DNA of 64,000 bases from an uncultured Bacteroidia bacterium (GTDB taxonomy: Bacteria > Bacteroidota > Bacteroidia > Bacteroidales > UBA932), in assembly GCA_902769525.1 (NCBI GenBank), contig CACXPG010000003.1, forward strand, positions 62,001-126,000. The letters are read 5' to 3'. A program made the position numbers and the translations under genes. Numbering within the stretch: the first letter of the stretch is position 1; each line of letters starts with the position of its first letter. The notes under the pieces are model-generated. The model searched no databases. It saw only the letters and a list, made by a program, of their open reading frames with translations, and was not told the origin of the DNA. Positions 1 through 64,000 of this stretch are shown one piece after another.

Positions 1-89
1 AGGAACCCACATACGCCCAGCTGAGGGAAATGTGCCTGACCGAATCAATCAGCGGCAAGCCGGAATCCAAGAAAAAAATCGGATACTAG
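1..89 (+). CDS. C-terminal fragment of an unidentified protein
   Basis: An open frame enters from the left edge and stops with TAG at 87-89, leaving 28 residues that end ...SKKKIGY. The 5' part lies outside the window. The fragment is too short to assign to a family. It lies immediately upstream of the promoter of the WYL regulator gene and on the same strand, and no terminator is visible between them. Confidence 0.45.
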   Translation, partial: EPTYAQLREMCLTESISGKPESKKKIGY

Positions 90-95
90 GAAAAT

Positions 96-133
96 ACTCT
101 GCCTGATTTTGGCAGAGTGATTTCTTATATTTG
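96..133 (+). promoter_or_regulatory. Promoter of the WYL gene with a palindromic operator
   Basis: A perfect palindrome ACTCTGCC-N7-GGCAGAGT spans 96-118. A TATATTTG -7 element follows at 126-133, with its TTTG beginning 19 bases after the first G of the right arm. The same half-site, 7-nt spacer and 19-base offset recur at 6245-6282. The palindrome occupies the place of the -33 element, so a bound protein should block RNA polymerase. The adjacent WYL protein is the natural candidate, by inference only. Confidence 0.7.
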
Positions 134-157
134 CAGCAGAAAAGAAAAAACACCGTT

Positions 158-1054
158 ATGGCACAGCATTACTTCAACCGGTACATTTGGCTTATAAGCA
201 CCATCAAGACAAACGGCCCTATAACGCTCAAAGAGCTTGACCGAAAGTGGAAGGAAAGCCCTTTGAATGAAACTCGCGACAACCTTTACGAACGTACTTT
301 CCACAACCACAGGATAGCCATTGAAGAAACCTTCGGCATAAAGATAAGCTACACTCGTCCAGATGGTTACTACATAGATACCGACAGCCTGGAAGACGGC
401 AGCTTCAGGGAATGGATGCTGGACTGCCTTCAGGTGAACAATCTTCTGGAAGAAAGTTCCGGCATTCACGACAAGATACTTCTGGAAAGCATTCCTTCCG
501 GCGGCAAATGGCTGAACATCATAATTGACGCCATCAAAGGCAAAAGGGCCATGGAGATGACATATATGAGTTTCTTTAAAGACTCCCCTTCTTCATTTAT
601 CGTTCACCCCTGGTGTCTGAAACTCTTCAAGCAACGGTGGTATATGCTGGCAAAAAGCGAATACTTCTCAACCCCGAGAATCTACTCTCTTGACAGAATC
701 CAAGAGCTGAGCTTAAGCAAAACCAAACTCCAGGTTCCCGAAAGGTTTAAGGCAGAGGAGTATTTCTCCCAATACTTCGGTATCATCGCCGATAAAGACA
801 TAAAGCCTTGCTTCATAGAAATATGGGCGGACTCAACTCAGGCCAAATATTTCAAGAGTCTGCCACTTCACAACTCGCAAACAATCAAGGAAGAAGATGA
901 GAACGGAACCGTTTTCCAGTACTATCTTGCCCCTACCTACGATTTCAAGCAAGAGATTCTACGTTACGGCTCAGGAGTGAAAGTTCTCTCGCCAAAGGAA
1001 TTCTTGGAAGAAATCAAGACGGAGATAGAAAACATGGCCCAGCTTTACAAGTAA
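158..1054 (+). CDS. WYL-domain transcriptional regulator
   Basis: A 298-residue protein of the WYL family, cytoplasmic ligand-sensing transcription factors. The N-terminal part (about residues 1-80) has the winged-helix layout of the group, with NLYERTFHNHR followed by IEETFGIKI. The central WYL domain (about 130-200) includes VHPWCLKLFKQRWYML and YSLDRIQEL. A WCX-like C-terminal domain follows. An in-frame TTG at 131 would extend the frame, but it lies inside the TATATTTG promoter element, so ATG 158 is the start, giving a leader of roughly 20 nt. Relatives such as BrxR and CapW repress phage-defence genes; others respond to DNA damage. The palindrome overlapping its own promoter suggests autoregulation, and the matching site at 6245 suggests the second target is the small-protein operon there. 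Confidence 0.85.
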   Translation: MAQHYFNRYIWLISTIKTNGPITLKELDRKWKESPLNETRDNLYERTFHNHRIAIEETFGIKISYTRPDGYYIDTDSLEDGSFREWMLDCLQVNNLLEESSGIHDKILLESIPSGGKWLNIIIDAIKGKRAMEMTYMSFFKDSPSSFIVHPWCLKLFKQRWYMLAKSEYFSTPRIYSLDRIQELSLSKTKLQVPERFKAEEYFSQYFGIIADKDIKPCFIEIWADSTQAKYFKSLPLHNSQTIKEEDENGTVFQYYLAPTYDFKQEILRYGSGVKVLSPKEFLEEIKTEIENMAQLYK

Positions 1055-1080
1055 ATTGCTGATTTCTCGGCAACTTTTCG

Positions 1081-1088
1081 TAACTTTG
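1081..1088 (+). promoter_or_regulatory. Putative -7 promoter element of the ogt-like gene
   Basis: TAACTTTG fits the Bacteroidota TAnnTTTG consensus and lies 20 bases before ATG 1109. No good TTTG at -33 is seen, so the promoter may be weak. Confidence 0.45.
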
Positions 1089-1108
1089 GGAAAATGGCAT
1101 AAAAGGCC

Positions 1109-1792
1109 ATGCCTGAAGTTATGCTTAAAGTCAAGATTTACGAATACGATTCCCCGTGCGGAAAACTCTATCTGGCCGCAAGAAAAGGGAGCCTTTGTCT
1201 GTGCGACTGGGCTAATAGCAAGAACCTTTCTGACACTCTTTCAAGACTTTCCAAAGCTCTGGAGGTTGAGTTCATTCTGCCCGAAACAGAAACAGTTAAA
1301 CCTCGCGCGGAGAAACCTTCCAAAGTAATTGTCTCGGCGATGAAACAGCTCGGCCAGTTCTTCAACGGAAGACGCAAGACTTTCAACATTCCTTATCAGA
1401 TGGCCGGCACTCCTTTCCAGAATGCCGTGTGGAAGAGTCTTCTGGATATTCCTTACGGAAAGAGCGTTTCGTATGCGGAGATCGCCGCAATGGCAGGCTA
1501 TCCTAAAGCCGTCAGGGCAGCGGCCAACGCCTGCGGAAACAATGCCCTGTCTGTCATTATCCCTTGCCACAGAGTCATAGGCAGCGACGACGGCCTTACC
1601 GGCTATGGCGGAGGACTGGGAGCGAAACGCTATCTGCTTGACCTTGAAAGCCCTCAGCAGCGGCTTCCGTTCAAGACTGTCACCAAGAAACCAGTAAAGA
1701 AGACAACAACGGCAAAAAAGCCCGCCAGAAAAACTGCCGGCAAAACGGTAAAGAAAACCCCTGCCAAGAAACCAGCTGCTAAAAAACAATAA
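1109..1792 (+). CDS. ogt: Methylated-DNA-protein cysteine methyltransferase with a basic tail
   Basis: Transfers the methyl group from O6-methylguanine to an active-site cysteine, repairing DNA in a suicide reaction. The catalytic motif IPCHRVIG is intact at about residue 152, preceded by the DNA-binding helix segment (YAEIAAMAGYPKAVRAAANA). The enzyme core covers roughly residues 1-180. Beyond it lies a 45-residue extension made almost entirely of Lys, Ala, Pro and Thr in KKP/KKT repeats, like a histone H1 or bacterial Hc1 tail. Typical Ogt proteins end near residue 170, so this tail is an addition, probably for non-specific DNA binding. The gene has its own TAACTTTG element and is followed after 20 nt by a secreted-protein gene. 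Confidence 0.88.
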   Translation: MPEVMLKVKIYEYDSPCGKLYLAARKGSLCLCDWANSKNLSDTLSRLSKALEVEFILPETETVKPRAEKPSKVIVSAMKQLGQFFNGRRKTFNIPYQMAGTPFQNAVWKSLLDIPYGKSVSYAEIAAMAGYPKAVRAAANACGNNALSVIIPCHRVIGSDDGLTGYGGGLGAKRYLLDLESPQQRLPFKTVTKKPVKKTTTAKKPARKTAGKTVKKTPAKKPAAKKQ

Positions 1793-1812
1793 TTTACAAC
1801 ACAACGTCCCCG

Positions 1813-2733
1813 ATGAAAAAGTTCCTGATCATTTTAGCCGCCGTCCTGGTCTGCACCAGCCTCCAAGCCCAGAACAACAAAAAGCAGCAGAGCAAAAAAG
1901 ACATAGAGTACGAGCAGAAGAAGGCTGACCTTTACAAGGAGTTTTCCGAGAACATGAAATGGCATAACGCCAATATTCCTCCCGACAGGAGAAGGGCGAT
2001 GAGAATCAAGAAGCAAATTGATTCGCTCACTAAAGTCAGGGACTCTTTGATGCACTATACCGACTCTCTGATAGCTGTCTCAGATAACAGACGGAACAGG
2101 ATAGACAACGATATAAATTCGCTGAGAAAAGATTACTACGCTGTTTCAGAAAGCGCTCTAGAAGATGTCTACAGAATCAAAAAAGGCCATACGAAAGATT
2201 CCCTGGAAAAGATTATGGCCAACCTCAGCCCAAAGGTCAGAAAAAGCAAAGCTGCCCAAAGGCTGAAAGAATACCTGACATCGAAACCGCTGAAGGCCGG
2301 AGACAAGATATGGGAATTCACCTGCTACACCCTGGACGGAAAGAAGTTCAACTGGAAAAGTGTACGAGGAAAAAGGATTTTCATAATACTTGACGGCTAC
2401 GACTGTATGGGCGGCCACATGAATCCGCTTGCCTTCAAGAACTATTACAAAAACAATATAGAACTGAAGGTCAAAGGGCGCCGCGATTTTGCTTTCATTC
2501 CTTTTTTCACCGAAGACAACTATGAGAAGTTCAAAAAGGACGCTGACTTCTACGGGATGACTGAATACAACCCGGTTTCCGATATGGAAGGCCAGCTTTC
2601 CAGGACAGATATAGTCTTTGATATTACCGCTACTCCTATGTGCGTGTACGTGGATGCAGACGGCACCATCAAAGCCATTACCGAAGGATTCGATCCGAAA
2701 GACCTTGAAAGGTTTGTTGAAGGGCTATGGTAG
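1813..2733 (+). CDS. Secreted thioredoxin-fold protein lacking a CXXC pair
   Basis: A 306-residue exported protein. Residues 1-20 are a signal peptide ending LQAQ. Residues 25-150 are charged and probably helical or coiled-coil. From about residue 160 the AhpC/TlpA-like pattern begins (LKAGDKIWEFTCYTLDGK), and the C-terminal part ATPMCVYVDADGTIKAI keeps the cis-proline-type loop of thioredoxin folds. Where the redox CXXC would be, the sequence reads DGYDCMGG with one cysteine, so disulfide exchange by the usual two-cysteine mechanism is unlikely. A peroxiredoxin-like or purely structural role is possible. Family membership is by pattern only. Confidence 0.6.
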   Translation: MKKFLIILAAVLVCTSLQAQNNKKQQSKKDIEYEQKKADLYKEFSENMKWHNANIPPDRRRAMRIKKQIDSLTKVRDSLMHYTDSLIAVSDNRRNRIDNDINSLRKDYYAVSESALEDVYRIKKGHTKDSLEKIMANLSPKVRKSKAAQRLKEYLTSKPLKAGDKIWEFTCYTLDGKKFNWKSVRGKRIFIILDGYDCMGGHMNPLAFKNYYKNNIELKVKGRRDFAFIPFFTEDNYEKFKKDADFYGMTEYNPVSDMEGQLSRTDIVFDITATPMCVYVDADGTIKAITEGFDPKDLERFVEGLW

Positions 2734-2842
2734 CTCATAACTATCTGTTTTTCAACAGCCCCCAAAATGCACCCTAGGAAAAGCGGAAAGTGCTTTTACA
2801 AAACAACTGATTACTAACCACTTATGAAATACCATAGCCACA

Positions 2843-3475
2843 ATGAAACACATATCGATTATATTTGCACTGTTGATTCTATCAACCGCAGCCTTATTCG
2901 CTCAACAAACTGAGAATAACAGCAAGATTATGGATAACACTGTTCTTAAAGCCCTCAAAGAAAGAAGGAGCGTACGTTCCTACAAGCCACAACAGATTAC
3001 AGATGAAGAACTGAAGGCTGTGCTGGAAGCCGGAACCTTTGCCCCCAACGGTATGGGAAAGCAGGATTCCTGGATTGTGGCGGTGCAGAACCCCCAGATA
3101 CTGGACCAGCTGAGAAGAATGAACGCCGAGATACTGGGCTCTACTTCAGACCCTTACTACGGAGCTCCGACAATCGTGCTGGTGTTCGGGTCAGACCCTA
3201 AGAAATGGGGAAACTCCATCCAGGACGGAAGTCTTGTGCTGGGCAACATGATGAACGCCGCCTATGCCATAGGACTTGGATCCTGCTGGATTAACCGCGA
3301 GATGCAGATGTTCTCTACAGAAGAAGGCAAAGCCCTGATGCGCAAGCTGGGCATTCCGGAAGAACTAATCCAGGCTGGTCTCACCGGCATAGGAGCGCTG
3401 GCTCTCGGATATCCGGAAGGAGAACCCCGCCCGGCAAAGCCGCGCAAGGAAAATTATTACCGCATTGTCAAATAG
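2843..3475 (+). CDS. Nitroreductase-family flavoprotein
   Basis: An FMN-dependent NAD(P)H oxidoreductase of the nitroreductase superfamily. Diagnostic segments are ERRSVRSYKPQQITDEEL (FMN phosphate site near the N-terminus), APNGMGKQ, and the C-terminal ALGYPEGEPRPAKPRK. From ATG 2843 the first 20 residues form a convincing signal peptide ending LFAQ, which would put a normally cytosolic enzyme in the periplasm. An internal ATG (MDNTVLKALKERRSVR, residue 30) would give a standard cytoplasmic enzyme of about 181 residues. Such extensions occur in Bacteroidota relatives. Its electron acceptor cannot be predicted. Confidence 0.8.
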   Translation: MKHISIIFALLILSTAALFAQQTENNSKIMDNTVLKALKERRSVRSYKPQQITDEELKAVLEAGTFAPNGMGKQDSWIVAVQNPQILDQLRRMNAEILGSTSDPYYGAPTIVLVFGSDPKKWGNSIQDGSLVLGNMMNAAYAIGLGSCWINREMQMFSTEEGKALMRKLGIPEELIQAGLTGIGALALGYPEGEPRPAKPRKENYYRIVK

Positions 3476-3595
3476 ATTGGCGTTCCCGAGAAGTCGCTGA
3501 CATTCAAATAAATACGAAAAAGACTGTATGCGATTTTACATATAGACAAACAAGCAACTAATTAAATATCAACAAAATAAACGCCACGCAATCCT

Positions 3596-5071
3596 ATGAA
3601 GAGATTACACCTTATGGAAGAGGCGGAGAGATGTCTGCTCTGCGAAAACGCTCCATGTACAAAAGCCTGCAAGACTGCTGATCCTGCAAGGGCCGTAAGG
3701 GCTATAAGGTTTGACAATGCCGCCAATTCCTGGAAGTGGCTCAAGGACGCTTCAGAAGAAGAACTTACGGCAGCAGAGAATGCCTGCATCCATTACGACA
3801 GGCCGATAAGACTCAGGGAAATATCCAAGATCATCGCTGAGAAATATGCTGACGCCAACAAGCAGGAAGTTAAAGACAAAAATACAAAAGAGCCGTCTCT
3901 GGAGATCGAGTTCTGTGGCCTGAAGTGCGAGAATCCGTTCTTTCTGGCTTCTTCCGCCATCTGCACCAACTACGAGATGGTAGCTGCGGCGTTCGAGGCC
4001 GGATGGGCAGGCGTGTTCTACAAGACCATCTGCCTGGAAGAGATCAAGGAAGTTTCTCCGCGATTCGATGTAGTCAAGAACCCTGACGGGTCATTTGCCG
4101 GTTTCCGCAATATGGAGCAGCTTTCTGAGAATCCGCCTGACGTTGATTTCCAGATACTTGCCAGCCTGAAACGCAATTATCCTTCGAAGATTGTGGTGGC
4201 TTCCATCATGGGCAGCACAGAGCAGCAGTGGATAGACTTGGCCATTATGGCCGAAGATGCCGGCGTGGATGCCATTGAGCTCAACTTCTCCTGTCCGCAG
4301 ATGAAGCTCTCCGGAATGGGAAGCGACGTGGGACAGAATTTAGAGCTTGTTGCAATCTACACATCATACGTGAAGAAAGCAGTAAGCATTCCTGTCATTC
4401 CAAAGATGACTCCTAACGTGGATTCTATGGGCAAATTTGCTGTCAGCGCCCATTTTGGCGGGGCGGACGGAATCTCTGCCATAAACACAATAAAGTCCGT
4501 GACAATGTCTACCGGCTCAGAGGTAGACGGCAAGAAGATTGTTTCCGGCTATTCCGGCAAGGCAGTAAAGCCTATCGCCCTGAGGTTCATACTTGAGATG
4601 GCGCAAAGCCAACTGATCAAGGACGCCCAGCTTTCCGGTATCGGCGGAATCAACACCTGGAGAGACGCTCTGGAATTCATCCAGTTAGGATGCCGCAACA
4701 CCCAGATTTGCACGGCCGTTATGGAATATGGCTACAGGATCATCGATGACCTTAAGGAAGGCCTTCAGACTTATATGGCACAAAGGGGTATTACCCGTCT
4801 GGATGAGATTGTGGGAGAGGAAATCAAGTCATTTGCAACCACCGCTCAGGTTGACCGTGACACCAAGGTGTTCCCGACCGTAGACCGCAGTGTGTGCATC
4901 GGTTGCGGAAGGTGCTACATATCCTGCCGCGACGGCGGACACCAGGCAATCTCATTCGGGGAAGACCGCCAGCCTAGGATAATCGGCCAGAAATGTGTGG
5001 GATGCCACCTGTGCCGTATGGTTTGCCCTACAGGTGCCATCGGCCAGGCCAAGCGTATACCAAAAAGATGA
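3596..5071 (+). CDS. preA: PreA-like dihydropyrimidine dehydrogenase subunit with extra N-terminal Fe-S module
   Basis: Reduces uracil and thymine to the 5,6-dihydro forms in reductive pyrimidine breakdown; cytoplasmic flavo-iron-sulfur protein. Three parts are visible. Residues 1-90 carry a cysteine cluster (RCLLCENAPCTKAC) resembling the DPYD/GltD N-terminal Fe-S domain that normally sits on the PreT partner. Residues about 100-420 are the FMN-binding dihydroorotate-dehydrogenase-like barrel (ELNFSCPQMKLSGMG, GISAINTIKS). The C-terminus has two 4Fe-4S motifs, CIGCGRCYISC and CVGCHLCRMVC. No preT gene is adjacent, so the electron donor is unknown. The gene ends 10 nt from a convergent gene with no clear terminator. 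Confidence 0.88.
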   Translation: MKRLHLMEEAERCLLCENAPCTKACKTADPARAVRAIRFDNAANSWKWLKDASEEELTAAENACIHYDRPIRLREISKIIAEKYADANKQEVKDKNTKEPSLEIEFCGLKCENPFFLASSAICTNYEMVAAAFEAGWAGVFYKTICLEEIKEVSPRFDVVKNPDGSFAGFRNMEQLSENPPDVDFQILASLKRNYPSKIVVASIMGSTEQQWIDLAIMAEDAGVDAIELNFSCPQMKLSGMGSDVGQNLELVAIYTSYVKKAVSIPVIPKMTPNVDSMGKFAVSAHFGGADGISAINTIKSVTMSTGSEVDGKKIVSGYSGKAVKPIALRFILEMAQSQLIKDAQLSGIGGINTWRDALEFIQLGCRNTQICTAVMEYGYRIIDDLKEGLQTYMAQRGITRLDEIVGEEIKSFATTAQVDRDTKVFPTVDRSVCIGCGRCYISCRDGGHQAISFGEDRQPRIIGQKCVGCHLCRMVCPTGAIGQAKRIPKR

Positions 5072-5081
5072 TGAGCAGAAA

Positions 5082-6194
5082 TCAGTCGTAGATTTCAAAC
5101 AGGCTCTTGAAGGTTTTAAGGTTCTTCCAGTAATTGCGGACTGTATTGTCAGTGCACATCTGGAGGCTTTTCTCCACAATCATCTGAGGTGCTCCCATAC
5201 CGAAACGCTCTCCAAGCTTTTCAAAGCCTGGCTTAAGGGCTGTTATAAGAACACTTTCTTTCTTGTTGGCTGTTGTCCAAGCCATGAACTCCTGCTGACG
5301 GCTTGCATACAGACGAAGAATGTCCAGAGCAATTCTCGGCTGAAGAGAAGCGTTGTTCTTGGCTTTCTTGACAAATGTGTTCCACTTCCTGAATACGTCC
5401 TTATCGCTGAGCGGAAGGGTTTCCAGGGAATAAAGCTCCTCGGCAAGCTGGTTGACTTCAGGCTTTCCTTTCTGTATGCGTGAAGCCTCCGAGATGATTC
5501 CCTTGTCCGAGATATTGAAAACTGTTGTGTCATACCACTTGTCGCTCTTGTCGTCCGCAGTCTTGAAGTAGTAATAATCTGTTTTCGTGAGTGTTTTGTT
5601 GTCTTCTGAGAACTTCATGCTTCCGCCTCCGAAATTATCCCTTGGCGAGTAGTTTCCGTGTGGCTCTGTCTTGAGTATCTCGTTCATCCACTCGCCATGT
5701 CCGGCATAGAACGCATCTATCAGATTGCCTTTATGGTCAAAAGTAGCATAGTAATGATTTATCTGCTGATAGCCGTCTACTCCCCATCCCCAGACACGAT
5801 ATGCTACAATGCAGCCGAAATCTGTCGGAATAACTCCATACTTCAGAATCTGGTCTGCAGTCTGCACTCTAAAGCTGCCATCCTCTATAGTAAACTCTCC
5901 GGTAATTTTCTGGAAAACAGCCTCTTCTTCTTTGCACAGGCTCAGTTTAGGTTCATAGTGCCAGTCACTTCCAAAATTATAGTAACGGCGGTTGTAAGCC
6001 AAGCCGTCGTTCATGCAGATGCCAGCTCCCTGTACCCGGCTCTCGTCCCTCTCGTGCATAGGACGGGTGAACACCGGATTATCGTTCATCGGATCTATTT
6101 TGTAACGCTTCAGCCAGGTACGGCCCTCATCCTGAGCCTTCATCATCCCGAAGAAAGCCAAAGAAAACAAAATGCTCATAAGAATCCTTTTCAT
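5082..6194 (-). CDS. Secreted protein of unknown function
   Basis: A 370-residue protein with a clear signal peptide (residues 1-20, ending MKAQ), predicted to be periplasmic or surface-associated. The mature part has many Tyr, Trp and Asp residues and segments such as IVAYRVWGWGVDGY and FDHKGNLIDAFYAGHGEW that suggest a beta-rich sensor-like domain, then a helical C-terminal third. No lipobox or membrane anchor is seen. I do not recognise the family. It is transcribed toward preA and starts about 100 bases from the divergent WYL-type operator, so it could share that control region, though no matching -7 element faces it. Confidence 0.75.
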   Translation of the reverse strand: MKRILMSILFSLAFFGMMKAQDEGRTWLKRYKIDPMNDNPVFTRPMHERDESRVQGAGICMNDGLAYNRRYYNFGSDWHYEPKLSLCKEEEAVFQKITGEFTIEDGSFRVQTADQILKYGVIPTDFGCIVAYRVWGWGVDGYQQINHYYATFDHKGNLIDAFYAGHGEWMNEILKTEPHGNYSPRDNFGGGSMKFSEDNKTLTKTDYYYFKTADDKSDKWYDTTVFNISDKGIISEASRIQKGKPEVNQLAEELYSLETLPLSDKDVFRKWNTFVKKAKNNASLQPRIALDILRLYASRQQEFMAWTTANKKESVLITALKPGFEKLGERFGMGAPQMIVEKSLQMCTDNTVRNYWKNLKTFKSLFEIYD

Positions 6195-6244
6195 AACAAA
6201 ACGTTTTTTTCAATGCTTAAAGTTAAGAAAAAAAATCTGAAAAC

Positions 6245-6282
6245 ACTCTGCCCGTTTTTGGCAGACACGGCCTTTTTCTTTG
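6245..6282 (+). promoter_or_regulatory. Second copy of the WYL-type operator and promoter
   Basis: ACTCTGCC-N7-GGCAGACA (6245-6267) repeats the left half-site of 96-103 exactly and keeps 6 bp of the right arm. TTTG of the -7 region (6279-6282) begins 19 bases after the first G of the right arm, as at the first site. The -7 element is poorer (TTTCTTTG), which would suit a promoter needing derepression or activation. It precedes the operon of small proteins at 6312-7250. Confidence 0.65.
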
Positions 6283-6311
6283 CATCATGAAACAACCAAC
6301 GATTACAAAAT

Positions 6312-6464
6312 ATGAACGCACTTGACAAAATCACAAACGAACTACCTGCCCCTGTTGGCCAGATTGTAAACATGGCTGCCAACGTCGGAATGAAGGCCGG
6401 AACAGCAATCGGCCAAGAAATATCTAATTGGATAGATGAACTCTTCGGCGATGATAAAAACTGA
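6312..6464 (+). CDS. 50-residue small protein, first gene of the WYL-type operon
   Basis: ATG 6312 to TGA 6464 encodes MNALDKITNELPAPVGQI... with a mildly amphipathic middle (VNMAANVGMKAGTAIG) and an acidic end (DELFGDDKN). There is no signal peptide. The start lies about 30 bases after the -7 element of the operator-bearing promoter. No family is recognised. Evidence that it is real: position just behind a promoter, normal codon use, and a same-strand row of further small genes. Confidence 0.55.
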   Translation: MNALDKITNELPAPVGQIVNMAANVGMKAGTAIGQEISNWIDELFGDDKN

Positions 6465-6532
6465 AAGACTTGATCAAGAAAGTCTCAACAAACACATCAA
6501 ATTCTTATGCGAAAACATGAAAATAAATTATC

Positions 6533-6655
6533 ATGAAAGACATCCTTAAAATTTCAGTAAAGGTTTTTCTTGGCATAGCTGCTCTTGCTGCAGGAGGAAC
6601 ACTCATCAAGAATGCCGCTAAAGATGCCAACCGTCTTAAGGGGAAAGCCAGCTAA
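6533..6655 (+). CDS. 40-residue hydrophobic small protein
   Basis: ATG 6533 to TAA 6655. The product has one hydrophobic helix (VFLGIAALAAGGTLI) followed by a basic end (NRLKGKAS), so it is probably a single-pass inner-membrane peptide. It is the second gene of the small-protein operon under the 6245 promoter. The make-up fits membrane stress peptides or small membrane toxins, but nothing in the sequence decides this. Confidence 0.5.
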   Translation: MKDILKISVKVFLGIAALAAGGTLIKNAAKDANRLKGKAS

Positions 6656-6703
6656 ATAACATCGTTATGAATCTTACAACAAACAACTTAAAACATTTCT
6701 AAC

Positions 6704-6898
6704 ATGTTTAGAGGATTCGTAAATGCTACCTGTCAGAACTGCGGTCACAAGTTCACTGCGCCTGACATAGAGAAGAACGCCACAGTCTTCTCGGAACCCG
6801 TCAGATGCCCACGTTGCGGCAAAATGGTACAGGTCGGAGTAGGCTCTGGCAAAAGTTTCTTCGACTACATGCTCGGAAAGCTATTCAAATCTTTATAG
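6704..6898 (+). CDS. Small zinc-ribbon protein
   Basis: A 64-residue protein with two CxxC knuckles (CQNC at about residue 10 and CPRC at about residue 37), the spacing of a zinc-ribbon fold like those in zinc-ribbon/FmdB-type proteins. The C-terminus (KSFFDYMLGKLFKSL) is amphipathic. No enzymatic residues are visible. It is third in the row of small genes behind the WYL-type promoter and is followed 4 nt later by a membrane-protein gene, so the two are probably translated together. Confidence 0.75.
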   Translation: MFRGFVNATCQNCGHKFTAPDIEKNATVFSEPVRCPRCGKMVQVGVGSGKSFFDYMLGKLFKSL

Positions 6899-6902
6899 CC
6901 CT

Positions 6903-7250
6903 ATGAAAACAAAACAGAATTCCATTTCTACGGTCATCTGGATCCTAGGGATATCCATCGCGATATCTATTGTCTTCCTGATTATAGCAAAAGTCTTTGC
7001 AGATAATTGGGACGCAGCCATAACAGTCCAGAATTCAGCCGTTTACAGTTATGCTCACTCCAGGACTCTCTATCCGTTTCTGACCTGGAGCATTGCCGGA
7101 GCGCTGATGCTTGCCTCAGCCATTGCCGTCATCTACAGCCACCGCAAGGCTTCCCGCACGGCAATCATTGCTGTCTTGTACCTGGCATCAGCTATCCTGG
7201 TTACTAAATCCGCCGCTCTTTGCTACTGCGCAACACAACTGAACCTGTAG
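6903..7250 (+). CDS. Three-helix small membrane protein
   Basis: A 115-residue integral membrane protein with hydrophobic segments at about residues 10-30, 60-78 and 85-110. It has no conserved catalytic motif and I do not recognise a family. It starts 4 nt after the zinc-ribbon gene and is the last gene before a strong intrinsic terminator at 7282, which marks the end of the putative WYL-controlled operon. Confidence 0.7.
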   Translation: MKTKQNSISTVIWILGISIAISIVFLIIAKVFADNWDAAITVQNSAVYSYAHSRTLYPFLTWSIAGALMLASAIAVIYSHRKASRTAIIAVLYLASAILVTKSAALCYCATQLNL

Positions 7251-7281
7251 CATCAACGCCCCAATCCTCAACAAATGCCTC

Positions 7282-7322
7282 AAAGGTCCGCAGCATATGC
7301 AAAACCTGCGGGCCTTTTCTTT
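7282..7322 (+). terminator. Intrinsic terminator of the small-protein operon
   Basis: AAAGG-T-CCGCAG and CTGCGG-G-CCTTT pair around a loop containing ATATGCAAAA, followed by a T-rich run (TTTTCTTTTTC). It sits 32 bases after the stop of the membrane-protein gene. Confidence 0.7.
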
Positions 7323-7398
7323 TTCTGAAAACAACAATAAAATTCAGTACGATTTTTGCGGGGGAAACACAGAAAGCAAACCCTTCAACTCAGTTATT

Positions 7399-7821
7399 AT
7401 GAAAGCACTTCAACTTCTGACAATAGTCATCGCGATAATGAGTTACACTTACTCGTTCAACTCATCATATACATCAACATCAAAACCTAACTTACCTCAA
7501 AAAGAAATGAAAATCATCTCCAATGTAGAAACCAACGGCAGCTGGGTATATCTCTACGACGAGCAAGGCCACCGCTACAAAACCCTATCCGCATCCAACG
7601 TAGGAGAAGTCAAAGGCTTCAGCTCCACCTTCTTTGTTTCCGAGCACGGCAGCTGGGTATATCTCTGGAACTCCAAGGGCGACAGGTACAAGTTCCTGCC
7701 AAAGAGCAACGTAGGAGACGTCATAGGTGTTGCCGGCAACACCTTCACTTCCAGAAACGGACATTGGATTTACACATGGAATAGCGACGGCAACCGCATC
7801 AACTACCGCCCTGCCCGCTAG
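7399..7821 (+). CDS. Secreted protein with three short beta repeats
   Basis: A 140-residue exported protein. The frame is open further upstream to 7297, but that part runs through the preceding terminator. ATG 7399 opens a signal-peptide-like segment (MKALQLLTIVIAIMSYTYSF) and is the better start. The mature part holds three repeats of about 40 residues, each with the pattern [N/G]G-x-W-[V/I]-Y-x-[Y/W] followed by G-x-R-Y/N, and two copies of SNVG[E/D]V separating them. The repeats look like small beta hairpins comparable to SH3-like or WG-type modules. Function unknown. It overlaps the convergent ATPase gene by 4 nt. Confidence 0.7.
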   Translation: MKALQLLTIVIAIMSYTYSFNSSYTSTSKPNLPQKEMKIISNVETNGSWVYLYDEQGHRYKTLSASNVGEVKGFSSTFFVSEHGSWVYLWNSKGDRYKFLPKSNVGDVIGVAGNTFTSRNGHWIYTWNSDGNRINYRPAR

Positions 7822-8945
7822 TTTTGTGCTAGCCACTGGCCAAAGAAACGGTCGTAGACTATATAGCCGTCTTCTTCCTGATAAATAATCTCATCGTCCA
7901 GCAAACGCTCCAATGCGCTCTTGACACTGCTGGCTGCAGTCAAATCATATTTTGCTATGAATGCTCCCGAAGTAATCTCCTTGACCTTCTTCTCCTGAGC
8001 TATAGCCTTTAATAGCTTGCCTCGCCCGCTGCTGTACATTTTAAGAAGCATCTGATAGTAATACTCGTTTTCCTTAAGTATTTCAGCTATTGCCTCATAA
8101 ACAAGATTGGAATTGACTTCCCGTCCTGCCTTGCCGTACATTTGGTTAAGCACCTTCTGCACATACCAGGTATAACCCTCGTATGTTTCATAAATCAAGT
8201 GAAACACATCTTCTGGAAGCTCCCTACCCTGCTCTTTGAAGAAAGAAGCCGCAAAATTCCAGTATTCTTTCTCAGCGATAACCCCTATAGACATTGAAGA
8301 AGCGCTCTGGTAAAAAGGGCGCTTTGGCGACAGGAACATTTCGCTGAGCATATGTTTCCTGCTTCCAGAAAATATAAAATGCACATTGTGAATATTCTGG
8401 ATATAAGTCCTCAGAAGAGCCTCCACATTCTTTTCCGGATACTGGGCCACCTGCTGAAACTCGTCAAAAGCGATATAACATTCCTTGCCGGATTCTTTCA
8501 GATACTTGAAAACCTCCTCTATGGTACGGTCTTCCGTTCCCTGTACAATATCCAGCCCCAGCTTAGGCTGCCCTGTAATCTCATCCACAGTCATATTCGG
8601 GCGTATCCATTTGAATGCGGAGACCACTTTTTTGAACAACTTAACAGGATTTGAGTCCAGCTGCCCCAGAACTGAATCTGCAAACATCTTTGCAAAGTCG
8701 GAGAGGCTACTGGTAGGAAACAGGTCTATGTATATTGTCATTGTGCCCTTCTTCTGCTTTTTCAGAAGATGGAACAAATGCAGAATCAGCCCCGTTTTTC
8801 CTATTCTTCTCGGCGATGTAAGGGTGACATTCCTGCCGTTGCGCAATGCTTCCAGGAGGCCTTCAGTCTCCTTTTTCCTGTCACAAAAATACTCCGGAGC
8901 CTCATACCCAGCAATGATAAATGGGTTGTTGATATATCCTGCCAT
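7818..8945 (-). CDS. AAA+ ATPase of the archaeal-type ATPase/STAND-like group
   Basis: A 375-residue P-loop ATPase. Residues 1-35 carry the family's typical opening (NPFIIAGYEAPEYFCDR), the Walker A region is SPRRIGKTGL (about residues 44-53), and the Walker B-like segment is CYIAFDEFQQ (about 157-166), followed by an FSGSRKHM sensor motif. The last 90 residues look like a winged-helix domain (SVKSALERLLDDEIIYQEEDGYIVYD). Relatives are common in Bacteroidota and archaea, and their functions are mostly unknown. The promoter has a TATATTTG element at 8981-8988 with an array of TTACGA half-sites behind it, so the gene appears tightly regulated. Confidence 0.85.
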   Translation of the reverse strand: MAGYINNPFIIAGYEAPEYFCDRKKETEGLLEALRNGRNVTLTSPRRIGKTGLILHLFHLLKKQKKGTMTIYIDLFPTSSLSDFAKMFADSVLGQLDSNPVKLFKKVVSAFKWIRPNMTVDEITGQPKLGLDIVQGTEDRTIEEVFKYLKESGKECYIAFDEFQQVAQYPEKNVEALLRTYIQNIHNVHFIFSGSRKHMLSEMFLSPKRPFYQSASSMSIGVIAEKEYWNFAASFFKEQGRELPEDVFHLIYETYEGYTWYVQKVLNQMYGKAGREVNSNLVYEAIAEILKENEYYYQMLLKMYSSGRGKLLKAIAQEKKVKEITSGAFIAKYDLTAASSVKSALERLLDDEIIYQEEDGYIVYDRFFGQWLAQN

Positions 8946-8980
8946 AACACAAACTATTAAATAACCTACTGATTATCTAT

Positions 8981-9049
8981 CAAATATACATTACGAAAAA
9001 CGCGTTACGAAAAGTTCGTAACGGAATTCTCGTAACGCAAATATCGTAA
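8981..9049 (-). promoter_or_regulatory. ATPase promoter with a phased array of TTACGA half-sites
   Basis: CAAATATA at 8981-8988 is TATATTTG on the minus strand, 36 bases before the ATPase start codon. Behind it are five half-sites: TTACGA at 8991 and 9005, and TCGTAA at 9016, 9030 and 9044. Spacing within each orientation is exactly 14 bases. The inner pair forms a perfect palindrome CGTTACGA-N5-TCGTAACG (9003-9023). The array covers where the -33 element should be, as expected for an operator. Confidence 0.65.
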
Positions 9050-9077
9050 AATTTTTCTCAACCAGCACTCTACACCA

Positions 9078-9587
9078 TCATTTTTTCTCACTGATTTGCT
9101 CCCAAAGCGCCTTACAGCCAACTATCAGATCCTGGTAAGTCTTCTCAAAATCCTCAGTGTACCACGGATCTGCCACATCTCTACTCTGTCCTGCGAAAGA
9201 CATCATCAGCCTTATCTTCCCCATCGGGTCTGAAGGAATGATTCTCTTCAGCAGCCTTACATTCCACTCATCCATACACACGATCAGGTCAAACCTGTCA
9301 TAATCCGCAGCCACCACCTGCCGTGCAGTCTTCCCGGAATCATACGGCACCCCATGCCCCGAAAGGCACCTCTTTGCCGGCGGATATATCGGATTCCCAA
9401 TCTCCTCCCTGGACACCGCTGCGCTCTCTACATACACCGACAAAGATATCCCCCCTCCATTCTCACTCTCAGTCTCAGCCTTCCTGACCATATCCTTCAG
9501 AATAAACTCAGCCATCGGGCTCCTGCATATATTCCCGTGGCACACGAACAGCACATTGAATCTATTATCTTTTCCTTGACTATTCAT
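9078..9587 (-). CDS. Low-molecular-weight protein-tyrosine phosphatase
   Basis: Cytoplasmic phosphatase that removes phosphate from tyrosine via a cysteinyl-phosphate intermediate. The catalytic P-loop CHGNICRSPMAEF lies near the N-terminus, and the general acid is in DPWYTEDFEKTY near the C-terminus. The length (169 residues from the chosen start) fits the family. An upstream ATG at 9608 is also in frame, but ATG 9587 gives the usual short lead before VLFVCHGN. In Bacteroidota such enzymes often act with exopolysaccharide kinases, but no such genes are adjacent. A middle insertion (ETESENGGGISLSVYVES) is slightly longer than usual. Confidence 0.9.
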   Translation of the reverse strand: MNSQGKDNRFNVLFVCHGNICRSPMAEFILKDMVRKAETESENGGGISLSVYVESAAVSREEIGNPIYPPAKRCLSGHGVPYDSGKTARQVVAADYDRFDLIVCMDEWNVRLLKRIIPSDPMGKIRLMMSFAGQSRDVADPWYTEDFEKTYQDLIVGCKALWEQISEKK

Positions 9588-9781
9588 CTTTACACATCTT
9601 TCACACATCTATTATAACCATTTTCCGTCAAACCGCCCATCTTTCTATTTCCTCAGCGATGAAACTCCTATGATTTGAGCTGATTTTGAGTTCGTAAAAA
9701 CCAAACTAATTGCCGAATTTTGTGTAAATGCAATAAAAAGCAAGCCCCCTGAAAATATTATTAACTAAAACTCAGCGATTT

Positions 9782-9997
9782 ATGGCACTATTTATTATAA
9801 CAACCAAACGCAGGAAAATCTGCAACGGAGTTGTCATTGAACCCGGAATGACAGTTCAGGTAGCCTCCATCTACAACAACCCCGTTATAGCAAACCGAGG
9901 CCAAGAAGTAGAAGACGCCTTTATGCGAATGTTCGGCATCTCCCTCCGCAAAGCCAATGCCCTGAATATGTCTGACTTGGAAGTAAAAAAGAAATAG
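9782..9997 (+). CDS. Small conserved protein, possibly DUF6140-like
   Basis: A 71-residue basic protein beginning MALFIITTKRRK, with an N-terminal beta-rich half (GVVIEPGMTVQVASIYNNPVI) and a helical C-terminal half (VEDAFMRMFGISLRKA). The pattern resembles the short DUF6140 proteins I know from Bacteroides, but this is from memory of the family's look. There is no signal peptide. About 170 bases upstream hold no other gene. It precedes a membrane-protein gene by 21 nt and may be cotranscribed with it. Confidence 0.6.
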   Translation: MALFIITTKRRKICNGVVIEPGMTVQVASIYNNPVIANRGQEVEDAFMRMFGISLRKANALNMSDLEVKKK

Positions 9998-10018
9998 ACA
10001 AATGGTGACTTTATTATA

Positions 10019-10297
10019 ATGAATACGATTCTCACTTTCACAGAATTTTGGTGTACAACACTGAAACCTATTTGTGCCTGGGCTCTTGTAGTTTGGGCTG
10101 CCATTAAAATCTTTGACATTATTTTGGAAATGATTATTGAACGAGTAGATCCTTCAGATATTTCCTGGTGGATATGCAGACCTATAAGTTTTAGGAGTTT
10201 TGAAGGAATTCGATTCCCTATGCCAGTAGGTGCTATCGTTTGGATAGGTCTTATTGTCGGAGCGGTATGGAGCGTCAGGTTTCTTTTCATGTCGTAA
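10019..10297 (+). CDS. Small two-helix membrane protein
   Basis: A 92-residue protein with hydrophobic segments at about residues 12-36 and 65-88 and a Trp-rich middle (DISWWICRPISFRSF). Probably an inner-membrane protein. No family recognised. It follows the DUF6140-like gene by 21 nt and precedes the AT-rich cassette by about 65 nt; its codon use already leans to A/T. Confidence 0.6.
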   Translation: MNTILTFTEFWCTTLKPICAWALVVWAAIKIFDIILEMIIERVDPSDISWWICRPISFRSFEGIRFPMPVGAIVWIGLIVGAVWSVRFLFMS

Positions 10298-10361
10298 TTT
10301 TAATGCATTAAATGCTGTAAGTTAATAGCTCAACAATACCCTGTTAAAACAAATCACAATT

Positions 10362-12248
10362 ATGTCTAATAGCATCAAGTACAATAGTTTAGATATAGAT
10401 TCCTTAAGAAAGCAAATAGGGCAATTCTTTGAGGAAGAAAAGTGTTCGGAAGGTATCAACTTCATAGAAGAATTGTTGTCTGACAACCAGACTGAAATGA
10501 GTCTAGATCATAAATTGTTATGCTACATAGGATTGATTGGTTTAAAAATGCATATTTATGAGTCAGATGGAGAAAAAGGAGATTTCGATTCATTGGCAGC
10601 TCACTATTGCGATTACCTTGATAGTTTGCTTGAAACGATAGATCTTTACAATTATATGAACGATAATACTGATGAAGACTTATCAGATTTCGCAGATGAT
10701 ATAGACATACATAAAACTATATTAAAAAAGCGTGCAATTAATTTAATTGAGGCATTTAATAATTATAAAAAGTGGCCAATTAGGCCAATTAGTTTAATTG
10801 AGGCATTTAAACTTGACGAAGAAGGAGTTCTTAAAATTTTAAAAATATGTAGAAAAGTATCAAGAGCACTTATTAATCTAAAAGAATATGAAGATGCTAT
10901 GAGTTTCTTAGATTATGGTAGAGGTATTATCGTTGAATTTGAAAATGAGAAAGAAAGTATATCTGATTATCTAAGTGATTTCTTGGACGAATCCTTTGCC
11001 CGTATAACAAAGATGCAAGGTGAGATATTTTTGTATTGGAAAGACTATGGTGAGGCTTTGGCTTCTATTGCCAATTCAATTCGATGGGAAAAGAACAAGG
11101 AAGCACTTAAAGAATGCAGGGAATTATATGATACTTGTTTGAATGAAAATAGTTACGTAATTCTAAACAAACCTTATCAAGATAGAAAAGCAATCCTCAT
11201 TACTGACGAATATGAGGTTTGTGATTCAAAATCAATCACAGTTCTCAATCCAAGATTCTTGCCTGAAAATATGACATTTCCAGTAGGACATCCTATCGTC
11301 AATCATATGTACATAGGACATCCTTTGGAGCCTAGTATTTACTATCCCCTTGATTCTTATCAATTGGAATTAGTTAGAGATCGTCTATTTGAGTTTTGCC
11401 ACTTAGTTCAATCGTTAGGCGCTACAGATATTAACATTGAGTTCTTAGACACAAACAGTTCTGATAATTCTAACAAGAGAGCTAGTAATGTAATAGGAAA
11501 TGTCGACACTATAATAGCAGATGTTAATGCATCTTACTCTGAACATAAAAGCGATCATCTTATTAATTCCTTAAAGCAGTCAATACGTTTGTCACAGCAT
11601 TTTACACCAACTGTAGAGCCATCTATTCCAGATGATTTAAAGTGGTATTATCATGAACCGTCATGGAAAAGACTATGTGAACAAAGACTTAAAGGGAATC
11701 TTCTGTCTCATGAAGAGTATCTCGAAACCAGCAAATCTCAAATGCTGGACAATCAAGAACTCACAAAACTAGAAGCTGGGGTTAAGGCTTTTTTTGGAAA
11801 AGCTGGTATTGCCTTTGATGAAAACTCAGAAAAAAAATTCCAAGAGCAAAAAAATGCTATAGTTTCTATAAAAGTCAAGTTTGCTCCAATTGGAACAATA
11901 AAGCAGATGATTAATAGTTCACCTACAAAACAAGCAAATACTGAAGACGAACTTGAATACATTGAAGTTTTCAAAGAGTGTTCTTCTGAAGGAATAATTT
12001 CTGAGAAAGATCGTAAAATGCTAGACAGATTCCGCATAAAATGTGGAATTTCAGTTGAAAGAGCAACCGAATTGGAAGCAGACTGCTGTATTTCAAGCCT
12101 CTGCGACAAAGAAAAAGAGTATCTAGAAATCTTCAAAGAAATCGCGGCAGATGGTGAGATTACCCCTAGAAAAAGGAAGATTCTTATGAGGGAAGCCGAA
12201 AGTCTGGACATAACGGAAGAAAGAGCAAAAGAGCTGGAAAACTTATAA
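10362..12248 (+). CDS. Large cytosolic protein with tandem C-terminal helical repeats; first gene of the LHH-nuclease cassette
   Basis: A 628-residue soluble protein with no signal peptide or membrane helix. Residues about 1-240 are helical and acidic, reminiscent of TPR arrays (YEDAMSFLDYGRGI, WKDYGEALASIANSIRWEKN). The middle has a conserved-looking block FPVGHPIVNHMYIGHPLEP and later LKWYYHEPSWKRLCEQR. Two tandem helical repeats of about 45 residues end the protein, each of the form E[Y/K]xExFKExxxxGxIxxxxRKxL...GIxxERAxELE. Similar repeats occur in uncharacterised Bacteroidota proteins. The gene is clearly AT-richer than the host genes before it. Four same-strand genes follow with gaps of 15, 39, 2 and 1 nt. 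Function unknown; a scaffold or regulator for the downstream membrane proteins and nuclease is a guess. Confidence 0.7.
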   Translation: MSNSIKYNSLDIDSLRKQIGQFFEEEKCSEGINFIEELLSDNQTEMSLDHKLLCYIGLIGLKMHIYESDGEKGDFDSLAAHYCDYLDSLLETIDLYNYMNDNTDEDLSDFADDIDIHKTILKKRAINLIEAFNNYKKWPIRPISLIEAFKLDEEGVLKILKICRKVSRALINLKEYEDAMSFLDYGRGIIVEFENEKESISDYLSDFLDESFARITKMQGEIFLYWKDYGEALASIANSIRWEKNKEALKECRELYDTCLNENSYVILNKPYQDRKAILITDEYEVCDSKSITVLNPRFLPENMTFPVGHPIVNHMYIGHPLEPSIYYPLDSYQLELVRDRLFEFCHLVQSLGATDINIEFLDTNSSDNSNKRASNVIGNVDTIIADVNASYSEHKSDHLINSLKQSIRLSQHFTPTVEPSIPDDLKWYYHEPSWKRLCEQRLKGNLLSHEEYLETSKSQMLDNQELTKLEAGVKAFFGKAGIAFDENSEKKFQEQKNAIVSIKVKFAPIGTIKQMINSSPTKQANTEDELEYIEVFKECSSEGIISEKDRKMLDRFRIKCGISVERATELEADCCISSLCDKEKEYLEIFKEIAADGEITPRKRKILMREAESLDITEERAKELENL

Positions 12249-12263
12249 CAACTTAATAATCCT

Positions 12264-12704
12264 ATGAAAAGTATTTACAAGTATTTATTAGCAATCTCCA
12301 TTATGGTTATTTGCCTAACAGGATGTACTTCAAAAGAAAGAAAAGACAAAGCTATAGAAATCGCTAAAAATGGTAGTGTATTAACAAAACTCAGTGCTCT
12401 CTATCACGTTGGAGATGATCCGGAATCTTTAGCAAGAATGCTTAATGTAAAAGAGATTAATGAGTCTAATCTAAACAGTATAGCCAATAGTCATCCGAAA
12501 CAAATCAACACTTTGTTTAACTATTTCGCTTATAATTACCGTTATAGTGACCAAGCTTCATATATAAGAATGAGATCAGAATTTGATCCTGAGTGGGGCT
12601 TTTTCAAATCAATCCGTTATTGGAGATATTTAAGCCCAATCTCTTTTTGGATTTTTCTTAATGTTATTGGTTGGATTATTCTAATACTAAGATTTAAAGA
12701 CTAA
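12264..12704 (+). CDS. Lipoprotein with a C-terminal membrane helix
   Basis: A 146-residue protein with a lipoprotein signal: MKSIYKYLLAISIMVICLTGC, the acylated cysteine at about residue 21. A short soluble domain (SKERKDKAIEIAKNGSVLTKL) follows, and the last 22 residues (ISFWIFLNVIGWIILILRF) form a transmembrane helix. Two anchors at opposite ends could bridge outer and inner membranes, or hold both ends in one membrane. The region is AT-rich. It sits second in the cassette, 15 nt after the large cytosolic protein. Confidence 0.7.
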   Translation: MKSIYKYLLAISIMVICLTGCTSKERKDKAIEIAKNGSVLTKLSALYHVGDDPESLARMLNVKEINESNLNSIANSHPKQINTLFNYFAYNYRYSDQASYIRMRSEFDPEWGFFKSIRYWRYLSPISFWIFLNVIGWIILILRFKD

Positions 12705-12743
12705 TTAAACTGAAGGAGAATCTATTCTATTATTGGCTTATCT

Positions 12744-14231
12744 ATGTCTACAATTGCAATTATTACTATTAGCGGACTATTTCTATTCTTTGTTTTCTGG
12801 TTAATAGACGGCTTTGATTTTGAGGAAACTACAGAAAAATGGTATGCCGACATATTTGGAGGTATAGGCTTGCTGGGGGTGCTTTATTATCTAATCAAAT
12901 ACCTTATCAAGGGGATTATTTGGTTAGCAAAAGCAATTTGGGCAATAATCTCTTCAAAAGTATTTTTGATTGTCGTAGGTTCCATTGTTTTCATTGCAGC
13001 CTTAACGTTCTTAATTATTTATCTTAGAAAAAGATATCTATACAAGATATTCAGGTCTGCTGAAAACAGAATAAGAGAGGTTGCACATATTCCTATCTCT
13101 CTAGGAGCTGTAAATTCAAAAAATGTAAAGTATGCAAATCAAGCAACTTCGGAATTATCGCTTTTGATGGATAGATTGGATCATGCAACGGACAAAAAGG
13201 ATAAGAGCATGCTCAAAAATAAAATATTCAACAAAAGGTTGCTCTTATTTTACAATGTTTCACTTCCATTTGAAGCCCATAACGATAAGGTCTATTCAAC
13301 GTTTGCTAAAAAAGCTTTTTCTGCAGAAAATAATGGTGATTATTATGCTCTTAGAAAAGACGAGAATGAAACTAAGATCCTGGCAAATGATGAATTAATG
13401 TATTCAAAAGAATTACAGACATTTAAAGAGCAACTTGACACAAACAAGATAGAAGAAATCATTAAAGGATTCAATGATGTGAAAGACTATGATCCCTCCT
13501 ACCTGTTCGGTCTTATTACATCCGCTAGCGGCATGAAAAGAAAAACAAAAATTATGAAGGAACTATATGATGCCTCTATCTTTGAATTCAATGAATTAGA
13601 AGACATAAGGGAAAAGGTGAACTATATTCTTTCCTATACTAGAGTTTGTGCATATAGAAACATCTATCTTGGTGTTGAATTATTAAACTTTATAAGAGAT
13701 AATGCTGGAGGCAAGAACCTTGTTTCACAAGATGATCTTATTACGTTAGATCTCAATTTTAACAACGTAGAGTATTCTAAGGGTGATTTATCTGTTAACT
13801 TATCTGACATAGTTTTTTCTAATGCGGCATCTTATATAGATGAAGTTTTCTCTAGCGAATCAAATATTAAATATGTCGTCGATAATCCTAAGGCAGCCTT
13901 AGCAGAAGTTGCTCTTAACATTATTGGCGACTACTTGCAAAAAAGAGCAGAAGTTATTGAGAAAAATAGAGAAATACAGAAATCAATCCTAGAAAATTTT
14001 GAGAAACTAATCGATGCTTATAATGTAGGACAAGCTGTTATGTACAGGGGACTTGAGATTATCAAGGCACTCGTCAAGGCAAATAAAGGATTCTTAACCA
14101 TTTATGCCCCTCTAAGAGATAAGGTCTTCAAAACCAGTGAATTCTCAACGATTTGTTTAAAAGACATACAACTTTTGGCTCAAGCTGTAAAAGAATACAA
14201 CAATATATCAAAAGCAAACCTTAAGAACTAA
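12744..14231 (+). CDS. Membrane protein with a large cytosolic helical domain
   Basis: A 495-residue protein with hydrophobic helices at about residues 3-22, 36-60 and 70-92, followed by a long charged and mostly helical region that reaches the C-terminus (coiled-coil-like around EVIEKNREIQKSILENFEKL). No catalytic motif is recognised. The layout, a few N-terminal helices plus a large intracellular helical domain, is shared by several membrane partners of defence and secretion systems, but no homology is claimed. The next gene begins 2 nt after its stop, indicating translational coupling. Confidence 0.7.
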   Translation: MSTIAIITISGLFLFFVFWLIDGFDFEETTEKWYADIFGGIGLLGVLYYLIKYLIKGIIWLAKAIWAIISSKVFLIVVGSIVFIAALTFLIIYLRKRYLYKIFRSAENRIREVAHIPISLGAVNSKNVKYANQATSELSLLMDRLDHATDKKDKSMLKNKIFNKRLLLFYNVSLPFEAHNDKVYSTFAKKAFSAENNGDYYALRKDENETKILANDELMYSKELQTFKEQLDTNKIEEIIKGFNDVKDYDPSYLFGLITSASGMKRKTKIMKELYDASIFEFNELEDIREKVNYILSYTRVCAYRNIYLGVELLNFIRDNAGGKNLVSQDDLITLDLNFNNVEYSKGDLSVNLSDIVFSNAASYIDEVFSSESNIKYVVDNPKAALAEVALNIIGDYLQKRAEVIEKNREIQKSILENFEKLIDAYNVGQAVMYRGLEIIKALVKANKGFLTIYAPLRDKVFKTSEFSTICLKDIQLLAQAVKEYNNISKANLKN

Positions 14232-14233
14232 TT

Positions 14234-14680
14234 ATGAGTAAAGAATTAGAAATAATAGATCCTAATTTACCAAGTAACGACTCTGAGAACATTGTACAAG
14301 GAAATGACAATGACAGAACCATTCAGTTATTTAATGAAACCGCTGGCTCCGCTCAAGCATTATTATCTTTATATGCTCAATGTAAAGAAGTTGAAGCTAA
14401 AACAGAACAGCTGAAAATTTGGAGCAATGTTAAAATCGCAGAGATAACAGCTAAGTATAAAAGTTGCCAAGATTTTCTAGAAAAAACATTTGGAGAAAGA
14501 GATAAGGCTCTTAGCAAACATTATGAATTACTTGACAATGCGATTGCATCTGGAGACAGGGAATTAATTATTCATTCTCTTCATGGAATTAGCAATATAG
14601 TAACATCTTCACCATTAGATGATTTCGAAGAATTTGTCAAATTATACGAAGATACGTCCAGACCGCTATTAGATTTCTGA
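14234..14680 (+). CDS. Small coiled-coil protein coupled to the membrane protein
   Basis: A 148-residue cytosolic protein, acidic at the N-terminus (DPNLPSNDSENIVQGNDND), then a helical coiled-coil core (QALLSLYAQCKEVEAKTEQL and following). It starts 2 nt after the previous stop and ends 1 nt before the nuclease gene. Being between a membrane protein and a predicted nuclease, it could be the nuclease's partner or inhibitor, but there is no direct evidence. No family recognised. Confidence 0.65.
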   Translation: MSKELEIIDPNLPSNDSENIVQGNDNDRTIQLFNETAGSAQALLSLYAQCKEVEAKTEQLKIWSNVKIAEITAKYKSCQDFLEKTFGERDKALSKHYELLDNAIASGDRELIIHSLHGISNIVTSSPLDDFEEFVKLYEDTSRPLLDF

Positions 14681-14681
14681 T

Positions 14682-15200
14682 ATGACAAAAGAAGATTGCA
14701 TTTATATCAAAGTTCGGACTGGGTGGTCGGATGCGGTGGTGGGGTGCTTGAGGAGCAAGGAAGAGGCGGAGATTTATATCAAGGCGGGGCTTAAAGAAGC
14801 TGTGGTTGGAGGAAAGGTGGCGCTGATAAGAACGGATATAGACTGGGCAGACTACAGCATCCGGAGGAATACCTGGCTAAGGGATTCTTCGCAGCAGGCG
14901 CTCAAGGACTATGATTCCTGGGCTCAGTACAACAATGCAGACCTGATTGGAGAAGGATTTCCGCCAAGAGACAGGAATGGAGATCCGTATGAGCTGCATC
15001 ATATAGGGCAGATGCAGGACTCTCCGTTTGCTGAACTTACTTGGGCGGAGCATATGGGAGGCGGGAACAACACCATACTCCATCAGGCGGGAAAAGAGTC
15101 TGAGATAGACAGAGCGGAGTTTACAAAGGAGAAAGCAGAATACTGGATGGCTAGGTTCAAGGCCTTTACAAAGGCTGAATTGGAGAGAATATATTTATGA
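14682..15200 (+). CDS. Stand-alone LHH-type HNH/Endo VII nuclease
   Basis: A 172-residue protein whose C-terminal half matches the LHH subgroup of HNH/Endo VII nucleases: DPYELHHIGQ, then SPFAELTWAEHMGGGNN and ILHQAGK. The paired histidines and the later His would hold the metal and activate water for DNA or RNA cleavage. This domain is best known as the C-terminal warhead of polymorphic toxins. Here there is no delivery domain or signal peptide, only about 95 preceding residues with VGGKVALIRTDIDW. Base composition changes abruptly to GC-rich inside this gene, so it came from another source than the AT-rich genes before it. It ends the cassette in a 12-bp perfect inverted repeat that overlaps the stop codon. 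Confidence 0.75.
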   Translation: MTKEDCIYIKVRTGWSDAVVGCLRSKEEAEIYIKAGLKEAVVGGKVALIRTDIDWADYSIRRNTWLRDSSQQALKDYDSWAQYNNADLIGEGFPPRDRNGDPYELHHIGQMQDSPFAELTWAEHMGGGNNTILHQAGKESEIDRAEFTKEKAEYWMARFKAFTKAELERIYL

Positions 15201-15228
15201 AAATCGGACATGCATTTCCGATTTTCAT
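15197..15228. terminator. 12-bp perfect inverted repeat between convergent genes
   Basis: ATGAAAATCGGA (15197-15208) and TCCGATTTTCAT (15217-15228) pair perfectly around an 8-nt loop. The left arm contains the stop codon of the nuclease gene. A second weak hairpin and a T7 run follow at about 15229-15261. Together they probably end transcription from both sides. Confidence 0.6.
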
Positions 15229-15258
15229 AGGAAAATCAGGAATCTGTTCCCTATTTTT

Positions 15259-16722
15259 TTAGAAGCTGACGCCAACGCCTAGTGTGAGGCCAATGGTTTT
15301 GAAGCTGATGGTACTTAGGCCTGCTGAGAGGCTTATGCCAAGTTTCTCCGGATCACGACGTTTATCTACAATTGGAGAATAAATAATGCCGGCCTCAAGG
15401 GCTATGCCTTTGGAAGAGCGGTCAGTTACTTCTGCCCATTGATTCGATGTGGTTTGCCAGTAAACATTTCTGTAGCCATAGCCAACACCAGCGTAAAATG
15501 CTGTGGAAAGGTTGAATATAGAGCTGAAATTATCGGCAAAAATCAAAGGAGTAAGCAAGACGCCGGCTGCAATAAACTGATGAGAGACCTTGTTTGAGCC
15601 AGTAAGGGAAGATGCGGGCTCAGAAGACAGAATCTTGCTAGAGGAAGACACTGAGGTGAAATTGCCGCGGAAAGAGGCATATATGCCTGCGCCTGAATCC
15701 CTGAATTTCAAGCCTATCAAAGCCCCTGTATTCCATTCAGGAGCAAAACAGATTTGAGGAAGAATGTAAACTCTTGAACGAATTAATCTGTTAAAATCTA
15801 CGCTAAAACAGTTATAAAGCCTGCTGCTTGGCCTATAAAAAGTGTCATTCGCTATTGTGAGACAACGAAGTTCTCCGGCAAGGTTCTCGCAAACAAACTT
15901 ATACAGAGATTCTTCATCCATCTCGTATTCAAATAATGGAGCGGTATAGGTGTTTGGAACCGAGAGTAATTGTTTTCTTTCAGTTGCATTTCTTTTTTCT
16001 TCAGCGACGGATGTGGAAGAAGTGGATTTGGATGTTGTGACTGCTTGAGATGGAAGTGAAGGTGAAGTAGTGGCGACTGCAGGACTGACGGTTGACGAAA
16101 TGCCAAGGATGGATTCTATTTGGCTGGCCTGGCGGGCGATGTGACCCATCTGGGATTTGATGGTAGAGGATGAGGCATTGAGGGTTGGTGATGATTTGGC
16201 GGCTGATTTCCTTAGAAAATTAATCTGCTGCTGGATGGAGGCGACCTCCCGGGAGTTGTTGCCAGGAAGGCTGCTCAGGTAAGCAACGGCCCACCGGTAA
16301 AGCGTGGCGGCGTCTTCTGCGTCAGAAAGAGAGCCGGTTAGGGTAAATCTCTTGTGGGACTGGCTGGCGGAAGACTTTAACTCGGCGATTTTCTGCCTCC
16401 TGGCCTGGAAGAGTTTAGGAAGGTCAGAGGCGGAGATATAACGAAGGTACTTGCCGTTGTAGGCAATCTGATGAGTGGCCTTGCGGATATCCTGGGAGTA
16501 GGTTTTCATCAGAGGAAGGAACTTTGACTGAGGACAGGTGAACCCAACGGCATAGGCAAGCTTGGAAGTTATGCCGTCAAGAGCCTCTTTCTGGGATGAG
16601 CCTTCCGCCCAGATCATCTTGGAGTTGCTCTTGATCTGCTCAGGGTTCTGGGCAAAGAGGAAAGACGAGGCCAAAAGCATCGCAATCATAACAACAATCC
16701 GCCTGGTTATATAACTGCCCAT
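15259..16722 (-). CDS. Exported protein with a barrel-like C-terminal domain
   Basis: A 487-residue envelope protein. A TTG at 16746 would lengthen the frame, but ATG 16722 directly opens a signal peptide (RRIVVMIAMLLASSFLFAQ) and is the better start. The N-terminal half (KMIWAEGSSQKEALDGITSKLAYAVGF) resembles the LPP20/DUF4384-type modules that often precede C-terminal domains. The last 200 residues have alternating beta-strand character and end in a terminal phenylalanine (LTLGVGVSF), the signature of outer-membrane barrels. Pairs of strands and Gly/Tyr-rich turns support a small porin-like barrel. It lies downstream of a WG-type secreted protein gene and beside a divergent kinase gene. Confidence 0.7.
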   Translation of the reverse strand: MGSYITRRIVVMIAMLLASSFLFAQNPEQIKSNSKMIWAEGSSQKEALDGITSKLAYAVGFTCPQSKFLPLMKTYSQDIRKATHQIAYNGKYLRYISASDLPKLFQARRQKIAELKSSASQSHKRFTLTGSLSDAEDAATLYRWAVAYLSSLPGNNSREVASIQQQINFLRKSAAKSSPTLNASSSTIKSQMGHIARQASQIESILGISSTVSPAVATTSPSLPSQAVTTSKSTSSTSVAEEKRNATERKQLLSVPNTYTAPLFEYEMDEESLYKFVCENLAGELRCLTIANDTFYRPSSRLYNCFSVDFNRLIRSRVYILPQICFAPEWNTGALIGLKFRDSGAGIYASFRGNFTSVSSSSKILSSEPASSLTGSNKVSHQFIAAGVLLTPLIFADNFSSIFNLSTAFYAGVGYGYRNVYWQTTSNQWAEVTDRSSKGIALEAGIIYSPIVDKRRDPEKLGISLSAGLSTISFKTIGLTLGVGVSF

Positions 16723-16749
16723 TGTATCCTGATATAATGAATTCAAATG

Positions 16750-17295
16750 CTAATAGAAATCCTTTAATAAGGAAAACTGGATATCTGACAGGGTTTTCAA
16801 ACGTAACAGCTGGTCTTCAGTCATACGTCCGCGCTTCATCTTCAGAAGGTCTTCAATCTTCTGGCGATAAGGAAGAAGAAAACTATCAGGATTGAGAAGT
16901 TTCTTGGCTTTACAGCACTTGTCAGCAAATGTTTCAAACTCCCGAATAACATCCTCCCAATAACTGTAATCATCAGAAAGTACCTGGTCATAAAGTTCCT
17001 GGAAGTTACTTTCAAGTTCCTTTCTGGAAGAACTCTCGGCAAAGATCCTCCCCCATTTGTCGCTGAGCATGAAGCTGCCGAAACGGGAAAGAAGGGCGAT
17101 GTCATCCGTTAGGAAAGAAATGTCGTCATAAACCATTGGGAAAATCTCTTTTTTCTGCTGGTCTGTCATGCCGTATTTGCCGCCTTCAGACACTATGTAC
17201 CGCTGGTTGAAGCAATAAACTTCCTGCCGGCTCTGAGAATGGAGCAAGACGCAGGATAATACAAAAGACAATATAACAGCAGACAAGCGTTTCAA
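16750..17295 (-). CDS. Secreted WG-repeat-like protein
   Basis: A 181-residue exported protein. Signal peptide residues 1-20 end LLHSQ. One WG-like unit is visible (KYGMTDQQKKEIFPMVYDDI), the motif in which a signal such as G-x-x-D/N precedes I-x-P-x-x-Y-D-x-I, plus a partial second unit (FMLSDKWGRIFAESS). The rest is helical and charged. It precedes the barrel-like gene by 27 nt and is likely cotranscribed with it. The kinase gene starts about 110 bases away on the other strand. Confidence 0.7.
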   Translation of the reverse strand: MKRLSAVILSFVLSCVLLHSQSRQEVYCFNQRYIVSEGGKYGMTDQQKKEIFPMVYDDISFLTDDIALLSRFGSFMLSDKWGRIFAESSSRKELESNFQELYDQVLSDDYSYWEDVIREFETFADKCCKAKKLLNPDSFLLPYRQKIEDLLKMKRGRMTEDQLLRLKTLSDIQFSLLKDFY

Positions 17296-17373
17296 ATCCC
17301 GGATTGTATCTTTTACAAGATGTAAAAATACAAAGAATCTCCCTTAAAAAGAACATTTTACACTGTTAAAATC

Positions 17374-17403
17374 TTTGAAACTGGATTATTATGATTATCT
17401 TTG
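17374..17403 (+). promoter_or_regulatory. Promoter of the Ser/Thr kinase gene
   Basis: TTTG (17374-17377), 18 bases, then TATCTTTG (17396-17403), close to the consensus TTTG-N19-TAnnTTTG. The start codon is only 5 bases beyond the -7 element, so the mRNA should be leaderless or nearly so. Confidence 0.7.
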
Positions 17404-17407
17404 AGTT

Positions 17408-18298
17408 ATGGAATCACAATCTGGCTTTTTCATAAACCCGCAAGAAGCAGACGAGGGCATTTCTTTCCTGGAACGGGTCCACTCTGAAGGAGCCGGATTC
17501 ACCGAATTGTACAGAAGCCGCCAGGGCGGAAAAAACAGGCTTTACAAATGCCTCAAACAAGAACTCCGCGGCAATCTGCTTTATGAGAATCTGCTCAGAA
17601 AAGAATTTGAAATAGGATTTGTAATGTCACATCCGGGCATCTGCGAGTACTATGCCTTCTTGCAGAAGCCTCAGCTTGGGCACTGCATAGAAATGGAATG
17701 GATAGACGGCAAAACTCTCTCGGAGCGGATCAGAGAAAAGAGTCTCTCCAAAAAGATATCCGTCAAGATTCTGCTGGATTTGTGCGACGCCCTTTCCTAT
17801 ATGCACCGCAAGCAGATAATTCATCGCGATCTGAAGCCAGAAAACATAATGGTCACCGACAATGGAGACAATGTAAAGATAATTGATTTCGGCTTCTCCG
17901 ATTCGGATTCCCATTTTCTTGGAAAAACTCCTGCGGGCACAAGAGAATTTGCTTCTCCAGAGCTTTTGGAAGGCAAGGAAATAGACTGCCGTTCAGACAT
18001 TTACTCGCTTGGGAAGATTATGTGCCTGCTTCCTGCCAATCTGTCTTCTATCGCGAAAAAATGCACACAAAAAGACAAGCATAACCGCTACGGCTCAGCA
18101 GAAGAAGTAAAGCAGGCTATACTGAAATCGCAGAGCAAGAGAAGATGGCCCATTATTCTGGGCATTTTGCTGTGCGTGGTTGGAATACTTTTATACCTGG
18201 CCAAAAAGAGGGCGGAGAACAAGGTTTACAAGATGTTTGAAGAAACTCGCGATTTGATTATCGAGGCTGGTTCTCCTGAACCTTCTGAACAAGAATGA
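17408..18298 (+). CDS. Membrane-anchored Hanks-type Ser/Thr protein kinase
   Basis: A 296-residue kinase that phosphorylates serine or threonine on an unknown target. Key parts are present: a glycine-loop region GAGFTELY, a lysine in YKCLK, the catalytic loop HRDLKPENIM (H at about 139), DFG in IIDFGFSD, the activation segment GTREFASPELLEG (SPE for APE), and DIYSLGKIM. The catalytic domain ends near residue 235. A single membrane helix follows (WPIILGILLCVVGILLYL), and then a short 30-residue external tail without PASTA or other sensor. Thus the kinase domain is cytoplasmic. Divergent from it are two secreted-protein genes. Its 3' end overlaps the convergent HTH-like gene by 41 nt. Confidence 0.9.
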   Translation: MESQSGFFINPQEADEGISFLERVHSEGAGFTELYRSRQGGKNRLYKCLKQELRGNLLYENLLRKEFEIGFVMSHPGICEYYAFLQKPQLGHCIEMEWIDGKTLSERIREKSLSKKISVKILLDLCDALSYMHRKQIIHRDLKPENIMVTDNGDNVKIIDFGFSDSDSHFLGKTPAGTREFASPELLEGKEIDCRSDIYSLGKIMCLLPANLSSIAKKCTQKDKHNRYGSAEEVKQAILKSQSKRRWPIILGILLCVVGILLYLAKKRAENKVYKMFEETRDLIIEAGSPEPSEQE

Positions 18299-18845
18299 GA
18301 CCATCTTTCACTCCTGCGGCATATATGCTGGTCTTTTCCCCACCCCTTTCTATGTGAGAGATATACAGCGGATATCCAACTATGAAAGAAGCCATCTCAA
18401 ACACATCGTTTTCCCTAAGCTTGGAATTCTGGTTGGAAACTACCCTGTAACGGTTTTCGCCCAGATATTCAAGTTCAACAACACGGTTAGGATTCCAGCC
18501 AAGAAGAATATGCTCTCCTGCATTGAGCTCTCCGGATTCTATGAATTCAGTGGTAAAAAAGCCTGAAGTGGCAGCATCTTTCTTCAAAAAATTCTGGAAA
18601 GAGCGGAAACTCTGGAAACCTGCATACTGGGCCAAAACATCGAGCAGCCTGACACTAGGAGAAGAATTGTAAGTGTCATAACCCCAGATTCTTTTCAGAG
18701 TGCTGGCTGAAATGCCGTCTTTGGACTTGGAAGAAATCTCCTCCGACAAAAGTTCAAAATCCTTTGGAGTAGAAACGCGATGATTCCATTTTGCCTCAAC
18801 TTTGGCCTTGAGAAATTCTATTTCCGGAAATTTGTTCTTGTTCAT
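18258..18845 (-). CDS. Putative regulator with an N-terminal HTH-like segment
   Basis: A 195-residue cytosolic protein from ATG 18845 (the longer frame to 18929 runs into the preceding gene). The N-terminal 85 residues contain the segment ISASTLKRIWGYDTYN...RLLDVLAQYAGFQSF, a helix-turn-helix-like pattern common in Bacteroidota proteins and usually followed by variable domains. The C-terminal 90 residues are beta-rich. A DNA-binding regulator is plausible but not proven. It starts 10 nt after the LRR lipoprotein stop, so the two are one transcription unit. Confidence 0.65.
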   Translation of the reverse strand: MNKNKFPEIEFLKAKVEAKWNHRVSTPKDFELLSEEISSKSKDGISASTLKRIWGYDTYNSSPSVRLLDVLAQYAGFQSFRSFQNFLKKDAATSGFFTTEFIESGELNAGEHILLGWNPNRVVELEYLGENRYRVVSNQNSKLRENDVFEMASFIVGYPLYISHIERGGEKTSIYAAGVKDGLILVQKVQENQPR

Positions 18846-18855
18846 AATCTGTCTG

Positions 18856-19839
18856 TTACTTGTAACGTATTTCGGTCCAGCTGTCTTTTGACATATTTGG
18901 AATGGTCTGCCCCTGCTTGAGGTAAACAATCTTGAGGTTAGGGTTCTGATGGCAATGCAACTCGGTTAAAGACAAGTTGTTCGAGAGGTCTAGTTCTGTC
19001 AGGTCGTTTGCCGATATGTAGAAACTAGCAAGGACCACAAGTTTCGATACATCTATAGACTTGATATTGTTCACCTGAAGATGAAGTTCTTTGAGAGCTG
19101 TATTCTTGGAAACATCCAGGCCAGTCAGGCCACATCCGCCAGCCGAAACGTGCATAAGCTTGGCATTCTTTGAAATGTCCAGACCTTTCAGCGGGTTTTC
19201 GTTGAGTTCTATCCAGGTAAGATTCTGGTTCTTGGACAAATCTATCTCAGATATGGAGTTTACGCCAAAATTGATAGACTTCAGATTCTGAAAAAACTCC
19301 ATACCGTAAACCGACGTAAAACCTTCTGCCGAAGCCAATATCTCAGTTACCGCAGCGGCTTCTTTGCGGCTAAGTTTCCCGTCTTTGTCCGTATCGTAAT
19401 TGCTAATGGCAAAACTCCAGAACATCTCGTTAAACGGATGCTTGGCCGTTTTGAACGCCACTGAAGAAGAGACCATTTCTTTGCCACCCTTTTTGGCTAC
19501 GGCTTTTGCGGTATATGTTGTCTCGTAATCAAGATTATCAATGGTTGCGGACAATGCAAGGCCGTCTTTGACAGCCGGATGCTCTCCCACTCCTTCTATG
19601 ACTATCTTGCAGTCTGTCAAAACGGTATCCTTGCTTAGCGTAGCTGTTACGGTTGCGGAAAAGCTAGATGGAGTTGCCTCTATTTTTGTGAATGAAACAA
19701 AAGGGCCTGCCGGTTCGGTCTTTTGGCCTTCAGGATCAAGATTTGGCTTAGCTTCTGGTCCGCAGGCAAACAAAGCAACCGCCAAGGCTAATCCTGCCAA
19801 GACTGAACTCACAACTGCTATTGTTCTAGAAAAGTTCAT
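18856..19839 (-). CDS. Leucine-rich-repeat lipoprotein with EF-hand-like loop
   Basis: A 327-residue surface or periplasmic lipoprotein. ATG 19839 is preferred over the track's upstream codon since it opens a lipoprotein signal (AVVSSVLAGLALAVALFACG, Cys at about residue 26). Residues 60-125 look like a fibronectin/Ig-type domain. A DTDKDGKLSRKEAAAV segment matches a calcium-binding EF-hand loop. From about residue 170 there are LRR units of the bacteroidal type (LKSINFGVNSISEIDLSKNQ, LTWIELNENPLKGLDISKNA). Typical roles are adhesion or ligand binding. It has a minus-strand promoter at 19873-19903. Confidence 0.85.
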   Translation of the reverse strand: MNFSRTIAVVSSVLAGLALAVALFACGPEAKPNLDPEGQKTEPAGPFVSFTKIEATPSSFSATVTATLSKDTVLTDCKIVIEGVGEHPAVKDGLALSATIDNLDYETTYTAKAVAKKGGKEMVSSSVAFKTAKHPFNEMFWSFAISNYDTDKDGKLSRKEAAAVTEILASAEGFTSVYGMEFFQNLKSINFGVNSISEIDLSKNQNLTWIELNENPLKGLDISKNAKLMHVSAGGCGLTGLDVSKNTALKELHLQVNNIKSIDVSKLVVLASFYISANDLTELDLSNNLSLTELHCHQNPNLKIVYLKQGQTIPNMSKDSWTEIRYK

Positions 19840-19872
19840 TCTACTAAACCTGAGACGATTCGTTTCTTTATA

Positions 19873-19903
19873 CAAAAATAGCAATTATTAGCGTGATACA
19901 CAA
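19873..19903 (-). promoter_or_regulatory. Promoter of the LRR lipoprotein gene
   Basis: CAAAAATA (19873-19880) is TATTTTTG on the minus strand, and CAA at 19901-19903 (TTG) lies 20 bases behind it. The start codon at 19839 is 34 bases downstream. Confidence 0.6.
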
Positions 19904-19927
19904 GGTTTAGCAGGACAAGTTTGCGGG

Positions 19928-19977
19928 TTTGCAATCAGTTGCAAATTATGGCTTTGTAAGATTTGTTAGTATATTTG
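19928..19977 (+). promoter_or_regulatory. ybaK promoter with a 7-bp palindrome
   Basis: TATATTTG at 19970-19977 lies 4 bases before ATG 19982, so the transcript should be leaderless. A perfect inverted repeat TTTGCAA-N4-TTGCAAA spans 19928-19945, just upstream of the expected -33 position, and could be a regulator site. Confidence 0.6.
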
Positions 19978-19981
19978 CCGT

Positions 19982-20455
19982 ATGAAGATTCAGAAGACAA
20001 ATGCAGCCAGGCTGCTGGACAGGGAGAAAATAGCCTACACGCTGGTTCCTTACCAGGTGGACGAGGAGCATCTGGACGCCATCCACGTGGCCGGGCAGCT
20101 TGGAGAAGATATATCTATGGTGTTCAAGACGCTTGTGCTCAAGGGAGACAGGACCGGACACTTCGTGTGCGTGATTCCCGGAGACAAGGAAGTGGACCTG
20201 AAGATGGCGGCGAAGGCATCGGGGAACAAGAGCTGCAATCTGATTCACATGAAAGAGCTGCTGCCCACAACCGGCTATATAAGAGGCGGATGCTCGCCCA
20301 TCGGGATGAAAAAGCAGTTTCCGACATATATACACGAGTCTTGTCTTGAATTGGAGAAAATGTATGTGAGTGCAGGTCTTAGAGGCCTTCAGATCTGCAT
20401 AGCCCCGGCCGACCTGATCAGGATGGTTAAAGCTACAACCTGCCCCTTGTTCTGA
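19982..20455 (+). CDS. ybaK: Cys-tRNA(Pro)/Cys-tRNA(Cys) deacylase YbaK
   Basis: Trans-editing enzyme that hydrolyses cysteine mischarged onto tRNA-Pro. At 157 residues it matches the YbaK/EbsC family. It begins with the typical AARLLDREKIAYTLVPY, continues with the VFKTLVLKGD strand holding the key lysine, and ends with GGCSPIGMKKQFPTYI, the family's GxxxPxG loop. Start ATG 19982 directly follows a TATATTTG element. It is a single-gene unit. Confidence 0.92.
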   Translation: MKIQKTNAARLLDREKIAYTLVPYQVDEEHLDAIHVAGQLGEDISMVFKTLVLKGDRTGHFVCVIPGDKEVDLKMAAKASGNKSCNLIHMKELLPTTGYIRGGCSPIGMKKQFPTYIHESCLELEKMYVSAGLRGLQICIAPADLIRMVKATTCPLF

Positions 20456-20486
20456 AACTCTGAGAACAATGTGAGGTACTTTTTTC

Positions 20487-20494
20487 TATATTTG
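20487..20494 (+). promoter_or_regulatory. -7 element of the YeiH-type transporter gene
   Basis: TATATTTG, 37 bases before ATG 20531. No matching TTTG is seen 19 bases upstream. Confidence 0.5.
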
Positions 20495-20530
20495 TCCCAT
20501 TATTTATAGTAAAACCTTTTACTTTTTATT

Positions 20531-22006
20531 ATGGAACCTAAAACAAAACCTGTGGTTATCCGTAACAGGACAACCGTTTCCGATTTGTGGAAAAAAGAAG
20601 ACTGGCTGGCTGTGTGGATTGGCGCTGTGCTCATTGTTATTGCAGCTATTGCAGTCATTTCCAAAGCATTTGATTTTACGGCACTGAACTTTTCAAAATG
20701 GCATCTGTGGGAAGATGTTCCGGAGAAGACTTCTCTTCTGGGGCAGTTTGCCGGAGCGTTCTGGGGCAAGCTCTTGAGGACATTCCTGATCCTTGCCATC
20801 TTGTTCGGCATTGGCATCAAGCTGCAGGGCGAGAAGATTTCCAAGTTCATTCCAGCGTTTATCGGACTGTTCATACTGGCAATCATAGTCAGAATTGTGA
20901 GTGCCGAGTTCACTTTCAACCGCTATCTTGAATGGGCTTTCTGGGCTCTTATCATAGGACTTCTGATTTCCAATACCGTAGGCATTCCAAACTGGCTCAA
21001 GCCGGCTATCAGGACCGAGTTCTACATCAAGACCGGTCTGGTGATAATGGGATTCTCGGTGCTGTTCTCCAACATAGCCAAGTTCGGCCTCTACGGCCTG
21101 GGAATCGCCTGGGTCGTGACCCCAATCGTGATAATCTTCATGTGGTGGCTGGGAACCAAGATCTTCAAGATGGACAACAAGCCACTTGTAATCACCCTTG
21201 CCTCAGCGACAAGCGTCTGCGGAACTTCAGCAGCCATAGCTACAGGAGCCGCAGCCAAGGCAAAGAAGGAGGATCTTTCTCTGGCAATCTCCATTTCCAT
21301 CATCTTCACCATACTGATGATGGTCTTTGAGCCGATGATTATCCGCTGGACTGGAATGAGCCAGATCATGGGAGGTTCCCTGATCGGCGGAACAGTTGAC
21401 TCGACCGGAGCAGTAGTCCTGGCCGGAAGCGCGCTGGGAGCAGAAGCCGAACAGGCCGCAGTTCTCGTAAAGAGCATCCAGAACATACTGATCGGTTTCA
21501 TCGCATTCTTCGTGGCTCTGTTCTTTGCAACCAGGGTTGACCGCCAGATGGGCCAGAGAGTTGGCGCAAACGAAATCTGGTACCGCTTCCCTAAGTTCAT
21601 AATCGGTTTTTTTGCAGCTTCGCTTGTGGCATCGTTCATCATCCTTCCGGTTTATGGAAGCGAGAACGTGGGAGCTATAAACAAGGTGCTTGACCAGTAC
21701 AAGAACTGGGCGTTTGTCCTGGCTTTCACAAGCATTGGACTTGACACCAACTTCCGCCAGATTATCAAGAAGATGCAGGGTGGAAAGGTTCTGTGGCTGT
21801 ATGTCATCGGACAGTTATTCAACATTGCCCTCACTTTCTTTGCAGTATGGATGCTTCTTAGCGGAAAGTTCTTCCCGGTTCCTGAACTTGACAACTATAA
21901 CGGAAAGAAGGCAGAACCTAAGGTTGTCGAGGCTCCGGCTCCTGCCAAGACCACTTTCAACATGACACCTTCTTCAGACACATTTTTGATTACCAAAGCA
22001 TATTAA
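20531..22006 (+). CDS. YeiH/UPF0324-family membrane transporter
   Basis: A polytopic inner-membrane protein of 491 residues with about ten hydrophobic helices. The family is annotated as putative sulfate exporter; the true substrate is mostly unknown. Characteristic segments are IGLLISNTVGIPNW, KTGLVIMGFSVLF, SATSVCGTSAAIATGAAA, GGTVDSTGAVVLAGSALG and SIGLDTNFRQI. It is longer than the common 330-350-residue members because of about 90 extra N-terminal residues with two more helices and a Lys/Pro-rich C-terminal tail. The next gene overlaps its stop by 1 nt (TAATG). Confidence 0.85.
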   Translation: MEPKTKPVVIRNRTTVSDLWKKEDWLAVWIGAVLIVIAAIAVISKAFDFTALNFSKWHLWEDVPEKTSLLGQFAGAFWGKLLRTFLILAILFGIGIKLQGEKISKFIPAFIGLFILAIIVRIVSAEFTFNRYLEWAFWALIIGLLISNTVGIPNWLKPAIRTEFYIKTGLVIMGFSVLFSNIAKFGLYGLGIAWVVTPIVIIFMWWLGTKIFKMDNKPLVITLASATSVCGTSAAIATGAAAKAKKEDLSLAISISIIFTILMMVFEPMIIRWTGMSQIMGGSLIGGTVDSTGAVVLAGSALGAEAEQAAVLVKSIQNILIGFIAFFVALFFATRVDRQMGQRVGANEIWYRFPKFIIGFFAASLVASFIILPVYGSENVGAINKVLDQYKNWAFVLAFTSIGLDTNFRQIIKKMQGGKVLWLYVIGQLFNIALTFFAVWMLLSGKFFPVPELDNYNGKKAEPKVVEAPAPAKTTFNMTPSSDTFLITKAY

Positions 22007-22329
22007 TGAAAAAAACGCACAAGAAAATAATTTTCAGGACAGTGACCATCGTTATGGTGGCCATTGTCTTGCTATGTGCGTTATGGATAATGAAGAACAG
22101 GATGGGGCTCAGCGATGCTCACGATTTCGGGGCGGGAGCGTACTATTACGCTGACATTCCGGATTTTGAAAAGGTGATTAAAGACGACGGCTATCAGACA
22201 TCCATACCTAAATGGATTTACTTTGTGCTGTTCTTTGCCTGGGGTTGGCTGATGTGGAGACTCTGGTGCTGGATCGATTCCAGAAAGAGCAGAAAAGACT
22301 CATCTGATATTAAGGGAACAGATTCATAG
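22006..22329 (+). CDS. Small membrane protein coupled to the YeiH-type transporter
   Basis: A 107-residue protein with hydrophobic helices at about residues 9-28 and 68-85 and a long loop between (DAHDFGAGAYYYADIPDFEK). Its ATG overlaps the transporter stop, so translation is coupled and the protein may be an accessory subunit. No family recognised. A strong terminator follows at 22355. Confidence 0.7.
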   Translation: MKKTHKKIIFRTVTIVMVAIVLLCALWIMKNRMGLSDAHDFGAGAYYYADIPDFEKVIKDDGYQTSIPKWIYFVLFFAWGWLMWRLWCWIDSRKSRKDSSDIKGTDS

Positions 22330-22354
22330 TTTTACGACTGCCTTGAACTATTGG

Positions 22355-22394
22355 ACGGCAAGAAGGGCATCAGGCTTATTCTTGCCGTTTTTTG
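22355..22394 (+). terminator. Intrinsic terminator after the transporter operon
   Basis: ACGGCAAGAA (22355-22364) pairs perfectly with TTCTTGCCGT (22379-22388) over a 14-nt loop and is followed by a T-run. Confidence 0.85.
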
Positions 22395-22396
22395 TG

Positions 22397-22484
22397 TATA
22401 TTTGAAAGTTGTAGCAATTTGTACTGCACCCAAGGGTGGTGCTGATGCGAATTGCCGCTTGACTGATTAGAAAATATATTGAAT
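22397..22484 (+). promoter_or_regulatory. trpS promoter and structured leader
   Basis: TATATTTG at 22397-22404 begins a leader of about 75 nt. Two nested pairings are visible: GCAATT (22414-22419) with AATTGC (22450-22455), and inside them GCACC (22426-22430) with GGTGC (22438-22442). The inner region reads CCCAAGGGTGG. A regulatory role for this structure is only a suggestion. Confidence 0.55.
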
Positions 22485-23600
22485 ATGGGAAAGACTATAC
22501 TCACCGGAGACCGCCCTACCGGCAGGCTCCATATCGGACACTATGTAGGCTCTCTGAAAGGAAGAGTCGAACTCCAGAACGCTATGGACTATGACAAGAT
22601 GTTTGTGTTCATAGCAGATGCACAGGCTCTTACAGATAATTTTGACAATCCTGAAAAAGTGCGCCAGAACATCATAGAGGTGGCTCTGGACTACCTCAGC
22701 GTAGGGCTGGATCCGTCAAAGATAACTCTGTTTGTTCAGAGCATGATTCCTGAACTTACGGAACTGGCGTTCTACTATATGAACCTTGTGACCGTGGCCA
22801 GGCTTCAGAGAAATCCTACCGTCAAGACCGAGATTGCAATGAGGGGTTTTACCAGCGAGGACCAGCAGGCCGTGTTCGGAAGCGGACTTCCGGTTGGATT
22901 CTTCACCTACCCTATCTCACAGGCTGCTGATATCACGGCATTTAAAGCCACGACCGTTCCGGCCGGAGAAGACCAGAAGCCGATGATAGAGCAGACAGTG
23001 GAAATCGTGAGAAAATTCAACAGCATCTATGGGGAGACTCTCGTGGAGCCTCAGATTCTGCTGCCTGCAAACAACGCCTGCCACCGTCTTCCTGGAATCG
23101 ACGGCAAGGCCAAGATGAGCAAGAGCCTTGGAAACTGCATCTACCTCAGCGAGCCGGCAGACATTCTGGCTAAGAAAGTGATGAGCATGTACACAGACCC
23201 TCAGCACATCAGCATCAACGATCCGGGCCATATAGAAGGCAACACCGTATTCACTTATCTGGACGCTTTCTGCCGCCAGGAGCATTTCGGCAAGTATTTG
23301 CCAGAGTACCCTAACCTTGACGAGCTGAAGGCTCACTACCAGAGGGGAGGACTCGGAGACGTGAAGATAAAGAAGTTCCTGGGCAAGATTCTGGAAGAAG
23401 AGCTCCAGCCGATAAGAGAAAGGCGCAAGGAGTTCGAGAAAGACATTCCTGAAATCTACAATATGCTCAAAAAAGGAAGCGAAAAAGCCCGCGAAGCCGC
23501 CGCCCAGACTATGGACGATGTGCGCAGGGCAATGAAGATCAACTACTTTGAGGACAAAGAACTGATTGCCGAACAGGCCAAGAGGTTCAGCGCCAAGTAA
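22485..23600 (+). CDS. trpS: Tryptophan-tRNA ligase
   Basis: Class I aminoacyl-tRNA synthetase that charges tRNA-Trp. The HIGH motif is HIGHYVG, near residue 16, and KMSKS is present as [10 protein letters not shown] near residue 205. The length of 371 residues fits the family. ATG 22485 is the likely start; a TTG two codons earlier is less likely. It has its own promoter and a structured leader. It is followed by a thioredoxin-like gene after about 50 nt. Confidence 0.95.
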
Positions 23601-23649
23601 CAGACTTCTCTTCAAGACAAGAAACATTCAAGACAAAACACTTCAGAAT

Positions 23650-24165
23650 ATGAAAAAGATATTTACACTCGCGGCTATCTGCCTGGCGCTGCTCTCGGCT
23701 TCTTCCGTTTTCGGGCAAATGAAGAACAATCCAAAGGTGGGCGACATGTTCATCAACTTCACCGTTCAGCAGGACCCTCAGAATCCAAACAGCAAGGTAT
23801 CGCTGAGCAACTATGTCGGAAGAGGAAAATGGGTTGTGGCAGATTTCTGGGCTTCCTGGTGCGGATGGTGCATAAAGGAAATTCCGACCCTGAAGAAGAT
23901 CTTCAACGATCTGCCTAAAGAAAAGGTTACCGTCCTGAGCATTGCTGTATGGGACAAACTTGCTGACACAAAGGCTTCTGCAAGGGAAAACGGAATCGTA
24001 TGGTCACAAATTGTAAACGCGCAGGACATACCGTCAGACGCTTACGGTTTTGGCGGCATTCCTTACATCGTGGTGTTTGACCCACAGGGCAAGATTGCCG
24101 CTATCGGACTGAGAGGAAACAATCTGTACCAGTTCGTGAAGAAATCAGTCGAAGGCTCCAGATAA
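23650..24165 (+). CDS. Exported TlpA-like thioredoxin
   Basis: A 171-residue periplasmic thiol-disulfide oxidoreductase. Signal peptide residues 1-22 end SVFGQ. The redox site is WCGWC in ASWCGWCIKEIP (about residue 75), and a cis-proline is in GGIPYIVVFDPQGKIA. A typical role is reducing or isomerising cysteines in exported proteins. ATG 23650 is chosen because the earlier frame runs into trpS. It is followed by the ABC ATPase gene after 11 nt. Confidence 0.85.
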   Translation: MKKIFTLAAICLALLSASSVFGQMKNNPKVGDMFINFTVQQDPQNPNSKVSLSNYVGRGKWVVADFWASWCGWCIKEIPTLKKIFNDLPKEKVTVLSIAVWDKLADTKASARENGIVWSQIVNAQDIPSDAYGFGGIPYIVVFDPQGKIAAIGLRGNNLYQFVKKSVEGSR

Positions 24166-24176
24166 AGATTGCCGGG

Positions 24177-24953
24177 ATGCCTCTTCTTTCTGTCAGCAAA
24201 CTGAGTCTCGGGTATGGAGACAAGCAGATCTTCGCCGGCATAAACGCTTGTGAAGATGATGGTTGCCTTATTGCCTTACTAGGCTCCAACGGAAGAGGAA
24301 AGTCCACGCTTTTGCGCACGATAGCCGGGCTGGAAAACATCTGGGGCTCTGGAAGTATCCTGTACAATGGCAAAACTCTGGACAGCTATTCCAGAAAAGA
24401 AGCCAGTTCTCTGGTCTCCTTTGTAAGTCCGCTGGCAGACAGGACAAAATTCCTGAGCGTAAAGGATTTGGCCGCCATCAACAGCTATTTCCGGACCAAC
24501 TGGATCGGGGCCTCGGACCCCGCAGAGGAAAAAAGAGTGCAGGAAGCCCTGAAGATGGTCGGGCTGGAAGGTTTTCAGGACAGGGACTGCACCAGTCTCA
24601 GCGATGGCGAATTCCAGAGAGCGACAATAGCCGGAGCCATAGTCCAGGACAGCCGCATCATCCTGCTGGACGAGCCTACGGCTTTTCTGGATGTGGCAAA
24701 CAAGTTTCTGGTAACCAGGCTTCTGAAGCAGATTGCCCACAAGGACGGCAACCGCAAGCTGATAGTCTTCTCCACCCATGACCTGCAGCTGGCCCTTCAG
24801 ATTTGTGACCGGCTGTGGATAATGACCGAAGAAGAGTTCTTCTCCGGAAGTGTGGACCAGATGACAGAAAGCGGAGCCATAGACAAGATGTTCGACGTGG
24901 AAGGCCTGGCTTTTGACAGAGAAAAGATGATGTTCGTGTGCAGGGATATTTAA
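24177..24953 (+). CDS. ABC transporter ATP-binding protein, FecE/BtuD-like
   Basis: A 258-residue ATPase. Walker A is GSNGRGKST (about residue 37), the signature LSDGE replaces LSGGQ (about 142), Walker B is IILLDEPTAFLD, and the switch His is in FSTHDLQLAL. Sequence style is that of iron-siderophore and cobalamin importers. No permease or binding-protein gene is adjacent, so its partner is unlinked. It is followed by queD after 15 nt. Confidence 0.88.
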   Translation: MPLLSVSKLSLGYGDKQIFAGINACEDDGCLIALLGSNGRGKSTLLRTIAGLENIWGSGSILYNGKTLDSYSRKEASSLVSFVSPLADRTKFLSVKDLAAINSYFRTNWIGASDPAEEKRVQEALKMVGLEGFQDRDCTSLSDGEFQRATIAGAIVQDSRIILLDEPTAFLDVANKFLVTRLLKQIAHKDGNRKLIVFSTHDLQLALQICDRLWIMTEEEFFSGSVDQMTESGAIDKMFDVEGLAFDREKMMFVCRDI

Positions 24954-24968
24954 GAAAATTAATTAAAG

Positions 24969-25418
24969 ATGAGCAAGATACGGATTACAAGAGAGTTCAG
25001 TTTCGAAGGGGCCCATGCCCTTGAAGGATATGACGGAAAGTGCAGCCACATCCACGGCCATTCCTACCGGCTGGCGGTGACTGTTGCCGGAGAACCCGTC
25101 GCCGAGGAGAACTCTCCAAAGAAAGGGATGGTCATAGACTTTACTGACCTGAAAAGAATTGTAGGAGAGAATATTATTGACAAGTTCGACCATGCGCTGG
25201 TAATGAGCCGCGGAGCAGCTTTGGCGGATGAAATCCAGAAGGCTTACGGCAATGTCGTTGTCGTGGACTTCCAGCCTACAAGCGAGATGCTTGCCATCCA
25301 TTTTGCTCAGATAATCTCCGGCAAGCTGCCTGAAGGCATAAGTCTTTTCAGCGTAAAACTCTGGGAAACAGAAAAGAGCTGCGCCGAGTGGTACGCTTCA
25401 GACAATAACTGCAGATAG
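24969..25418 (+). CDS. queD: 6-carboxy-tetrahydropterin synthase
   Basis: Converts 7,8-dihydroneopterin triphosphate to 6-carboxy-5,6,7,8-tetrahydropterin in queuosine and other deazapurine synthesis. Zinc ligands are seen in FEGAHAL and HIHGH, the catalytic cysteine in KCSHIHGHSY, and the C-terminal LWETEKSCAEWY holds the substrate glutamate. The length of 149 residues is normal. queC and queE are not adjacent. It lies 15 nt after the ABC ATPase gene and 13 nt before polA. Confidence 0.9.
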   Translation: MSKIRITREFSFEGAHALEGYDGKCSHIHGHSYRLAVTVAGEPVAEENSPKKGMVIDFTDLKRIVGENIIDKFDHALVMSRGAALADEIQKAYGNVVVVDFQPTSEMLAIHFAQIISGKLPEGISLFSVKLWETEKSCAEWYASDNNCR

Positions 25419-25431
25419 TTTTGGTTGTTTT

Positions 25432-28221
25432 ATGGCTAACAAGATTTTCCTAATAGACGGGCACGCGCAGATATTCAGGATGTATTATGCGTTTATGCGC
25501 CACCCTTTGATAAATTCCAAGGGTATAGACACTTCCATCCTCTACGGGTTCACCAAGATGGTGCTTGAACTTATGGGCAGAGAGCATCCGACACATCTTG
25601 CGGTGGCATTCGACCTGCATGCTGAAACATTCCGTCATAAGGTCTACAAGGAATACAAGGCAAACCGTCCGCCGGCTCCTGAACTGGTGGTGGACGCTCT
25701 GGAACCGCTCAAGGAAATCCTCAAGGCTCTTAACATCCCGGCTATCGGAATGGAGGGATATGAGGCAGATGACGTTATAGGCTCAATGGCAAAGCAGTGG
25801 GCGTCAGACAATTCCCAGGTGTTTATGGTTACCCCGGACAAGGACTACGGCCAGCTTATAGACGACAACATCTTCCAGTACAAGTTTCCGAAAGGCTCGG
25901 CCACCGAGGTGGACATTGTGGACAAGGAAAAGATCTGCGCCTACTACGGAATCAAGGACCCGAAATCTGTAATAGACATTCTCACCATCTGGGGCGACGC
26001 TTCTGACAACATCCCGGGAGTTAAAGGCATCGGAGAAGTGGGGGCTAAAAAGCTTATCGGCACCTACGATAATCTGGAAAACCTGCTCTCTCACCTGGAG
26101 GAGCTTCCAGCCAAGCAGCAGGAAAAAATCAGGGAGGCTATTCCGCACCTTGACCAGAGCAAGTTCCTTGTAACCATAAAGACAGACATAGATCTTCCGG
26201 TTTCTCTGGGCGATATAGCTGTCTGTGCCGCTGACCAGAAGGCGGTTGACAGCATTTTCTCAAAGTTTGAATTCACGTCGCTCAAGAAAATGATCCCGGC
26301 GTTTTCAACCTCCCCTGCTGAAAGCGGAGATCTTCCTGCTGAAGATTTTCCGGAAGACGATTTCCCTGCTGACGACAACTCTTCATCCGGCAACTACTTC
26401 AACAGCTATGTGCCGGAAAAAGAGAGTGTTGCAACAAAGATTGCAGTTCCTTCCGTTACTATGGTTTCTGCCTCAAGGCTAAAGGAAGCCGCATCCAGGA
26501 ACGGGGAAATTTCTTTGAAGACAATCAGTTCTGAAAGCGGAGCAAGAGTCATTCTCACCGCCAGGGACGAGTCCTGCCCGGACGAAGCCCCGTCAGGAGT
26601 GGCTTATTGCGGACAGGTTACGCAAGAAATACTAGGAATACTTAAAGACACCAGCATAGCCAAAACCGGCTGCGGCCTGAAGGAATCCATAAGAAACCTG
26701 GCATACGGGGCTGACAGTCCGGAAGAGCTGGTAAAGGCATTTGCACATTCCAGACTGTACGACATAGAAATCCTCCACTACCTGATCAATCCTGAAGTCA
26801 GCCACGCGGCCTCTTTTGTAATCAAGCAGCAGCTGGGGCTGGATGTTTCTGATTTCAAAGGCAGTGAAAAAGAAACCCCGGAAGCCGACCTGTTCTCCCA
26901 GATTCCTCAAGATGACCCTGAGGCAGACGAGGCTGCCGCAAAGGAGTGTCTGCTCTACATCTTCTTGAAGGACAAGATGATGAAAGAAGTGTCCGGCCTC
27001 TATGAAAACATAGAGATGCCGCTGGTGGGAACTCTGGCTCTGATGGAATTCTACGGGGTAAAGATAGACACGGCCCAGCTGAAGGAGTACAGCAAGATTC
27101 TCACCTCGCAAATGAACCAGATCGAGGCCAAGGCAAAAGAGCTTGCAAACGATTCCACCGTCAACCTGTCTTCTCCAAAGCAGGTTGGAGAGCTTCTGTT
27201 TGAAAAGCTCAGGGTCTCCTCGGACATCAAGAAGAGCGTAAGGGGAAACTACCCTACCGACGAACAGACTCTAAGGTCAATAGAGGGCAGCCACCCAATC
27301 ATCGGCGACATTCTGGAATACCGAAACCTCAAGAAGCTTCTCTCCACCTACATAGACGCTCTTCCGCAGATGATCGACAGGCGCGACGGGAAGATACACA
27401 CCACTTTCAACCAGGCACTTACCGCCACGGGAAGGCTGTCTTCCAACAACCCTAACCTGCAGAACATCCCTATCCGCACGGAAAGAGGAAGGGAAATCCG
27501 CAAGGCCTTTGTCCCGTCAGAGGCGGACGGGTTTATCGTGAGCGCTGACTACTCCCAGATCGAGCTAAGGCTTATGGCCCATTTCAGCGGCGACGAGCAT
27601 CTTCTGGCTGCCTTCAATAGCGGACTGGATGTGCACAGGGCAACAGCCGCAAGACTGTTCGGGGTTGATGTGGAAAGCGTGACAGACGAGCAGAGGCGCA
27701 AGGCAAAAACAGTCAACTTCGGCATCATCTACGGTATATCGTCATTCGGTCTGGCAGAGAGGATGGGAATTGGCGTCAAAGAAGCCAAGGAGTTCATAGA
27801 CAACTACTTCAAGATGTATCCGGGAGTCGGAAGGTACATCGAGCAGACCATAGACAGGGCTCACAGGACAGGTTTTGTGGAAACCCTATACGGCAGGCGG
27901 AGATACCTGAAAGACATCAACTCCCGCAACGCCAACGTGCGCAAATTCAACGAAAGGAATGCCGTGAACGCCCCTCTTCAGGGCAGCGCGGCCGACATTA
28001 TAAAAATCGCGATGGCAAACGTGGCCAGAAGGCTCGAGAAGGAGAATCTCAAAAGCAGGATGATCCTCCAGGTACACGACGAGCTTGTGTTTGACGCCAC
28101 TGCACAAGAAAAAGACATCGTGATGCAGATTGCCAGGGAAGAGATGGAATCTGCAGCCAAACTGAAAGTTGAACTGACAGCAGAATGCGGATATGGAAAA
28201 AACTGGCTTGAAGCACATTAA
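25432..28221 (+). CDS. polA: DNA polymerase I with a degenerate proofreading domain
   Basis: A 929-residue polymerase for repair and Okazaki-fragment processing. The N-terminal 5'-3' nuclease (1-290) is intact (FLIDGHAQIFRMYYAF, GYEADDVIG, DNIPGVKGIG). The polymerase half keeps motif A (DYSQIELRLMAHF), motif B (RRKAKTVNFGIIYG) and motif C (QVHDEL). The middle 3'-5' exonuclease-like region lacks the DxE motif: the place reads GEISLKTISS. An acidic, Pro-rich stretch (about 300-325) precedes it, and the YxxxD-type Exo III site is also not recognisable. Proofreading is therefore probably lost. The ECF sigma gene begins 16 nt after its stop. Confidence 0.95.
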   Translation: MANKIFLIDGHAQIFRMYYAFMRHPLINSKGIDTSILYGFTKMVLELMGREHPTHLAVAFDLHAETFRHKVYKEYKANRPPAPELVVDALEPLKEILKALNIPAIGMEGYEADDVIGSMAKQWASDNSQVFMVTPDKDYGQLIDDNIFQYKFPKGSATEVDIVDKEKICAYYGIKDPKSVIDILTIWGDASDNIPGVKGIGEVGAKKLIGTYDNLENLLSHLEELPAKQQEKIREAIPHLDQSKFLVTIKTDIDLPVSLGDIAVCAADQKAVDSIFSKFEFTSLKKMIPAFSTSPAESGDLPAEDFPEDDFPADDNSSSGNYFNSYVPEKESVATKIAVPSVTMVSASRLKEAASRNGEISLKTISSESGARVILTARDESCPDEAPSGVAYCGQVTQEILGILKDTSIAKTGCGLKESIRNLAYGADSPEELVKAFAHSRLYDIEILHYLINPEVSHAASFVIKQQLGLDVSDFKGSEKETPEADLFSQIPQDDPEADEAAAKECLLYIFLKDKMMKEVSGLYENIEMPLVGTLALMEFYGVKIDTAQLKEYSKILTSQMNQIEAKAKELANDSTVNLSSPKQVGELLFEKLRVSSDIKKSVRGNYPTDEQTLRSIEGSHPIIGDILEYRNLKKLLSTYIDALPQMIDRRDGKIHTTFNQALTATGRLSSNNPNLQNIPIRTERGREIRKAFVPSEADGFIVSADYSQIELRLMAHFSGDEHLLAAFNSGLDVHRATAARLFGVDVESVTDEQRRKAKTVNFGIIYGISSFGLAERMGIGVKEAKEFIDNYFKMYPGVGRYIEQTIDRAHRTGFVETLYGRRRYLKDINSRNANVRKFNERNAVNAPLQGSAADIIKIAMANVARRLEKENLKSRMILQVHDELVFDATAQEKDIVMQIAREEMESAAKLKVELTAECGYGKNWLEAH

Positions 28222-28237
28222 GAGCAAAGAGTACATC

Positions 28238-28870
28238 ATGATGGATGTAGACCAGCTCGTAACCTACGCCAAGCAGGGAAATGAGCTGGCATTCACCATT
28301 CTCTTCGACAAGTACTACATCCCGCTGAAAAGCTTCATCCAGAGGAGCTTTATAACCATCAAAAAGGAGCTCAGCGAAGAAGTGGACGACATCTGCATGG
28401 ACACTTTCAACAAGGCGTTCATGAACATCAGCTCGTACGATTCCAAGTACAAGTTCTCCACCTGGCTCTACAAGATCGGCATAAACTGCCTCACCGACTT
28501 TTTAAGGCGCAGCCGCAATTCTATCAACGATTCAGCCTCAAGTGAAGACAACTCCGAAATCCGCAACGCCCTGTCTTCCGACACCCCTGAAGACAACCTT
28601 ATAATAAGCCAGCAGATAGAAGAGACAATGAAGGCTATAGACAGCCTTCCGGACATATACAAAGAAGTTATGCTCCTGTACATAGAAGGTTACGTTCTGG
28701 ACGACATCGCCGATGAACTTGGCATCTCCCTGTCCAACACCAAGGTAAGGGTGAAGAGGGGAAAAGACATCCTCGCCGAGAAACTCCAGGACAGCCCTCT
28801 GGCGCAGAAGAGAGTGAGCAAAACAAAGAAAACCTCCGCAAAGAAGAAAGCCGTAAAGAAGCAAGGATGA
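28238..28870 (+). CDS. ECF-type RNA polymerase sigma factor with basic tail
   Basis: A 210-residue sigma-70 family factor. Region 2 is in about residues 10-90 (FTILFDKYYIPL, DICMDTFNKAFMNI, KFSTWLYKIGINCLTDFLRR) and region 4 in about 130-185 (DSLPDIYKEVMLLYIEGYVLDDIADELGIS with LSNTKVRVKRGK as recognition helix). A tail of about 17 residues rich in Lys (SKTKKTSAKKKAVKKQG) follows. No anti-sigma gene is adjacent. The frame could extend to 28193 inside polA, but ATG 28238 is more likely. Its stop overlaps the rsmG start by 4 nt (ATGA). Confidence 0.88.
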   Translation: MMDVDQLVTYAKQGNELAFTILFDKYYIPLKSFIQRSFITIKKELSEEVDDICMDTFNKAFMNISSYDSKYKFSTWLYKIGINCLTDFLRRSRNSINDSASSEDNSEIRNALSSDTPEDNLIISQQIEETMKAIDSLPDIYKEVMLLYIEGYVLDDIADELGISLSNTKVRVKRGKDILAEKLQDSPLAQKRVSKTKKTSAKKKAVKKQG

Positions 28871-29526
28871 TGGATTCCAATATCATATATAAATACTTCC
28901 CAGACCTTACCGGGGAGCAGAAACAGCAGATTGACGCTCTTGAAGGCCTGTACTCAGACTGGAACTCCAAGATTAACGTAATCAGCCGCAAGGATATGGA
29001 CTGCTTCTATGTCCACCACGTGCTCCACAGCCTGGCCATTGCAAAATTCATGAAGGAGTTCCTTCCCGCTATTCCAAAGGACATCTGCATAATGGACGTT
29101 GGCTGCGGAGGCGGGTTCCCGGGAATCCCTATGGCCATCCTTTATCCAAAGGCCAAGTTCCTGCTGGTTGATTCTATCGGCAAGAAGGTCAAGGTCGCCC
29201 AGGCTGTCGCCGACGCCGTTGGCCTGAAAAATGTCACCACTCTCCACGCAAGGGCAGAGGAAGTGAAACTTAAAGAGCATATCCATAAAGACAAGGCAGA
29301 TTTGATAATATCCAGAGCCGTAACTTCCCTGGCAAACTTCATCCCTTGGGTAAAGGGCAGATACACAGAGGGCATACTGTACCTGAAGGGCGGAAACCTG
29401 GAGGAAGAAATCGCCGAGGCTATAAAGAAGTGCAGAATGAGGCCTTCACAAATCTTCCAGAAAGACATATCAGACTGGTTTTCCGAGGAATACTTCCAGG
29501 AAAAGAAAGTCCTTCTGATCAAGTAA
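28867..29526 (+). CDS. rsmG: 16S rRNA guanine-527 N7-methyltransferase
   Basis: A 219-residue SAM-dependent enzyme that methylates G527 of 16S rRNA. The SAM-binding loop is DVGCGGGFPGIPMAI, with the later motif DLIISRAVTSLANFIPW. The N-terminal helical part is typical (YSDWNSKINVISRKD). Its ATG overlaps the sigma-factor stop, so the two are coupled. A strong rpmH promoter follows. Confidence 0.93.
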   Translation: MMDSNIIYKYFPDLTGEQKQQIDALEGLYSDWNSKINVISRKDMDCFYVHHVLHSLAIAKFMKEFLPAIPKDICIMDVGCGGGFPGIPMAILYPKAKFLLVDSIGKKVKVAQAVADAVGLKNVTTLHARAEEVKLKEHIHKDKADLIISRAVTSLANFIPWVKGRYTEGILYLKGGNLEEEIAEAIKKCRMRPSQIFQKDISDWFSEEYFQEKKVLLIK

Positions 29527-29537
29527 GCCAAGAATTT

Positions 29538-29568
29538 TTTGGTATTTGGAGAATAAATCTTATATTTG
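29538..29568 (+). promoter_or_regulatory. rpmH promoter
   Basis: TTTG (29538-29541), exactly 19 bases, TATATTTG (29561-29568). This is the best textbook Bacteroidota promoter in the host part. The start codon is 36 bases downstream. Confidence 0.85.
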
Positions 29569-29604
29569 CAGCCCAATTGACGAAAATAATAAAGATTAAA
29601 AGAT

Positions 29605-29757
29605 ATGAAACGTACATTCCAGCCTTCCATCCGCAAGAGACGCAACAAGCACGGATTCAGAGAGAGAATGAGCACTCCTAACGGCAGAAGAGTTCTCGCT
29701 GCACGCCGTCGCAGAGGAAGAAAAAAACTGACAGTTTCATCTGAGGACAGATTCTAG
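29605..29757 (+). CDS. rpmH: Ribosomal protein L34
   Basis: A 50-residue very basic protein ([18 protein letters not shown]..., [15 protein letters not shown]) that matches bL34 of the large subunit along its length. It is flanked by a consensus promoter and an intrinsic terminator and so forms a single-gene unit. In many bacteria rpmH sits near dnaA and the replication origin; no dnaA is in this window. Confidence 0.95.
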
Positions 29758-29783
29758 TCTGTTTTTCGGAGATGAGATTAGCG

Positions 29784-29815
29784 CGGCTGGCCTTTTAAGG
29801 TCGGCCGATTTTGTT
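29784..29815 (+). terminator. Intrinsic terminator after rpmH
   Basis: CGGCTGGCCTT pairs with AAGGTCGGCCG (two G-T pairs) between 29784 and 29807, followed by ATTTTGTTTT. Confidence 0.75.
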
Positions 29816-29843
29816 TTCTGCTGAGTTCTATTTCAGTTTTTTG

Positions 29844-29851
29844 TATATTTG
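29844..29851 (+). promoter_or_regulatory. -7 element of the PASTA-protein gene
   Basis: TATATTTG, 6 bases before ATG 29858, implying a leaderless mRNA. Confidence 0.6.
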
Positions 29852-29857
29852 TGTGTT

Positions 29858-30799
29858 ATGGCAAAGAAGAACACAAAAGACAGCACCGGCAAATACTGGT
29901 GGCTCAAACATCTTATTCTGGCAGTTGCGGCCGCATTTGTGACTGTGCTGCTGCTTTTCTGGATGCTTAAAGGCATAACAAGGCACGGCAAGACACTGGA
30001 GGTTCCGGACTTCTCAAATATGACAATCAACGACGCCAGCAAGCTGGCCAGAAAGAGCAACCTGAGACTGAAAATCACAGACTCAGTTTACATTCCGCAG
30101 CTTCATGCGGGCCAGGTTCTCAAGCAGACCCCGAGCGCCGGTTCCAAGGTGAAGAAAAACCGAAACATCCTGATTACCATCAATTCTCTTGTGCCTATGA
30201 TGGTTAAGGCTCCGGATGTGGTAGGATACTCCCTCAGGCAGGCTGAGAGCAACCTGACTGCCGCAAACCTCAAGGTTGGAAAGCTGAACTATGTTCCGGA
30301 TATTGCCACAAACAGCGTGATGGGACAGTCCTACAAGGGAAAGCCGCTGGTTCCGGGGACCGACATCCCGGCCCAGAGCGAGATCGACCTGTCTCTCGGC
30401 CTGAGTTCAGACAATTGCTGGACCAGAATACCTAACCTGATTGCCGTACCTTACCACAGGGTAAAAAGCGAACTCACATACAATTCTCTCAACCTGAACA
30501 AGATTCTGTTTGACGCTACGGTAAAGACTTACGCGGACACTCTCAACTCAGTGGTTTACAAGCAGGATCCTCAGCCTACAATCGGCAAGTCCGCAAGAAT
30601 GGGAACAGGAGTGACCCTTTTCCTGACACTGAACAAGGAACTTGCTGAAGCCAACAGGAAGAACGTGGTTGCAAAGGATCAGGCAAGAGACACGACAGCC
30701 ATGGCGCTGCCTAAGGACACTCAGGTTGAAGAGCTTCCGGAAGAGACTCCGGAAAACGCTGAAAACATTGATACAAGTGAAGACGAACTTGTATTGTAG
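29858..30799 (+). CDS. Membrane-anchored PASTA-domain protein
   Basis: A 313-residue protein with a short cytosolic basic start, one membrane helix (about residues 15-40, HLILAVAAAFVTVLLLFWML) and three PASTA domains facing the periplasm, at about 45-115 (VPDFSNMTINDASKLA), 115-185 (APDVVGYSLRQAESNL) and 185-262 (IPNLIAVPYHRVKSEL). An acidic tail (PEETPENAENIDTSED) ends it. PASTA domains bind muropeptides or beta-lactams, and here there is no kinase or transpeptidase domain. It lies next to the pseudouridine synthase gene, 5 nt before its start, an arrangement common in Bacteroidota. Confidence 0.88.
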   Translation: MAKKNTKDSTGKYWWLKHLILAVAAAFVTVLLLFWMLKGITRHGKTLEVPDFSNMTINDASKLARKSNLRLKITDSVYIPQLHAGQVLKQTPSAGSKVKKNRNILITINSLVPMMVKAPDVVGYSLRQAESNLTAANLKVGKLNYVPDIATNSVMGQSYKGKPLVPGTDIPAQSEIDLSLGLSSDNCWTRIPNLIAVPYHRVKSELTYNSLNLNKILFDATVKTYADTLNSVVYKQDPQPTIGKSARMGTGVTLFLTLNKELAEANRKNVVAKDQARDTTAMALPKDTQVEELPEETPENAENIDTSEDELVL

Positions 30800-30804
30800 C
30801 CACT

Positions 30805-31923
30805 ATGGGGTCTTCCAAGAAAAAAAATACCGTAAAGAAACTTGCAGACAAGCTCAGCAGCTTGCCTTCCGCCGACGTGCAGGAGGAGGTTTTTGAGGAT
30901 AGCCAGGATACTGAGTTCTCCGATGACGAAAACGTGGAGGAACTCTTCGAGCACTACAAGTTCATAGTGGACAAGGGCCAGTCTATGATGAGACTGGACA
31001 AGTACATCACATCCAAGATGTTCGAGACCTCCCGCAGCCGTGTCCAGATGGCCATCGAGGCCGGTTACGTGAGGGTGGACGGGAAGATCGCCAAGTCCAA
31101 CTACAAGATTAAGCCGCTGGAAGAGATCACCCTGGTGTTCCCGTATGAAAAACGTGTCAGGGACATAGGCCCTGAGAATATCCCGCTGAACATAGTCTAT
31201 GAAGACGATGACGTGCTGGTAATAAACAAGGAAGCCGGTATGGTGGTGCATCCCGGGCACGGGCATTTCTCAGGTACTCTGGTAAATGCTGTAGCCTATC
31301 ACCTTGGCGGGAAGAACGGCATACTCGTGCACAGGATAGACAAGGACACTTCCGGAATACTTGTCATCGCGAAGAACGAAGAAGCCCAGATGAAACTGGC
31401 AAAACAGTTCTTCGACCACACCACAAAACGCAAATACGTGGCCATTGTCTGGGGCAACGTGGAACAGGATGAAGGCACGATAGAAGGCAATATAACCCGT
31501 GACGAGTCTGACAGGATGAGGTTTACCGTAACCAAAGACCCTAACAAGGGGAAACATGCCGTTACCCATTACAGGGTTCTGGAAAGGTTTGGATACGTGA
31601 CAGTTGTGGAATGCATACTGGAAACCGGAAGAACCCACCAGATAAGGGTCCACATGAAATATCTGGGCCATCCCCTTTTCAACGATGACCGTTACGGCGG
31701 CAACAAGATCCTTCAGGGAACAATCTTCACAAAATACAGGCAGTTCATAGAAAACTGCTTCAAGATACTTCCAAGGCAGGGACTTCACGCCAAGACTCTG
31801 GGCTTTGTCCACCCGACTACCGGAAAGCAGATGGACTTTGACTCCCCGCTTCCTGAAGACATGAAAGCCCTTATCGAGAAGATGAGGAATTACGTCAAAT
31901 CCCGAAACGATATAGAAGAGTAA
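30805..31923 (+). CDS. RluD-family 23S rRNA pseudouridine synthase
   Basis: A 372-residue enzyme that isomerises uridine to pseudouridine. An S4 RNA-binding domain (MRLDKYITSKMFETSRSRV) at about residues 68-130 is followed by the catalytic domain, with the active Asp in HRIDKDTSGILVIA and the conserved GRTHQIRVHM. The first 65 residues are an acidic extension (VFEDSQDTEFSDDENVEEL). RluD (U1911, 1915, 1917) is the likely specificity. The 3' end overlaps the convergent receptor gene by 29 nt. Confidence 0.9.
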   Translation: MGSSKKKNTVKKLADKLSSLPSADVQEEVFEDSQDTEFSDDENVEELFEHYKFIVDKGQSMMRLDKYITSKMFETSRSRVQMAIEAGYVRVDGKIAKSNYKIKPLEEITLVFPYEKRVRDIGPENIPLNIVYEDDDVLVINKEAGMVVHPGHGHFSGTLVNAVAYHLGGKNGILVHRIDKDTSGILVIAKNEEAQMKLAKQFFDHTTKRKYVAIVWGNVEQDEGTIEGNITRDESDRMRFTVTKDPNKGKHAVTHYRVLERFGYVTVVECILETGRTHQIRVHMKYLGHPLFNDDRYGGNKILQGTIFTKYRQFIENCFKILPRQGLHAKTLGFVHPTTGKQMDFDSPLPEDMKALIEKMRNYVKSRNDIEE

Positions 31924-34561
31924 ACATCAGATAGCGCCCGAGGGTGTTGTTCCTGGTGTCCTGCCAGTAGTTCTCGGCATTGGTCCTGGAAATGGCCTTG
32001 TTGGATTTCAGAATGTCATAGACCTTTACCTTTGCAGTCATCCTTTTCCTGAAAAAAGTCTTTGAAACCGAGGTGTTCCATATAGTCTGGCTCTTGCCGT
32101 AACCCTCTGAATAGCCAGCGAAAAAGCGGTAGTTCAGGTCTGATGATATATTCCAGGTCCTATTAATTGTCCAGTTTACAGAAGCTGAAAGCCGGTTTGT
32201 CCATACAGACAGATTGTCCAGAGAATTAGACGAATACCAGGTTCTCCTGTAAGAAAGCGCCAGCTGTGCCGTGGCCTCGAAATCATCCAGCCGGTAGCTC
32301 AGGCGGTTGTTCAGCCCGAGATTGAGACTGGTGGTGATATTTTCCTCAAACTGCGAGTTCACGTTCAAGTAACTGATTCCGTTGTTCAGGGCGGACCTCG
32401 TCCAGAGGTTCCAGTACAAGTCTGTATCCGGGATGCGGTAATTGTACATCAGCCTCAGGTCCAGGCTGTAGATGCCCTTGTCCGAATTCACGTACTGGCG
32501 CATCTGCACTCCGTCTGGAGTATAAGTTTTCTTGTTTATGATGCTGTTGGTGGTGTATCTTCCCCTGAAAGTCACGCTGAACCAGCGGTAACGGTTACGT
32601 TTTCCGGTGCGGTATTCCGTATCCAGATTGTGGGTGAAAGACGGGTTCAGATGATCGTTTCCCTCCTGCACTACAAGCGGGTTGCTGTTGTCCTTTATTG
32701 GAAGAAGCTGGTTAAGGGAAGGCTGGGAAGTGGTTCCGCGATAAGTGACTCTCAGATATTTGCTGCCGTCGAAACGGTGGACAAACCTCGCCGTCGGGGC
32801 AAAGTTGCAGACAGTGTAGGAAGTGTCTTTCCCTCTTCCCGTGCTTTTTGTCCTCGAAGGCTGAAGCGATGCCCCCAGCATGAAATTGTAGCGCTTTTCC
32901 TGCTTGCGGAAACTGACTTCGTAGCGCCTGGTGGTAAAGTCTCCCTTGTAGTCCCTGGTCTGGTCCTCGTCCGGAATGTCGTAGGCTCCGGTTTCAGGAT
33001 TATAGTCAAAAGTGTTTCTCAGCGTAGTGGAACGGCTCTTTGCGCTCCGGTGGGCGAACTGCAGGAAGTAATTTCTGCCAAGCGGCTCTGTATAGGTAAG
33101 ATACACGGCATAGCCGTTGCTTGTGTTACGGCGATGATAGGACTGGTCTATGTCTTTTGTGCGGCTGATGTCCCCGTTCTTGAAATAGTATGTGCTGGAC
33201 AGGTTATTTCCGTCAGCTGTGTTTCGGGAGAAGTTATAGTTCAAGACAAGAGCCATTGTTCTGCCCGGCTTTCCAAGCCTCTGGCGCCAGACAAACGCAA
33301 CTCCACCCTTTGAAGAGTTGTTGTCCCCGAAGGAAGAGCTTGTTCCCCTGTTGGTGGAATCTGCATTTCTGAGAGTGGAGAAGTTGCGTCCCCTGAAAAA
33401 ATCCCCGCTGCCAATCTGGATGTTAGGCTTGAGAGTAAAGGAAGTGTTCTCGCTCGGAGAGTAGACAGTCTCGCTGTTAAAGCGATGTCCCTGTGTCTTG
33501 TTGCGGCTGGAGTTTTGGGAATGGCTGTACTGGGTGACTTCATCGCTGAGGCTTGAGACCCTGTCCACGGTCTGCTCGATTACCTGGTCCGATGAGGAAT
33601 AGAGATAACTGTTTTGAGTCTTGAGCTTTTTATTTTTGCTCTCGTAGTTGTAGTTAGCTCCTCCCATCTTGCTGGTTGTCACTCCATTGCCGGTGGCGGT
33701 ATTGCCCACCAGAGATGTTAGCATATCCATTGCCATATCCCTGAAGCCCGCGTTGTTGGTGTTGTTGGCATTGCCGAGTATGCTCAGCTGAGCGGTATTG
33801 GTGAACCTTCCGGCAAGAAGCGCTCCCTCATAGCGCCTGTCGGAGCCGTAGCCGCCACCCAGATTCCCGAACCAGTTGTCAAAAATGCCGTTTTTAAAGC
33901 TCAAATCGAGCACGGTTTCTTCCTCTCCGTCATCTATTCCGGTGAACCTGGCCTCATCGCTCTGACGGTCCAGAAGGCGGATTTTCTCCACAATCTTGGC
34001 GGGAATGTTCTTGGAAGCCAGTGCCGGATCGTCCATGAAGAAGGTCTTGCCGTCAATCATTATCTTCTTGACCTCCTTGCCGTCCGCTATTATCTTTCCG
34101 TCCTCGATCTCCACTCCCGGGAGTTTCTTGATGAGTTCTTCCAGCATATCTGCCTCCTCCACCTTGAACGAGGATGCGTTGAACTCTATCGTGTCTTGCT
34201 TTACCAGCATCTGGTTGCCTGTCGCTGAGACAGTTATGGATGAGAGGGTATTTGATGTGGAAAGATAAACGGTGCCCATGTCATTCTCCCCTCGTTTGAC
34301 ATCAAATGTTCTCACTACCGGATTGTAGCCAACATAATCCACCCTCACTTCACCCCTTCCAGTCGGAAGTTTTGTAACGACTGCCCTTCCGGCAGAGTCT
34401 GTGAGAGCATAATGTCTGGGGTTTCTCTCGCCGATGTATTTTATACTCAGCGACGCGGCTTCTATCGGGGCACGAGTGGCGCTGTCCAGAACAATGGCTC
34501 TTAAAGTGTTCTGGGCAAATATATAATCGGAAAATCGAAAAGTGCACATTTGTAAATCCAA
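31895..34561 (-). pseudogene. TonB-dependent-receptor-like outer-membrane protein, 5' end cut by the prophage
   Basis: An 888-residue frame that starts in an N-terminal carboxypeptidase-regulatory-like domain (AQNTLRAIVLDSATRAPIEA), followed by a plug (LEELIKKLPGVEIEDG, KKIMIDGKTFFMDD) and a long barrel with alternating aromatic strands, ending LMFTLLYRFGI. It belongs to the outer-membrane-barrel group related to TonB receptors. The signal peptide is missing: only FSDYIFAQ, which looks like its last part, precedes the mature domain. Upstream of that the frame runs into sequence of the prophage end. The missing part should lie beyond the other end of the prophage. The barrel part is intact, so this looks recent. 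Confidence 0.75.
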
Positions 34562-34575
34562 ATGTACACTTTTTT
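34538..34575. repeat. Inverted repeat at the prophage-host junction
   Basis: AAAAGTGCACATTTG (34538-34552) and CAAATGTACACTTTT (34559-34573) form a 15-bp inverted repeat with one mismatch and a 6-nt spacer, followed by two more T. It lies between the cut receptor gene and the last phage gene. It may be the phage end with transposase-binding sites, or a terminator for late phage transcription, or both. It shares TGnACACTTTTTT with the central repeat at 50770-50782. Confidence 0.55.
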
Positions 34576-34614
34576 CTTAATGCTACTACCGTTTCAACGG
34601 TGTTGAAATACTCT

Positions 34615-35088
34615 TTATTCAGTCTTGAACATAGGCTCCAGGGCAACGAAAGATGCCATTGGCATAGCCATATCGGCTGTTGCCGCATCCAAGGCAGATA
34701 TTGAGACCTTGGCCAACTTCACAGAGATTTCTTCCTGCTCATGCTCCCTAACAATCTTCTGCCACTCCTCCTGGAATGGAGCGAAGTATTCGTCAAGCCT
34801 CTGCTGCTCTATGTCAATCTTGGCCTTGAGAATTGCCTTATCCTCTGCCGTTGTTGCAGTAGAGTGCTTCTGTATGGTCTCAGCGATGATCTTGGAAATC
34901 TTCTCTGACTCTTCTGTCTTGTACTGTTCCCTGAGATTCTTCATATACTCATCATTCTCCTCTGCAATCTTCTTGGTTGCAAGAAGGTTCTGGATGAGTG
35001 CTACTCGAATCTTAGATTCTTTGATCTTGTTCTTGTCCTGGAGCTGTACCAAGACATTGTACATGGTAACTGCATCTATGCGCTTCAT
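34615..35088 (-). CDS. Phage protein of unknown function, last late gene
   Basis: A 157-residue helical protein, rich in Glu and Lys, with a coiled-coil-like middle (EENDEYMKNLREQYKTEESE). It lies at the end of the late leftward operon behind the tail genes, where tail-fibre assembly factors are often found. I do not recognise the family. The following 50 bases end in the junction repeat. Confidence 0.6.
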   Translation of the reverse strand: MKRIDAVTMYNVLVQLQDKNKIKESKIRVALIQNLLATKKIAEENDEYMKNLREQYKTEESEKISKIIAETIQKHSTATTAEDKAILKAKIDIEQQRLDEYFAPFQEEWQKIVREHEQEEISVKLAKVSISALDAATADMAMPMASFVALEPMFKTE

Positions 35089-35091
35089 AGA

Positions 35092-35415
35092 CTAGGCCTC
35101 CTCCAGTTCAACATTGTTACCGGCCATCTCTGATTCAATAGCCTCCACTATCTCATCTATGATAGCATACGCCTGAGCGGAGTATTCGTCCTTCTCCGGA
35201 GCGACATTTACTGTCCTGGACTTCCTGCCGGAATAGTCCACTGACATGGAGATGTTTCCGATATTCTCGTCGGTCTCTTTCAGGTTCACCTGAGCGGTGT
35301 TGAGTTCTGTTACCTTGCCTTCTGAGTTAAGCGTAGCTGAGAAGTTGTTGGTCTTGAGCACCTCTCCTTCATAGGAGGCATTGACTCTTGTTTCTTTTGA
35401 ATTGATTTTAAGCAT
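35092..35415 (-). CDS. Small phage tail-region protein
   Basis: A 107-residue acidic protein with a beta-rich start (NFSATLNSEGKVTELNTAQV) and a helical acidic end (IIDEIVEAIESEMAGNNVELEEA). Its stop is 3 nt from the next start. Function unknown. Position suggests a fibre-associated or tail accessory protein. Confidence 0.6.
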   Translation of the reverse strand: MLKINSKETRVNASYEGEVLKTNNFSATLNSEGKVTELNTAQVNLKETDENIGNISMSVDYSGRKSRTVNVAPEKDEYSAQAYAIIDEIVEAIESEMAGNNVELEEA

Positions 35416-35437
35416 AATTGTAAATATTTTGGGTTAA

Positions 35438-36907
35438 TTAATTGGCGTGCGGTATTGTTGTAGAGTTAACATGAATGTTTCCTTCTGTTACATAGTTGTC
35501 TGTAGTGGAAACAGGGCTTCCGTAAGTGCCATAGCTCTGGAAGAAAGCACCGTCTTCGCATTCAATGGATTCGCTGTTGAGCTTCACAGGTGATGTGCCG
35601 GTGATTCTTGCCGAAATCGGTCCTCCGAACTGTATCCCGACTGGTTCGTTCTGTCGGCTGATTCCAGTGCAGACAATGGTAGTGATAAGCACTCCACCGT
35701 TAGGTATCGTGCCGCTGATCTGTGCATTGACATCCACATAGTATTTCTGGAGCGTTGTATCATAGGTTCCGGAGAAGGTGATAATTACCGTGTATGCTGT
35801 AGGCACGACAGGAGCATAACGGTTGGCATACCATTTAAGGTGATTGCTGTCCACTACCTGCACATAGGCAAATCCTTCCGACCCCTCGAAGTCATCATAT
35901 GGCACGCCATAGTAGAAGCCATCTGGCAGATTTGAGAGAGCCTTGTCATAAGCGTCTTCCACTGTCTCTCCGGACATCAATGCTGCACCCTGTAACCTTT
36001 CTGAATTTGCGATTGCACCTGCCATTGGGTCACCGGCATCGGTTTCCACGAAAAGACGATGCAATACACCTCCTGAACCGACTCCCTGAGAACTGCCCTG
36101 AGCGTACATATCTCTGGATATGAGCATGACATAAGGCGTTCCAGTCGTTGGGTCTGTGTTCACAAAGTCCGGTTGGCTCTGGAAGTAATAGACCTGTATG
36201 AAAGACATGGCTGCCTGCAGGGTAGCCTCTTTAGGTGTGGGGTTTATGTATGTTCCCTCCGAGTTGGTTGCTGATATCTTTAACCGAATGGCAGTTCCTG
36301 CAGACACACCGCCTAGGTCTCTTATCTTGGCAACGAACTGGGAGAGATGAGACTGTGCCGGAAGATATCTACGGTCCGTGGCGTCGCTGACAGCGAGATC
36401 TACACTATGAATCCAGGTCTCAACATCGTTGGCTACAGTATATATGTCTATGGTAAACTTGTCTGTAGCTACATAATAAGCGGAATCCAGGTTGCACAGA
36501 ACCTTGATGAAATTCGTGTATGCGGCTATTATATTGCCGGAGAACTCTGCGTGAGGCTTGGTATTCAGGCCCGCATCATTGAGCAGGTTGAAGAGCCTTC
36601 CAGCGTCATCCTTCTGCCATTTCTTGCCTATGCGCCCAGTGCCATGGTGGTTATAGTTATCGGAATCTTTTATTACACGCCCGACAAATACGGCATTGCC
36701 GTCTCCGTCGGTGTTGGTAATCAGGTCATCAAGATAGAACCTGTCGGCTACAATACCGGATTTCTGGGCCTCTGTGAGTCCCGAGGTATTGTAACCTTGA
36801 AGATAAGCCGCCAGCTGGAGTGCGAACTTGTGCAAGACTCCTTTGGTGCCGTCGCTCAGCTTGAGCATCTTGACCATTCTGCTGTATCTGTCTGCTGTTG
36901 CTCCCAT
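35438..36907 (-). CDS. Phage tail-associated protein
   Basis: A 489-residue protein in the tail-fibre block. The sequence is beta-rich and Gly/Asn/Thr-rich (LRLKISATNSEGTYINP-like stretches), as in receptor-binding or fibre proteins. No enzymatic motif was seen. It lies 6 nt after the large fibre gene and probably acts with it. Confidence 0.65.
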   Translation of the reverse strand: MGATADRYSRMVKMLKLSDGTKGVLHKFALQLAAYLQGYNTSGLTEAQKSGIVADRFYLDDLITNTDGDGNAVFVGRVIKDSDNYNHHGTGRIGKKWQKDDAGRLFNLLNDAGLNTKPHAEFSGNIIAAYTNFIKVLCNLDSAYYVATDKFTIDIYTVANDVETWIHSVDLAVSDATDRRYLPAQSHLSQFVAKIRDLGGVSAGTAIRLKISATNSEGTYINPTPKEATLQAAMSFIQVYYFQSQPDFVNTDPTTGTPYVMLISRDMYAQGSSQGVGSGGVLHRLFVETDAGDPMAGAIANSERLQGAALMSGETVEDAYDKALSNLPDGFYYGVPYDDFEGSEGFAYVQVVDSNHLKWYANRYAPVVPTAYTVIITFSGTYDTTLQKYYVDVNAQISGTIPNGGVLITTIVCTGISRQNEPVGIQFGGPISARITGTSPVKLNSESIECEDGAFFQSYGTYGSPVSTTDNYVTEGNIHVNSTTIPHAN

Positions 36908-36913
36908 AATCTG

Positions 36914-39900
36914 TTAATTTGCAAATGACCCACCGGTTAAATCAATATACTCAGCGACTTTACCTGCCGGCACAGATGACGGTTCTGAGGTTGGCACCAG
37001 AAACATATTGGTACAATCTATCTTCGGTGCGGTTACATGCTCTGTGACTGTGACAGACCGGAAGTGAGCGTCAGCATTAACACATTCGGTGATCTTTGTG
37101 AACATGCTCTCACTGTCAAGGTCAAGTAACTCGTAGCCGAAATTCATGATAGTGTCAGCATTGGCTATACTATTAGCATGTATAATAGAGTCTATGGCAA
37201 TCATTCCACCTTGGTAAAGAGCATCGGTGTCATTACAACTGCCTAACAGAATGTACATGTTGGCTGAACTTGTGTTACCATCTCTGGCAAATGCCACCCT
37301 CCCGGCAAAAGAACCTTCAATGGCACAGGACGGATATAGAGCGCAATAAGCTGTGGCTGTCAGGTTAAAGGCTCCTGCGCTTACCGTTATCGTACTGCTA
37401 GGAGACAGATTAAATGGACTGTATAGCACAATTTTGAATGTTACATAGGCTCCCATACTGGATGGTATCTTGATGGCGAAAGTTCTAGCTTTCTTGGTAT
37501 TCTGGATGGCGAAGCGAGCCACACCATAAAGCATAGTTCCTCCCATTGTGCCGGCACATTTGGTAGATACATTGATGGTGCTATACACATTTTTGAACGG
37601 ATAGATAGTATTGCCGCTGCGGTATCCTATGGAAAGCAGGTTGGTGCCTGTGGAAGAGCGGATAGTGCCGTCTGACCACAAGGTCATGGAGTAGTTCTTG
37701 GAACTGCCAAAGCGCAAATATGTCTGATAGCCGTCAAGGTAGAGATACTTGCTGTTTCCGGGCAAGTCGTAACCTATTGAGAGATTACCGCTGTTGCTCA
37801 TAAGCATCATCCTCTGGTTGAGCGTGCCGTTGTTGGCATATATGCTCTTATCAGACGAAGTGTCAAAGGTCACATAGCCTGTCAATGTACCTCCTGCAAG
37901 TGGAAGATAATTTGCAAGGCTCCTGTTCGTTCCGTTGGCTATGTCGTCCAGAGTCAGCGTGATATTGCCGGAGAGGGCCTTGCTGTTGATTGTACGGGTC
38001 GTTGGAACATAGTTGCTAAGTTTTCTTGTGCTGCCGTCAGTGACTTCATCAAGTGTGTATGATGGCTTGCTAGCTGTCTTAGCCCACGCTGGCACAGTCG
38101 GATCTGTCTCGGTGAAACTTGTAAGAGGAGTGATGGTGTTTTCGCCCAGGGTGATAGTTCCGTTCTGAATCTTTGCATCAGTTATGCCGTAACCGGAAAG
38201 TGTTGTTGGACGGGAGCCTATCTCACTCCAAGAATAAGACGGCTTGGTAGCCCCAAGGGCCCAAGAAGAGATGAGGTCGTTGCTGAAATCTGATAACTTG
38301 GTAGGTCTTCCTACGACATCTGACCATGAAGTAGTCAAGGCCGTGAGTTCCAATGGTATCAGCTTGCCATTCTTGAATACATACAGAGGGTTGTCATTTT
38401 TAAGCTGGACATAGTTAGCAGAACTATAACTTGGACCAATGTAAATGTAATAAGAACCATCTGTAAAGACTGAATTATAGTCTTGGCCATCTGTTTTCAA
38501 TGCAAATACATACCATGATGTATGAGTGGAGGTATCAAGGGTGAATAGACCACTATTCTCATCATAGCTTCCTTTAAGAAAAATATCGGCATATGCAGGA
38601 ACATTCGTGTTAAATGTGTATTGTCCTGTTGATAGAGGACATTCATTATATAAAAATGCTATAGCTGTTGTTGTTGCCGTAATGTTGGTCGTTGTATTAT
38701 AGTACACGATACCCTTCTTCGGGTTGATCGGAACTGTTGTCGGTGTTTTATCCACAATTGTTCCGCTGGTCTGGTTGGTGACAGTCAGCGGTACAATTTT
38801 TCCCTCTGCACTGTACCCACATAACTTATATCGGTACAAAGGGGTAGCTGTACTGTGTATATAAGTACGTTCATACGTTGAATATAACCTATCATATACG
38901 GTGCTGTCATAATATGCATCAGGCCATGCTCCTGTGTATAAGGTAGTAGAGCCTGCTATTGAGATGTTCTCAAAGTACACGAAATCTATCTTGGTGCCAG
39001 CCGGATAATGGGTTGTAAGACGACTTGTACCTCTAATATAAAGGTTGATAGTCTTGGTGGTCCCATCAGCAAAGGTCAATGTGAGGGAGGCGTTTCCGCT
39101 GCCTGCATAAGGGAGCCAGTAAGAAAACCTGTATCCAGATGTCATGTCTGAAGCTGTGGCTAGGTGACTGACTCCTGTCCAGGATCCGGTTACTGCCGTC
39201 TGGGTACCCATTATTAGTTCGCCATAAGCTCTGTTCCAGCCGGAAATCTGCTCATCAGAGACAAGCCTATGTGTAGCATCTTCGGTAAAAGCGGAGAGGG
39301 CCGTGGGCCTTGATGTAATCTCGGTCCAGGAATAGCTCGGTTTTGTCGCAGCTAAAGCCCAGGAGGAGATGATGTCATTTGTGAACTGAGATAGCTTTGT
39401 GGGCCTGCCGGTAATGGCAGACCAAGCCATTGAGGTCGGAATCTCGCTCTTCAGGGCATAATCAGCCAGGCTCTGGTGTTCTGTCAGGAACTTGGCATCT
39501 GCCTGAGCCTTCGTGTAATAGTTACTCAGGCTTTGGTGTGAAGTAAGATACCCTTGCTGCTGCACCCAAACCTCCGTAGCATATCCGGCTAAACTCTGAT
39601 GAGAGGTAAGGTACTGGCTGTGTGTATGGCTAGTGATGTTTCCTGTCAGGACATTCTCCACCATTGTCTTGGTGATGCCTTGCAGATAGTTCTTGGCTTC
39701 CACCCAGGACTTCAACGCATAGTTGGTCAGATCCACATTGAACTGGGCTGCAGAAGCTGGGTTGTAGGTAGTCTGAGTAACCCCGTTGATTTTCAAGGTC
39801 AGGTCTTTCAGATCTGCCGGAGTGACAGATCCGGACGGTTTAGCAAAAGAGCCATCATGAGAAATGAACTCAGCGACTTCTCCGGAAGCCAGGCTGAATC

Positions 39901-40231
39901 CGGCATCCGAAGGATCTATCTGTGGCACCACCAACACAGCCGGTCTGATGAGCTGTGAGTTGTGATCATGTATGGTGTTTGCCTTCTGATCCAAGAGAGT
40001 CTTGACCATCAGGGATGACATTGCATTGGTGTCAAGAAACTCTGAAACCGAAGCGTCTGAGGTGGTTTTGATAAGGTCAGCGATGCGGATATATCCGGAA
40101 AGATCCACATCAGCACCAGCACCTCCTCCAGGGGAGAAAGCACCGCTGCCAGCAGCTATGTTAGCTTCTCTTCTTTTCTTGGATCTCGGCTGAGCTGGCC
40201 AGCCCAGCACCTGATAATTATAACTTCCCAT
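36914..40231 (-). CDS. Large tail-fibre protein with internal repeats
   Basis: An 1105-residue protein, the probable receptor-binding fibre. Near residues 180-350 are repeated units such as HQSLAGYATEVWV, LTSHQSLSNYY, LTEHQSLADYALKS, a collagen-like fibre spacing. A unit of the form WSxIxGRPTKLSxF with NDxISSWALxATKPSYSW occurs at about 270-320 and again at 640-680, also visible as a DNA repeat (38230-38340 against 39300-39430). The C-terminal third is beta-rich. It lies between the baseplate-like protein gene and the second fibre-type gene. Confidence 0.8.
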   Translation of the reverse strand: MGSYNYQVLGWPAQPRSKKRREANIAAGSGAFSPGGGAGADVDLSGYIRIADLIKTTSDASVSEFLDTNAMSSLMVKTLLDQKANTIHDHNSQLIRPAVLVVPQIDPSDAGFSLASGEVAEFISHDGSFAKPSGSVTPADLKDLTLKINGVTQTTYNPASAAQFNVDLTNYALKSWVEAKNYLQGITKTMVENVLTGNITSHTHSQYLTSHQSLAGYATEVWVQQQGYLTSHQSLSNYYTKAQADAKFLTEHQSLADYALKSEIPTSMAWSAITGRPTKLSQFTNDIISSWALAATKPSYSWTEITSRPTALSAFTEDATHRLVSDEQISGWNRAYGELIMGTQTAVTGSWTGVSHLATASDMTSGYRFSYWLPYAGSGNASLTLTFADGTTKTINLYIRGTSRLTTHYPAGTKIDFVYFENISIAGSTTLYTGAWPDAYYDSTVYDRLYSTYERTYIHSTATPLYRYKLCGYSAEGKIVPLTVTNQTSGTIVDKTPTTVPINPKKGIVYYNTTTNITATTTAIAFLYNECPLSTGQYTFNTNVPAYADIFLKGSYDENSGLFTLDTSTHTSWYVFALKTDGQDYNSVFTDGSYYIYIGPSYSSANYVQLKNDNPLYVFKNGKLIPLELTALTTSWSDVVGRPTKLSDFSNDLISSWALGATKPSYSWSEIGSRPTTLSGYGITDAKIQNGTITLGENTITPLTSFTETDPTVPAWAKTASKPSYTLDEVTDGSTRKLSNYVPTTRTINSKALSGNITLTLDDIANGTNRSLANYLPLAGGTLTGYVTFDTSSDKSIYANNGTLNQRMMLMSNSGNLSIGYDLPGNSKYLYLDGYQTYLRFGSSKNYSMTLWSDGTIRSSTGTNLLSIGYRSGNTIYPFKNVYSTINVSTKCAGTMGGTMLYGVARFAIQNTKKARTFAIKIPSSMGAYVTFKIVLYSPFNLSPSSTITVSAGAFNLTATAYCALYPSCAIEGSFAGRVAFARDGNTSSANMYILLGSCNDTDALYQGGMIAIDSIIHANSIANADTIMNFGYELLDLDSESMFTKITECVNADAHFRSVTVTEHVTAPKIDCTNMFLVPTSEPSSVPAGKVAEYIDLTGGSFAN

Positions 40232-40233
40232 AA

Positions 40234-42363
40234 CTAATCCTCCTCTTCATCATATTCTATGGCATCATAGACATCCTTGGATATCTGGCATAGTTCTATC
40301 TCTGAGCATCCCTGCTTTACGTCCTGCCTTTCAGCCATGAGGGCAAACAGGTCAAGAGTGGCTCTGTCAGTGTAAGTGTTGAAGCCTGTTGTTGCCAGTA
40401 CCGTTCCGGAGAGTTTCGTGTGCCTGGATGCGTAGTGAGAGTACATTGTTCCTATCAGAAGCTGCTCAAGCGTTCCGGAATGGTTGTTTCTTGTGTATTC
40501 TTCCATTATGGCCCCAGAGGTATTGTCCATAATAAACCCCTTGGCCATCGTGATATTCTTTTTGGTTGTGCCGATAATGGTATCTATGGAGAGTTCTTCT
40601 TTGGCAGAGCGGTTTAGCCAAGCTTTAATCTCGATATCCTCTTTATCAATGCTCTCACCATACTGATCTATAAGTTCAATTTTTGGGTCTTTGTATAATA
40701 CCCAATGGCAATTATCGTAGTTTACAGATTTGACTTCACGGTTATTGTCATAGATGACCACGCCTGTCCCAAAGACCAGCTCCAGCCATCCGTCAGCTTG
40801 AGGGAAATCAATTCTTTGGCCCTCGTTATTGTGAGTAAACGATTTTGGGAGCTCCCTAGTTGTTATGCCGATGCATCTTTTGTTAGAAACATATCCGTTT
40901 AGACCTGTCTGTTTTTTCCGGTCTTGTTCGTCGTACCAGCAGAGCCAGGCATCGCCCCAATTCGCTTCACCGGCAACCCAAGTTCCGTTATCACTTCTGC
41001 TTGAGGAGTCTTTTATACCCTTATTGTAATAATGATACAGAGCATTCCCTTCAGCATCTCTTAGAGTAAGTTTTATTGGGATGTATGCAAAGTTTGCTCT
41101 GAGAATCTGAGAGTCCATCTTCTTTTCCTCGTTGAACTCGGATGCCTGTTCAAAAGGATTGTATCTCGGATCAAAGAGAAGGTCAACAGTCAGCTTCAGC
41201 TTGTTTTTGGTCAAGGCTCCTCCCCTGTATGTTATCCATGGCTTTTCCGGACAGGCAAAGAGAGCTCCTGCAGAGATGTTAGCTGTTGGCGCATTTAGTT
41301 TTCGTTCATATCCGTCCAGCCAGGAGCCGTTGTGATAGCTTGAACCCATATGTCCAATGTCTATCGTCCAGGCTATGCCATACGACTCATCTCCCGACGC
41401 TTTGGGGATGACATGGTAAAACTTGGCGTTGCTGTTTTTCAGCTCCAGACCGGTAGCCACTGAGCCAAAGTTGATGTCAAAGCCTGGCAGACTGTCCGAT
41501 CCGTCATAATCATAATTAACGTGAAAGTCCGGAGAGCTCGGCACATAAGACTTCTCTTTTATCTTTGAGGCAATAAGGTCTGTTACCTGGTAAGGGGAGA
41601 AATTAATCTTGATTTTGTTGTACACCGAATCAACTCCAAGGGTTGCGTCGTCACTATCCCACACGACTTCCTCTGAGGCCACATCGCAGAGAGCGTTCCA
41701 GTCCCATAGATATATCTTTCCGGCTTTCTGCCTTAAATGCAGGTCGTATGGTTTCAGAACTCCCTCCAGCACTTCCATCAGGCTCAATGGCTCTCCATCT
41801 TCATCATAGAAGTTGTCGCAGATAATCTTTTCATTGGCCAGGAGATTCTCTGGAGTCACTCCAGATCTGCTGGTGGATATATGCTGAACCAGTTCACCAT
41901 ACTGAATGCCTGTTGCCTCAAGGCAGGCATCAAGCACCTGTCTTATGGTCATGAAGCCTGCAAGAGAACAGTCTTTGCGTTCCAGAACGGCAAAGTCAGA
42001 GAAAGTCAGTTCTACATCGTAGTTCTTCTCGTATGAGTATGGCTCTTCGTATAGCTCGGTGTCAAGGGTCCCGCTCCAGTACAGTGCCCCGTTGCGATAG
42101 ACGTCCAGCCTTACTGCACCAACCTCTATTTGGTACATATCTATGAACTGACGGTCTCTGTCGCTGTTGAGGACAAGAGTTGCCGCAGAACCCATAACCG
42201 TATCTGTCTTCTCAATGGAATGCCAGTCAATGACAACTGGGCTCTCTCCCTGAAGGGTTATCTCCTCAGGGGTGAAGGCAGCCGCTGCTTCCTGGAGGAT
42301 TTCCACCCTCCAGAGCACCTGTGTGGTGTCATAGAACTCAGAATAATACCTCAGATACTTCAT
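40234..42363 (-). CDS. Phage baseplate/tail protein
   Basis: A 709-residue protein from ATG 42363 (an extended frame to 42411 runs into the tape-measure gene). It opens with MKYLRYYSEFYDTTQVLWRVE and shows the pattern of distal-tail or hub proteins: a long beta-rich N-terminal third with DLHLRQKAGKIYLWDWNAL and later mixed domains. It lies between tape measure and fibre genes, where hub and baseplate proteins sit. The start is 1 nt after the tape-measure stop. Confidence 0.7.
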   Translation of the reverse strand: MKYLRYYSEFYDTTQVLWRVEILQEAAAAFTPEEITLQGESPVVIDWHSIEKTDTVMGSAATLVLNSDRDRQFIDMYQIEVGAVRLDVYRNGALYWSGTLDTELYEEPYSYEKNYDVELTFSDFAVLERKDCSLAGFMTIRQVLDACLEATGIQYGELVQHISTSRSGVTPENLLANEKIICDNFYDEDGEPLSLMEVLEGVLKPYDLHLRQKAGKIYLWDWNALCDVASEEVVWDSDDATLGVDSVYNKIKINFSPYQVTDLIASKIKEKSYVPSSPDFHVNYDYDGSDSLPGFDINFGSVATGLELKNSNAKFYHVIPKASGDESYGIAWTIDIGHMGSSYHNGSWLDGYERKLNAPTANISAGALFACPEKPWITYRGGALTKNKLKLTVDLLFDPRYNPFEQASEFNEEKKMDSQILRANFAYIPIKLTLRDAEGNALYHYYNKGIKDSSSRSDNGTWVAGEANWGDAWLCWYDEQDRKKQTGLNGYVSNKRCIGITTRELPKSFTHNNEGQRIDFPQADGWLELVFGTGVVIYDNNREVKSVNYDNCHWVLYKDPKIELIDQYGESIDKEDIEIKAWLNRSAKEELSIDTIIGTTKKNITMAKGFIMDNTSGAIMEEYTRNNHSGTLEQLLIGTMYSHYASRHTKLSGTVLATTGFNTYTDRATLDLFALMAERQDVKQGCSEIELCQISKDVYDAIEYDEEED

Positions 42364-42364
42364 A

Positions 42365-45300
42365 CTATGTTCTGCTGCGGTAATGTGATTCTTTGCCGAG
42401 GACTCCAACAAGGTTTCTTCCCTCGATGCGGAAAGTCACTCTGCCACCGAATCCAGCTGGTTCATTCAGCATTCCCTTTAGTTTGTCCAATGGTGCAACC
42501 ACCTCTGGATTGTGGGAAGCTCCGGAATATTCACCGAATAATCCCAAGGTAGGACCATAGGCAATACCTCCGTCTGCAAACTTCGGAAGACTGAACATAA
42601 GGGCCAGCATGGCTGCTACCAGTGCTGCGCCGATAGCAAAACCAACAAAAGGAATGCTTGAATGCGCTGCCATAAGCCCAGAAGCGGTTGCTCCAACATT
42701 AGCGGTAGTCTCCGCACTTTTAGCAGCAGCCGCTGACTGAGACGCCGCTACCTCCATACCTGCTCCTGTGACAGCTTGAGTTCCCGTAGTAATATCTTGG
42801 GCTCCCTCTATCTGCTTAGCTGTTGTTTGGGCTTTCGTTACGCCAGTCAACATCTTCACTATCTCAATTATTTGGCTGATGCTCTGATAAAGACTGATGG
42901 TGCTGTCTATGATACCGGATATCTTCTTCCATGCATTACCCTGTCCCTTGATAGCCTCTGTCATTCCTTCAATGCTGTTGCCCAATCCTTTGACGGTACC
43001 CCAGCTCTGGATCATTCCCTTGTCAGTCTTGAGCAAGTCCTTGTAATAACCCACATACTGATTCCGCAGATCCTTCAGGGCTTTTTTCTGGTCTTCTGTG
43101 GCAGAAGGATCATTCATCATCTGTTGAATCTCCCTGATCTTTTGAGCCACACCATCCAAGCCAATAAGCTCTAGCTTCATCTTCAGCGATTTGCCCTCAA
43201 GACCGTTTAGCTGACTTGTTTCCGCCTGCATATCAACAATAGTCTCTTGAGTTGTTACATAAGTTTTACCTAATGCCTTGTCTCTTTCTCTCTCAAGCGC
43301 TTTCTTTTGCCACTCATTTTCTGCTTGATCTATGAGCTTGTTGTATTTATCGTTGATGGCTGCTTTTCGGGCCTGATAATCCCCATATTGAGACAGATAC
43401 TCTACTCTGTCTTTTTCGGCCTGTTCATTACTCTTTTTGTCAAGTATGGCCTGTTTCTCATTATATTTCTGACTAATTGCAAGAGCCTTTGCGGTAGCTT
43501 CCTCTTCAATCTTTAATAAATTGGAATTGGTTTTAGGATCTGCATCATACTTAAACCCCTTAAGACTGCCCTTGTTTTTCTCTTTATACAGAGCTTTCTG
43601 ATAATCTTCATCTTTCTTAATCATTTGATTATACCATGCAGCAAGATCTGCCTCTTCCTGCTTTCTTTGTTGCTCCAGTGTGGCATTCTCCTTATCCTTC
43701 CCTTCTTCCATAGCTTCAATGCGCACAGCAGAAAGATCTTCTTCTCTTTTCCTCTGAGAGGTTTTGAGGGATTCATCAAGCGAGTATTCATAACTCTCTT
43801 TGATATGGGCCTGTTTTTCAGCCGATGTCAGTTTCTTGCCAGTACTTGGATTATATCCATAGTCCTTGAGCTGCTTTGCATAATTATCTACTTCTTTCTG
43901 TGCAGTGTCGACATCAGCCCTTGTTCCGTTCTTTTTGGCATTGTTAAGTTTCTTAAGTGCATCCTGATAAGCTTTTTTTGTATCAGATAACCATTTCTTG
44001 AAGGTTTCTTTATTACCTTCTGAATTGTCGGTTACTGCAGATTTCTTAAGTTCGTCCAGATAACCTTTCATGAAGGCATCATACTCATCTTCTTGTTTGA
44101 GCGTTTTTTCCTGTTTCTCCTGAAGAATGTGCACTGCTTTCCCCAAGTCGTCAAGATCAACATCATTCTTTCCCAGAACACCACCCATAAAAGACTCCTC
44201 TCCTAGACTACCATTCTTTATACCATTCATCACAGCCTGAGAATCCCATCCGCGATTACCTTTCATACGCTGCATTATATACTGATATAGTTTTCCCTGC
44301 GTATCTGATGTCAAGGTATTTCCATTATTGTCTCGAACATTGCCGATGGCTTTTACAAGTTCTTCTGTGGCCTTGGTTTCTTTCTTTTTCGCTTTTGAGA
44401 CATATTCAGACTTCATTTCAGCGGCCACCTTATCTACTATGGCAACCTTAGCCTTTCTATATGCCTCTGCAACCTCATTGACTTTGCTTTTTTCGTCAAG
44501 CAACTTGCCAGCGTATTCTCCATACTTTTCGTTGAAGGTATTAATAGCTTGTTGCCTTTCAGCCTGACTGGCTGTAGTGGAATTGATCTTGTTTATAAGT
44601 TCGTCAAGCTCACTGGTTTCTTCTTTGACTCTTGATGTGAGTTCTGTTTGGGTTCTGGCAAGTTCCTCATTTTTATGTCCCCAAAAGCCGAGAGCATAGG
44701 CCATTCCTCCGATTATTGCGGCCGCAACTGCAGCGATGATTAAATAGAGCGCACCAATAGCTACTTTTAAAGCTATTGTGGCGGCAGTCAAGGATTTTGT
44801 TCCAAATACTCCAGCCCAAATAGACGTATTGGAAAGTTTTTGTGCAGCGGATTGAACGTTGAGAGCCGCCGCCAAACCAGATGTATGCGTCTTGGCGGTC
44901 ACAGTAGCCTGCGTGAAGGCTGATATTGCCGCTTTGAGTCTGCTCCATCCTGTCACGACATTCGTAACGTTAGAAAGTAAAGTCATGACGGGCATAATGG
45001 ACTGGACAACTCCGCCAAGTTTTTCTTTCAGGTCTCCGAGGGAATTATTCAGCTGTTTAATGCGACCAGCTGGAGTCTTGGCCAGCTCTTCATTCATTCC
45101 TCCTACAGCTTCAGTAACTACTTGAGCCAACACTGCCGCTCTTTCACTTTCGGTGCCATAGAGAAGTATGCGTTTCTGAGCCTCATCAAACTTATAGCCG
45201 TATCTAGACAGGGCCTCAGTCTGACCGTTCATGACCTTGCCGAGCATTGAGGCAATCTGCGTAGCACTCTCAGCACTGGCACCAAGACCATACTGCTGCG

Positions 45301-45754
45301 CAACCATATCGTTCATTACTGGAATCAATGTCTTCAGATTGTCAGACATTGTAAGATATGTAGCCAGCTCTTGTGAGGCAGCTAATTGCACCTCATCACC
45401 AATGACTCCAAGCTTCTGCTGCTCTGAACAAAGCTGTTTGATTGACTCAATCTCAGCATCGGAAGCTCCCATAGTATTGCGCATGGCCTGAGCTAGTTTG
45501 GTTTCTGCTACCTGTTGCTCAGCGTAAGCAGCACTCAAATCCTGGAAGGCTCCAGATAGTTGTTGTACAACAGAACCAAGACTCTCCATAATTTGAGTCT
45601 TGGAGGCCAGATTCACCATTTTAGAGTCAAGAGTTCTAGCATTTTCTAGAACGTTTTTCAATGCCGCACTAGCACTTTTTAGGTCCAATTCTAGAATATT
45701 GAACTTTTCTGCTCCATCCAGTCTGAATTTTATTGCAACCGTTCCGCTTGTCAT
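42365..45754 (-). CDS. Tail tape-measure protein
   Basis: A 1129-residue protein that sets tail length. It has the typical layout: long helical and coiled-coil parts rich in Lys, Glu and Ala (GTRADVDTAQKEVDNYAK and similar), N-terminal repeats around SAAYAEQQVAETKLAQAM, a hydrophobic middle (AAVAAAIIGGMAYALGFWG), and a hydrophobic Ala-rich stretch near the end (ASGLMAAHSSIPFVGFAIGA). It follows the two-frame chaperone genes. A small gene on the other strand (45794) interrupts the distance to them. Confidence 0.85.
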   Translation of the reverse strand: MTSGTVAIKFRLDGAEKFNILELDLKSASAALKNVLENARTLDSKMVNLASKTQIMESLGSVVQQLSGAFQDLSAAYAEQQVAETKLAQAMRNTMGASDAEIESIKQLCSEQQKLGVIGDEVQLAASQELATYLTMSDNLKTLIPVMNDMVAQQYGLGASAESATQIASMLGKVMNGQTEALSRYGYKFDEAQKRILLYGTESERAAVLAQVVTEAVGGMNEELAKTPAGRIKQLNNSLGDLKEKLGGVVQSIMPVMTLLSNVTNVVTGWSRLKAAISAFTQATVTAKTHTSGLAAALNVQSAAQKLSNTSIWAGVFGTKSLTAATIALKVAIGALYLIIAAVAAAIIGGMAYALGFWGHKNEELARTQTELTSRVKEETSELDELINKINSTTASQAERQQAINTFNEKYGEYAGKLLDEKSKVNEVAEAYRKAKVAIVDKVAAEMKSEYVSKAKKKETKATEELVKAIGNVRDNNGNTLTSDTQGKLYQYIMQRMKGNRGWDSQAVMNGIKNGSLGEESFMGGVLGKNDVDLDDLGKAVHILQEKQEKTLKQEDEYDAFMKGYLDELKKSAVTDNSEGNKETFKKWLSDTKKAYQDALKKLNNAKKNGTRADVDTAQKEVDNYAKQLKDYGYNPSTGKKLTSAEKQAHIKESYEYSLDESLKTSQRKREEDLSAVRIEAMEEGKDKENATLEQQRKQEEADLAAWYNQMIKKDEDYQKALYKEKNKGSLKGFKYDADPKTNSNLLKIEEEATAKALAISQKYNEKQAILDKKSNEQAEKDRVEYLSQYGDYQARKAAINDKYNKLIDQAENEWQKKALERERDKALGKTYVTTQETIVDMQAETSQLNGLEGKSLKMKLELIGLDGVAQKIREIQQMMNDPSATEDQKKALKDLRNQYVGYYKDLLKTDKGMIQSWGTVKGLGNSIEGMTEAIKGQGNAWKKISGIIDSTISLYQSISQIIEIVKMLTGVTKAQTTAKQIEGAQDITTGTQAVTGAGMEVAASQSAAAAKSAETTANVGATASGLMAAHSSIPFVGFAIGAALVAAMLALMFSLPKFADGGIAYGPTLGLFGEYSGASHNPEVVAPLDKLKGMLNEPAGFGGRVTFRIEGRNLVGVLGKESHYRSRT

Positions 45755-45777
45755 TGGTATAAATTTTGTTATATTTG
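45748..45777 (+). promoter_or_regulatory. Promoter of the rightward small gene inside the tail operon
   Basis: TTG (45748-45750), 19 bases, TATATTTG (45770-45777), facing rightward against the surrounding phage genes. Confidence 0.7.
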
Positions 45778-45793
45778 CATAAACGATAGGACT

Positions 45794-46003
45794 ATGACAA
45801 CTATTTTATCTTTCATCGGCCTACTGATTGAATTCTTCAATAAGCTTTGGGAATTTTCTCCTATTGGCTTTGTGTTGTTTGTTATTTGTATTCCTATTGC
45901 TTTGGTATGGGTTTATGGGGTTGTCCGTGAATCTTTTGTAAATCCTTATTGCTATCCAAAAGAATATCTTGAGTCAATGAAATCAAGATCCAAAAAGTCT
46001 TAG
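45794..46003 (+). CDS. Moron-type small membrane protein
   Basis: A 69-residue protein with two hydrophobic segments (IGLLIEFFNKLW region and FVLFVICIPIALVWVYGVV) and a short basic tail (KSRSKKS). It is encoded opposite to all surrounding tail genes and has its own consensus promoter 17 bases ahead, with AGGACT just before the ATG. These are the marks of a moron, a gene expressed from the prophage. A role in superinfection exclusion or host envelope change is a reasonable but untested idea. Confidence 0.65.
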   Translation: MTTILSFIGLLIEFFNKLWEFSPIGFVLFVICIPIALVWVYGVVRESFVNPYCYPKEYLESMKSRSKKS

Positions 46004-46296
46004 GATTTCTTGTTTAACCTCTTTTCCAACTCCGTCATTCGTTCATAACTGCTGGTACCTTTGCGTACCTCAGTCTTCTTGTCCCAAGGGAACTGCATAA
46101 TGTCCGTAGGCTTGAGAGCTTTCTTGCTGTATGGTGAGAGGTTGGTCACTGCCAGGAATCGTGTCTGCTCCCAGCTGAGCTTCATTCTCTCTTCCTCCCT
46201 CTTCTGCCACTGTTCAACTATCCTGGAGAACTCCAGAGGGGTGCATCGTTCAAAGTCCTGAAGGCTCATCCCCACACACCCCACTGCAATTCCCAA
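46000..46296 (-). CDS. Tail-assembly chaperone second frame (GT-like), probably made by frameshift
   Basis: The frame is open from the A9 slip site at 46332-46340 down to 46000. Read as a fusion it adds about 110 residues (SEGEAITEVETLLG and on through EQWQKREEERMKLSWEQTRF) to the first chaperone protein. Possible independent starts are the TTG at 46296 or ATG 46269, but both lack strong signals. The pair follows the usual pattern in which a short chaperone is followed by a frame -1 extension that also binds the tape measure. It sits between tail tube and tape-measure genes, the normal place. Confidence 0.75.
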   Translation of the reverse strand: MGIAVGCVGMSLQDFERCTPLEFSRIVEQWQKREEERMKLSWEQTRFLAVTNLSPYSKKALKPTDIMQFPWDKKTEVRKGTSSYERMTELEKRLNKKS

Positions 46297-46304
46297 AAGG
46301 GTCT

Positions 46305-46613
46305 CTACTTCTGTGATGGCTTCGCCTTCACTTTTTTTTTGCTTTCGGCTTCCTTGGCCATCTGCTCGGTAAAGCTGTTCAGGGTCTCAATCTCGCAGCA
46401 GTCCGCAAACTCCTCCAGAGAAAGATTGAACTCCACGCCGTCTGCCTTGGAAGCGCTGGCCACGCAGCACCACAGGAAGATCACCATGCCGCTTGCATCG
46501 GAAGACTCCAGCTTGCTTATGTCCTGGCCGGTCTCCCTCTTGTAGCGGAGGAGTGCCCCCATAGTCTGCCTACAGGGGTATTCCTTGTCTCTTATCTTGA
46601 TCTTTGCTCCCAT
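46305..46613 (-). CDS. Tail-assembly chaperone (G-like)
   Basis: A 102-residue protein beginning IKIRDKEYPCRQTMGALLRY, a chaperone style common in phages of Bacteroides, followed by a helical SLEEFADCCEIETLNSF and a Lys-rich end. It follows the tail-tube gene by 3 nt. Near its 3' end there is an A9 run in the coding strand, in AAA-AAA-AAA phase, so ribosomes can slip back by one base and make a longer product. Confidence 0.8.
   Translation of the reverse strand: MGAKIKIRDKEYPCRQTMGALLRYKRETGQDISKLESSDASGMVIFLWCCVASASKADGVEFNLSLEEFADCCEIETLNSFTEQMAKEAESKKKVKAKPSQK
46332..46340 (-). other. A9 slippery site for -1 frameshifting
   Basis: Coding strand reads AGC-AAA-AAA-AAA-GTG in the first chaperone frame. 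A -1 shift gives ...AAA-AGT-GAA-GGC and continues open through the stop of the first frame (46305-46307) into the 46000-46296 frame. Confidence 0.7.
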
Positions 46614-46616
46614 AGT

Positions 46617-47078
46617 TTAAGCTGATGGAGTTGCAAGAAGATCAAGCTTGGTTTCATCGATAGTTACTGCACCGTCGTTGTCCAGGGTGATGGAATAAGT
46701 TGCATCCTCACCAGCAGGAGCTGTGTTCTCCAGAGAGGAGATGATGAAGTTTCCGGACAGATAAGGTGTCTCGTCGTTCTCTCTCTCGAAGCACTTCACT
46801 TCTACCGACTGACCCAGCTTCCACTTGTTGAGAGAAGCCTTCAGGCCGTTTTCAGCCTCGTTGTAGAAGCAGAGGCCGTCTGCCTTCACCTGGACGCTCA
46901 GACCGGTTACCCTCTTGCTCTTGAAGAAAGAAGCGGCTGCTGCTGCCTGAGAAGCGGCTGGCTTGACGGCCACTTCCTTGGTCTCGGTGTTGAAGGTAGT
47001 GGTATGGGAGGTGCAGTGTCCTGCAGCCTTGCCTGCTATGGAAACAAGCAGGTCGCTACCATTTACATAGTTGTTCAT
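46617..47078 (-). CDS. Phage tail-tube protein
   Basis: A 153-residue protein with a beta-rich pattern that fits phage tail-tube proteins: NGSDLLVSIAGKAAGHCTSH at the start, then TVSLQVKADGLCFY-like strands and SGNFIISSLE near the end. It lies right before the tail-chaperone genes, as tail-tube genes usually do. ATG overlaps the stop of the spanin-like gene by 4 nt (ATGA). Confidence 0.75.
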   Translation of the reverse strand: MNNYVNGSDLLVSIAGKAAGHCTSHTTTFNTETKEVAVKPAASQAAAAASFFKSKRVTGLSVQVKADGLCFYNEAENGLKASLNKWKLGQSVEVKCFERENDETPYLSGNFIISSLENTAPAGEDATYSITLDNDGAVTIDETKLDLLATPSA

Positions 47079-47680
47079 ATTTTAATCTTGTTTAAAAGGT
47101 TTCTAAACAGTGTTGAAATACCGCTTAACTGCGGCTTGAAATAGACGGATGCCAGCTTTACGGCTATAAGGACCAAGGCTCCGGAACCAACCCAGATAAG
47201 ACCTTTCTGATACCATTTCAGACCTTTTTCCCGAGAAGTTTCCGTTTTGGTTTGCAGGTCAGACTGCTCCAGGCCCTGAACTCTTGTGTTCTGCCAGGCA
47301 GAAGCGGTGTCTGCACAGGTGGAGGCAACGTTCATCTTCGTTTCAGATGAGGTGTTCACTCCATATTTCTTTCTAGCAGTGCTCTTCTCAAGAGTCCTGG
47401 TCAGGATCTGCGGCTCTTGCCCCAGAATCCTTGTCGAGTCAAACACCTCAGTGACTTTCTCTGTCTCAATGACAAGAGTGGAAGTGTCTGAGATGTTCAA
47501 CATGGAGCTCAGATCAAGCAGCTGCGTCCTGATGGAGCTTATGGACTGCCTGATATCCTCCATCGTGTCATACCGGCTGTGGCTGCTCTCCTTCAGAGAC
47601 TGCCTCGAAGACAGTCTCTGCGGAGCGCAACTGCTCATAAGAGCCGCAGTTATCAACAAAAGGGAGGTTTTTCTAAGCAT
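47075..47680 (-). CDS. Candidate unimolecular spanin
   Basis: A 201-residue protein from ATG 47680. The N-terminus is a lipoprotein signal (MLRKTSLLLITAALMSSC, Cys 18). The middle is hydrophilic and partly helical (DTMEDIRQSISSIRTQLL). Near residues 158-180 lies a membrane helix (GLIWVGSGALVLIAVKLA), then a basic end. Outer-membrane acylation at the start and an inner-membrane anchor at the end is the layout of unimolecular spanins, which fuse the two membranes at the last step of lysis. It sits in the lysis block after the endolysin. Its start overlaps the preceding gene by 8 nt. Confidence 0.65.
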   Translation of the reverse strand: MLRKTSLLLITAALMSSCAPQRLSSRQSLKESSHSRYDTMEDIRQSISSIRTQLLDLSSMLNISDTSTLVIETEKVTEVFDSTRILGQEPQILTRTLEKSTARKKYGVNTSSETKMNVASTCADTASAWQNTRVQGLEQSDLQTKTETSREKGLKWYQKGLIWVGSGALVLIAVKLASVYFKPQLSGISTLFRNLLNKIKI

Positions 47681-48011
47681 CTTTCCTGATTCTGGTGATG
47701 GTCTTGACACCGTCGAGCTGGGATTTGAGTTCACCGATCTCATCTCTGAGGGCAGCGTTCTCCTTTCGGAGAGCTCCCACCTCCTCCTTCAACTCGGCAT
47801 TCTCTTTCCGGAGGGCTATGACCTCCTGGTTGAGGTCAATCGTCTTCCTTATGAGCTTTGCATTGTCTTCGGAAAGGGCGTTTATGGAACGCTGCAGGTC
47901 AGAAAGGAAGTCATTGTCTCTCTTCCGCTTTCCAGCAAAGAATCCGGCCAGTCCCGTAAGAACCGGCAAGAGAATCTCCGCTACCCACTTTATGATGTCA
48001 AATGTTTCCAT
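47673..48011 (-). CDS. Membrane-anchored coiled-coil lysis protein
   Basis: A 112-residue protein with one N-terminal membrane helix (WVAEILLPVLTGLAGFFAG) followed by a long coiled coil of heptads (LRKENAELKEEVGALRKENA). This is the architecture of i-spanins and also of some holin-like accessory proteins. It lies between the endolysin and the lipoprotein candidate spanin, overlapping both neighbours slightly. Which of the two acts as the inner spanin cannot be told. Confidence 0.65.
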   Translation of the reverse strand: METFDIIKWVAEILLPVLTGLAGFFAGKRKRDNDFLSDLQRSINALSEDNAKLIRKTIDLNQEVIALRKENAELKEEVGALRKENAALRDEIGELKSQLDGVKTITRIRKDA

Positions 48012-48477
48012 CCTGGTTGATTCCTATTGTTTTTAGCCATTTCTGGACATCAAAGCAAGGGCAGTCTTTGGCTGACACCTGATTGTGTCCAATAATCTTG
48101 ACATCCGGATGCCTTTTGTGGAAGTCCTTCACATAAGTTTCCATAGCTTCCAGCTGAGCAGCCGTACGGGTGTCCTTAGAAGTTTTTGCATCCGACGCAA
48201 GCCCTCCTACATACACCACGTGACGGCTGACGCTGTTGTATCCCTTGGCACCGTTGGTAATCTCCCACGGATCTACCCAGGCATCTTCGTTGTTGTCTAC
48301 CAGCCTCTCTACCTTGCCGTCCAGGTGGATCATATCCGTATACCCCACCTGATGCCATCCACGTCCGCCTTTGGATACAGGCAGGGTGTGCCAGGCTCGG
48401 ATCTCATCCGAGGTGACTTCACGTCCCTCTTTCGTGGCCGTGCAGTGCAGTACAAGGTATAAAAGCCGTTTGCGCAT
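47998..48477 (-). CDS. N-acetylmuramoyl-L-alanine amidase (endolysin)
   Basis: A 159-residue zinc amidase that cuts the bond between muramic acid and L-alanine. Zinc ligands fit the Amidase_2 pattern: His in LYLVLHCTATKEG, His in IIGHNQVSAKDCPCFDV (the final ligand Cys). The middle reads WHQVGYTDMIHLDG, with VYVGGL. There is no signal peptide, so a holin should be needed; no classical holin is clear, though the coiled-coil membrane protein next door might act so. Confidence 0.9.
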   Translation of the reverse strand: MRKRLLYLVLHCTATKEGREVTSDEIRAWHTLPVSKGGRGWHQVGYTDMIHLDGKVERLVDNNEDAWVDPWEITNGAKGYNSVSRHVVYVGGLASDAKTSKDTRTAAQLEAMETYVKDFHKRHPDVKIIGHNQVSAKDCPCFDVQKWLKTIGINQDGNI

Positions 48478-48479
48478 AA

Positions 48480-48662
48480 TTACTTGCTGGTTTTCTTGGT
48501 CTTCTTCGGACTTGCCTTCTTCTCCTCTACGGGAGTGGCCAGGCCTCTCTCCACGAGGTTGGCGCAGCGCTCCTCATCGTCGAATGAGACGGTCTGCCCA
48601 ACCTCATAGATTACAGAGGGCTTGTTCTTGTCCTTGAACCGTTTGGTTACTTTCAGTTTCAT
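48480..48662 (-). CDS. Small phage head-region protein
   Basis: A 60-residue protein with the pattern KVTKRFKDKNKPSVIYEVGQ and a Lys-rich tail (EEKKASPKKTKKTSK). Short proteins of this look follow capsid genes in many phages and are thought to act in head completion. It sits between capsid and endolysin. Confidence 0.65.
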   Translation of the reverse strand: MKLKVTKRFKDKNKPSVIYEVGQTVSFDDEERCANLVERGLATPVEEKKASPKKTKKTSK

Positions 48663-48673
48663 TGCCCGAGTGT

Positions 48674-49750
48674 TTAGCCCGCAGGAACTTCTGCCGGAGC
48701 GGTGTATCCGCTCATAAGCACGGCACCGGCATCTGCCTTCTTCGGCATTGCGATGAAGTAATGGCGGAAGTTGATGGTGCTGCGCTGCTTCTCAGGATCA
48801 GTCTCTGCAAGACGGTGGTACATCTTGGTGGAACCGGTAGCCTTGAAGATGCGGTTGGTATAGAATGCAAACGAGCACTGGAACTCACCGGCTGAAGCGG
48901 TGGCACCGTAAGCCTTCTTCGCACCTGCAGTGGTGTAGAGAGGATTGGCCGCAAACTCATAGATGTCGAATCCGTAGAGTCTGGCAATCTTGCCGTTGGC
49001 ATTGTCAAGAGCATACTGATGCTCGAAAGCCTCACTCCATCCGAGCATGTCATTCACGTGATCAGGGCAGAGAACGAGCCTTCTTCCTTCTGCAGGAACT
49101 TTGAGCTTGTCCAGAGCGGCCTTCAGGTCTATGAGATCCTGGCGAGTCATCCTCTTTCTTCCGGTCTCGGCGACTACAGCTCCGCTGGTGCTGAGCACTG
49201 GAGTGGTGGCGGTGTTTGCCGCAGCGCAGATGGAATGGGCTGCCTTGGCAAACTTGGTGTCGTTGATGGCGTTGCCGTGGCTTTCAATAACCCTAGCCAT
49301 CTTGTCATAGCTGAGAGCGTGGAGCTCATCATCTGTGATAGGAGTAACCTTGGTCTGGAACTTGTCCAGTCCAACAGGAATGTCGTCATCGTTAAGAGCC
49401 TGCTCCGGAATAGGATAAGTGGTGTTGTTCACAAGCACATCCGGATCCACTCCCACATCCACAAGATGGATTACGTCATTGTCAACGAGAGAAGACATAT
49501 CTGGAATTCCGTCCAGCCAGGTGGCTGCAAGCCCTCCACGGAGCTTCTTGACCATCTCTCCGGTCCAGATTTCACGATACACTCCTGCACGGAGGATAGA
49601 ATAATCTGCTGGCATGAAACCGGCAGCTACAGCCACAAGGTTCATCCCGACGGCACCTACAATCGGCTCAAGGCCTACTGTGGCACCCAGAAAGGCTCCT
49701 GAAACGCAGTTGAGCATCAGAGCCATAGCGATAACAATAAACTTTTTCAT
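48674..49750 (-). CDS. Major capsid protein with hydrophobic N-terminus
   Basis: A 358-residue protein. It is placed behind the protease/scaffold gene as expected and is rich in beta segments (AANPLYTTAGAKKAYG, STINFRHYFIAMPKKADAG). The first about 45 residues are very hydrophobic and signal-peptide-like (KKFIVIAMALMLNCVSGAFLG, then VGMNLVAVAAGFM), odd for a cytosolic capsid subunit. From about residue 50 it reads like a normal capsid (LRAGVYREIWTGEMVKKLRG). The hydrophobic part might be removed by the phage protease. Confidence 0.75.
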   Translation of the reverse strand: MKKFIVIAMALMLNCVSGAFLGATVGLEPIVGAVGMNLVAVAAGFMPADYSILRAGVYREIWTGEMVKKLRGGLAATWLDGIPDMSSLVDNDVIHLVDVGVDPDVLVNNTTYPIPEQALNDDDIPVGLDKFQTKVTPITDDELHALSYDKMARVIESHGNAINDTKFAKAAHSICAAANTATTPVLSTSGAVVAETGRKRMTRQDLIDLKAALDKLKVPAEGRRLVLCPDHVNDMLGWSEAFEHQYALDNANGKIARLYGFDIYEFAANPLYTTAGAKKAYGATASAGEFQCSFAFYTNRIFKATGSTKMYHRLAETDPEKQRSTINFRHYFIAMPKKADAGAVLMSGYTAPAEVPAG

Positions 49751-49762
49751 AGCGGTTGTTTT

Positions 49763-50683
49763 TTAGATTTCACATTCGAATCCGTACTCGGCCTTGAAGA
49801 GTCTGCAGTACTGTGCAGGGTCGTTCTCTTTCATAGCTTCCAGCTGGTCAGCCGGAACATCGCTGAGCTTCTTCCATGCTCCGTCAGACACTCCACCGAG
49901 CATCTGGCTTGGTTTTACTGCAGGGTTCATAGCCTGAAGCACTTTCTTCAGTTCTGCCACGCCGATCTTCTTGCCGAGTTCAATGAACTGGCCCTTTCTG
50001 TCTGCAGAGAGTCTGCGGTCCTTAACCGCATCTTCTACAGAAGAAGTGATGGCTGACAATGTCAGTTCCTCTTTCTCTTTCTTCAAGGTATTGAGTTCCT
50101 CGGCAAGAGAAAGCAGGCTCTGGATCTTAGCCAGGATCTGCTTCTCCGAAGCATCTTCCGGCAGCCCTAACAACAGGGCTAATTTCTTTTGTTCCATACT
50201 TTTTTCTTTGGTTTTATTGGTTAATAATGGTAAAGGGTTCTTGCTGTCTTTCCCCAGGGTAAGATGATTGCCGTCCCTGGAAAGCCTCAACGCATCATCG
50301 TTGGCTCCAATATCTACGCAGGAGACTTCGTAGAGCTTGCTCTTGGTCACCGTAGGAGAGGTCTGGCCCAGCACAAGCATTTTAGGATCATCGCTGAGTT
50401 CAAGGATATCAATGCCCACAGACACCATCCTCATGCTGCCCTCCTCATACTGCTTCTTCAGCTGCTTGCTCAGGTCAGTGGCTTCGTCAAAGACAAGGGT
50501 TCCATAAACTCCGTCTTTCTCCTTCTTTATATCTTTTACCTGGCCGACCACGAAGCCTCTCTGGTGCATATACAGCAGCACCGGATTTCTCTGGTACTGC
50601 TCTATGTCCAGTCCTTCCGTAAGGATTCTGGTTCCGTAACTGTTTAGGCTGTCGTTGCTAAGCCTTGCTCTTATTTCATTCAT
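49763..50683 (-). CDS. Prohead protease fused to scaffold
   Basis: A 306-residue protein from ATG 50683 (a longer open frame exists but starts inside the neighbouring genes). The N-terminal half has the pattern of phage prohead serine proteases: NPVLLYMHQRGFVVG with a His, GSMRMVSVGI with a Ser. The C-terminal half (about 170-306) is a helical scaffold-like part (LAEELNTLKKEKEEL). Protease and scaffold in one chain is common in Mu-like phages. It cuts the scaffold and possibly the capsid during head maturation. It is divergent from the terminase gene. Confidence 0.75.
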   Translation of the reverse strand: MNEIRARLSNDSLNSYGTRILTEGLDIEQYQRNPVLLYMHQRGFVVGQVKDIKKEKDGVYGTLVFDEATDLSKQLKKQYEEGSMRMVSVGIDILELSDDPKMLVLGQTSPTVTKSKLYEVSCVDIGANDDALRLSRDGNHLTLGKDSKNPLPLLTNKTKEKSMEQKKLALLLGLPEDASEKQILAKIQSLLSLAEELNTLKKEKEELTLSAITSSVEDAVKDRRLSADRKGQFIELGKKIGVAELKKVLQAMNPAVKPSQMLGGVSDGAWKKLSDVPADQLEAMKENDPAQYCRLFKAEYGFECEI

Positions 50684-50730
50684 GTCCGTTTGATTTTTGA
50701 GCAAGTTTAGTCTTAGGCGTGCAACCGTCA

Positions 50731-50782
50731 AAAAAAGTGTGCAATGGTTGCATACAAGTGTGCAATGGTTGCACACTTTTTT
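50731..50782. repeat. Direct and inverted repeats in the divergent phage promoter region
   Basis: The 18-mer AAGTGTGCAATGGTTGCA occurs twice, at 50735-50752 and 50756-50773, 21 bases apart (two helical turns). The block is bordered by a perfect 13-bp inverted repeat AAAAAAGTGTGCA (50731-50743) and TGCACACTTTTTT (50770-50782). It lies between the leftward protease gene and the rightward terminase gene. It may be a regulator site for both late operons, or a transposase-binding element. Confidence 0.75.
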
Positions 50783-50828
50783 GCCTGACATCTGATTTTC
50801 AGACAAATTCGCTGCAAAATCAAACCGT

Positions 50829-51302
50829 ATGAAGAAAGCTGATATCGAAAACAAGAAATCTCTGGCCAAGACATTATATCTCTCCGGCATGGAACAGCAG
50901 GAGATAGCGCAGAAAACAGGCATCTCCAAGGTTACCATCTCCCGTTGGTGCAACACCGAGGGATGGAAAGAGTCCAGGGCTGCCAGGAACATCACCAGGC
51001 CGGAACTGGTAAACAAGCTGCTGCTCACGATAGACAACCTCATCGAGCAGGTGAACGCATCCCAGGATCCTGCACTTATGGCCAGCCTGGGAGACAAACT
51101 CTCCAAACTCTCCTCAGTCATAGAGAAACTGGACAAGAAAGCCAATATCGTGGATGTCATAGAGGTATTTATGGCATTCAACAAATGGCTGGAGTTCAGA
51201 GCGCAGACAGACCCGCATCTGACACCGGAACTCAGGAAGGCCATCAACAAGTATCAGGACATGTTCGTGGTGGAGAAGATGGGAGAAAGGCTTGGACGCT
51301 AA
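50829..51302 (+). CDS. Terminase small subunit
   Basis: A 157-residue protein with an N-terminal helix-turn-helix (KTLYLSGMEQQEIAQKTGISKVTISRWCN) followed by long helices (LLTIDNLIEQVNASQDPALM). The pattern fits phage small terminase subunits (DUF1804-like). It binds phage DNA and presents it to the large subunit. It is the first gene of the rightward head operon, 12 nt before terL. Confidence 0.8.
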   Translation: MKKADIENKKSLAKTLYLSGMEQQEIAQKTGISKVTISRWCNTEGWKESRAARNITRPELVNKLLLTIDNLIEQVNASQDPALMASLGDKLSKLSSVIEKLDKKANIVDVIEVFMAFNKWLEFRAQTDPHLTPELRKAINKYQDMFVVEKMGERLGR

Positions 51303-51314
51303 ACATCACTGACA

Positions 51315-52874
51315 ATGGCATCACCCTCAGACATAAAGCTGCGGTATCTTGAATGGAAGGAGCATTGCAAGCAGGTGCAGACCCTTACGGAGACGGCATC
51401 GCTGGCACATGAGACTCCATCGGAGAAAGACTTGCGCATTGCACGTCTGAGGAAAGACTATGCCGCCTTCTGCGAGTACTACTTTCCACATTACCTCACG
51501 CTCAGAGACAAGACCACCGGAAAGCCTGTCCGGATTATCCACAACGCCCCGTTCCACAATGCTGCAGCCAAGCAGATAAAGGAAAACCCAAATCTCAAAG
51601 CCGTATTCAAATGGCCAAGAGGCCATGCCAAAAGCACACACTGCGACATCTTCACGCCGCTGTGGCTGATGTTCCAGACTCTGCCGCTGATCAAGTTCAT
51701 GGTCATCGTGGGCAAAAGCGAGGATGCCGCCAAGAGGCTTCTCGGCGATATCCAGGCAGAACTGGAGTTCAACCAGAGACTGATTGCCGATTTCGGTGAA
51801 CAGAAGAACCTGGGCAACTGGGAAGAGGGAGAGTTCACCACCCAGAGCGGAATCCACTTCCTGGCTTGCGGCAGAGGGCAGAGCCCCCGTGGACTCCGAA
51901 ACCGTGAAGACCGTCCGGACTACATAGTCATAGATGACTTGGACGATGACGAGCTCTGCCGGAATGAAGACCGTGTCCGGAAGATGACGGAGTGGGTTGT
52001 AGAAGCCCTCTTCGGAGCTCTGGACGTAGGACGTGGCCGCTTCATCATGGTGGGCAACCTCATTGCAAAGAAGTCCGTTCTTGCAAACATAGCAGCCAAG
52101 AAAGGAGTCCTGGTCTCAGAGATCAAGGCAGTGGATGCAGACGGCAATCCGACCTGGAAAGAGAAATGGACCAAGGAGGAGGCCCAACAGTACGCAGACT
52201 TTGTGGGATACGCTGCCTGGAACAAAGAGATGATGAATAACCCTATTACAGAAGGCACCATCTTCAAGCATACCTGGATCAAGTACAAGAAGATCCTTCC
52301 TCTCCACAAATATGACCAGATAGTCTGCTATACAGACCCTTCCTTCAAAGCTTCCAAGACAAACGACTACAAGGCTTCCCGTGTCTGGGGAAAGACAGGA
52401 AATGAGCTGCACCTGATAGACTGCTATGTGAGACAGGACACTGTCTCCGGAATGGTGCGCTGGCTGTATAACTTCTATGAAAGCCTTCCAGAGAATGTTG
52501 CAGTACTGTTTTATATGGAGGCCAACTTCATGCAGGATACCATCCTGGATGAGTTCACCAGAGAGGGAGAGATACGAGGCTACCAGCTGCCGCTGATGCC
52601 GGACAAAAGAAAGAAGCCGGAAAAGATAGCCAGGATAGAGGCTGTTTCTCCGCTCTGGGAGAGAGGCTTTGTGTTCTACAACGAAGACCTGAGAAACACC
52701 ACCGACATGCAGACCGGAATAGAGCAGACGCTTGCTCTGGAGAGAGGCAGCAACGCACACGATGATGCACCGGATGCTGATGAAGGGGCAATATTCATAC
52801 TGCAGAAATTCACAAGACATACAAGCTTCACGCCGATATTCGGCAAGAGGCCGTCACCTAAAAACAGATGGTAA
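51315..52874 (+). CDS. terL: Terminase large subunit
   Basis: A 519-residue packaging motor. Walker A is FKWPRGHAKST (about residue 98), Walker B YIVIDDLDDDEL (about 200), and the RNase H-like nuclease part begins CYTDPSFK (about 340), with a further Asp in NAHDDAPDADEGAIF near the end. It pumps phage DNA into the prohead and cuts it. It is followed by the next gene 1 nt after the stop. Confidence 0.93.
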   Translation: MASPSDIKLRYLEWKEHCKQVQTLTETASLAHETPSEKDLRIARLRKDYAAFCEYYFPHYLTLRDKTTGKPVRIIHNAPFHNAAAKQIKENPNLKAVFKWPRGHAKSTHCDIFTPLWLMFQTLPLIKFMVIVGKSEDAAKRLLGDIQAELEFNQRLIADFGEQKNLGNWEEGEFTTQSGIHFLACGRGQSPRGLRNREDRPDYIVIDDLDDDELCRNEDRVRKMTEWVVEALFGALDVGRGRFIMVGNLIAKKSVLANIAAKKGVLVSEIKAVDADGNPTWKEKWTKEEAQQYADFVGYAAWNKEMMNNPITEGTIFKHTWIKYKKILPLHKYDQIVCYTDPSFKASKTNDYKASRVWGKTGNELHLIDCYVRQDTVSGMVRWLYNFYESLPENVAVLFYMEANFMQDTILDEFTREGEIRGYQLPLMPDKRKKPEKIARIEAVSPLWERGFVFYNEDLRNTTDMQTGIEQTLALERGSNAHDDAPDADEGAIFILQKFTRHTSFTPIFGKRPSPKNRW

Positions 52875-52875
52875 T

Positions 52876-53112
52876 ATGAAACTGTTCAAGAAAATAAGGC
52901 ACCTGATATTTGCCGTCAGGTACAAAAGAGCCGTAAGACAGGCAAAAGCTCTGGCAAAGACATTCAACGTAAGATACTATGTCCTCTACTTCGGAGGAAA
53001 GCCTATAGTGATTCCAAAGAAAACAATTAAAGAACTTATCCGGAGGAAGAGGTTCAAGAAAGGCACCACCGTAGAAGACATAGAAAAGATAGCTCTATTC
53101 ATAACAGACTGA
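52876..53112 (+). CDS. Small basic phage protein
   Basis: A 78-residue very basic protein (RYKRAVRQAKALAKTF, KELIRRKRFKKG). The frame is open further left inside terL, but ATG 52876 follows the terL stop at once and is the real start. No family recognised; DNA contact is likely because of its charge. The next gene follows after 5 nt. Confidence 0.65.
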   Translation: MKLFKKIRHLIFAVRYKRAVRQAKALAKTFNVRYYVLYFGGKPIVIPKKTIKELIRRKRFKKGTTVEDIEKIALFITD

Positions 53113-53117
53113 CAACT

Positions 53118-53357
53118 ATGGCAAGATTGATTATTGAATTGGATAATGATGTCCTGGAGGGAACAGCCGCAATTCTCAAAATGCAGGCCAAGGCACCAGA
53201 AAAAGAAATGCTTGAGAGGATAGTTTCCGAAATCAAAAACAGCCCAGGGGTTGAGGTGCCGTCATCTGCTCTAAAAGACAGCGAGGCTGTTATGGCTCTT
53301 TGCTTGGTTGCCCTTGGAGCAAAGCTGGAGGAAGCAGAAAAAGAGAACGACAAATGA
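53118..53357 (+). CDS. Small helical phage head-region protein
   Basis: A 79-residue acidic protein (MARLIIELDNDVLEGTAAI..., GAKLEEAEKENDK). No family recognised. Its stop overlaps the next start (ATGA), so translation is coupled with the gp36-like protein. Confidence 0.6.
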   Translation: MARLIIELDNDVLEGTAAILKMQAKAPEKEMLERIVSEIKNSPGVEVPSSALKDSEAVMALCLVALGAKLEEAEKENDK

Positions 53358-53788
53358 AACGTAAGTATATGTTCATCACAGAAGAAGACTATAAAGTTGT
53401 TATCGGCGAAGCTGCTCTGAGAGTGGTGAGCCAGACAGATGTAACCAACCGGCAGAACGCAGAAGCTGAAGCCATAGAAGAGATATCCGGATACCTCAGG
53501 CCAAAGTACGACTGTGCGGCCATCTTTGGCGCTGAAGGAGAGAACCGCAACAAGCAGATTGTGATGTATACCTGCGACATTGCCTTGTATCACATGGTAT
53601 CCTCCAACTCTGCCCGTATGGGTGCTGAAACCAGGAAGGAACGCTATGACCAGGCTATCAAATGGCTGGAGAAAGTCCAGGCCGGTACCGTTACTCCGGA
53701 TCTTCCTCTGGCAGAAGACGAAGATGGACAGCAGACAGGACAGAAGCTCCATTGGGGCAGCGCAAAACGCCTGAAGAACATATGGTAA
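53354..53788 (+). CDS. Mu gp36-like protein (DUF1320)
   Basis: A 144-residue protein starting MKRKYMFITEEDYKVVIGE. The DUF1320 pattern shows as an N-terminal helical segment, then EISGYLRPKYDCAAIFG, then CDIALYHMVSSNSARM, then a C-terminal Trp near the end (LHWGSAKRLKNIW). In Mu, gp36 lies between protease/capsid and tail-connection genes and is a head-tail joining protein. It is followed by the portal gene after 33 nt. Confidence 0.8.
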   Translation: MKRKYMFITEEDYKVVIGEAALRVVSQTDVTNRQNAEAEAIEEISGYLRPKYDCAAIFGAEGENRNKQIVMYTCDIALYHMVSSNSARMGAETRKERYDQAIKWLEKVQAGTVTPDLPLAEDEDGQQTGQKLHWGSAKRLKNIW

Positions 53789-53821
53789 TCCGGATAGGAT
53801 TGACCCCTAGAAAACAAACAT

Positions 53822-55078
53822 ATGGAAAAGAAAAAGAACATACTCAAAAGCGAAAAACACGGCACGTTTGACCTCACTAAGGCTTCAGACCGCAAGAGGC
53901 TCAAGAAGGTTGTAGTGGATCTTCAGCGATACACGGATATGCTTACAGAGCATGACATCTCCCACTGGAGATATGCTTGCCAGCTGGCCGTGAACGTGGA
54001 AAATCCGCAGAGGCTGCAGCTGTACGACATATACAACGATGTGGATCTTGACGCACATCTTACCGGAGCCATCGGCCAGGTGAACGGCTTTGTAAAGTGC
54101 CGCAGCTTCAAGCTCACAAACCCGAAAGGAGATACTGTCAAGGATGCGGAAGTCTATTTCAACACTGAGTGGTTCAAGGATCTTCTCGACTATATCCTGG
54201 AATCCATCTACTGGGGTCATTCGCTCGTTGAGCTCGGCAATGTCATCACCGATGAGAACGGCAACATCAACTTTGACGGAGTGAAACTCATTCCCAGAAA
54301 GCATGTCATTCCGGAATATGGCCGCATCGTAAAGACACTGGGAGAGGGGTGGCAGTCCGGAATAGACTACCGCAGCGCACCGTATGTGGACTGGCTTATT
54401 GAAGCCGGAAAGAAAGATGATCTTGGCCTATACAAGAAAGCAGCACTGCATACCATCCCAAAGAAATATGCCGGAGCTTTCTGGGATACCTTCGCTGAGA
54501 TGTTCGGCATCCCTGTCAGGATTGCCAAGACTACGGCCAGGGATGAAAACGAGAGGAAGAAAGTGGCCTCTATGATGGAGAATATGGGAGCCAAAGCCTG
54601 GGGAGTATTTGATGACACCACAGACATAGAACTCGTGGAAAGTTCTAAAGGCGATGCCTTCAATGTCTATGACAAAAGGATAGACCGCTGCAACTCCGAG
54701 CTCTCCAAACTGGTCCTGAAGCAGACTATGACCATAGAAGACGGCAGCTCCCTGAGTCAGAGCCAGACGCACATGAAGGTCTTCAAGAACCTCATAGAGG
54801 CATACTGCGATATGGTCAGAGATGTGGTCAACAACCAGCTGCTGCCAAAGATGGTCAGACACGGCTTCCCTGTGAAGGATCTTACATTCAACTGGGATGA
54901 TCCGGTGGACTATACTCCGGAGCAGCAGGTAGCCATTGAGCAGATGGTGCTCAATAACTATGAGGTGGACGGATCTTACTTCCAGGACAAATACGGAATC
55001 CCTGCCGGAGAGAGAAGAAACAACGGACTCCCTGGCTTGACTGGAAGCAAGAAGACTCCAAACCGTTTTTTCGACTGA
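53822..55078 (+). CDS. DUF935 (Mu gp29-like) portal protein
   Basis: A 418-residue portal that forms the ring through which DNA enters. Family features are LPKMVRHGFPVKDLTFNWDD near the end, WRYACQLAVNVENP at the start and HSLVELGNVITDENGN in the middle, with KKYAGAFWDTFAEMFGIPVRI. It ends in TTTTTTC-GAC-TGA. A -1 shift at TTTTTTC would pass the stop and run into the MuF-like frame, which has no normal start. Confidence 0.85.
   Translation: MEKKKNILKSEKHGTFDLTKASDRKRLKKVVVDLQRYTDMLTEHDISHWRYACQLAVNVENPQRLQLYDIYNDVDLDAHLTGAIGQVNGFVKCRSFKLTNPKGDTVKDAEVYFNTEWFKDLLDYILESIYWGHSLVELGNVITDENGNINFDGVKLIPRKHVIPEYGRIVKTLGEGWQSGIDYRSAPYVDWLIEAGKKDDLGLYKKAALHTIPKKYAGAFWDTFAEMFGIPVRIAKTTARDENERKKVASMMENMGAKAWGVFDDTTDIELVESSKGDAFNVYDKRIDRCNSELSKLVLKQTMTIEDGSSLSQSQTHMKVFKNLIEAYCDMVRDVVNNQLLPKMVRHGFPVKDLTFNWDDPVDYTPEQQVAIEQMVLNNYEVDGSYFQDKYGIPAGERRNNGLPGLTGSKKTPNRFFD
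55066..55072 (+). other. TTTTTTC slippery heptamer at the end of the portal gene
   Basis: In the portal frame the end reads CGT-TTT-TTC-GAC-TGA, so T-TTT-TTC is in the X-XXY-YYZ phase of canonical -1 sites. The -1 frame is open from 54964, beyond the shift, down to the end of the MuF-like protein at 56487. Confidence 0.55.
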
Positions 55079-55152
55079 GCCCCTCCGACTATGAGGGGCT
55101 GCACCTGAGATATGAGCAGATCCTGTCCAAATGGAACGCTCAAGGCCTGACT

Positions 55153-56487
55153 TTGGCCAAGCAGGCGGAAGTCCCGTCAGAACTCCAGAAGAAACTCCAC
55201 AAGAAGTTCGAGAAGATGATGTCTGCACTCTTCAGGGAGAAAGGTACAGCTCTCCGGATAGACATACTTCGTGAGCCGGAAGTAGAGAGCTTCATAGAAA
55301 CTCATTCCGATATCCTGGACTCCACCTTTGCCCAGGAGGAAATGTCCGATGAGATGAGGGCAAACCTCCAGCGTTCAGACTACATTTTCAGCGGTTTTAA
55401 GACTTTCCATGAAGTCGGAGAAGCATTTTATTCTCTCCTGGATGAAGACGGCAAGAAAAAGCCGTTTAACCAGTTTTTAAACGACGTTAAAAAGATAGAC
55501 CAGACCTACAACGAAAGGTATCTCAGGGCAGAGTACAACTTTGTTTCCGCATCGGCTGATATGGCTGCCAGATGGGAGCAGTTCTCCAAGGATGAGGATG
55601 AATACTATCTCCAGTACCGCACGGCCAATGATGGAGCAGTAAGGCCGGAACACGCAGCCCTGCATGATGTCACTCTTCCAGCATCAGACTCCTTCTGGGA
55701 TTCCTACTATCCTCCAAACGGCTGGAACTGCCGCTGCACGGTAGTCCAGGTCCTCCGGTATATGCACGAACCCACTCCTCACAACGAAGCCATGCAACGT
55801 GGCGCAAAAGCTCTTGCCAACGACAAGAAGGGAATGTTCAACTTCAATCCGGGCAAGCAGCAGAAGACCTTCCCGGACTATAACCCATACACCATCAGCA
55901 AGTGCAAAGGCTGCACCAAAGCCAACCTGAAGCTTTTTGCCGGAGACCCTGACAATCCGCTTTGCCAAGAATGTGGCTTAATTAGAATATGTGCCGATGA
56001 AAATGCTTTTTATGCTGATATTGAGCTAGGAAAAAGGCTTTTGATAAGTTCAAGGGCTGACTTGAAAGATTTAGAGCAAAACATTCAGACAGCCAGAAAA
56101 CTCCTTACGGCTTTCCCTAATAGCTCAATGGAAATTCGTAGACACTATAAGGATGGACGCAAGAACCCGGAATATACTATTGACGGGATTGTTGCTGACC
56201 GTAAGGGCATTGAGGGGTATAAAGGTATAACAACGGGGTTCCGCAGCAGTCTTGGGCAAGGTTGTAAGGCTGTCATCTTCGATTTGGACCAACACATGGG
56301 GGAAAAGCCGCTGCCGACCAGGAAACTTGCCCGGAAACTATACGGGCGCAAGGATGACTTTATTACCGGCAGAATGGAGAGATGCTACATTGTTCATCGC
56401 GGTAAAGCCATTCTGATAACGAAGGATGACTATGCTCATGGGGGTAAAGATGATTCCCTTGAGTGGCTGGAGGGCCTCCTGGGGTAA
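55153..56487 (+). CDS. MuF-like head morphogenesis protein with C-terminal toxin-like domain
   Basis: A minor head protein (SPP1 gp7/MuF type) that acts with the portal. 444 residues from the TTG at 55153; the frame really is open from 54964 and carries coding-like residues upstream (SPSDYEGLHLRYEQILSKW), so a -1 shift from the portal may supply the start. The MuF core includes AALHDVTLPASDSFWDSYYPPNGWNC with CRC (about residues 165-195). A zinc-like knuckle CKGC with CQEC (about 253-280) follows. The last about 150 residues (RRHYKDGRKNPEYTIDG, KAVIFDLDQHM, ITKDDYAHGG) look like BECR-fold RNase domains that other phages fuse to MuF. No obvious immunity gene follows on the same strand. Confidence 0.75.
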   Translation: MAKQAEVPSELQKKLHKKFEKMMSALFREKGTALRIDILREPEVESFIETHSDILDSTFAQEEMSDEMRANLQRSDYIFSGFKTFHEVGEAFYSLLDEDGKKKPFNQFLNDVKKIDQTYNERYLRAEYNFVSASADMAARWEQFSKDEDEYYLQYRTANDGAVRPEHAALHDVTLPASDSFWDSYYPPNGWNCRCTVVQVLRYMHEPTPHNEAMQRGAKALANDKKGMFNFNPGKQQKTFPDYNPYTISKCKGCTKANLKLFAGDPDNPLCQECGLIRICADENAFYADIELGKRLLISSRADLKDLEQNIQTARKLLTAFPNSSMEIRRHYKDGRKNPEYTIDGIVADRKGIEGYKGITTGFRSSLGQGCKAVIFDLDQHMGEKPLPTRKLARKLYGRKDDFITGRMERCYIVHRGKAILITKDDYAHGGKDDSLEWLEGLLG

Positions 56488-56560
56488 AAAAATAAGGGAT
56501 GCGAACACCCCTTAAATGAGTGCCCAAGCTTGGATATACCGCGCTACCCGGGCCGAAACT
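56486..56560 (-). ncRNA. Candidate small RNA of about 75 nt
   Basis: On the minus strand a consensus promoter (56566-56596) starts a short transcript that ends in an intrinsic terminator. The terminator stem is TAAGGG with CCCTTA (56493-56498 and 56509-56514) followed by seven T on the minus strand (plus-strand A run 56486-56492). Inside the transcript CCAAGCTTGG is self-complementary, and GCCC can pair with GGGC. The sequence has some tRNA-like words (GGTAGCGCGGT, GTTCGCATC), but no cloverleaf can be built. No open frame of note is inside. It lies downstream of the ART-like toxin gene and tail to tail with the MuF-like gene. Confidence 0.6.
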
Positions 56561-56565
56561 CGTTA

Positions 56566-56596
56566 CAAATATATGCAATTCTTTTGATTTTGCAAA
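56566..56596 (-). promoter_or_regulatory. Consensus promoter of the candidate small RNA
   Basis: CAAATATA (56566-56573) is TATATTTG on the minus strand and CAAA (56593-56596) is TTTG, exactly 19 bases away. Confidence 0.75.
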
Positions 56597-56669
56597 ATCC
56601 ATGAAACAGATAGTTTGCCAAAAGTCAGATTGAAGGAGTTGGTGGATAAATCAGCAGTTTCTGTCCGGT

Positions 56670-56785
56670 TTAGTTTAGCCCTAAGCGAAGAACTACACGA
56701 TCCCTGATTTCGCTCTTGACGGCATTGTCTTCGTCCCCAAACACAAAGGCCGGATTATCTCCGACCTTGTATGAAAAAACTATAC
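56670..56785 (-). pseudogene. C-terminal remnant of a phage gene
   Basis: On the minus strand a frame reads VGDNPAFVFGDEDNAVKSEI then RDRVVLRLGLN and stop (TAA at 56670-56672). It has good coding character but no start and no upstream part: the ART-like gene replaces it from 56780. It looks like the 3' end of a gene that was cut when the toxin cassette entered. I cannot name the parent gene. Confidence 0.5.
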
Positions 56786-57340
56786 AGCAAACTGTGTCGA
56801 ATCAAGATACTTATCTGGATAAACTATAGTAAAAGGCAGAGATTTAAATGAGTCATTTGAGAAATAGCAAATCTGAACTCTTGGACTCATATTCAAATAT
56901 TCTGATCTCCCATCATAGAAAAACAATTTATTGTTGCTATTCATTTGAATCTTAGCATCACTTGCTCGTATTGCGACAAAACGTTTCAAAAAAATACGGT
57001 CTTCTTTAAGCCAATCAATAATAAATCTTACACATATTCGTTTCTTAAATTTGTATGCTTCTCTCAACCTTTCTTCTGCATCTTTAAGATCCTGGAGGTA
57101 ATAAGGATCAGTTAAATCAAAGACCTTTGAAGTGTCATATGGCACTTCTATTTTCCCTATAATATAGGATCCATTATAACTTGACTTACCCCAAGAATGT
57201 GCATGATTAATATTGGTATCCCAAAAATAATAACCGTCCCCAAGAAATGCACTTCTCCTAGAACATTTAAAAGGACCATACTTTCGGACAAAGTCAATAT
57301 TATGTCTGTCTTCTAATGTCTGATAAAGAATTCTATTCAC
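56780..57340 (-). CDS. ADP-ribosyltransferase-like toxin candidate
   Basis: A 186-residue cytosolic protein. The start is a GTG whose G is the last base of the SecB-like stop (TAGTG), so translation is coupled. Residues 25-55 hold FLGDGYYFWDTNINHAHSWG, which matches the GxGxYF plus A-x-x-W/Y pattern that marks the NAD-binding face of ART/PARP-type and DUF3990-like folds. The later part is mixed (KICVRFIIDWLKEDRIFLKRF style) with no other domain. ARTs of this kind modify proteins, DNA or RNA with ADP-ribose from NAD. Context (coupled chaperone and small upstream gene) suggests a toxin. The sequence is AT-rich unlike the nearby phage genes. Confidence 0.6.
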   Translation of the reverse strand: MNRILYQTLEDRHNIDFVRKYGPFKCSRRSAFLGDGYYFWDTNINHAHSWGKSSYNGSYIIGKIEVPYDTSKVFDLTDPYYLQDLKDAEERLREAYKFKKRICVRFIIDWLKEDRIFLKRFVAIRASDAKIQMNSNNKLFFYDGRSEYLNMSPRVQICYFSNDSFKSLPFTIVYPDKYLDSTQFAV

Positions 57341-57762
57341 TAGTCCTCTACTTTAACATTTGACTCCAATTCTTGCTGTAAAGATGATAAATTGAGAGTT
57401 GGGAGAATAATCGGTGGAATCATTCCTGCCTGAAGTGTAAGAGTGCTCACAAAGGCTCTGACATAAGGAAAAACTATCGCAATACTATTTGCATAGAAAT
57501 AGTCTGGTAATTTGTCCTTTGTAATGGAGCCATTAAAGATAAATCTTGAGGAGCTCTTTACATAAACTACAGGTTTTGAATTTGATTTCTTTTCTATTGC
57601 AGCAGAGAACTCAAAGGTCAAATCAAATATACCTTCTTTTGTATGCAGCACTCCGCTCGGAATGAAGTTTAGTTTGAGAATATCTTCTCTCTTAATATGA
57701 CCTAATTTAAGAGAAATCTCCTCAAAGAGGAAACCTCCAAGTTGAAAAACAGCTTTTTCCAT
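57340..57762 (-). CDS. SecB-like chaperone
   Basis: A 140-residue protein with the SecB fold pattern: N-terminal strands and LTFEFSAAIEKKSNSKPVVYV in the middle, then the diagnostic IVFPYVRAFVSTLTLQAGMIPPIILPTLNL, which corresponds to the FPYxRExIxxLxxRGGFPPLxLxPxNF segment of SecB. It has no signal peptide. Stand-alone SecB-like proteins in operons with toxin-antitoxin genes hold the antitoxin until it is folded. The stop overlaps the toxin start. AT-rich. Confidence 0.75.
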   Translation of the reverse strand: MEKAVFQLGGFLFEEISLKLGHIKREDILKLNFIPSGVLHTKEGIFDLTFEFSAAIEKKSNSKPVVYVKSSSRFIFNGSITKDKLPDYFYANSIAIVFPYVRAFVSTLTLQAGMIPPIILPTLNLSSLQQELESNVKVED

Positions 57763-57765
57763 AAT

Positions 57766-57963
57766 TTAAATAAAACAAAAAAATCCAGATGAGTATCTGG
57801 ATTCAACATTCTTGTTAAGAAAACACAAAGTGTAACCGACAAGATATTCATCAAGTGTAGGGCCAATATTCGAAGACTCTTCCATCTCAAGAAATTTCTT
57901 CTCCAGTTGCTCGTCGGTCATTTTTTCAAGACGCTTTTTCAGTCTATTTGCAAAATATCCCAT
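57766..57963 (-). CDS. 65-residue candidate antitoxin with hydrophobic tail
   Basis: First gene of the three-gene operon. Residues 1-40 are helical and charged (MGYFANRLKKRLEKMTDEQL, then EKKFLEMEESSNIG). The last 24 residues are hydrophobic and aromatic (VGYTLCFLNK..., SSGFFCFI). In known toxin-antitoxin-chaperone modules the antitoxin carries a C-terminal hydrophobic chaperone-addiction segment of this type. The chaperone gene follows after 3 nt. No DNA-binding motif is clear. Promoter is at 58008-58015. Confidence 0.6.
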   Translation of the reverse strand: MGYFANRLKKRLEKMTDEQLEKKFLEMEESSNIGPTLDEYLVGYTLCFLNKNVESRYSSGFFCFI

Positions 57964-58007
57964 AATGAATAATCGTTATTTGTTATCTAAGCATCTTTAA
58001 AGTGGTG

Positions 58008-58015
58008 CAAATATA
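58008..58015 (-). promoter_or_regulatory. Promoter -7 element of the toxin-antitoxin-chaperone operon
   Basis: CAAATATA is TATATTTG on the minus strand, 44 bases before the start of the first gene. CAA at 58032-58034 (TTG) is only 16 bases behind it, so spacing is short. Confidence 0.6.
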
Positions 58016-58171
58016 TAAATAATTTTCTTTTCAATAAAACAAATTAATGTCAGAGTCCAGAATAATTACATTTTGCGAGCTCTTGATTTTAACAATTTCC
58101 TTGCAAAAATAATGCAAGTATTCTGAAATCTGACAGCTAGAAGAGTTTTTATTCTGATATCCGAATGGCAA

Positions 58172-58211
58172 TAAAAAGAGACCGCCAGCTTCGGATTTGA
58201 GGCTGGCGGCG
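58172..58211 (-). terminator. Intrinsic terminator after the methyltransferase gene
   Basis: On the minus strand CCGCCAGC pairs with GCTGGCGG (plus-strand arms 58184-58191 and 58204-58211) and is followed by TCTCTTTTTATT. It separates the phage early operon from the toxin cassette. The rest of 57964-58262 holds the cassette promoter and AT-rich DNA with a 6-bp inverted repeat CTTGCA-N7-TGCAAG near 58093-58111; nothing else was seen. Confidence 0.8.
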
Positions 58212-58262
58212 GCATTGACATCACTATTTAATACTACTTGCTGTCCTTATGTTTAAATTATC

Positions 58263-59849
58263 TTACATTGCCATTGCCAGGCTTTGGCAGAGAGCTGCTG
58301 CCTGGTGTGTCTCTACGGCATTGCCTATGTACTTCTTTCTCTCTGCAGTTGTGCCCACCAGCTTGTAGTTGTCACCGAATCCCTGGATTCTCAGCAATTC
58401 CTTCTCGTTAAGCATCCGCATGTAGATGTCACAAATTCCATACATAGCCATGAACTCCTTAATCTGGACTTCCATTGGACTGTCATCCTCGTACACCGCT
58501 ATGGATGCCCCGTACTCTGCCGTCACAATATATGGAGGCTTTTTGTCCATCCTCGCAATGAGCGTAAAACAAGGTCGGTCAATGGAGGAACCCTCTGAAC
58601 CAAACTGAGGATTCAATAGGAAATTGTCTCTTTGGACAGAAACCAGGTTGAGTTTCGGTGTGGTTGTGACGGTCCCAGCTGGCCTTTCAATGGACGAGGG
58701 CTTTCCTGCACCATACTGCTGATCCAGAAACTGAATCGTATTGAGAGCAATTTTGTCCCTAGTGGGGATGGTCGGTGCTGGATCTTCCAAAGACACGGCC
58801 TGTCCGTTTCCATAGTAAGTGGTAATGAAGGCGTGATGGTCTATGCAAGTAATGGTGCTGGCTGGGCCATCAATGGAAATGTTCTTATCGTTTGGGGAAC
58901 CGGAATACTGCTTTGACAGCCACTGAACCCTTGCAAGTGCAAGCCTGTTCTGCGTAGCTACAACAGGGCACGGCTCATCTAGAGACGGTGGGACATACTT
59001 GCCTCGCTGATTCATTGAATTGTACTTTACCAGGAAAGAATCTTTGCCTCCGGCCACAAACTTTATCAGTCCGGCATAAATGCGTTCAAGTGTCTTTTCT
59101 GCCAGCTTCTTTTGACGGAAGATGGATTTTCCTATATCGTCAAGGTCAAGTACCTCCCTTACAGGTTTCCATGGCTTCAAGGTGCCGAATAGGCTTGGCA
59201 GAGGGTTGCGCTGGTGAGTCGGTTCTGGAAAGGCTATCTTCATCCCTTTCTTGGCGAAAAGGCCATAGTACCGTTCCCGTGAGGTGTATGCACCGTAATC
59301 TGCAGCATTGAGAATGCGCCAGTCAAAGTTGAACCCGTACCGCCTTACTTTGTTAACCCATCGGAGATAGAGTCTGCCCTTATCCTTGCTCACAGGCTTG
59401 CCGTTTGTGTCCAGCTCTCCCCAAGACATAAACTCCCTCACATTCTCAATCTGAATGTAATCCGGCTTCAAAGCCTCAATATACCGGAAAAGATGCTCTG
59501 CCAGCGTCCGGCTGTCAGCGTCTCTGGGCATGCCGCCCTTTGCCTTGCTGAAATTGGTGCACTCCAGACTGGCCCAGAGTACAAGCATGGCACCTGGGTT
59601 CTCTTGTCTCTGCTTTGCAGCGATTTCCACCAGCCCCGACAGTTCCAGCGTCCGGATGTCCTCTGTGAAGTGGACGACTCCAGGATGGTTTGCCAAGTGC
59701 GATTCAATTGCGTGCGGATCGTGATTGACGCAGGCAATGACCTTTGCGACCTTGGTCCCCATCACACGGGCACGCTCAACGCCTGTAGTAGTGCCACCTG
59801 CCCCACAAAACAAGTCAATGTAAAGAAGCTTGATATCGCCCGTTTCCAT
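58263..59849 (-). CDS. Phage C5-cytosine DNA methyltransferase with altered motif IV
   Basis: A 528-residue methyltransferase that puts a methyl group on C5 of cytosine. Motif I is LYIDLFCGAGGTTTGVE; motif IV reads LWASLECTNFSKAKGG, with Glu-Cys in place of the usual Pro-Cys-Gln; motif VI is IENVREF; near the end LLRIQGFGDNYKLVG and YIGNAVE are motifs IX and X. The target region between them shows short repeats of the form S-I/L-E/D-x-PA-x-T-I (about 330-440). It probably protects phage DNA from restriction; no cognate nuclease is adjacent. The terminator at 58172 follows. Confidence 0.85.
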   Translation of the reverse strand: METGDIKLLYIDLFCGAGGTTTGVERARVMGTKVAKVIACVNHDPHAIESHLANHPGVVHFTEDIRTLELSGLVEIAAKQRQENPGAMLVLWASLECTNFSKAKGGMPRDADSRTLAEHLFRYIEALKPDYIQIENVREFMSWGELDTNGKPVSKDKGRLYLRWVNKVRRYGFNFDWRILNAADYGAYTSRERYYGLFAKKGMKIAFPEPTHQRNPLPSLFGTLKPWKPVREVLDLDDIGKSIFRQKKLAEKTLERIYAGLIKFVAGGKDSFLVKYNSMNQRGKYVPPSLDEPCPVVATQNRLALARVQWLSKQYSGSPNDKNISIDGPASTITCIDHHAFITTYYGNGQAVSLEDPAPTIPTRDKIALNTIQFLDQQYGAGKPSSIERPAGTVTTTPKLNLVSVQRDNFLLNPQFGSEGSSIDRPCFTLIARMDKKPPYIVTAEYGASIAVYEDDSPMEVQIKEFMAMYGICDIYMRMLNEKELLRIQGFGDNYKLVGTTAERKKYIGNAVETHQAAALCQSLAMAM

Positions 59850-59852
59850 GGC

Positions 59853-60305
59853 TTATAATGTTCTCTGAAGGTTTACCTTGTAGATTTCAATGTTTTCTAC
59901 GATGTCTTCGTGGTTATGGTTGGTGAGGGTCTGCTGCAGGGAAATATTCCGGTAGGAGTTTCCACAACCACCTTCAACCTTCTGCTGGATCTCTTCTGCT
60001 AGGCTCCAGCATTCCAGGTTGCCGTCCATCTCAGAGCTGCCATCAGCGGCAGAGCCTTGCCACTCTGTGACAATGTGCAGCATGACAGTGCCGGTGCCTG
60101 TCCAGGACTTCTGAGGTCCGTTGAGTGGTTTCCAGTCTATCTGCCCAAACTCGATGAACACTGCCGGCATTGGCCAGGATTCATCCTCAGAGATAAAGGC
60201 CACATTCTGATTCCAGAGGTCAATGTGCTTGATTTTCGGCTGATCGTTCTCATCTTTGATGAGCTTGAGGGCTGCGATCAGGTCTTGGTATAGTTCTTTT
60301 CTCAT
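59853..60305 (-). CDS. Phage tail-joining protein (gp37/DUF1834-like)
   Basis: A 150-residue protein with an N-terminal helix (RKELYQDLIAALKLIKDEN), a middle AVFIEFGQIDWKPL and end IYKVNLQRTL. This fits phage minor tail or tail-completion proteins such as Mu gp37. Its assignment is by pattern only. It precedes the methyltransferase gene by 3 nt. Confidence 0.6.
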   Translation of the reverse strand: MRKELYQDLIAALKLIKDENDQPKIKHIDLWNQNVAFISEDESWPMPAVFIEFGQIDWKPLNGPQKSWTGTGTVMLHIVTEWQGSAADGSSEMDGNLECWSLAEEIQQKVEGGCGNSYRNISLQQTLTNHNHEDIVENIEIYKVNLQRTL

Positions 60306-60307
60306 GA

Positions 60308-60460
60308 CTAAAACTGTATTGTAACTTTCGTATATGTACTTTCAAACCCTCCTACAGGTATAGACTCTTTGCCAATGGATATGCTCTTGTATCCACCATG
60401 TTCTTTCTCCAATTGCTCGGCAAGCTCTTGAAACTTGTCTTTATACTCCTGAATTGTCAT
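60308..60460 (-). CDS. 50-residue phage protein
   Basis: ATG 60460 to TAG 60308. MTIQEYKDKFQELAEQLEKE and a beta-like end (YTKVTIQF). It fills the space between two phage genes on the same strand and has normal codon use. Function unknown. Confidence 0.6.
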   Translation of the reverse strand: MTIQEYKDKFQELAEQLEKEHGGYKSISIGKESIPVGGFESTYTKVTIQF

Positions 60461-60468
60461 TATCGTTG

Positions 60469-60648
60469 TCAGTTTTTTTGTTTGATTGTCTTTTCTAAAT
60501 CATTTAGAGCATCCTCATATCCTTCATGGTATCCATCGTGATAACCGTCTTCATAACCCTCTTTGTATCCCTTGATATAGGCAAAGTGGTACACAAAAGC
60601 GAAGGCAATGCAGAGAATTGTGGCGAATATGAAGGCTGCTAACATCAT
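60469..60648 (-). CDS. 59-residue membrane protein with GY repeats
   Basis: Starts at ATG 60648 (followed by a second ATG). One membrane helix (AAFIFATILCIAFAFVYHFA), then five GYxx units (GYKEGYEDGYHDGYHEGYED) and a short basic end. Its start overlaps the stop of the upstream membrane protein (ATGA). Likely a small inner-membrane phage protein; a lysis or exclusion role is possible. Confidence 0.6.
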   Translation of the reverse strand: MMLAAFIFATILCIAFAFVYHFAYIKGYKEGYEDGYHDGYHEGYEDALNDLEKTIKQKN

Positions 60649-60857
60649 AGATCCTCCTCTTTTAATGGCATAGCCTTATCCCAGATATCCTCATATAGGA
60701 TGATTGGCTGCACTGTATCGGTCTGTTCTGCCGGTACTGCCTGCTTGTTTCTGGACTTGTATTTCATAACTCTTTCAAGGCCGTAGATTACCACTCCCAA
60801 AGCTACTCCAAGTAGAAGTACAAATAGAAGCAATGCCGTTTTGTCTGATTTGTTCAT
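60645..60857 (-). CDS. 70-residue single-pass membrane protein
   Basis: One membrane helix near the start (TALLLFVLLLGVALGVVIYG), then a basic stretch and an acidic tail (EDIWDKAMPLKEEDL). It precedes the GY-repeat protein with a 4-nt overlap, so the two probably work together. No family recognised. Confidence 0.65.
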   Translation of the reverse strand: MNKSDKTALLLFVLLLGVALGVVIYGLERVMKYKSRNKQAVPAEQTDTVQPIILYEDIWDKAMPLKEEDL

Positions 60858-60879
60858 TGTTCAAGTGCTTTAACAGTGT

Positions 60880-61437
60880 TTAAATGTTCTTTTTTAGGTT
60901 GTCTATGATTGTCCTGGAATAGAGTTCCAGATTGTGTTCTATGATGCGCTTTACCATCTGCTCCAGTTCCGGAGAAGTTCCCAGGAAACGTCTCCTTGGA
61001 ATCCGGATTGTCTTTCCCTCCTTCATCAGGGCGAGGTGCTTCCAGAACTCGGCTTCCGTGGAGAGCTGCACCTGGGCTTTGCTTTTGCTCAGCGATCCGT
61101 CTTTCTTCCTCTTGAACCCTCCTGTTGCCTCGTAGTATTTGTGCCAGAAGAAGGCTTTCATCCGGGCGGTCACTTTGATTTCTCCGCCCTCATTATGGAT
61201 GGCTGCGTATGGTAGGGAGGTAAAGAAAGTAATGCTGGTATCGTCGCTCTTGCTGGTAATGCTGCGCCTTAGTGCCCCTGAGCTGATGAGTGTCCCTCTC
61301 TGGGATCTGGACGGACTCTTGCGTCTCTGCCAGGCTTCAGAGAAGAAAGCCTGTCTCTCAAAGTTCCTGTCAAACTCCGAGGCTGCTTCCACCCTGATGT
61401 CTGCGAGTATCTTCTTTATTATGTTGCGTTCGTCCAT
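60880..61437 (-). CDS. Phage virion morphogenesis protein (Mu gpG-like)
   Basis: A 185-residue protein of the tail-completion or virion-morphogenesis family. Diagnostic are LISSGALRRSI, SLPYAAIHNEGG and IPRRRFLGTSPE. It acts at the head-tail junction. Its start overlaps the last base of the upstream HTH-like gene's stop. Confidence 0.85.
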   Translation of the reverse strand: MDERNIIKKILADIRVEAASEFDRNFERQAFFSEAWQRRKSPSRSQRGTLISSGALRRSITSKSDDTSITFFTSLPYAAIHNEGGEIKVTARMKAFFWHKYYEATGGFKRKKDGSLSKSKAQVQLSTEAEFWKHLALMKEGKTIRIPRRRFLGTSPELEQMVKRIIEHNLELYSRTIIDNLKKNI

Positions 61438-61676
61438 CAGTTCTTTTGTTCAGTAAAGTCAAATAAGGTCAGCTGGTCATCCGGGATAATGTTCTGAGGC
61501 TCCATGGAAGCTCCCAGGATGTTGTAAAGGGTTCTTTCGCTGATGGCATAGACAGGATAGATGTATCTGCGCCATATCTCCCTGTTGGAGAGACCGTCCT
61601 TGGCGTGGGCATCATATATCCTGTTGATGTCTGCCACCTTCTTCTTGTAGCTCAATCCCCGTCTTTTCTTTGCCAT
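61437..61676 (-). CDS. Small helix-turn-helix-like phage protein
   Basis: A 79-residue basic protein: LSYKKKVADINRIYDAHAKD, then GLSNREIWRRYIYPVYAISERTLYNIL-type helices that look like a DNA-binding helix-turn-helix. It may be a middle regulator (Mor-like position) or a DNA-binding accessory. It lies directly upstream of the gpG-like gene. Confidence 0.6.
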   Translation of the reverse strand: MAKKRRGLSYKKKVADINRIYDAHAKDGLSNREIWRRYIYPVYAISERTLYNILGASMEPQNIIPDDQLTLFDFTEQKN

Positions 61677-61694
61677 TTTTATCCCGAAAATTCA

Positions 61695-61760
61695 TATATT
61701 TGCCTTGCTTCTTGATTTATCCGGCTGATTCCTTCGGGATGAGGCCGGTTTCTTATTTGT
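61695..61760 (+). ncRNA. Possible rightward small RNA in the early region
   Basis: A TATATTTG element at 61695-61702 is followed by a stable hairpin CCGGCT-GAT-TCC-TTCG-GGA-TGA-GGCCGG (61721-61748) with a UUCG loop and an internal G-A/A-G pair, then TTTCTTATTT. TTTG at 61669-61672 is 22 bases ahead. It is antisense to no gene and lies between two leftward early genes. Weak evidence. Confidence 0.35.
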
Positions 61761-61959
61761 GCTTCAGTTCTTTTACATTAAAGGTTATCTCAAATTCTCT
61801 GGTCTTCTCATCAACGCCCCCAAAGAGTGAGGGGAAGATGTTGTGGAGGTAGTGAATGTCCAGATCTTTCTCTCCGGACGGGGATTCACATATAAGCTCC
61901 CCGAACTTCCCCCGACTCATAGTCCTCCTCAGGACAAGCGTCACCGGATAGGATGTCAT
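61753..61959 (-). CDS. Small phage early protein
   Basis: A 68-residue protein (SYPVTLVLRRTMSRGKFGEL, FPSLFGGVDEKTREFEITFN). Its ATG overlaps the DUF3164 stop (ATGA). Function unknown. Confidence 0.6.
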   Translation of the reverse strand: MTSYPVTLVLRRTMSRGKFGELICESPSGEKDLDIHYLHNIFPSLFGGVDEKTREFEITFNVKELKHK

Positions 61960-62630
61960 GACTCTGTCATTCCAAGAGGTATCGGCTTCCAGGCGTTGGT
62001 CTTTTCGTCCTTCTCCCAGGCTCTGACAAAGGTCTTGGACGGTATCGGACAGTAAGCCTCCTCGATGATCTTCACTCCCTGGATGAACTTCTCGTCTCCG
62101 GTCTCATCGGCGATTTTGCGGAGCTGGATGATGCGCTGCGCCTTGAGTGTACCCTTGGCATCCTTTGCCAGAAGCTTCATTACCATACCCACCAAAGCCT
62201 GGCTCTTGGCATCAGTGGCCAGAGACTGGATATACTCCGTAATCATCTGGATTCCGTTCTCTGCGGTGTCCAGGTAATTGTCGTTCATATACTGGCCGAT
62301 GGTGATCTTCTTGGTTCCCTCGGAGTTGGTGAACGTGTGGGAGTAGAAGTTCATGTCCTTGCCGTGGCGCTGGTTGAACATCTCGCCTTTGATTGCCAGG
62401 ATGGCCTTGAAGTTCTCCAGCACGGAGTCCTTGGCCACCTTGATGTCGTCGCTGAGCCCCTTGAGTTCCGGAATGGCCGCAGCAATCTCATCATCCACCA
62501 TCTGGCGGTAGGTCTGACGCTGCTCCTGGGCTTTCTGTTCCGCAGCTTTCTTCTCTTTTTCGGCCTTGAAAGCTGCAAATTCGGCCTGCTCTTCTGCTGT
62601 CATTACAACAGATTTCGTCTGATTTTCCAT
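61956..62630 (-). CDS. DUF3164-family phage early protein
   Basis: A 224-residue protein from ATG 62630. The N-terminus is charged and helical, and the DUF3164 core is seen in KDMNFYSHTFTNSEGTKKIT, IGQYMNDNYLDTAENGI and YIQSLATDAKSQALVG. The family occurs in Mu-like phages near the transposase and host-nuclease inhibitor genes. Its action is unknown. Confidence 0.8.
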   Translation of the reverse strand: MENQTKSVVMTAEEQAEFAAFKAEKEKKAAEQKAQEQRQTYRQMVDDEIAAAIPELKGLSDDIKVAKDSVLENFKAILAIKGEMFNQRHGKDMNFYSHTFTNSEGTKKITIGQYMNDNYLDTAENGIQMITEYIQSLATDAKSQALVGMVMKLLAKDAKGTLKAQRIIQLRKIADETGDEKFIQGVKIIEEAYCPIPSKTFVRAWEKDEKTNAWKPIPLGMTES

Positions 62631-62634
62631 ATTC

Positions 62635-62892
62635 CTAGTTCTTTGTGATTCCGTTCTTGAGTTGTCTAAGTTCAGCCTCCGCAACCATCAGTTCTCTGCG
62701 GATCTGGTTGGTGGATTCAATGAGTTTCTGGGTTGCCTGAGACAGTTCTGCGCTCTCCTTGTTGCGCTTCTCGATGATGAGCTCTCTGCGCTTGAGGATG
62801 GCCTTGAAAGACCTTACTTCAATTTCCTTGATCCCGATCTGAGCAGCAGGAGATAGCTTGCTGGTGTCGGTGATAACGATAATGCTTGCCAT
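62635..62892 (-). CDS. Small helical phage early protein
   Basis: An 85-residue helical protein (SFKAILKRRELIIEKRNKES, AELSQATQKLIESTNQIRRE). Coiled coil is likely. It lies 4 nt upstream of the DUF3164 gene. No family recognised. Confidence 0.6.
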   Translation of the reverse strand: MASIIVITDTSKLSPAAQIGIKEIEVRSFKAILKRRELIIEKRNKESAELSQATQKLIESTNQIRRELMVAEAELRQLKNGITKN

Positions 62893-62904
62893 TGTATCAG
62901 TTTT

Positions 62905-63480
62905 TTAATTGTTGATTGATTCAGTTTTTATGTTGTTGGATTCTAAGGCCCTTTGAACAGCCTGGTTCCATTCCTTTGCAGTTGCGTCCATATAGCCCTT
63001 GCTGTCCAGGGCTGCCTCGTCTTTCTTCAGGAAGCCGAAAGTGTTGTACACCCTGCGCAAAGCCGTTACGGAAATCTTGTTGAAGCTCTTGCAGTTGGCA
63101 CTCCTGCACGCCATGGTGATGGCATAGGAGATTTTCTTGCCCTTGGAGTCAAAACGTCTTCCTGTTGCGTCCAGGTAGCTGCAGATGGCGGCTATGACAC
63201 GTCTTCTCCAGGTCTCTCCCTCGTTGGTGTAGGCCGCTCTCGTCTGCTGGCCCTTGAGCCACTCCATCATCCGGAAGTATTCCTGAGGATAATCTTCGTA
63301 GATGGTCTTCAGAGAAGTGGTCCTTCCACCGCTGAACTCGGAGATAATGCTGCACTTGAGGTCGTCAGCATAATCCTTGCTGTAGTTCTCAAGCCCCTGG
63401 AGGTACCGGTAGAACGCTCCGAAGGCTGATTTGCCGCTTCTTTTCCTGATTGTTCTGCTCTTTTCCATACTATTGTTCAT
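62905..63480 (-). CDS. Phage early protein of unknown function
   Basis: A 191-residue basic protein. ATG 63480 (NNSMEKSRTIRKR) or ATG 63468 are both possible starts; the longer open frame extends into the ATPase gene. It has FGAFYRYLQGLENYSKDY and SVTALRRVYNTFGFLKKDE, and helical character throughout. The position after the ATPase gene is that of Mu gp16/GemA-type genes, but I see no clear match. Confidence 0.6.
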   Translation of the reverse strand: MNNSMEKSRTIRKRSGKSAFGAFYRYLQGLENYSKDYADDLKCSIISEFSGGRTTSLKTIYEDYPQEYFRMMEWLKGQQTRAAYTNEGETWRRRVIAAICSYLDATGRRFDSKGKKISYAITMACRSANCKSFNKISVTALRRVYNTFGFLKKDEAALDSKGYMDATAKEWNQAVQRALESNNIKTESINN

Positions 63481-64000
63481 TTTCACCCCAATACCTTCTG
63501 GCACCCTCATCCCAGACTGTGATGTAGTTCTGTCCTTGATAATCAGCCTTGAAACGGCTGTTGACGTATGCCCTGTAGCCTTCCACTCGGATCTTGACCA
63601 TAGCGTCATACCTGACACGGTTGGCTAGACGGCCTTCAGGAAGCCTGCCTTCCGCCTGGCTGATCCAGATCCAGAGGATATCGTTGAACTTCCGCTTGAT
63701 TTCTTTGTATTGAGCATAGTTGATTCCGCTGTACTGGATGCTGTCCATGATCACAATCTTGGGGTGCTTCTTGGCGGAGAGCCTCTGGACAAGGTCTTCT
63801 ATGTTCTCGCAGTCCAGAAGGTTGAACCTCCTTGCCACAGAAGACATGTCTGTCCTCTCGATGGCAACCTGGATACTGCGTCCTATGCCTTCCTCCATGC
63901 TGTTGTAAAGCACCTTGCCGAACCGGCACAGGTACTTGGCCAGCTGCATGGCAAAGGCTGTCTTGCCGTTGAAACTCTGACCCCAAATGATCCAGCTGCC
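63470..64000 (-). CDS. RecA/DnaB-type P-loop ATPase, 5' end beyond the window
   Basis: A frame that enters from the right edge. Walker A is GQSFNGKTAF close to the edge, followed by VLYNSMEEGIGRSIQ, a Walker B strand KIVIMDSIQYSG and ILWIWISQAEG. This is the style of RecA/RadA/DnaB-like (AAA_25-type) ATPases rather than classic MuB. Position among the early genes suggests a role in transposition target choice or replication. An internal ATG at 63949 is not the true start. Confidence 0.75.
   Translation of the reverse strand, partial: GSWIIWGQSFNGKTAFAMQLAKYLCRFGKVLYNSMEEGIGRSIQVAIERTDMSSVARRFNLLDCENIEDLVQRLSAKKHPKIVIMDSIQYSGINYAQYKEIKRKFNDILWIWISQAEGRLPEGRLANRVRYDAMVKIRVEGYRAYVNSRFKADYQGQNYITVWDEGARRYWGENEQ

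What the first reader, a model, noticed from the sequence alone, without database searches (positions are those of the whole stretch)
96..6282. The same palindrome with the same geometry at two promoters 6 kb apart, one belonging to a WYL regulator
ACTCTGCC-N7-GGCAGAGT at 96-118 and ACTCTGCC-N7-GGCAGACA at 6245-6267. In both cases TTTG of the -7 element begins 19 bases after the first G of the right arm. One site lies before the WYL regulator gene, the other before four small genes. Identical half-site, spacer and offset by chance is very unlikely. This suggests a self-regulating WYL protein with a local target operon.
Basis: partly seen in the sequence, partly recalled or inferred. Interest (0 to 1): 0.7.

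Follow-up and report, generated by a model that had tools for sequence, protein, structure and literature searches.

The report
Shared switch of a local WYL regulon
The two matching palindromes are two copies of a promoter switch, set at a fixed distance from the transcription start signal, that many gut and rumen Bacteroidales carry in front of a WYL regulator gene and of several neighbouring repair-like and small unknown genes, so the regulator probably turns on its own local gene neighbourhood, perhaps in answer to nucleic-acid damage.

Summary
In detail: both palindromes stand at the stated places with TTTG 19 bases after the first G of the right arm. They are the only exact CTCTGCC-N7-GGCAGA places in the 2.23-Mb genome. 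Weaker copies with the same offset lie at four more promoters just upstream of the window, making six boxed promoters within 16 kb around the WYL gene. All seven orthologues (64-98% identity) keep a box; one keeps it through matching changes in both arms. A GTDB-wide exact scan found 77 loci; 37 also encode a WYL protein of this family, 35 on the same strand. Upstream of non-redundant WYL genes, palindromes are enriched only when centred about 22.5 bases before TTTG. Box promoters lack the usual -33 TTG and often the A of TAnnTTTG. The N7 spacer and the position match the Caulobacter WYL activator DriD, also the nearest solved structure. Best reading: a DriD-like WYL activator with a box at its own promoter, switching on a local regulon (AAA ATPase, exonuclease, PD-(D/E)XK protein, small unknown genes; elsewhere DnaE, UvrD, RNA-repair-type HAD). 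Binding, direction of regulation and signal are inferred. New variant of a known kind.

The parts
1..89 (+). 3' end of the AAA ATPase gene (C3:60407-62089), which has its own box upstream of the window (C3:60274)
96..118 (+). WYL box 1, ACTCTGCC-N7-GGCAGAGT, perfect 8-bp arms
   Evidence: conserved in 7 orthologous loci
126..133 (+). -7 element TATATTTG; TTTG 19 bases after the first G of the right arm
   Evidence: offset statistics
158..1054 (+). WYL-WCX transcription regulator, 298 aa, winged HTH at the N-terminus
   Evidence: Pfam WYL 3.7e-13 and WCX 3.4e-11; model pLDDT 86.4; DriD best fold match
6245..6267 (+). WYL box 2, ACTCTGCC-N7-GGCAGACA
   Evidence: diverged box with the same offset before the related operon of G028
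6275..6282 (+). degenerate -7 element TTTCTTTG (no A), TTTG 19 bases after the first G of the right arm
6312..6464 (+). small gene 1, 50 aa, relatives behind boxes in 5 loci
6533..6655 (+). small gene 2, 40 aa, unknown
   Evidence: no family
6704..6898 (+). small gene 3, 64 aa, two CxxC pairs, zinc-ribbon-like; homologues found only in G027 (two) and G028 among 60 relatives
6903..7250 (+). small gene 4, 115 aa, no family over a cut-off; hydrophobic stretches by eye

Best explanation
The palindrome is the operator ('WYL box') of the WYL regulator encoded at 158-1054, acting as a homodimer. It sits at a fixed place over the -33 region of each target promoter, its centre about 19 bp before the -12 position, as for the Caulobacter WYL activator DriD. 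These promoters are weak by themselves (no -33 TTG, often no A in TAnnTTTG). When the WYL domain is loaded with its ligand (single-stranded nucleic acid by analogy with DriD, PafBC and SiwR), the dimer binds the box and holds RNA polymerase on the poor promoter, switching on its own gene and the neighbouring boxed operons: here AAA ATPase, DEDDh exonuclease, PD-(D/E)XK protein, an unknown gene and the four small genes. Shown here: the boxes, their rigid geometry, their link to WYL genes across Bacteroidales, and the DriD-like fold. Inferred: direct binding, homodimer, activation rather than repression, the ligand, and a role in DNA or RNA damage or phage stress.
For: Only local copies in the own genome. 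Box kept before the WYL gene in all 8 orthologues, including changed flanks and matching changes in both arms. 77 exact loci, 37 with a WYL protein of this family, 35 co-oriented; 21 of 24 further box genomes have the gene, 12 on the same contig and strand, against 47 of 149 at random (Fisher p 2e-7). Centre of the palindrome fixed relative to TTTG in non-redundant WYL upstream regions. Box promoters lack the -33 TTG (2 of 95 against 52 of 261) and mostly the A of TAnnTTTG (17 of 58 have it). DriD is the best match by fold and, with PafBC, by profile, well ahead of the repressors CapW and BrxR. DriD uses an N7 palindrome over -35 at one distance from -10 on poor promoters (PMC12340889). Paralogues on one contig have their own half-sites.
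Against: No binding or expression data. The register of the Caulobacter -10 elements is my own reading. Of the paired arginines that bind ssDNA in PafB only the one in LDR is kept in the window protein; the other position reads S (alignment, residues), so ssDNA as ligand is unsure. [quoted passage not shown] About 40 of 55 non-redundant WYL genes have no clear box of their own. Agreement of half-site and WYL tree is only partial (11 changes among 28 rows).
Confidence: 0.68

Rival explanations
1. The WYL protein binds the box but as a repressor, like CapW or BrxR; ligand binding releases it and the operons are expressed.
For: The box overlaps the -33 region, where a bound dimer could shut out polymerase; homodimeric WYL repressors bind palindromes next to their own operons (PMC9122588).
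Against: A repressor needs no rigid offset and would be expected on good promoters, but the offset is fixed and the promoters are degenerate. CapW sites overlap -10 instead. Fold and profile are nearer to DriD and PafBC.
Confidence: 0.22
2. Another protein reads the box: the AAA ATPase that accompanies the WYL gene, or the sigma-70-like factor of the island, for which the right arm and TTTG would be the promoter elements.
For: The AAA ATPase follows a box in as many loci (27) as the WYL gene (26); a sigma-like gene lies in the island of G000, G027 and G011.
Against: The sigma-like gene is absent from nearly all other boxed loci fetched. A full two-fold palindrome with matching changes in both arms is unlike a sigma promoter. 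The geometry and, in a distant homologue (L054), the half-site agree with the WYL activator DriD.
Confidence: 0.08
3. Chance similarity or a general promoter element of this lineage.
For: Within the window alone the evidence is modest: one shuffle in 100 also gave two matches.
Against: Only local copies in the own genome; ordinary promoters of this genome show no GGCA at this place; strong link with WYL genes across the order.
Confidence: 0.02

Closest known systems
DriD of Caulobacter crescentus (homodimeric WYL activator responding to ssDNA; PMC12340889)
   Same: wHTH, linker helices, WYL and WCX; palindrome with N7 spacer; site over the -35 region at one distance from -10; poor core promoters; several target promoters
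   Different: Other phylum, other half-site (ATACGAC against CTCTGCC), Bacteroidota -7 element; targets clustered around the regulator; [quoted passage not shown] ligand unknown here
SiwR of Mycobacterium smegmatis (PMC10693628)
   Same: WYL activator, palindrome between -35 and -10, controls adjacent genes under genotoxic stress
   Different: One adjacent operon of DinB-like genes; 19-bp imperfect palindrome near -26; no multi-operon island
PafBC of mycobacteria (PMC11804915, PMC6789036)
   Same: WYL activator at promoters without a normal -35; best sequence profile match
   Different: Heterodimer, one half-site near -26 (-24), sigma adaptation, genome-wide regulon
CapW and BrxR (PMC9122588, PMC9122601, PMC9122589)
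   Same: Homodimeric wHTH-WYL-WCX regulators binding palindromes beside the genes they control
   Different: Repressors of one defence system each; CapW sites overlap -10; weaker sequence and structure match

Membership tests
DriD-type WYL activators | wHTH, linker helices, WYL and WCX in one chain | tested here: met
   Pfam WYL and WCX; model and fold matches, DriD first
DriD-type WYL activators | palindromic site with N7 spacer at a fixed distance from -10, over -35 | tested here: met
   distance 15 bp from right arm to -12 as I read the DriD promoters, register not proved
DriD-type WYL activators | poor -35 and -10 elements at target promoters | tested here: met
DriD-type WYL activators | binds ssDNA in the WYL domain | tested here: inconclusive
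   WYL tyrosine and LDR arginine invariant, the other arginine position of the PafB pair reads S in the window protein
DriD-type WYL activators | activates transcription | not testable with these tools
   needs expression data
CapW/BrxR-type WYL repressors | site overlapping the -10 element (CapW) | tested here: not met
   box ends at 118, 7 bases before the -7 element at 126-133
CapW/BrxR-type WYL repressors | represses its operon | not testable with these tools
   needs expression data
PafBC | two different WYL subunits encoded side by side | tested here: not met
   no second WYL gene beside this one in the own genome: five WYL matches on C2, C3, C4 and C16, one of them on C3
Promoter of an alternative sigma factor | sigma gene present wherever the box is | tested here: not met
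   sigma-like gene found only in the loci of G000, G027 and G011, plus one weak match in G011; whole genomes were not searched for it

The most novel reading that the evidence does not exclude
Bacteroidales possess a widespread but local stress response: a WYL activator and an AAA ATPase as core, around which mostly co-oriented operons accumulate, each with its own copy of a position-locked WYL box, paralogous islands in one genome being kept apart by different half-sites. Repair and defence-like effectors (DnaE, UvrD, exonuclease, RNA-repair HAD, GmrSD, MoxR) would be induced together by single-stranded nucleic acid.
Probability: 0.4. Interest if true: 0.8.

Novelty: new variant of a known kind. 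Interest (0 to 1): 0.62.

Why it matters
The literature searched here describes no WYL activator regulon in Bacteroidota. A fixed, searchable promoter box gives a way to find island genes and to predict from sequence alone which small unknown genes are switched on together. The same geometry as DriD in another phylum would suggest that position-locked activation is a general property of homodimeric WYL activators, and paralogous islands with different half-sites offer a natural test of how such specificity evolves.

Tried and rejected
Right arm as the normal -33 element: rejected; ordinary promoters of this genome show no GGCA there, and the TTG inside the box starts 17 bases before TAnnTTTG, away from the ordinary peak at 22-24. 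Alternative sigma factor: gene absent from most boxed loci. A strict pattern with free offset over 393 Bacteroidales genomes gave only 9 hits in 7 genomes, too few for a distribution, though 6 of 9 fit offset 19 (one of them is reported at an earlier TTTG and fits); the WYL-anchored grid replaced it. Automatic scoring of the Caulobacter -10 elements did not single out a register. Half-site against WYL tree: partial agreement only. IMG/VR: one exact match, no clear gene behind it. PADLOC hits of island proteins are to candidate families and to general AAA, exonuclease or WYL models, not to a complete defence system. In Segatella copri DSM 18205 one WYL gene with a perfect box is split by an IS607-type insertion, so that strain is a poor test host for that copy.

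Full report
1. Check. In the genome (2.23 Mb, 23 contigs; window = C3:62001-126000) the exact core CTCTGCC-N7-GGCAGA is found only at these two places. Site 1 lies before a 298-aa WYL protein (WYL and WCX domains), site 2 before four small genes without a family over a cut-off.

2. More than two. A relaxed scan of the neighbourhood showed further copies with the same 19-base offset: C3:52709 (before a PD-(D/E)XK protein), 57115 on the minus strand (before an unknown protein), 59164 (before a DEDDh exonuclease), 60274 (before an AAA ATPase), 62096 (WYL) and 68245 (small genes). A profile of 21 such sites from seven genomes was searched over 39 genomes of the genus. In the own genome all strong hits lie in these 16 kb. 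That is partly circular, because these sites are in the profile; but no comparable site appears elsewhere in that genome. In G011 seven sites stand in 11 kb. Genomes without the orthologue mostly have no strong hit; exceptions are G017, G018, G020 and G034, the last two beside WYL paralogues.

3. Conservation. All eight orthologues (the window's own included; 64-98% identity for the others) have a box at the same offset. In G028 and G032 the DNA upstream of the box differs from that of G000, yet the box is kept. In G024 both arms have changed together (CTGTGCC/GGCACAG). The related small-gene operon of G028 has a diverged box with the same offset.

4. Order-wide test. An exact scan of 84,980 species genomes for TCTGCC-N5-TTGGCAGA-N13-TTTG gave 77 loci, against about 7 expected in random sequence (my estimate); 67 are from Bacteroidota by their titles. 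Of the 77 loci, 37 encode a WYL protein of this family within the stretch fetched (at most 8 kb), 35 on the same strand; none of the ten other loci does. Of 24 Bacteroidales genomes whose locus lacked it, 21 have the gene, 12 of them on the same contig as the box, co-oriented and within about 21 kb. Of 149 Bacteroidales genomes drawn evenly, 47 have it; Fisher p = 2e-7 (the two searches used different E-value limits, but the 21 all have a match at 1e-60 or better).

5. Geometry. In the upstream DNA of 55 non-redundant WYL genes, palindromes of at least 6 of 8 pairs were counted over a grid of spacers and offsets. Only combinations that put the palindrome centre about 22.5 bases before TTTG stand out (12-20 genes; elsewhere about 1). 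Four of the 15 genes at N7/19 were found through this very box, the others through protein searches or another site. Over all fetched loci 95 distinct promoters have the box at 19 and 1-8 at any other offset (many of these loci were chosen for 19, so this count is biased).

6. Promoter quality. Ordinary promoters in the same loci have a TTG starting 22-24 bases before TAnnTTTG in about 52 of 261, box promoters in 2 of 95. In the exact-scan sites only 17 of 58 have the A of TAnnTTTG. Such promoters should need help.

7. The protein. The AlphaFold model (pLDDT 86.4) has a winged HTH, linker helices, WYL and WCX. DriD is the best solved match by Foldseek and by VIA-align (Z 18.1 for the core, 17.6 for the whole chain; BrxR 12.9, PafBC 12.4, CapW 12.2). 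By profile PafBC (9e-21) and DriD (1.6e-16, whole WYL-WCX) are far ahead of CapW (4e-4) and BrxR (1.3e-3). DriD binds ATACGAC-N7-GTCGTAT over -35, at one distance from -10 in its promoters, which are poor (PMC12340889). Aligning the three published DriD promoters by their shared G-N-C-A-A, I count 15 bp from the first base of the right arm to -12; here it is also 15 (111 to 126). This register is my reading; automatic scoring did not prove it. A distant homologue (L054) has CCACGAC-N7-GTCGTGG, a DriD-like half-site, at the same offset.

8. The regulon. Behind boxes the commonest genes are the AAA ATPase (27 loci), the WYL gene (26), an unknown family of about 210-250 aa (11), the DEDDh exonuclease (6), a 207-aa unknown family (6) and relatives of the 50-aa small protein (5). 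Others carry DnaE, UvrD, gyrase-B-like, FtsZ-like, RNA-repair HAD, PLD, GmrSD, RecA/KaiC-like and MoxR domains. RtcB and a sigma-like gene lie inside the own island, but no box was found directly before them. This looks like nucleic-acid repair or conflict; a damage or phage signal is plausible but not shown.

9. Specificity. On one contig of G011 two WYL paralogues about 80 kb apart each have their own boxes, GGCAGAG-like in one and TGCCGAAG-like in the other; G027 shows the same. TGCCGA is confined to one well-supported WYL clade, but other types change more often.

10. Known or new. Homodimeric WYL activators are known (DriD, SiwR: PMC12340889, PMC10693628), as are WYL repressors (CapW, BrxR). 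No paper found in the library describes a WYL activator regulon or box in Bacteroidota; subscription papers are mostly not held. The finding is real and its reading is supported and extended: a local, multi-operon regulon of a DriD-like WYL activator with a box at its own promoter. Direct binding, sign and ligand remain to be tested.

Noticed in passing
window 1109-1792: O6-methylguanine-DNA methyltransferase gene 54 bases behind the WYL gene, possibly in its operon; its C-terminus is a long Lys/Ala/Pro-rich, histone-H1-like tail.
   Followed up: no
L096 7285-9158 (C3:57285-59158): A sigma-70-like ORF overlaps the start of an RtcB RNA ligase ORF by about 130 bases in another frame; the end of one ORF may be a frameshift or the true start of RtcB may lie further in.
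   Followed up: no
L096 2777-4618 (C3:52777-54618): The PD-(D/E)XK protein (613 aa) contains its C-terminal half twice (tandem repeat of the part beginning ALIQY.DYL.GM.GEREKE).
   Followed up: no
L201 5460-6404: A box stands before an FtsZ/tubulin-like GTPase of 315 aa, an unusual member of such a regulon (Pfam Tubulin 6e-12).
   Followed up: partly
L266 404-3788 (Segatella copri DSM 18205, NZ_CP085933.1): A WYL gene with a perfect palindrome (ACTCCGCA-N7-TGCGGAGT) at the same offset is split by an IS607-type TnpB insertion; an intact second WYL gene lies 10 kb on without a clear box.
   Followed up: partly
L100 7062-18218 (G011:C21:178062-189218): Seven boxed promoters in 11 kb, all on the strand of the WYL gene; with the co-orientation in other genomes this suggests that operons are added to such islands in one direction.
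   Followed up: partly
L099 2308 and L202 5284-6282 (G027:C16): A second copy of the small-gene operon stands beside a different WYL paralogue, with a TGCCGA-type right arm, so the small genes travel with WYL genes.
   Followed up: partly
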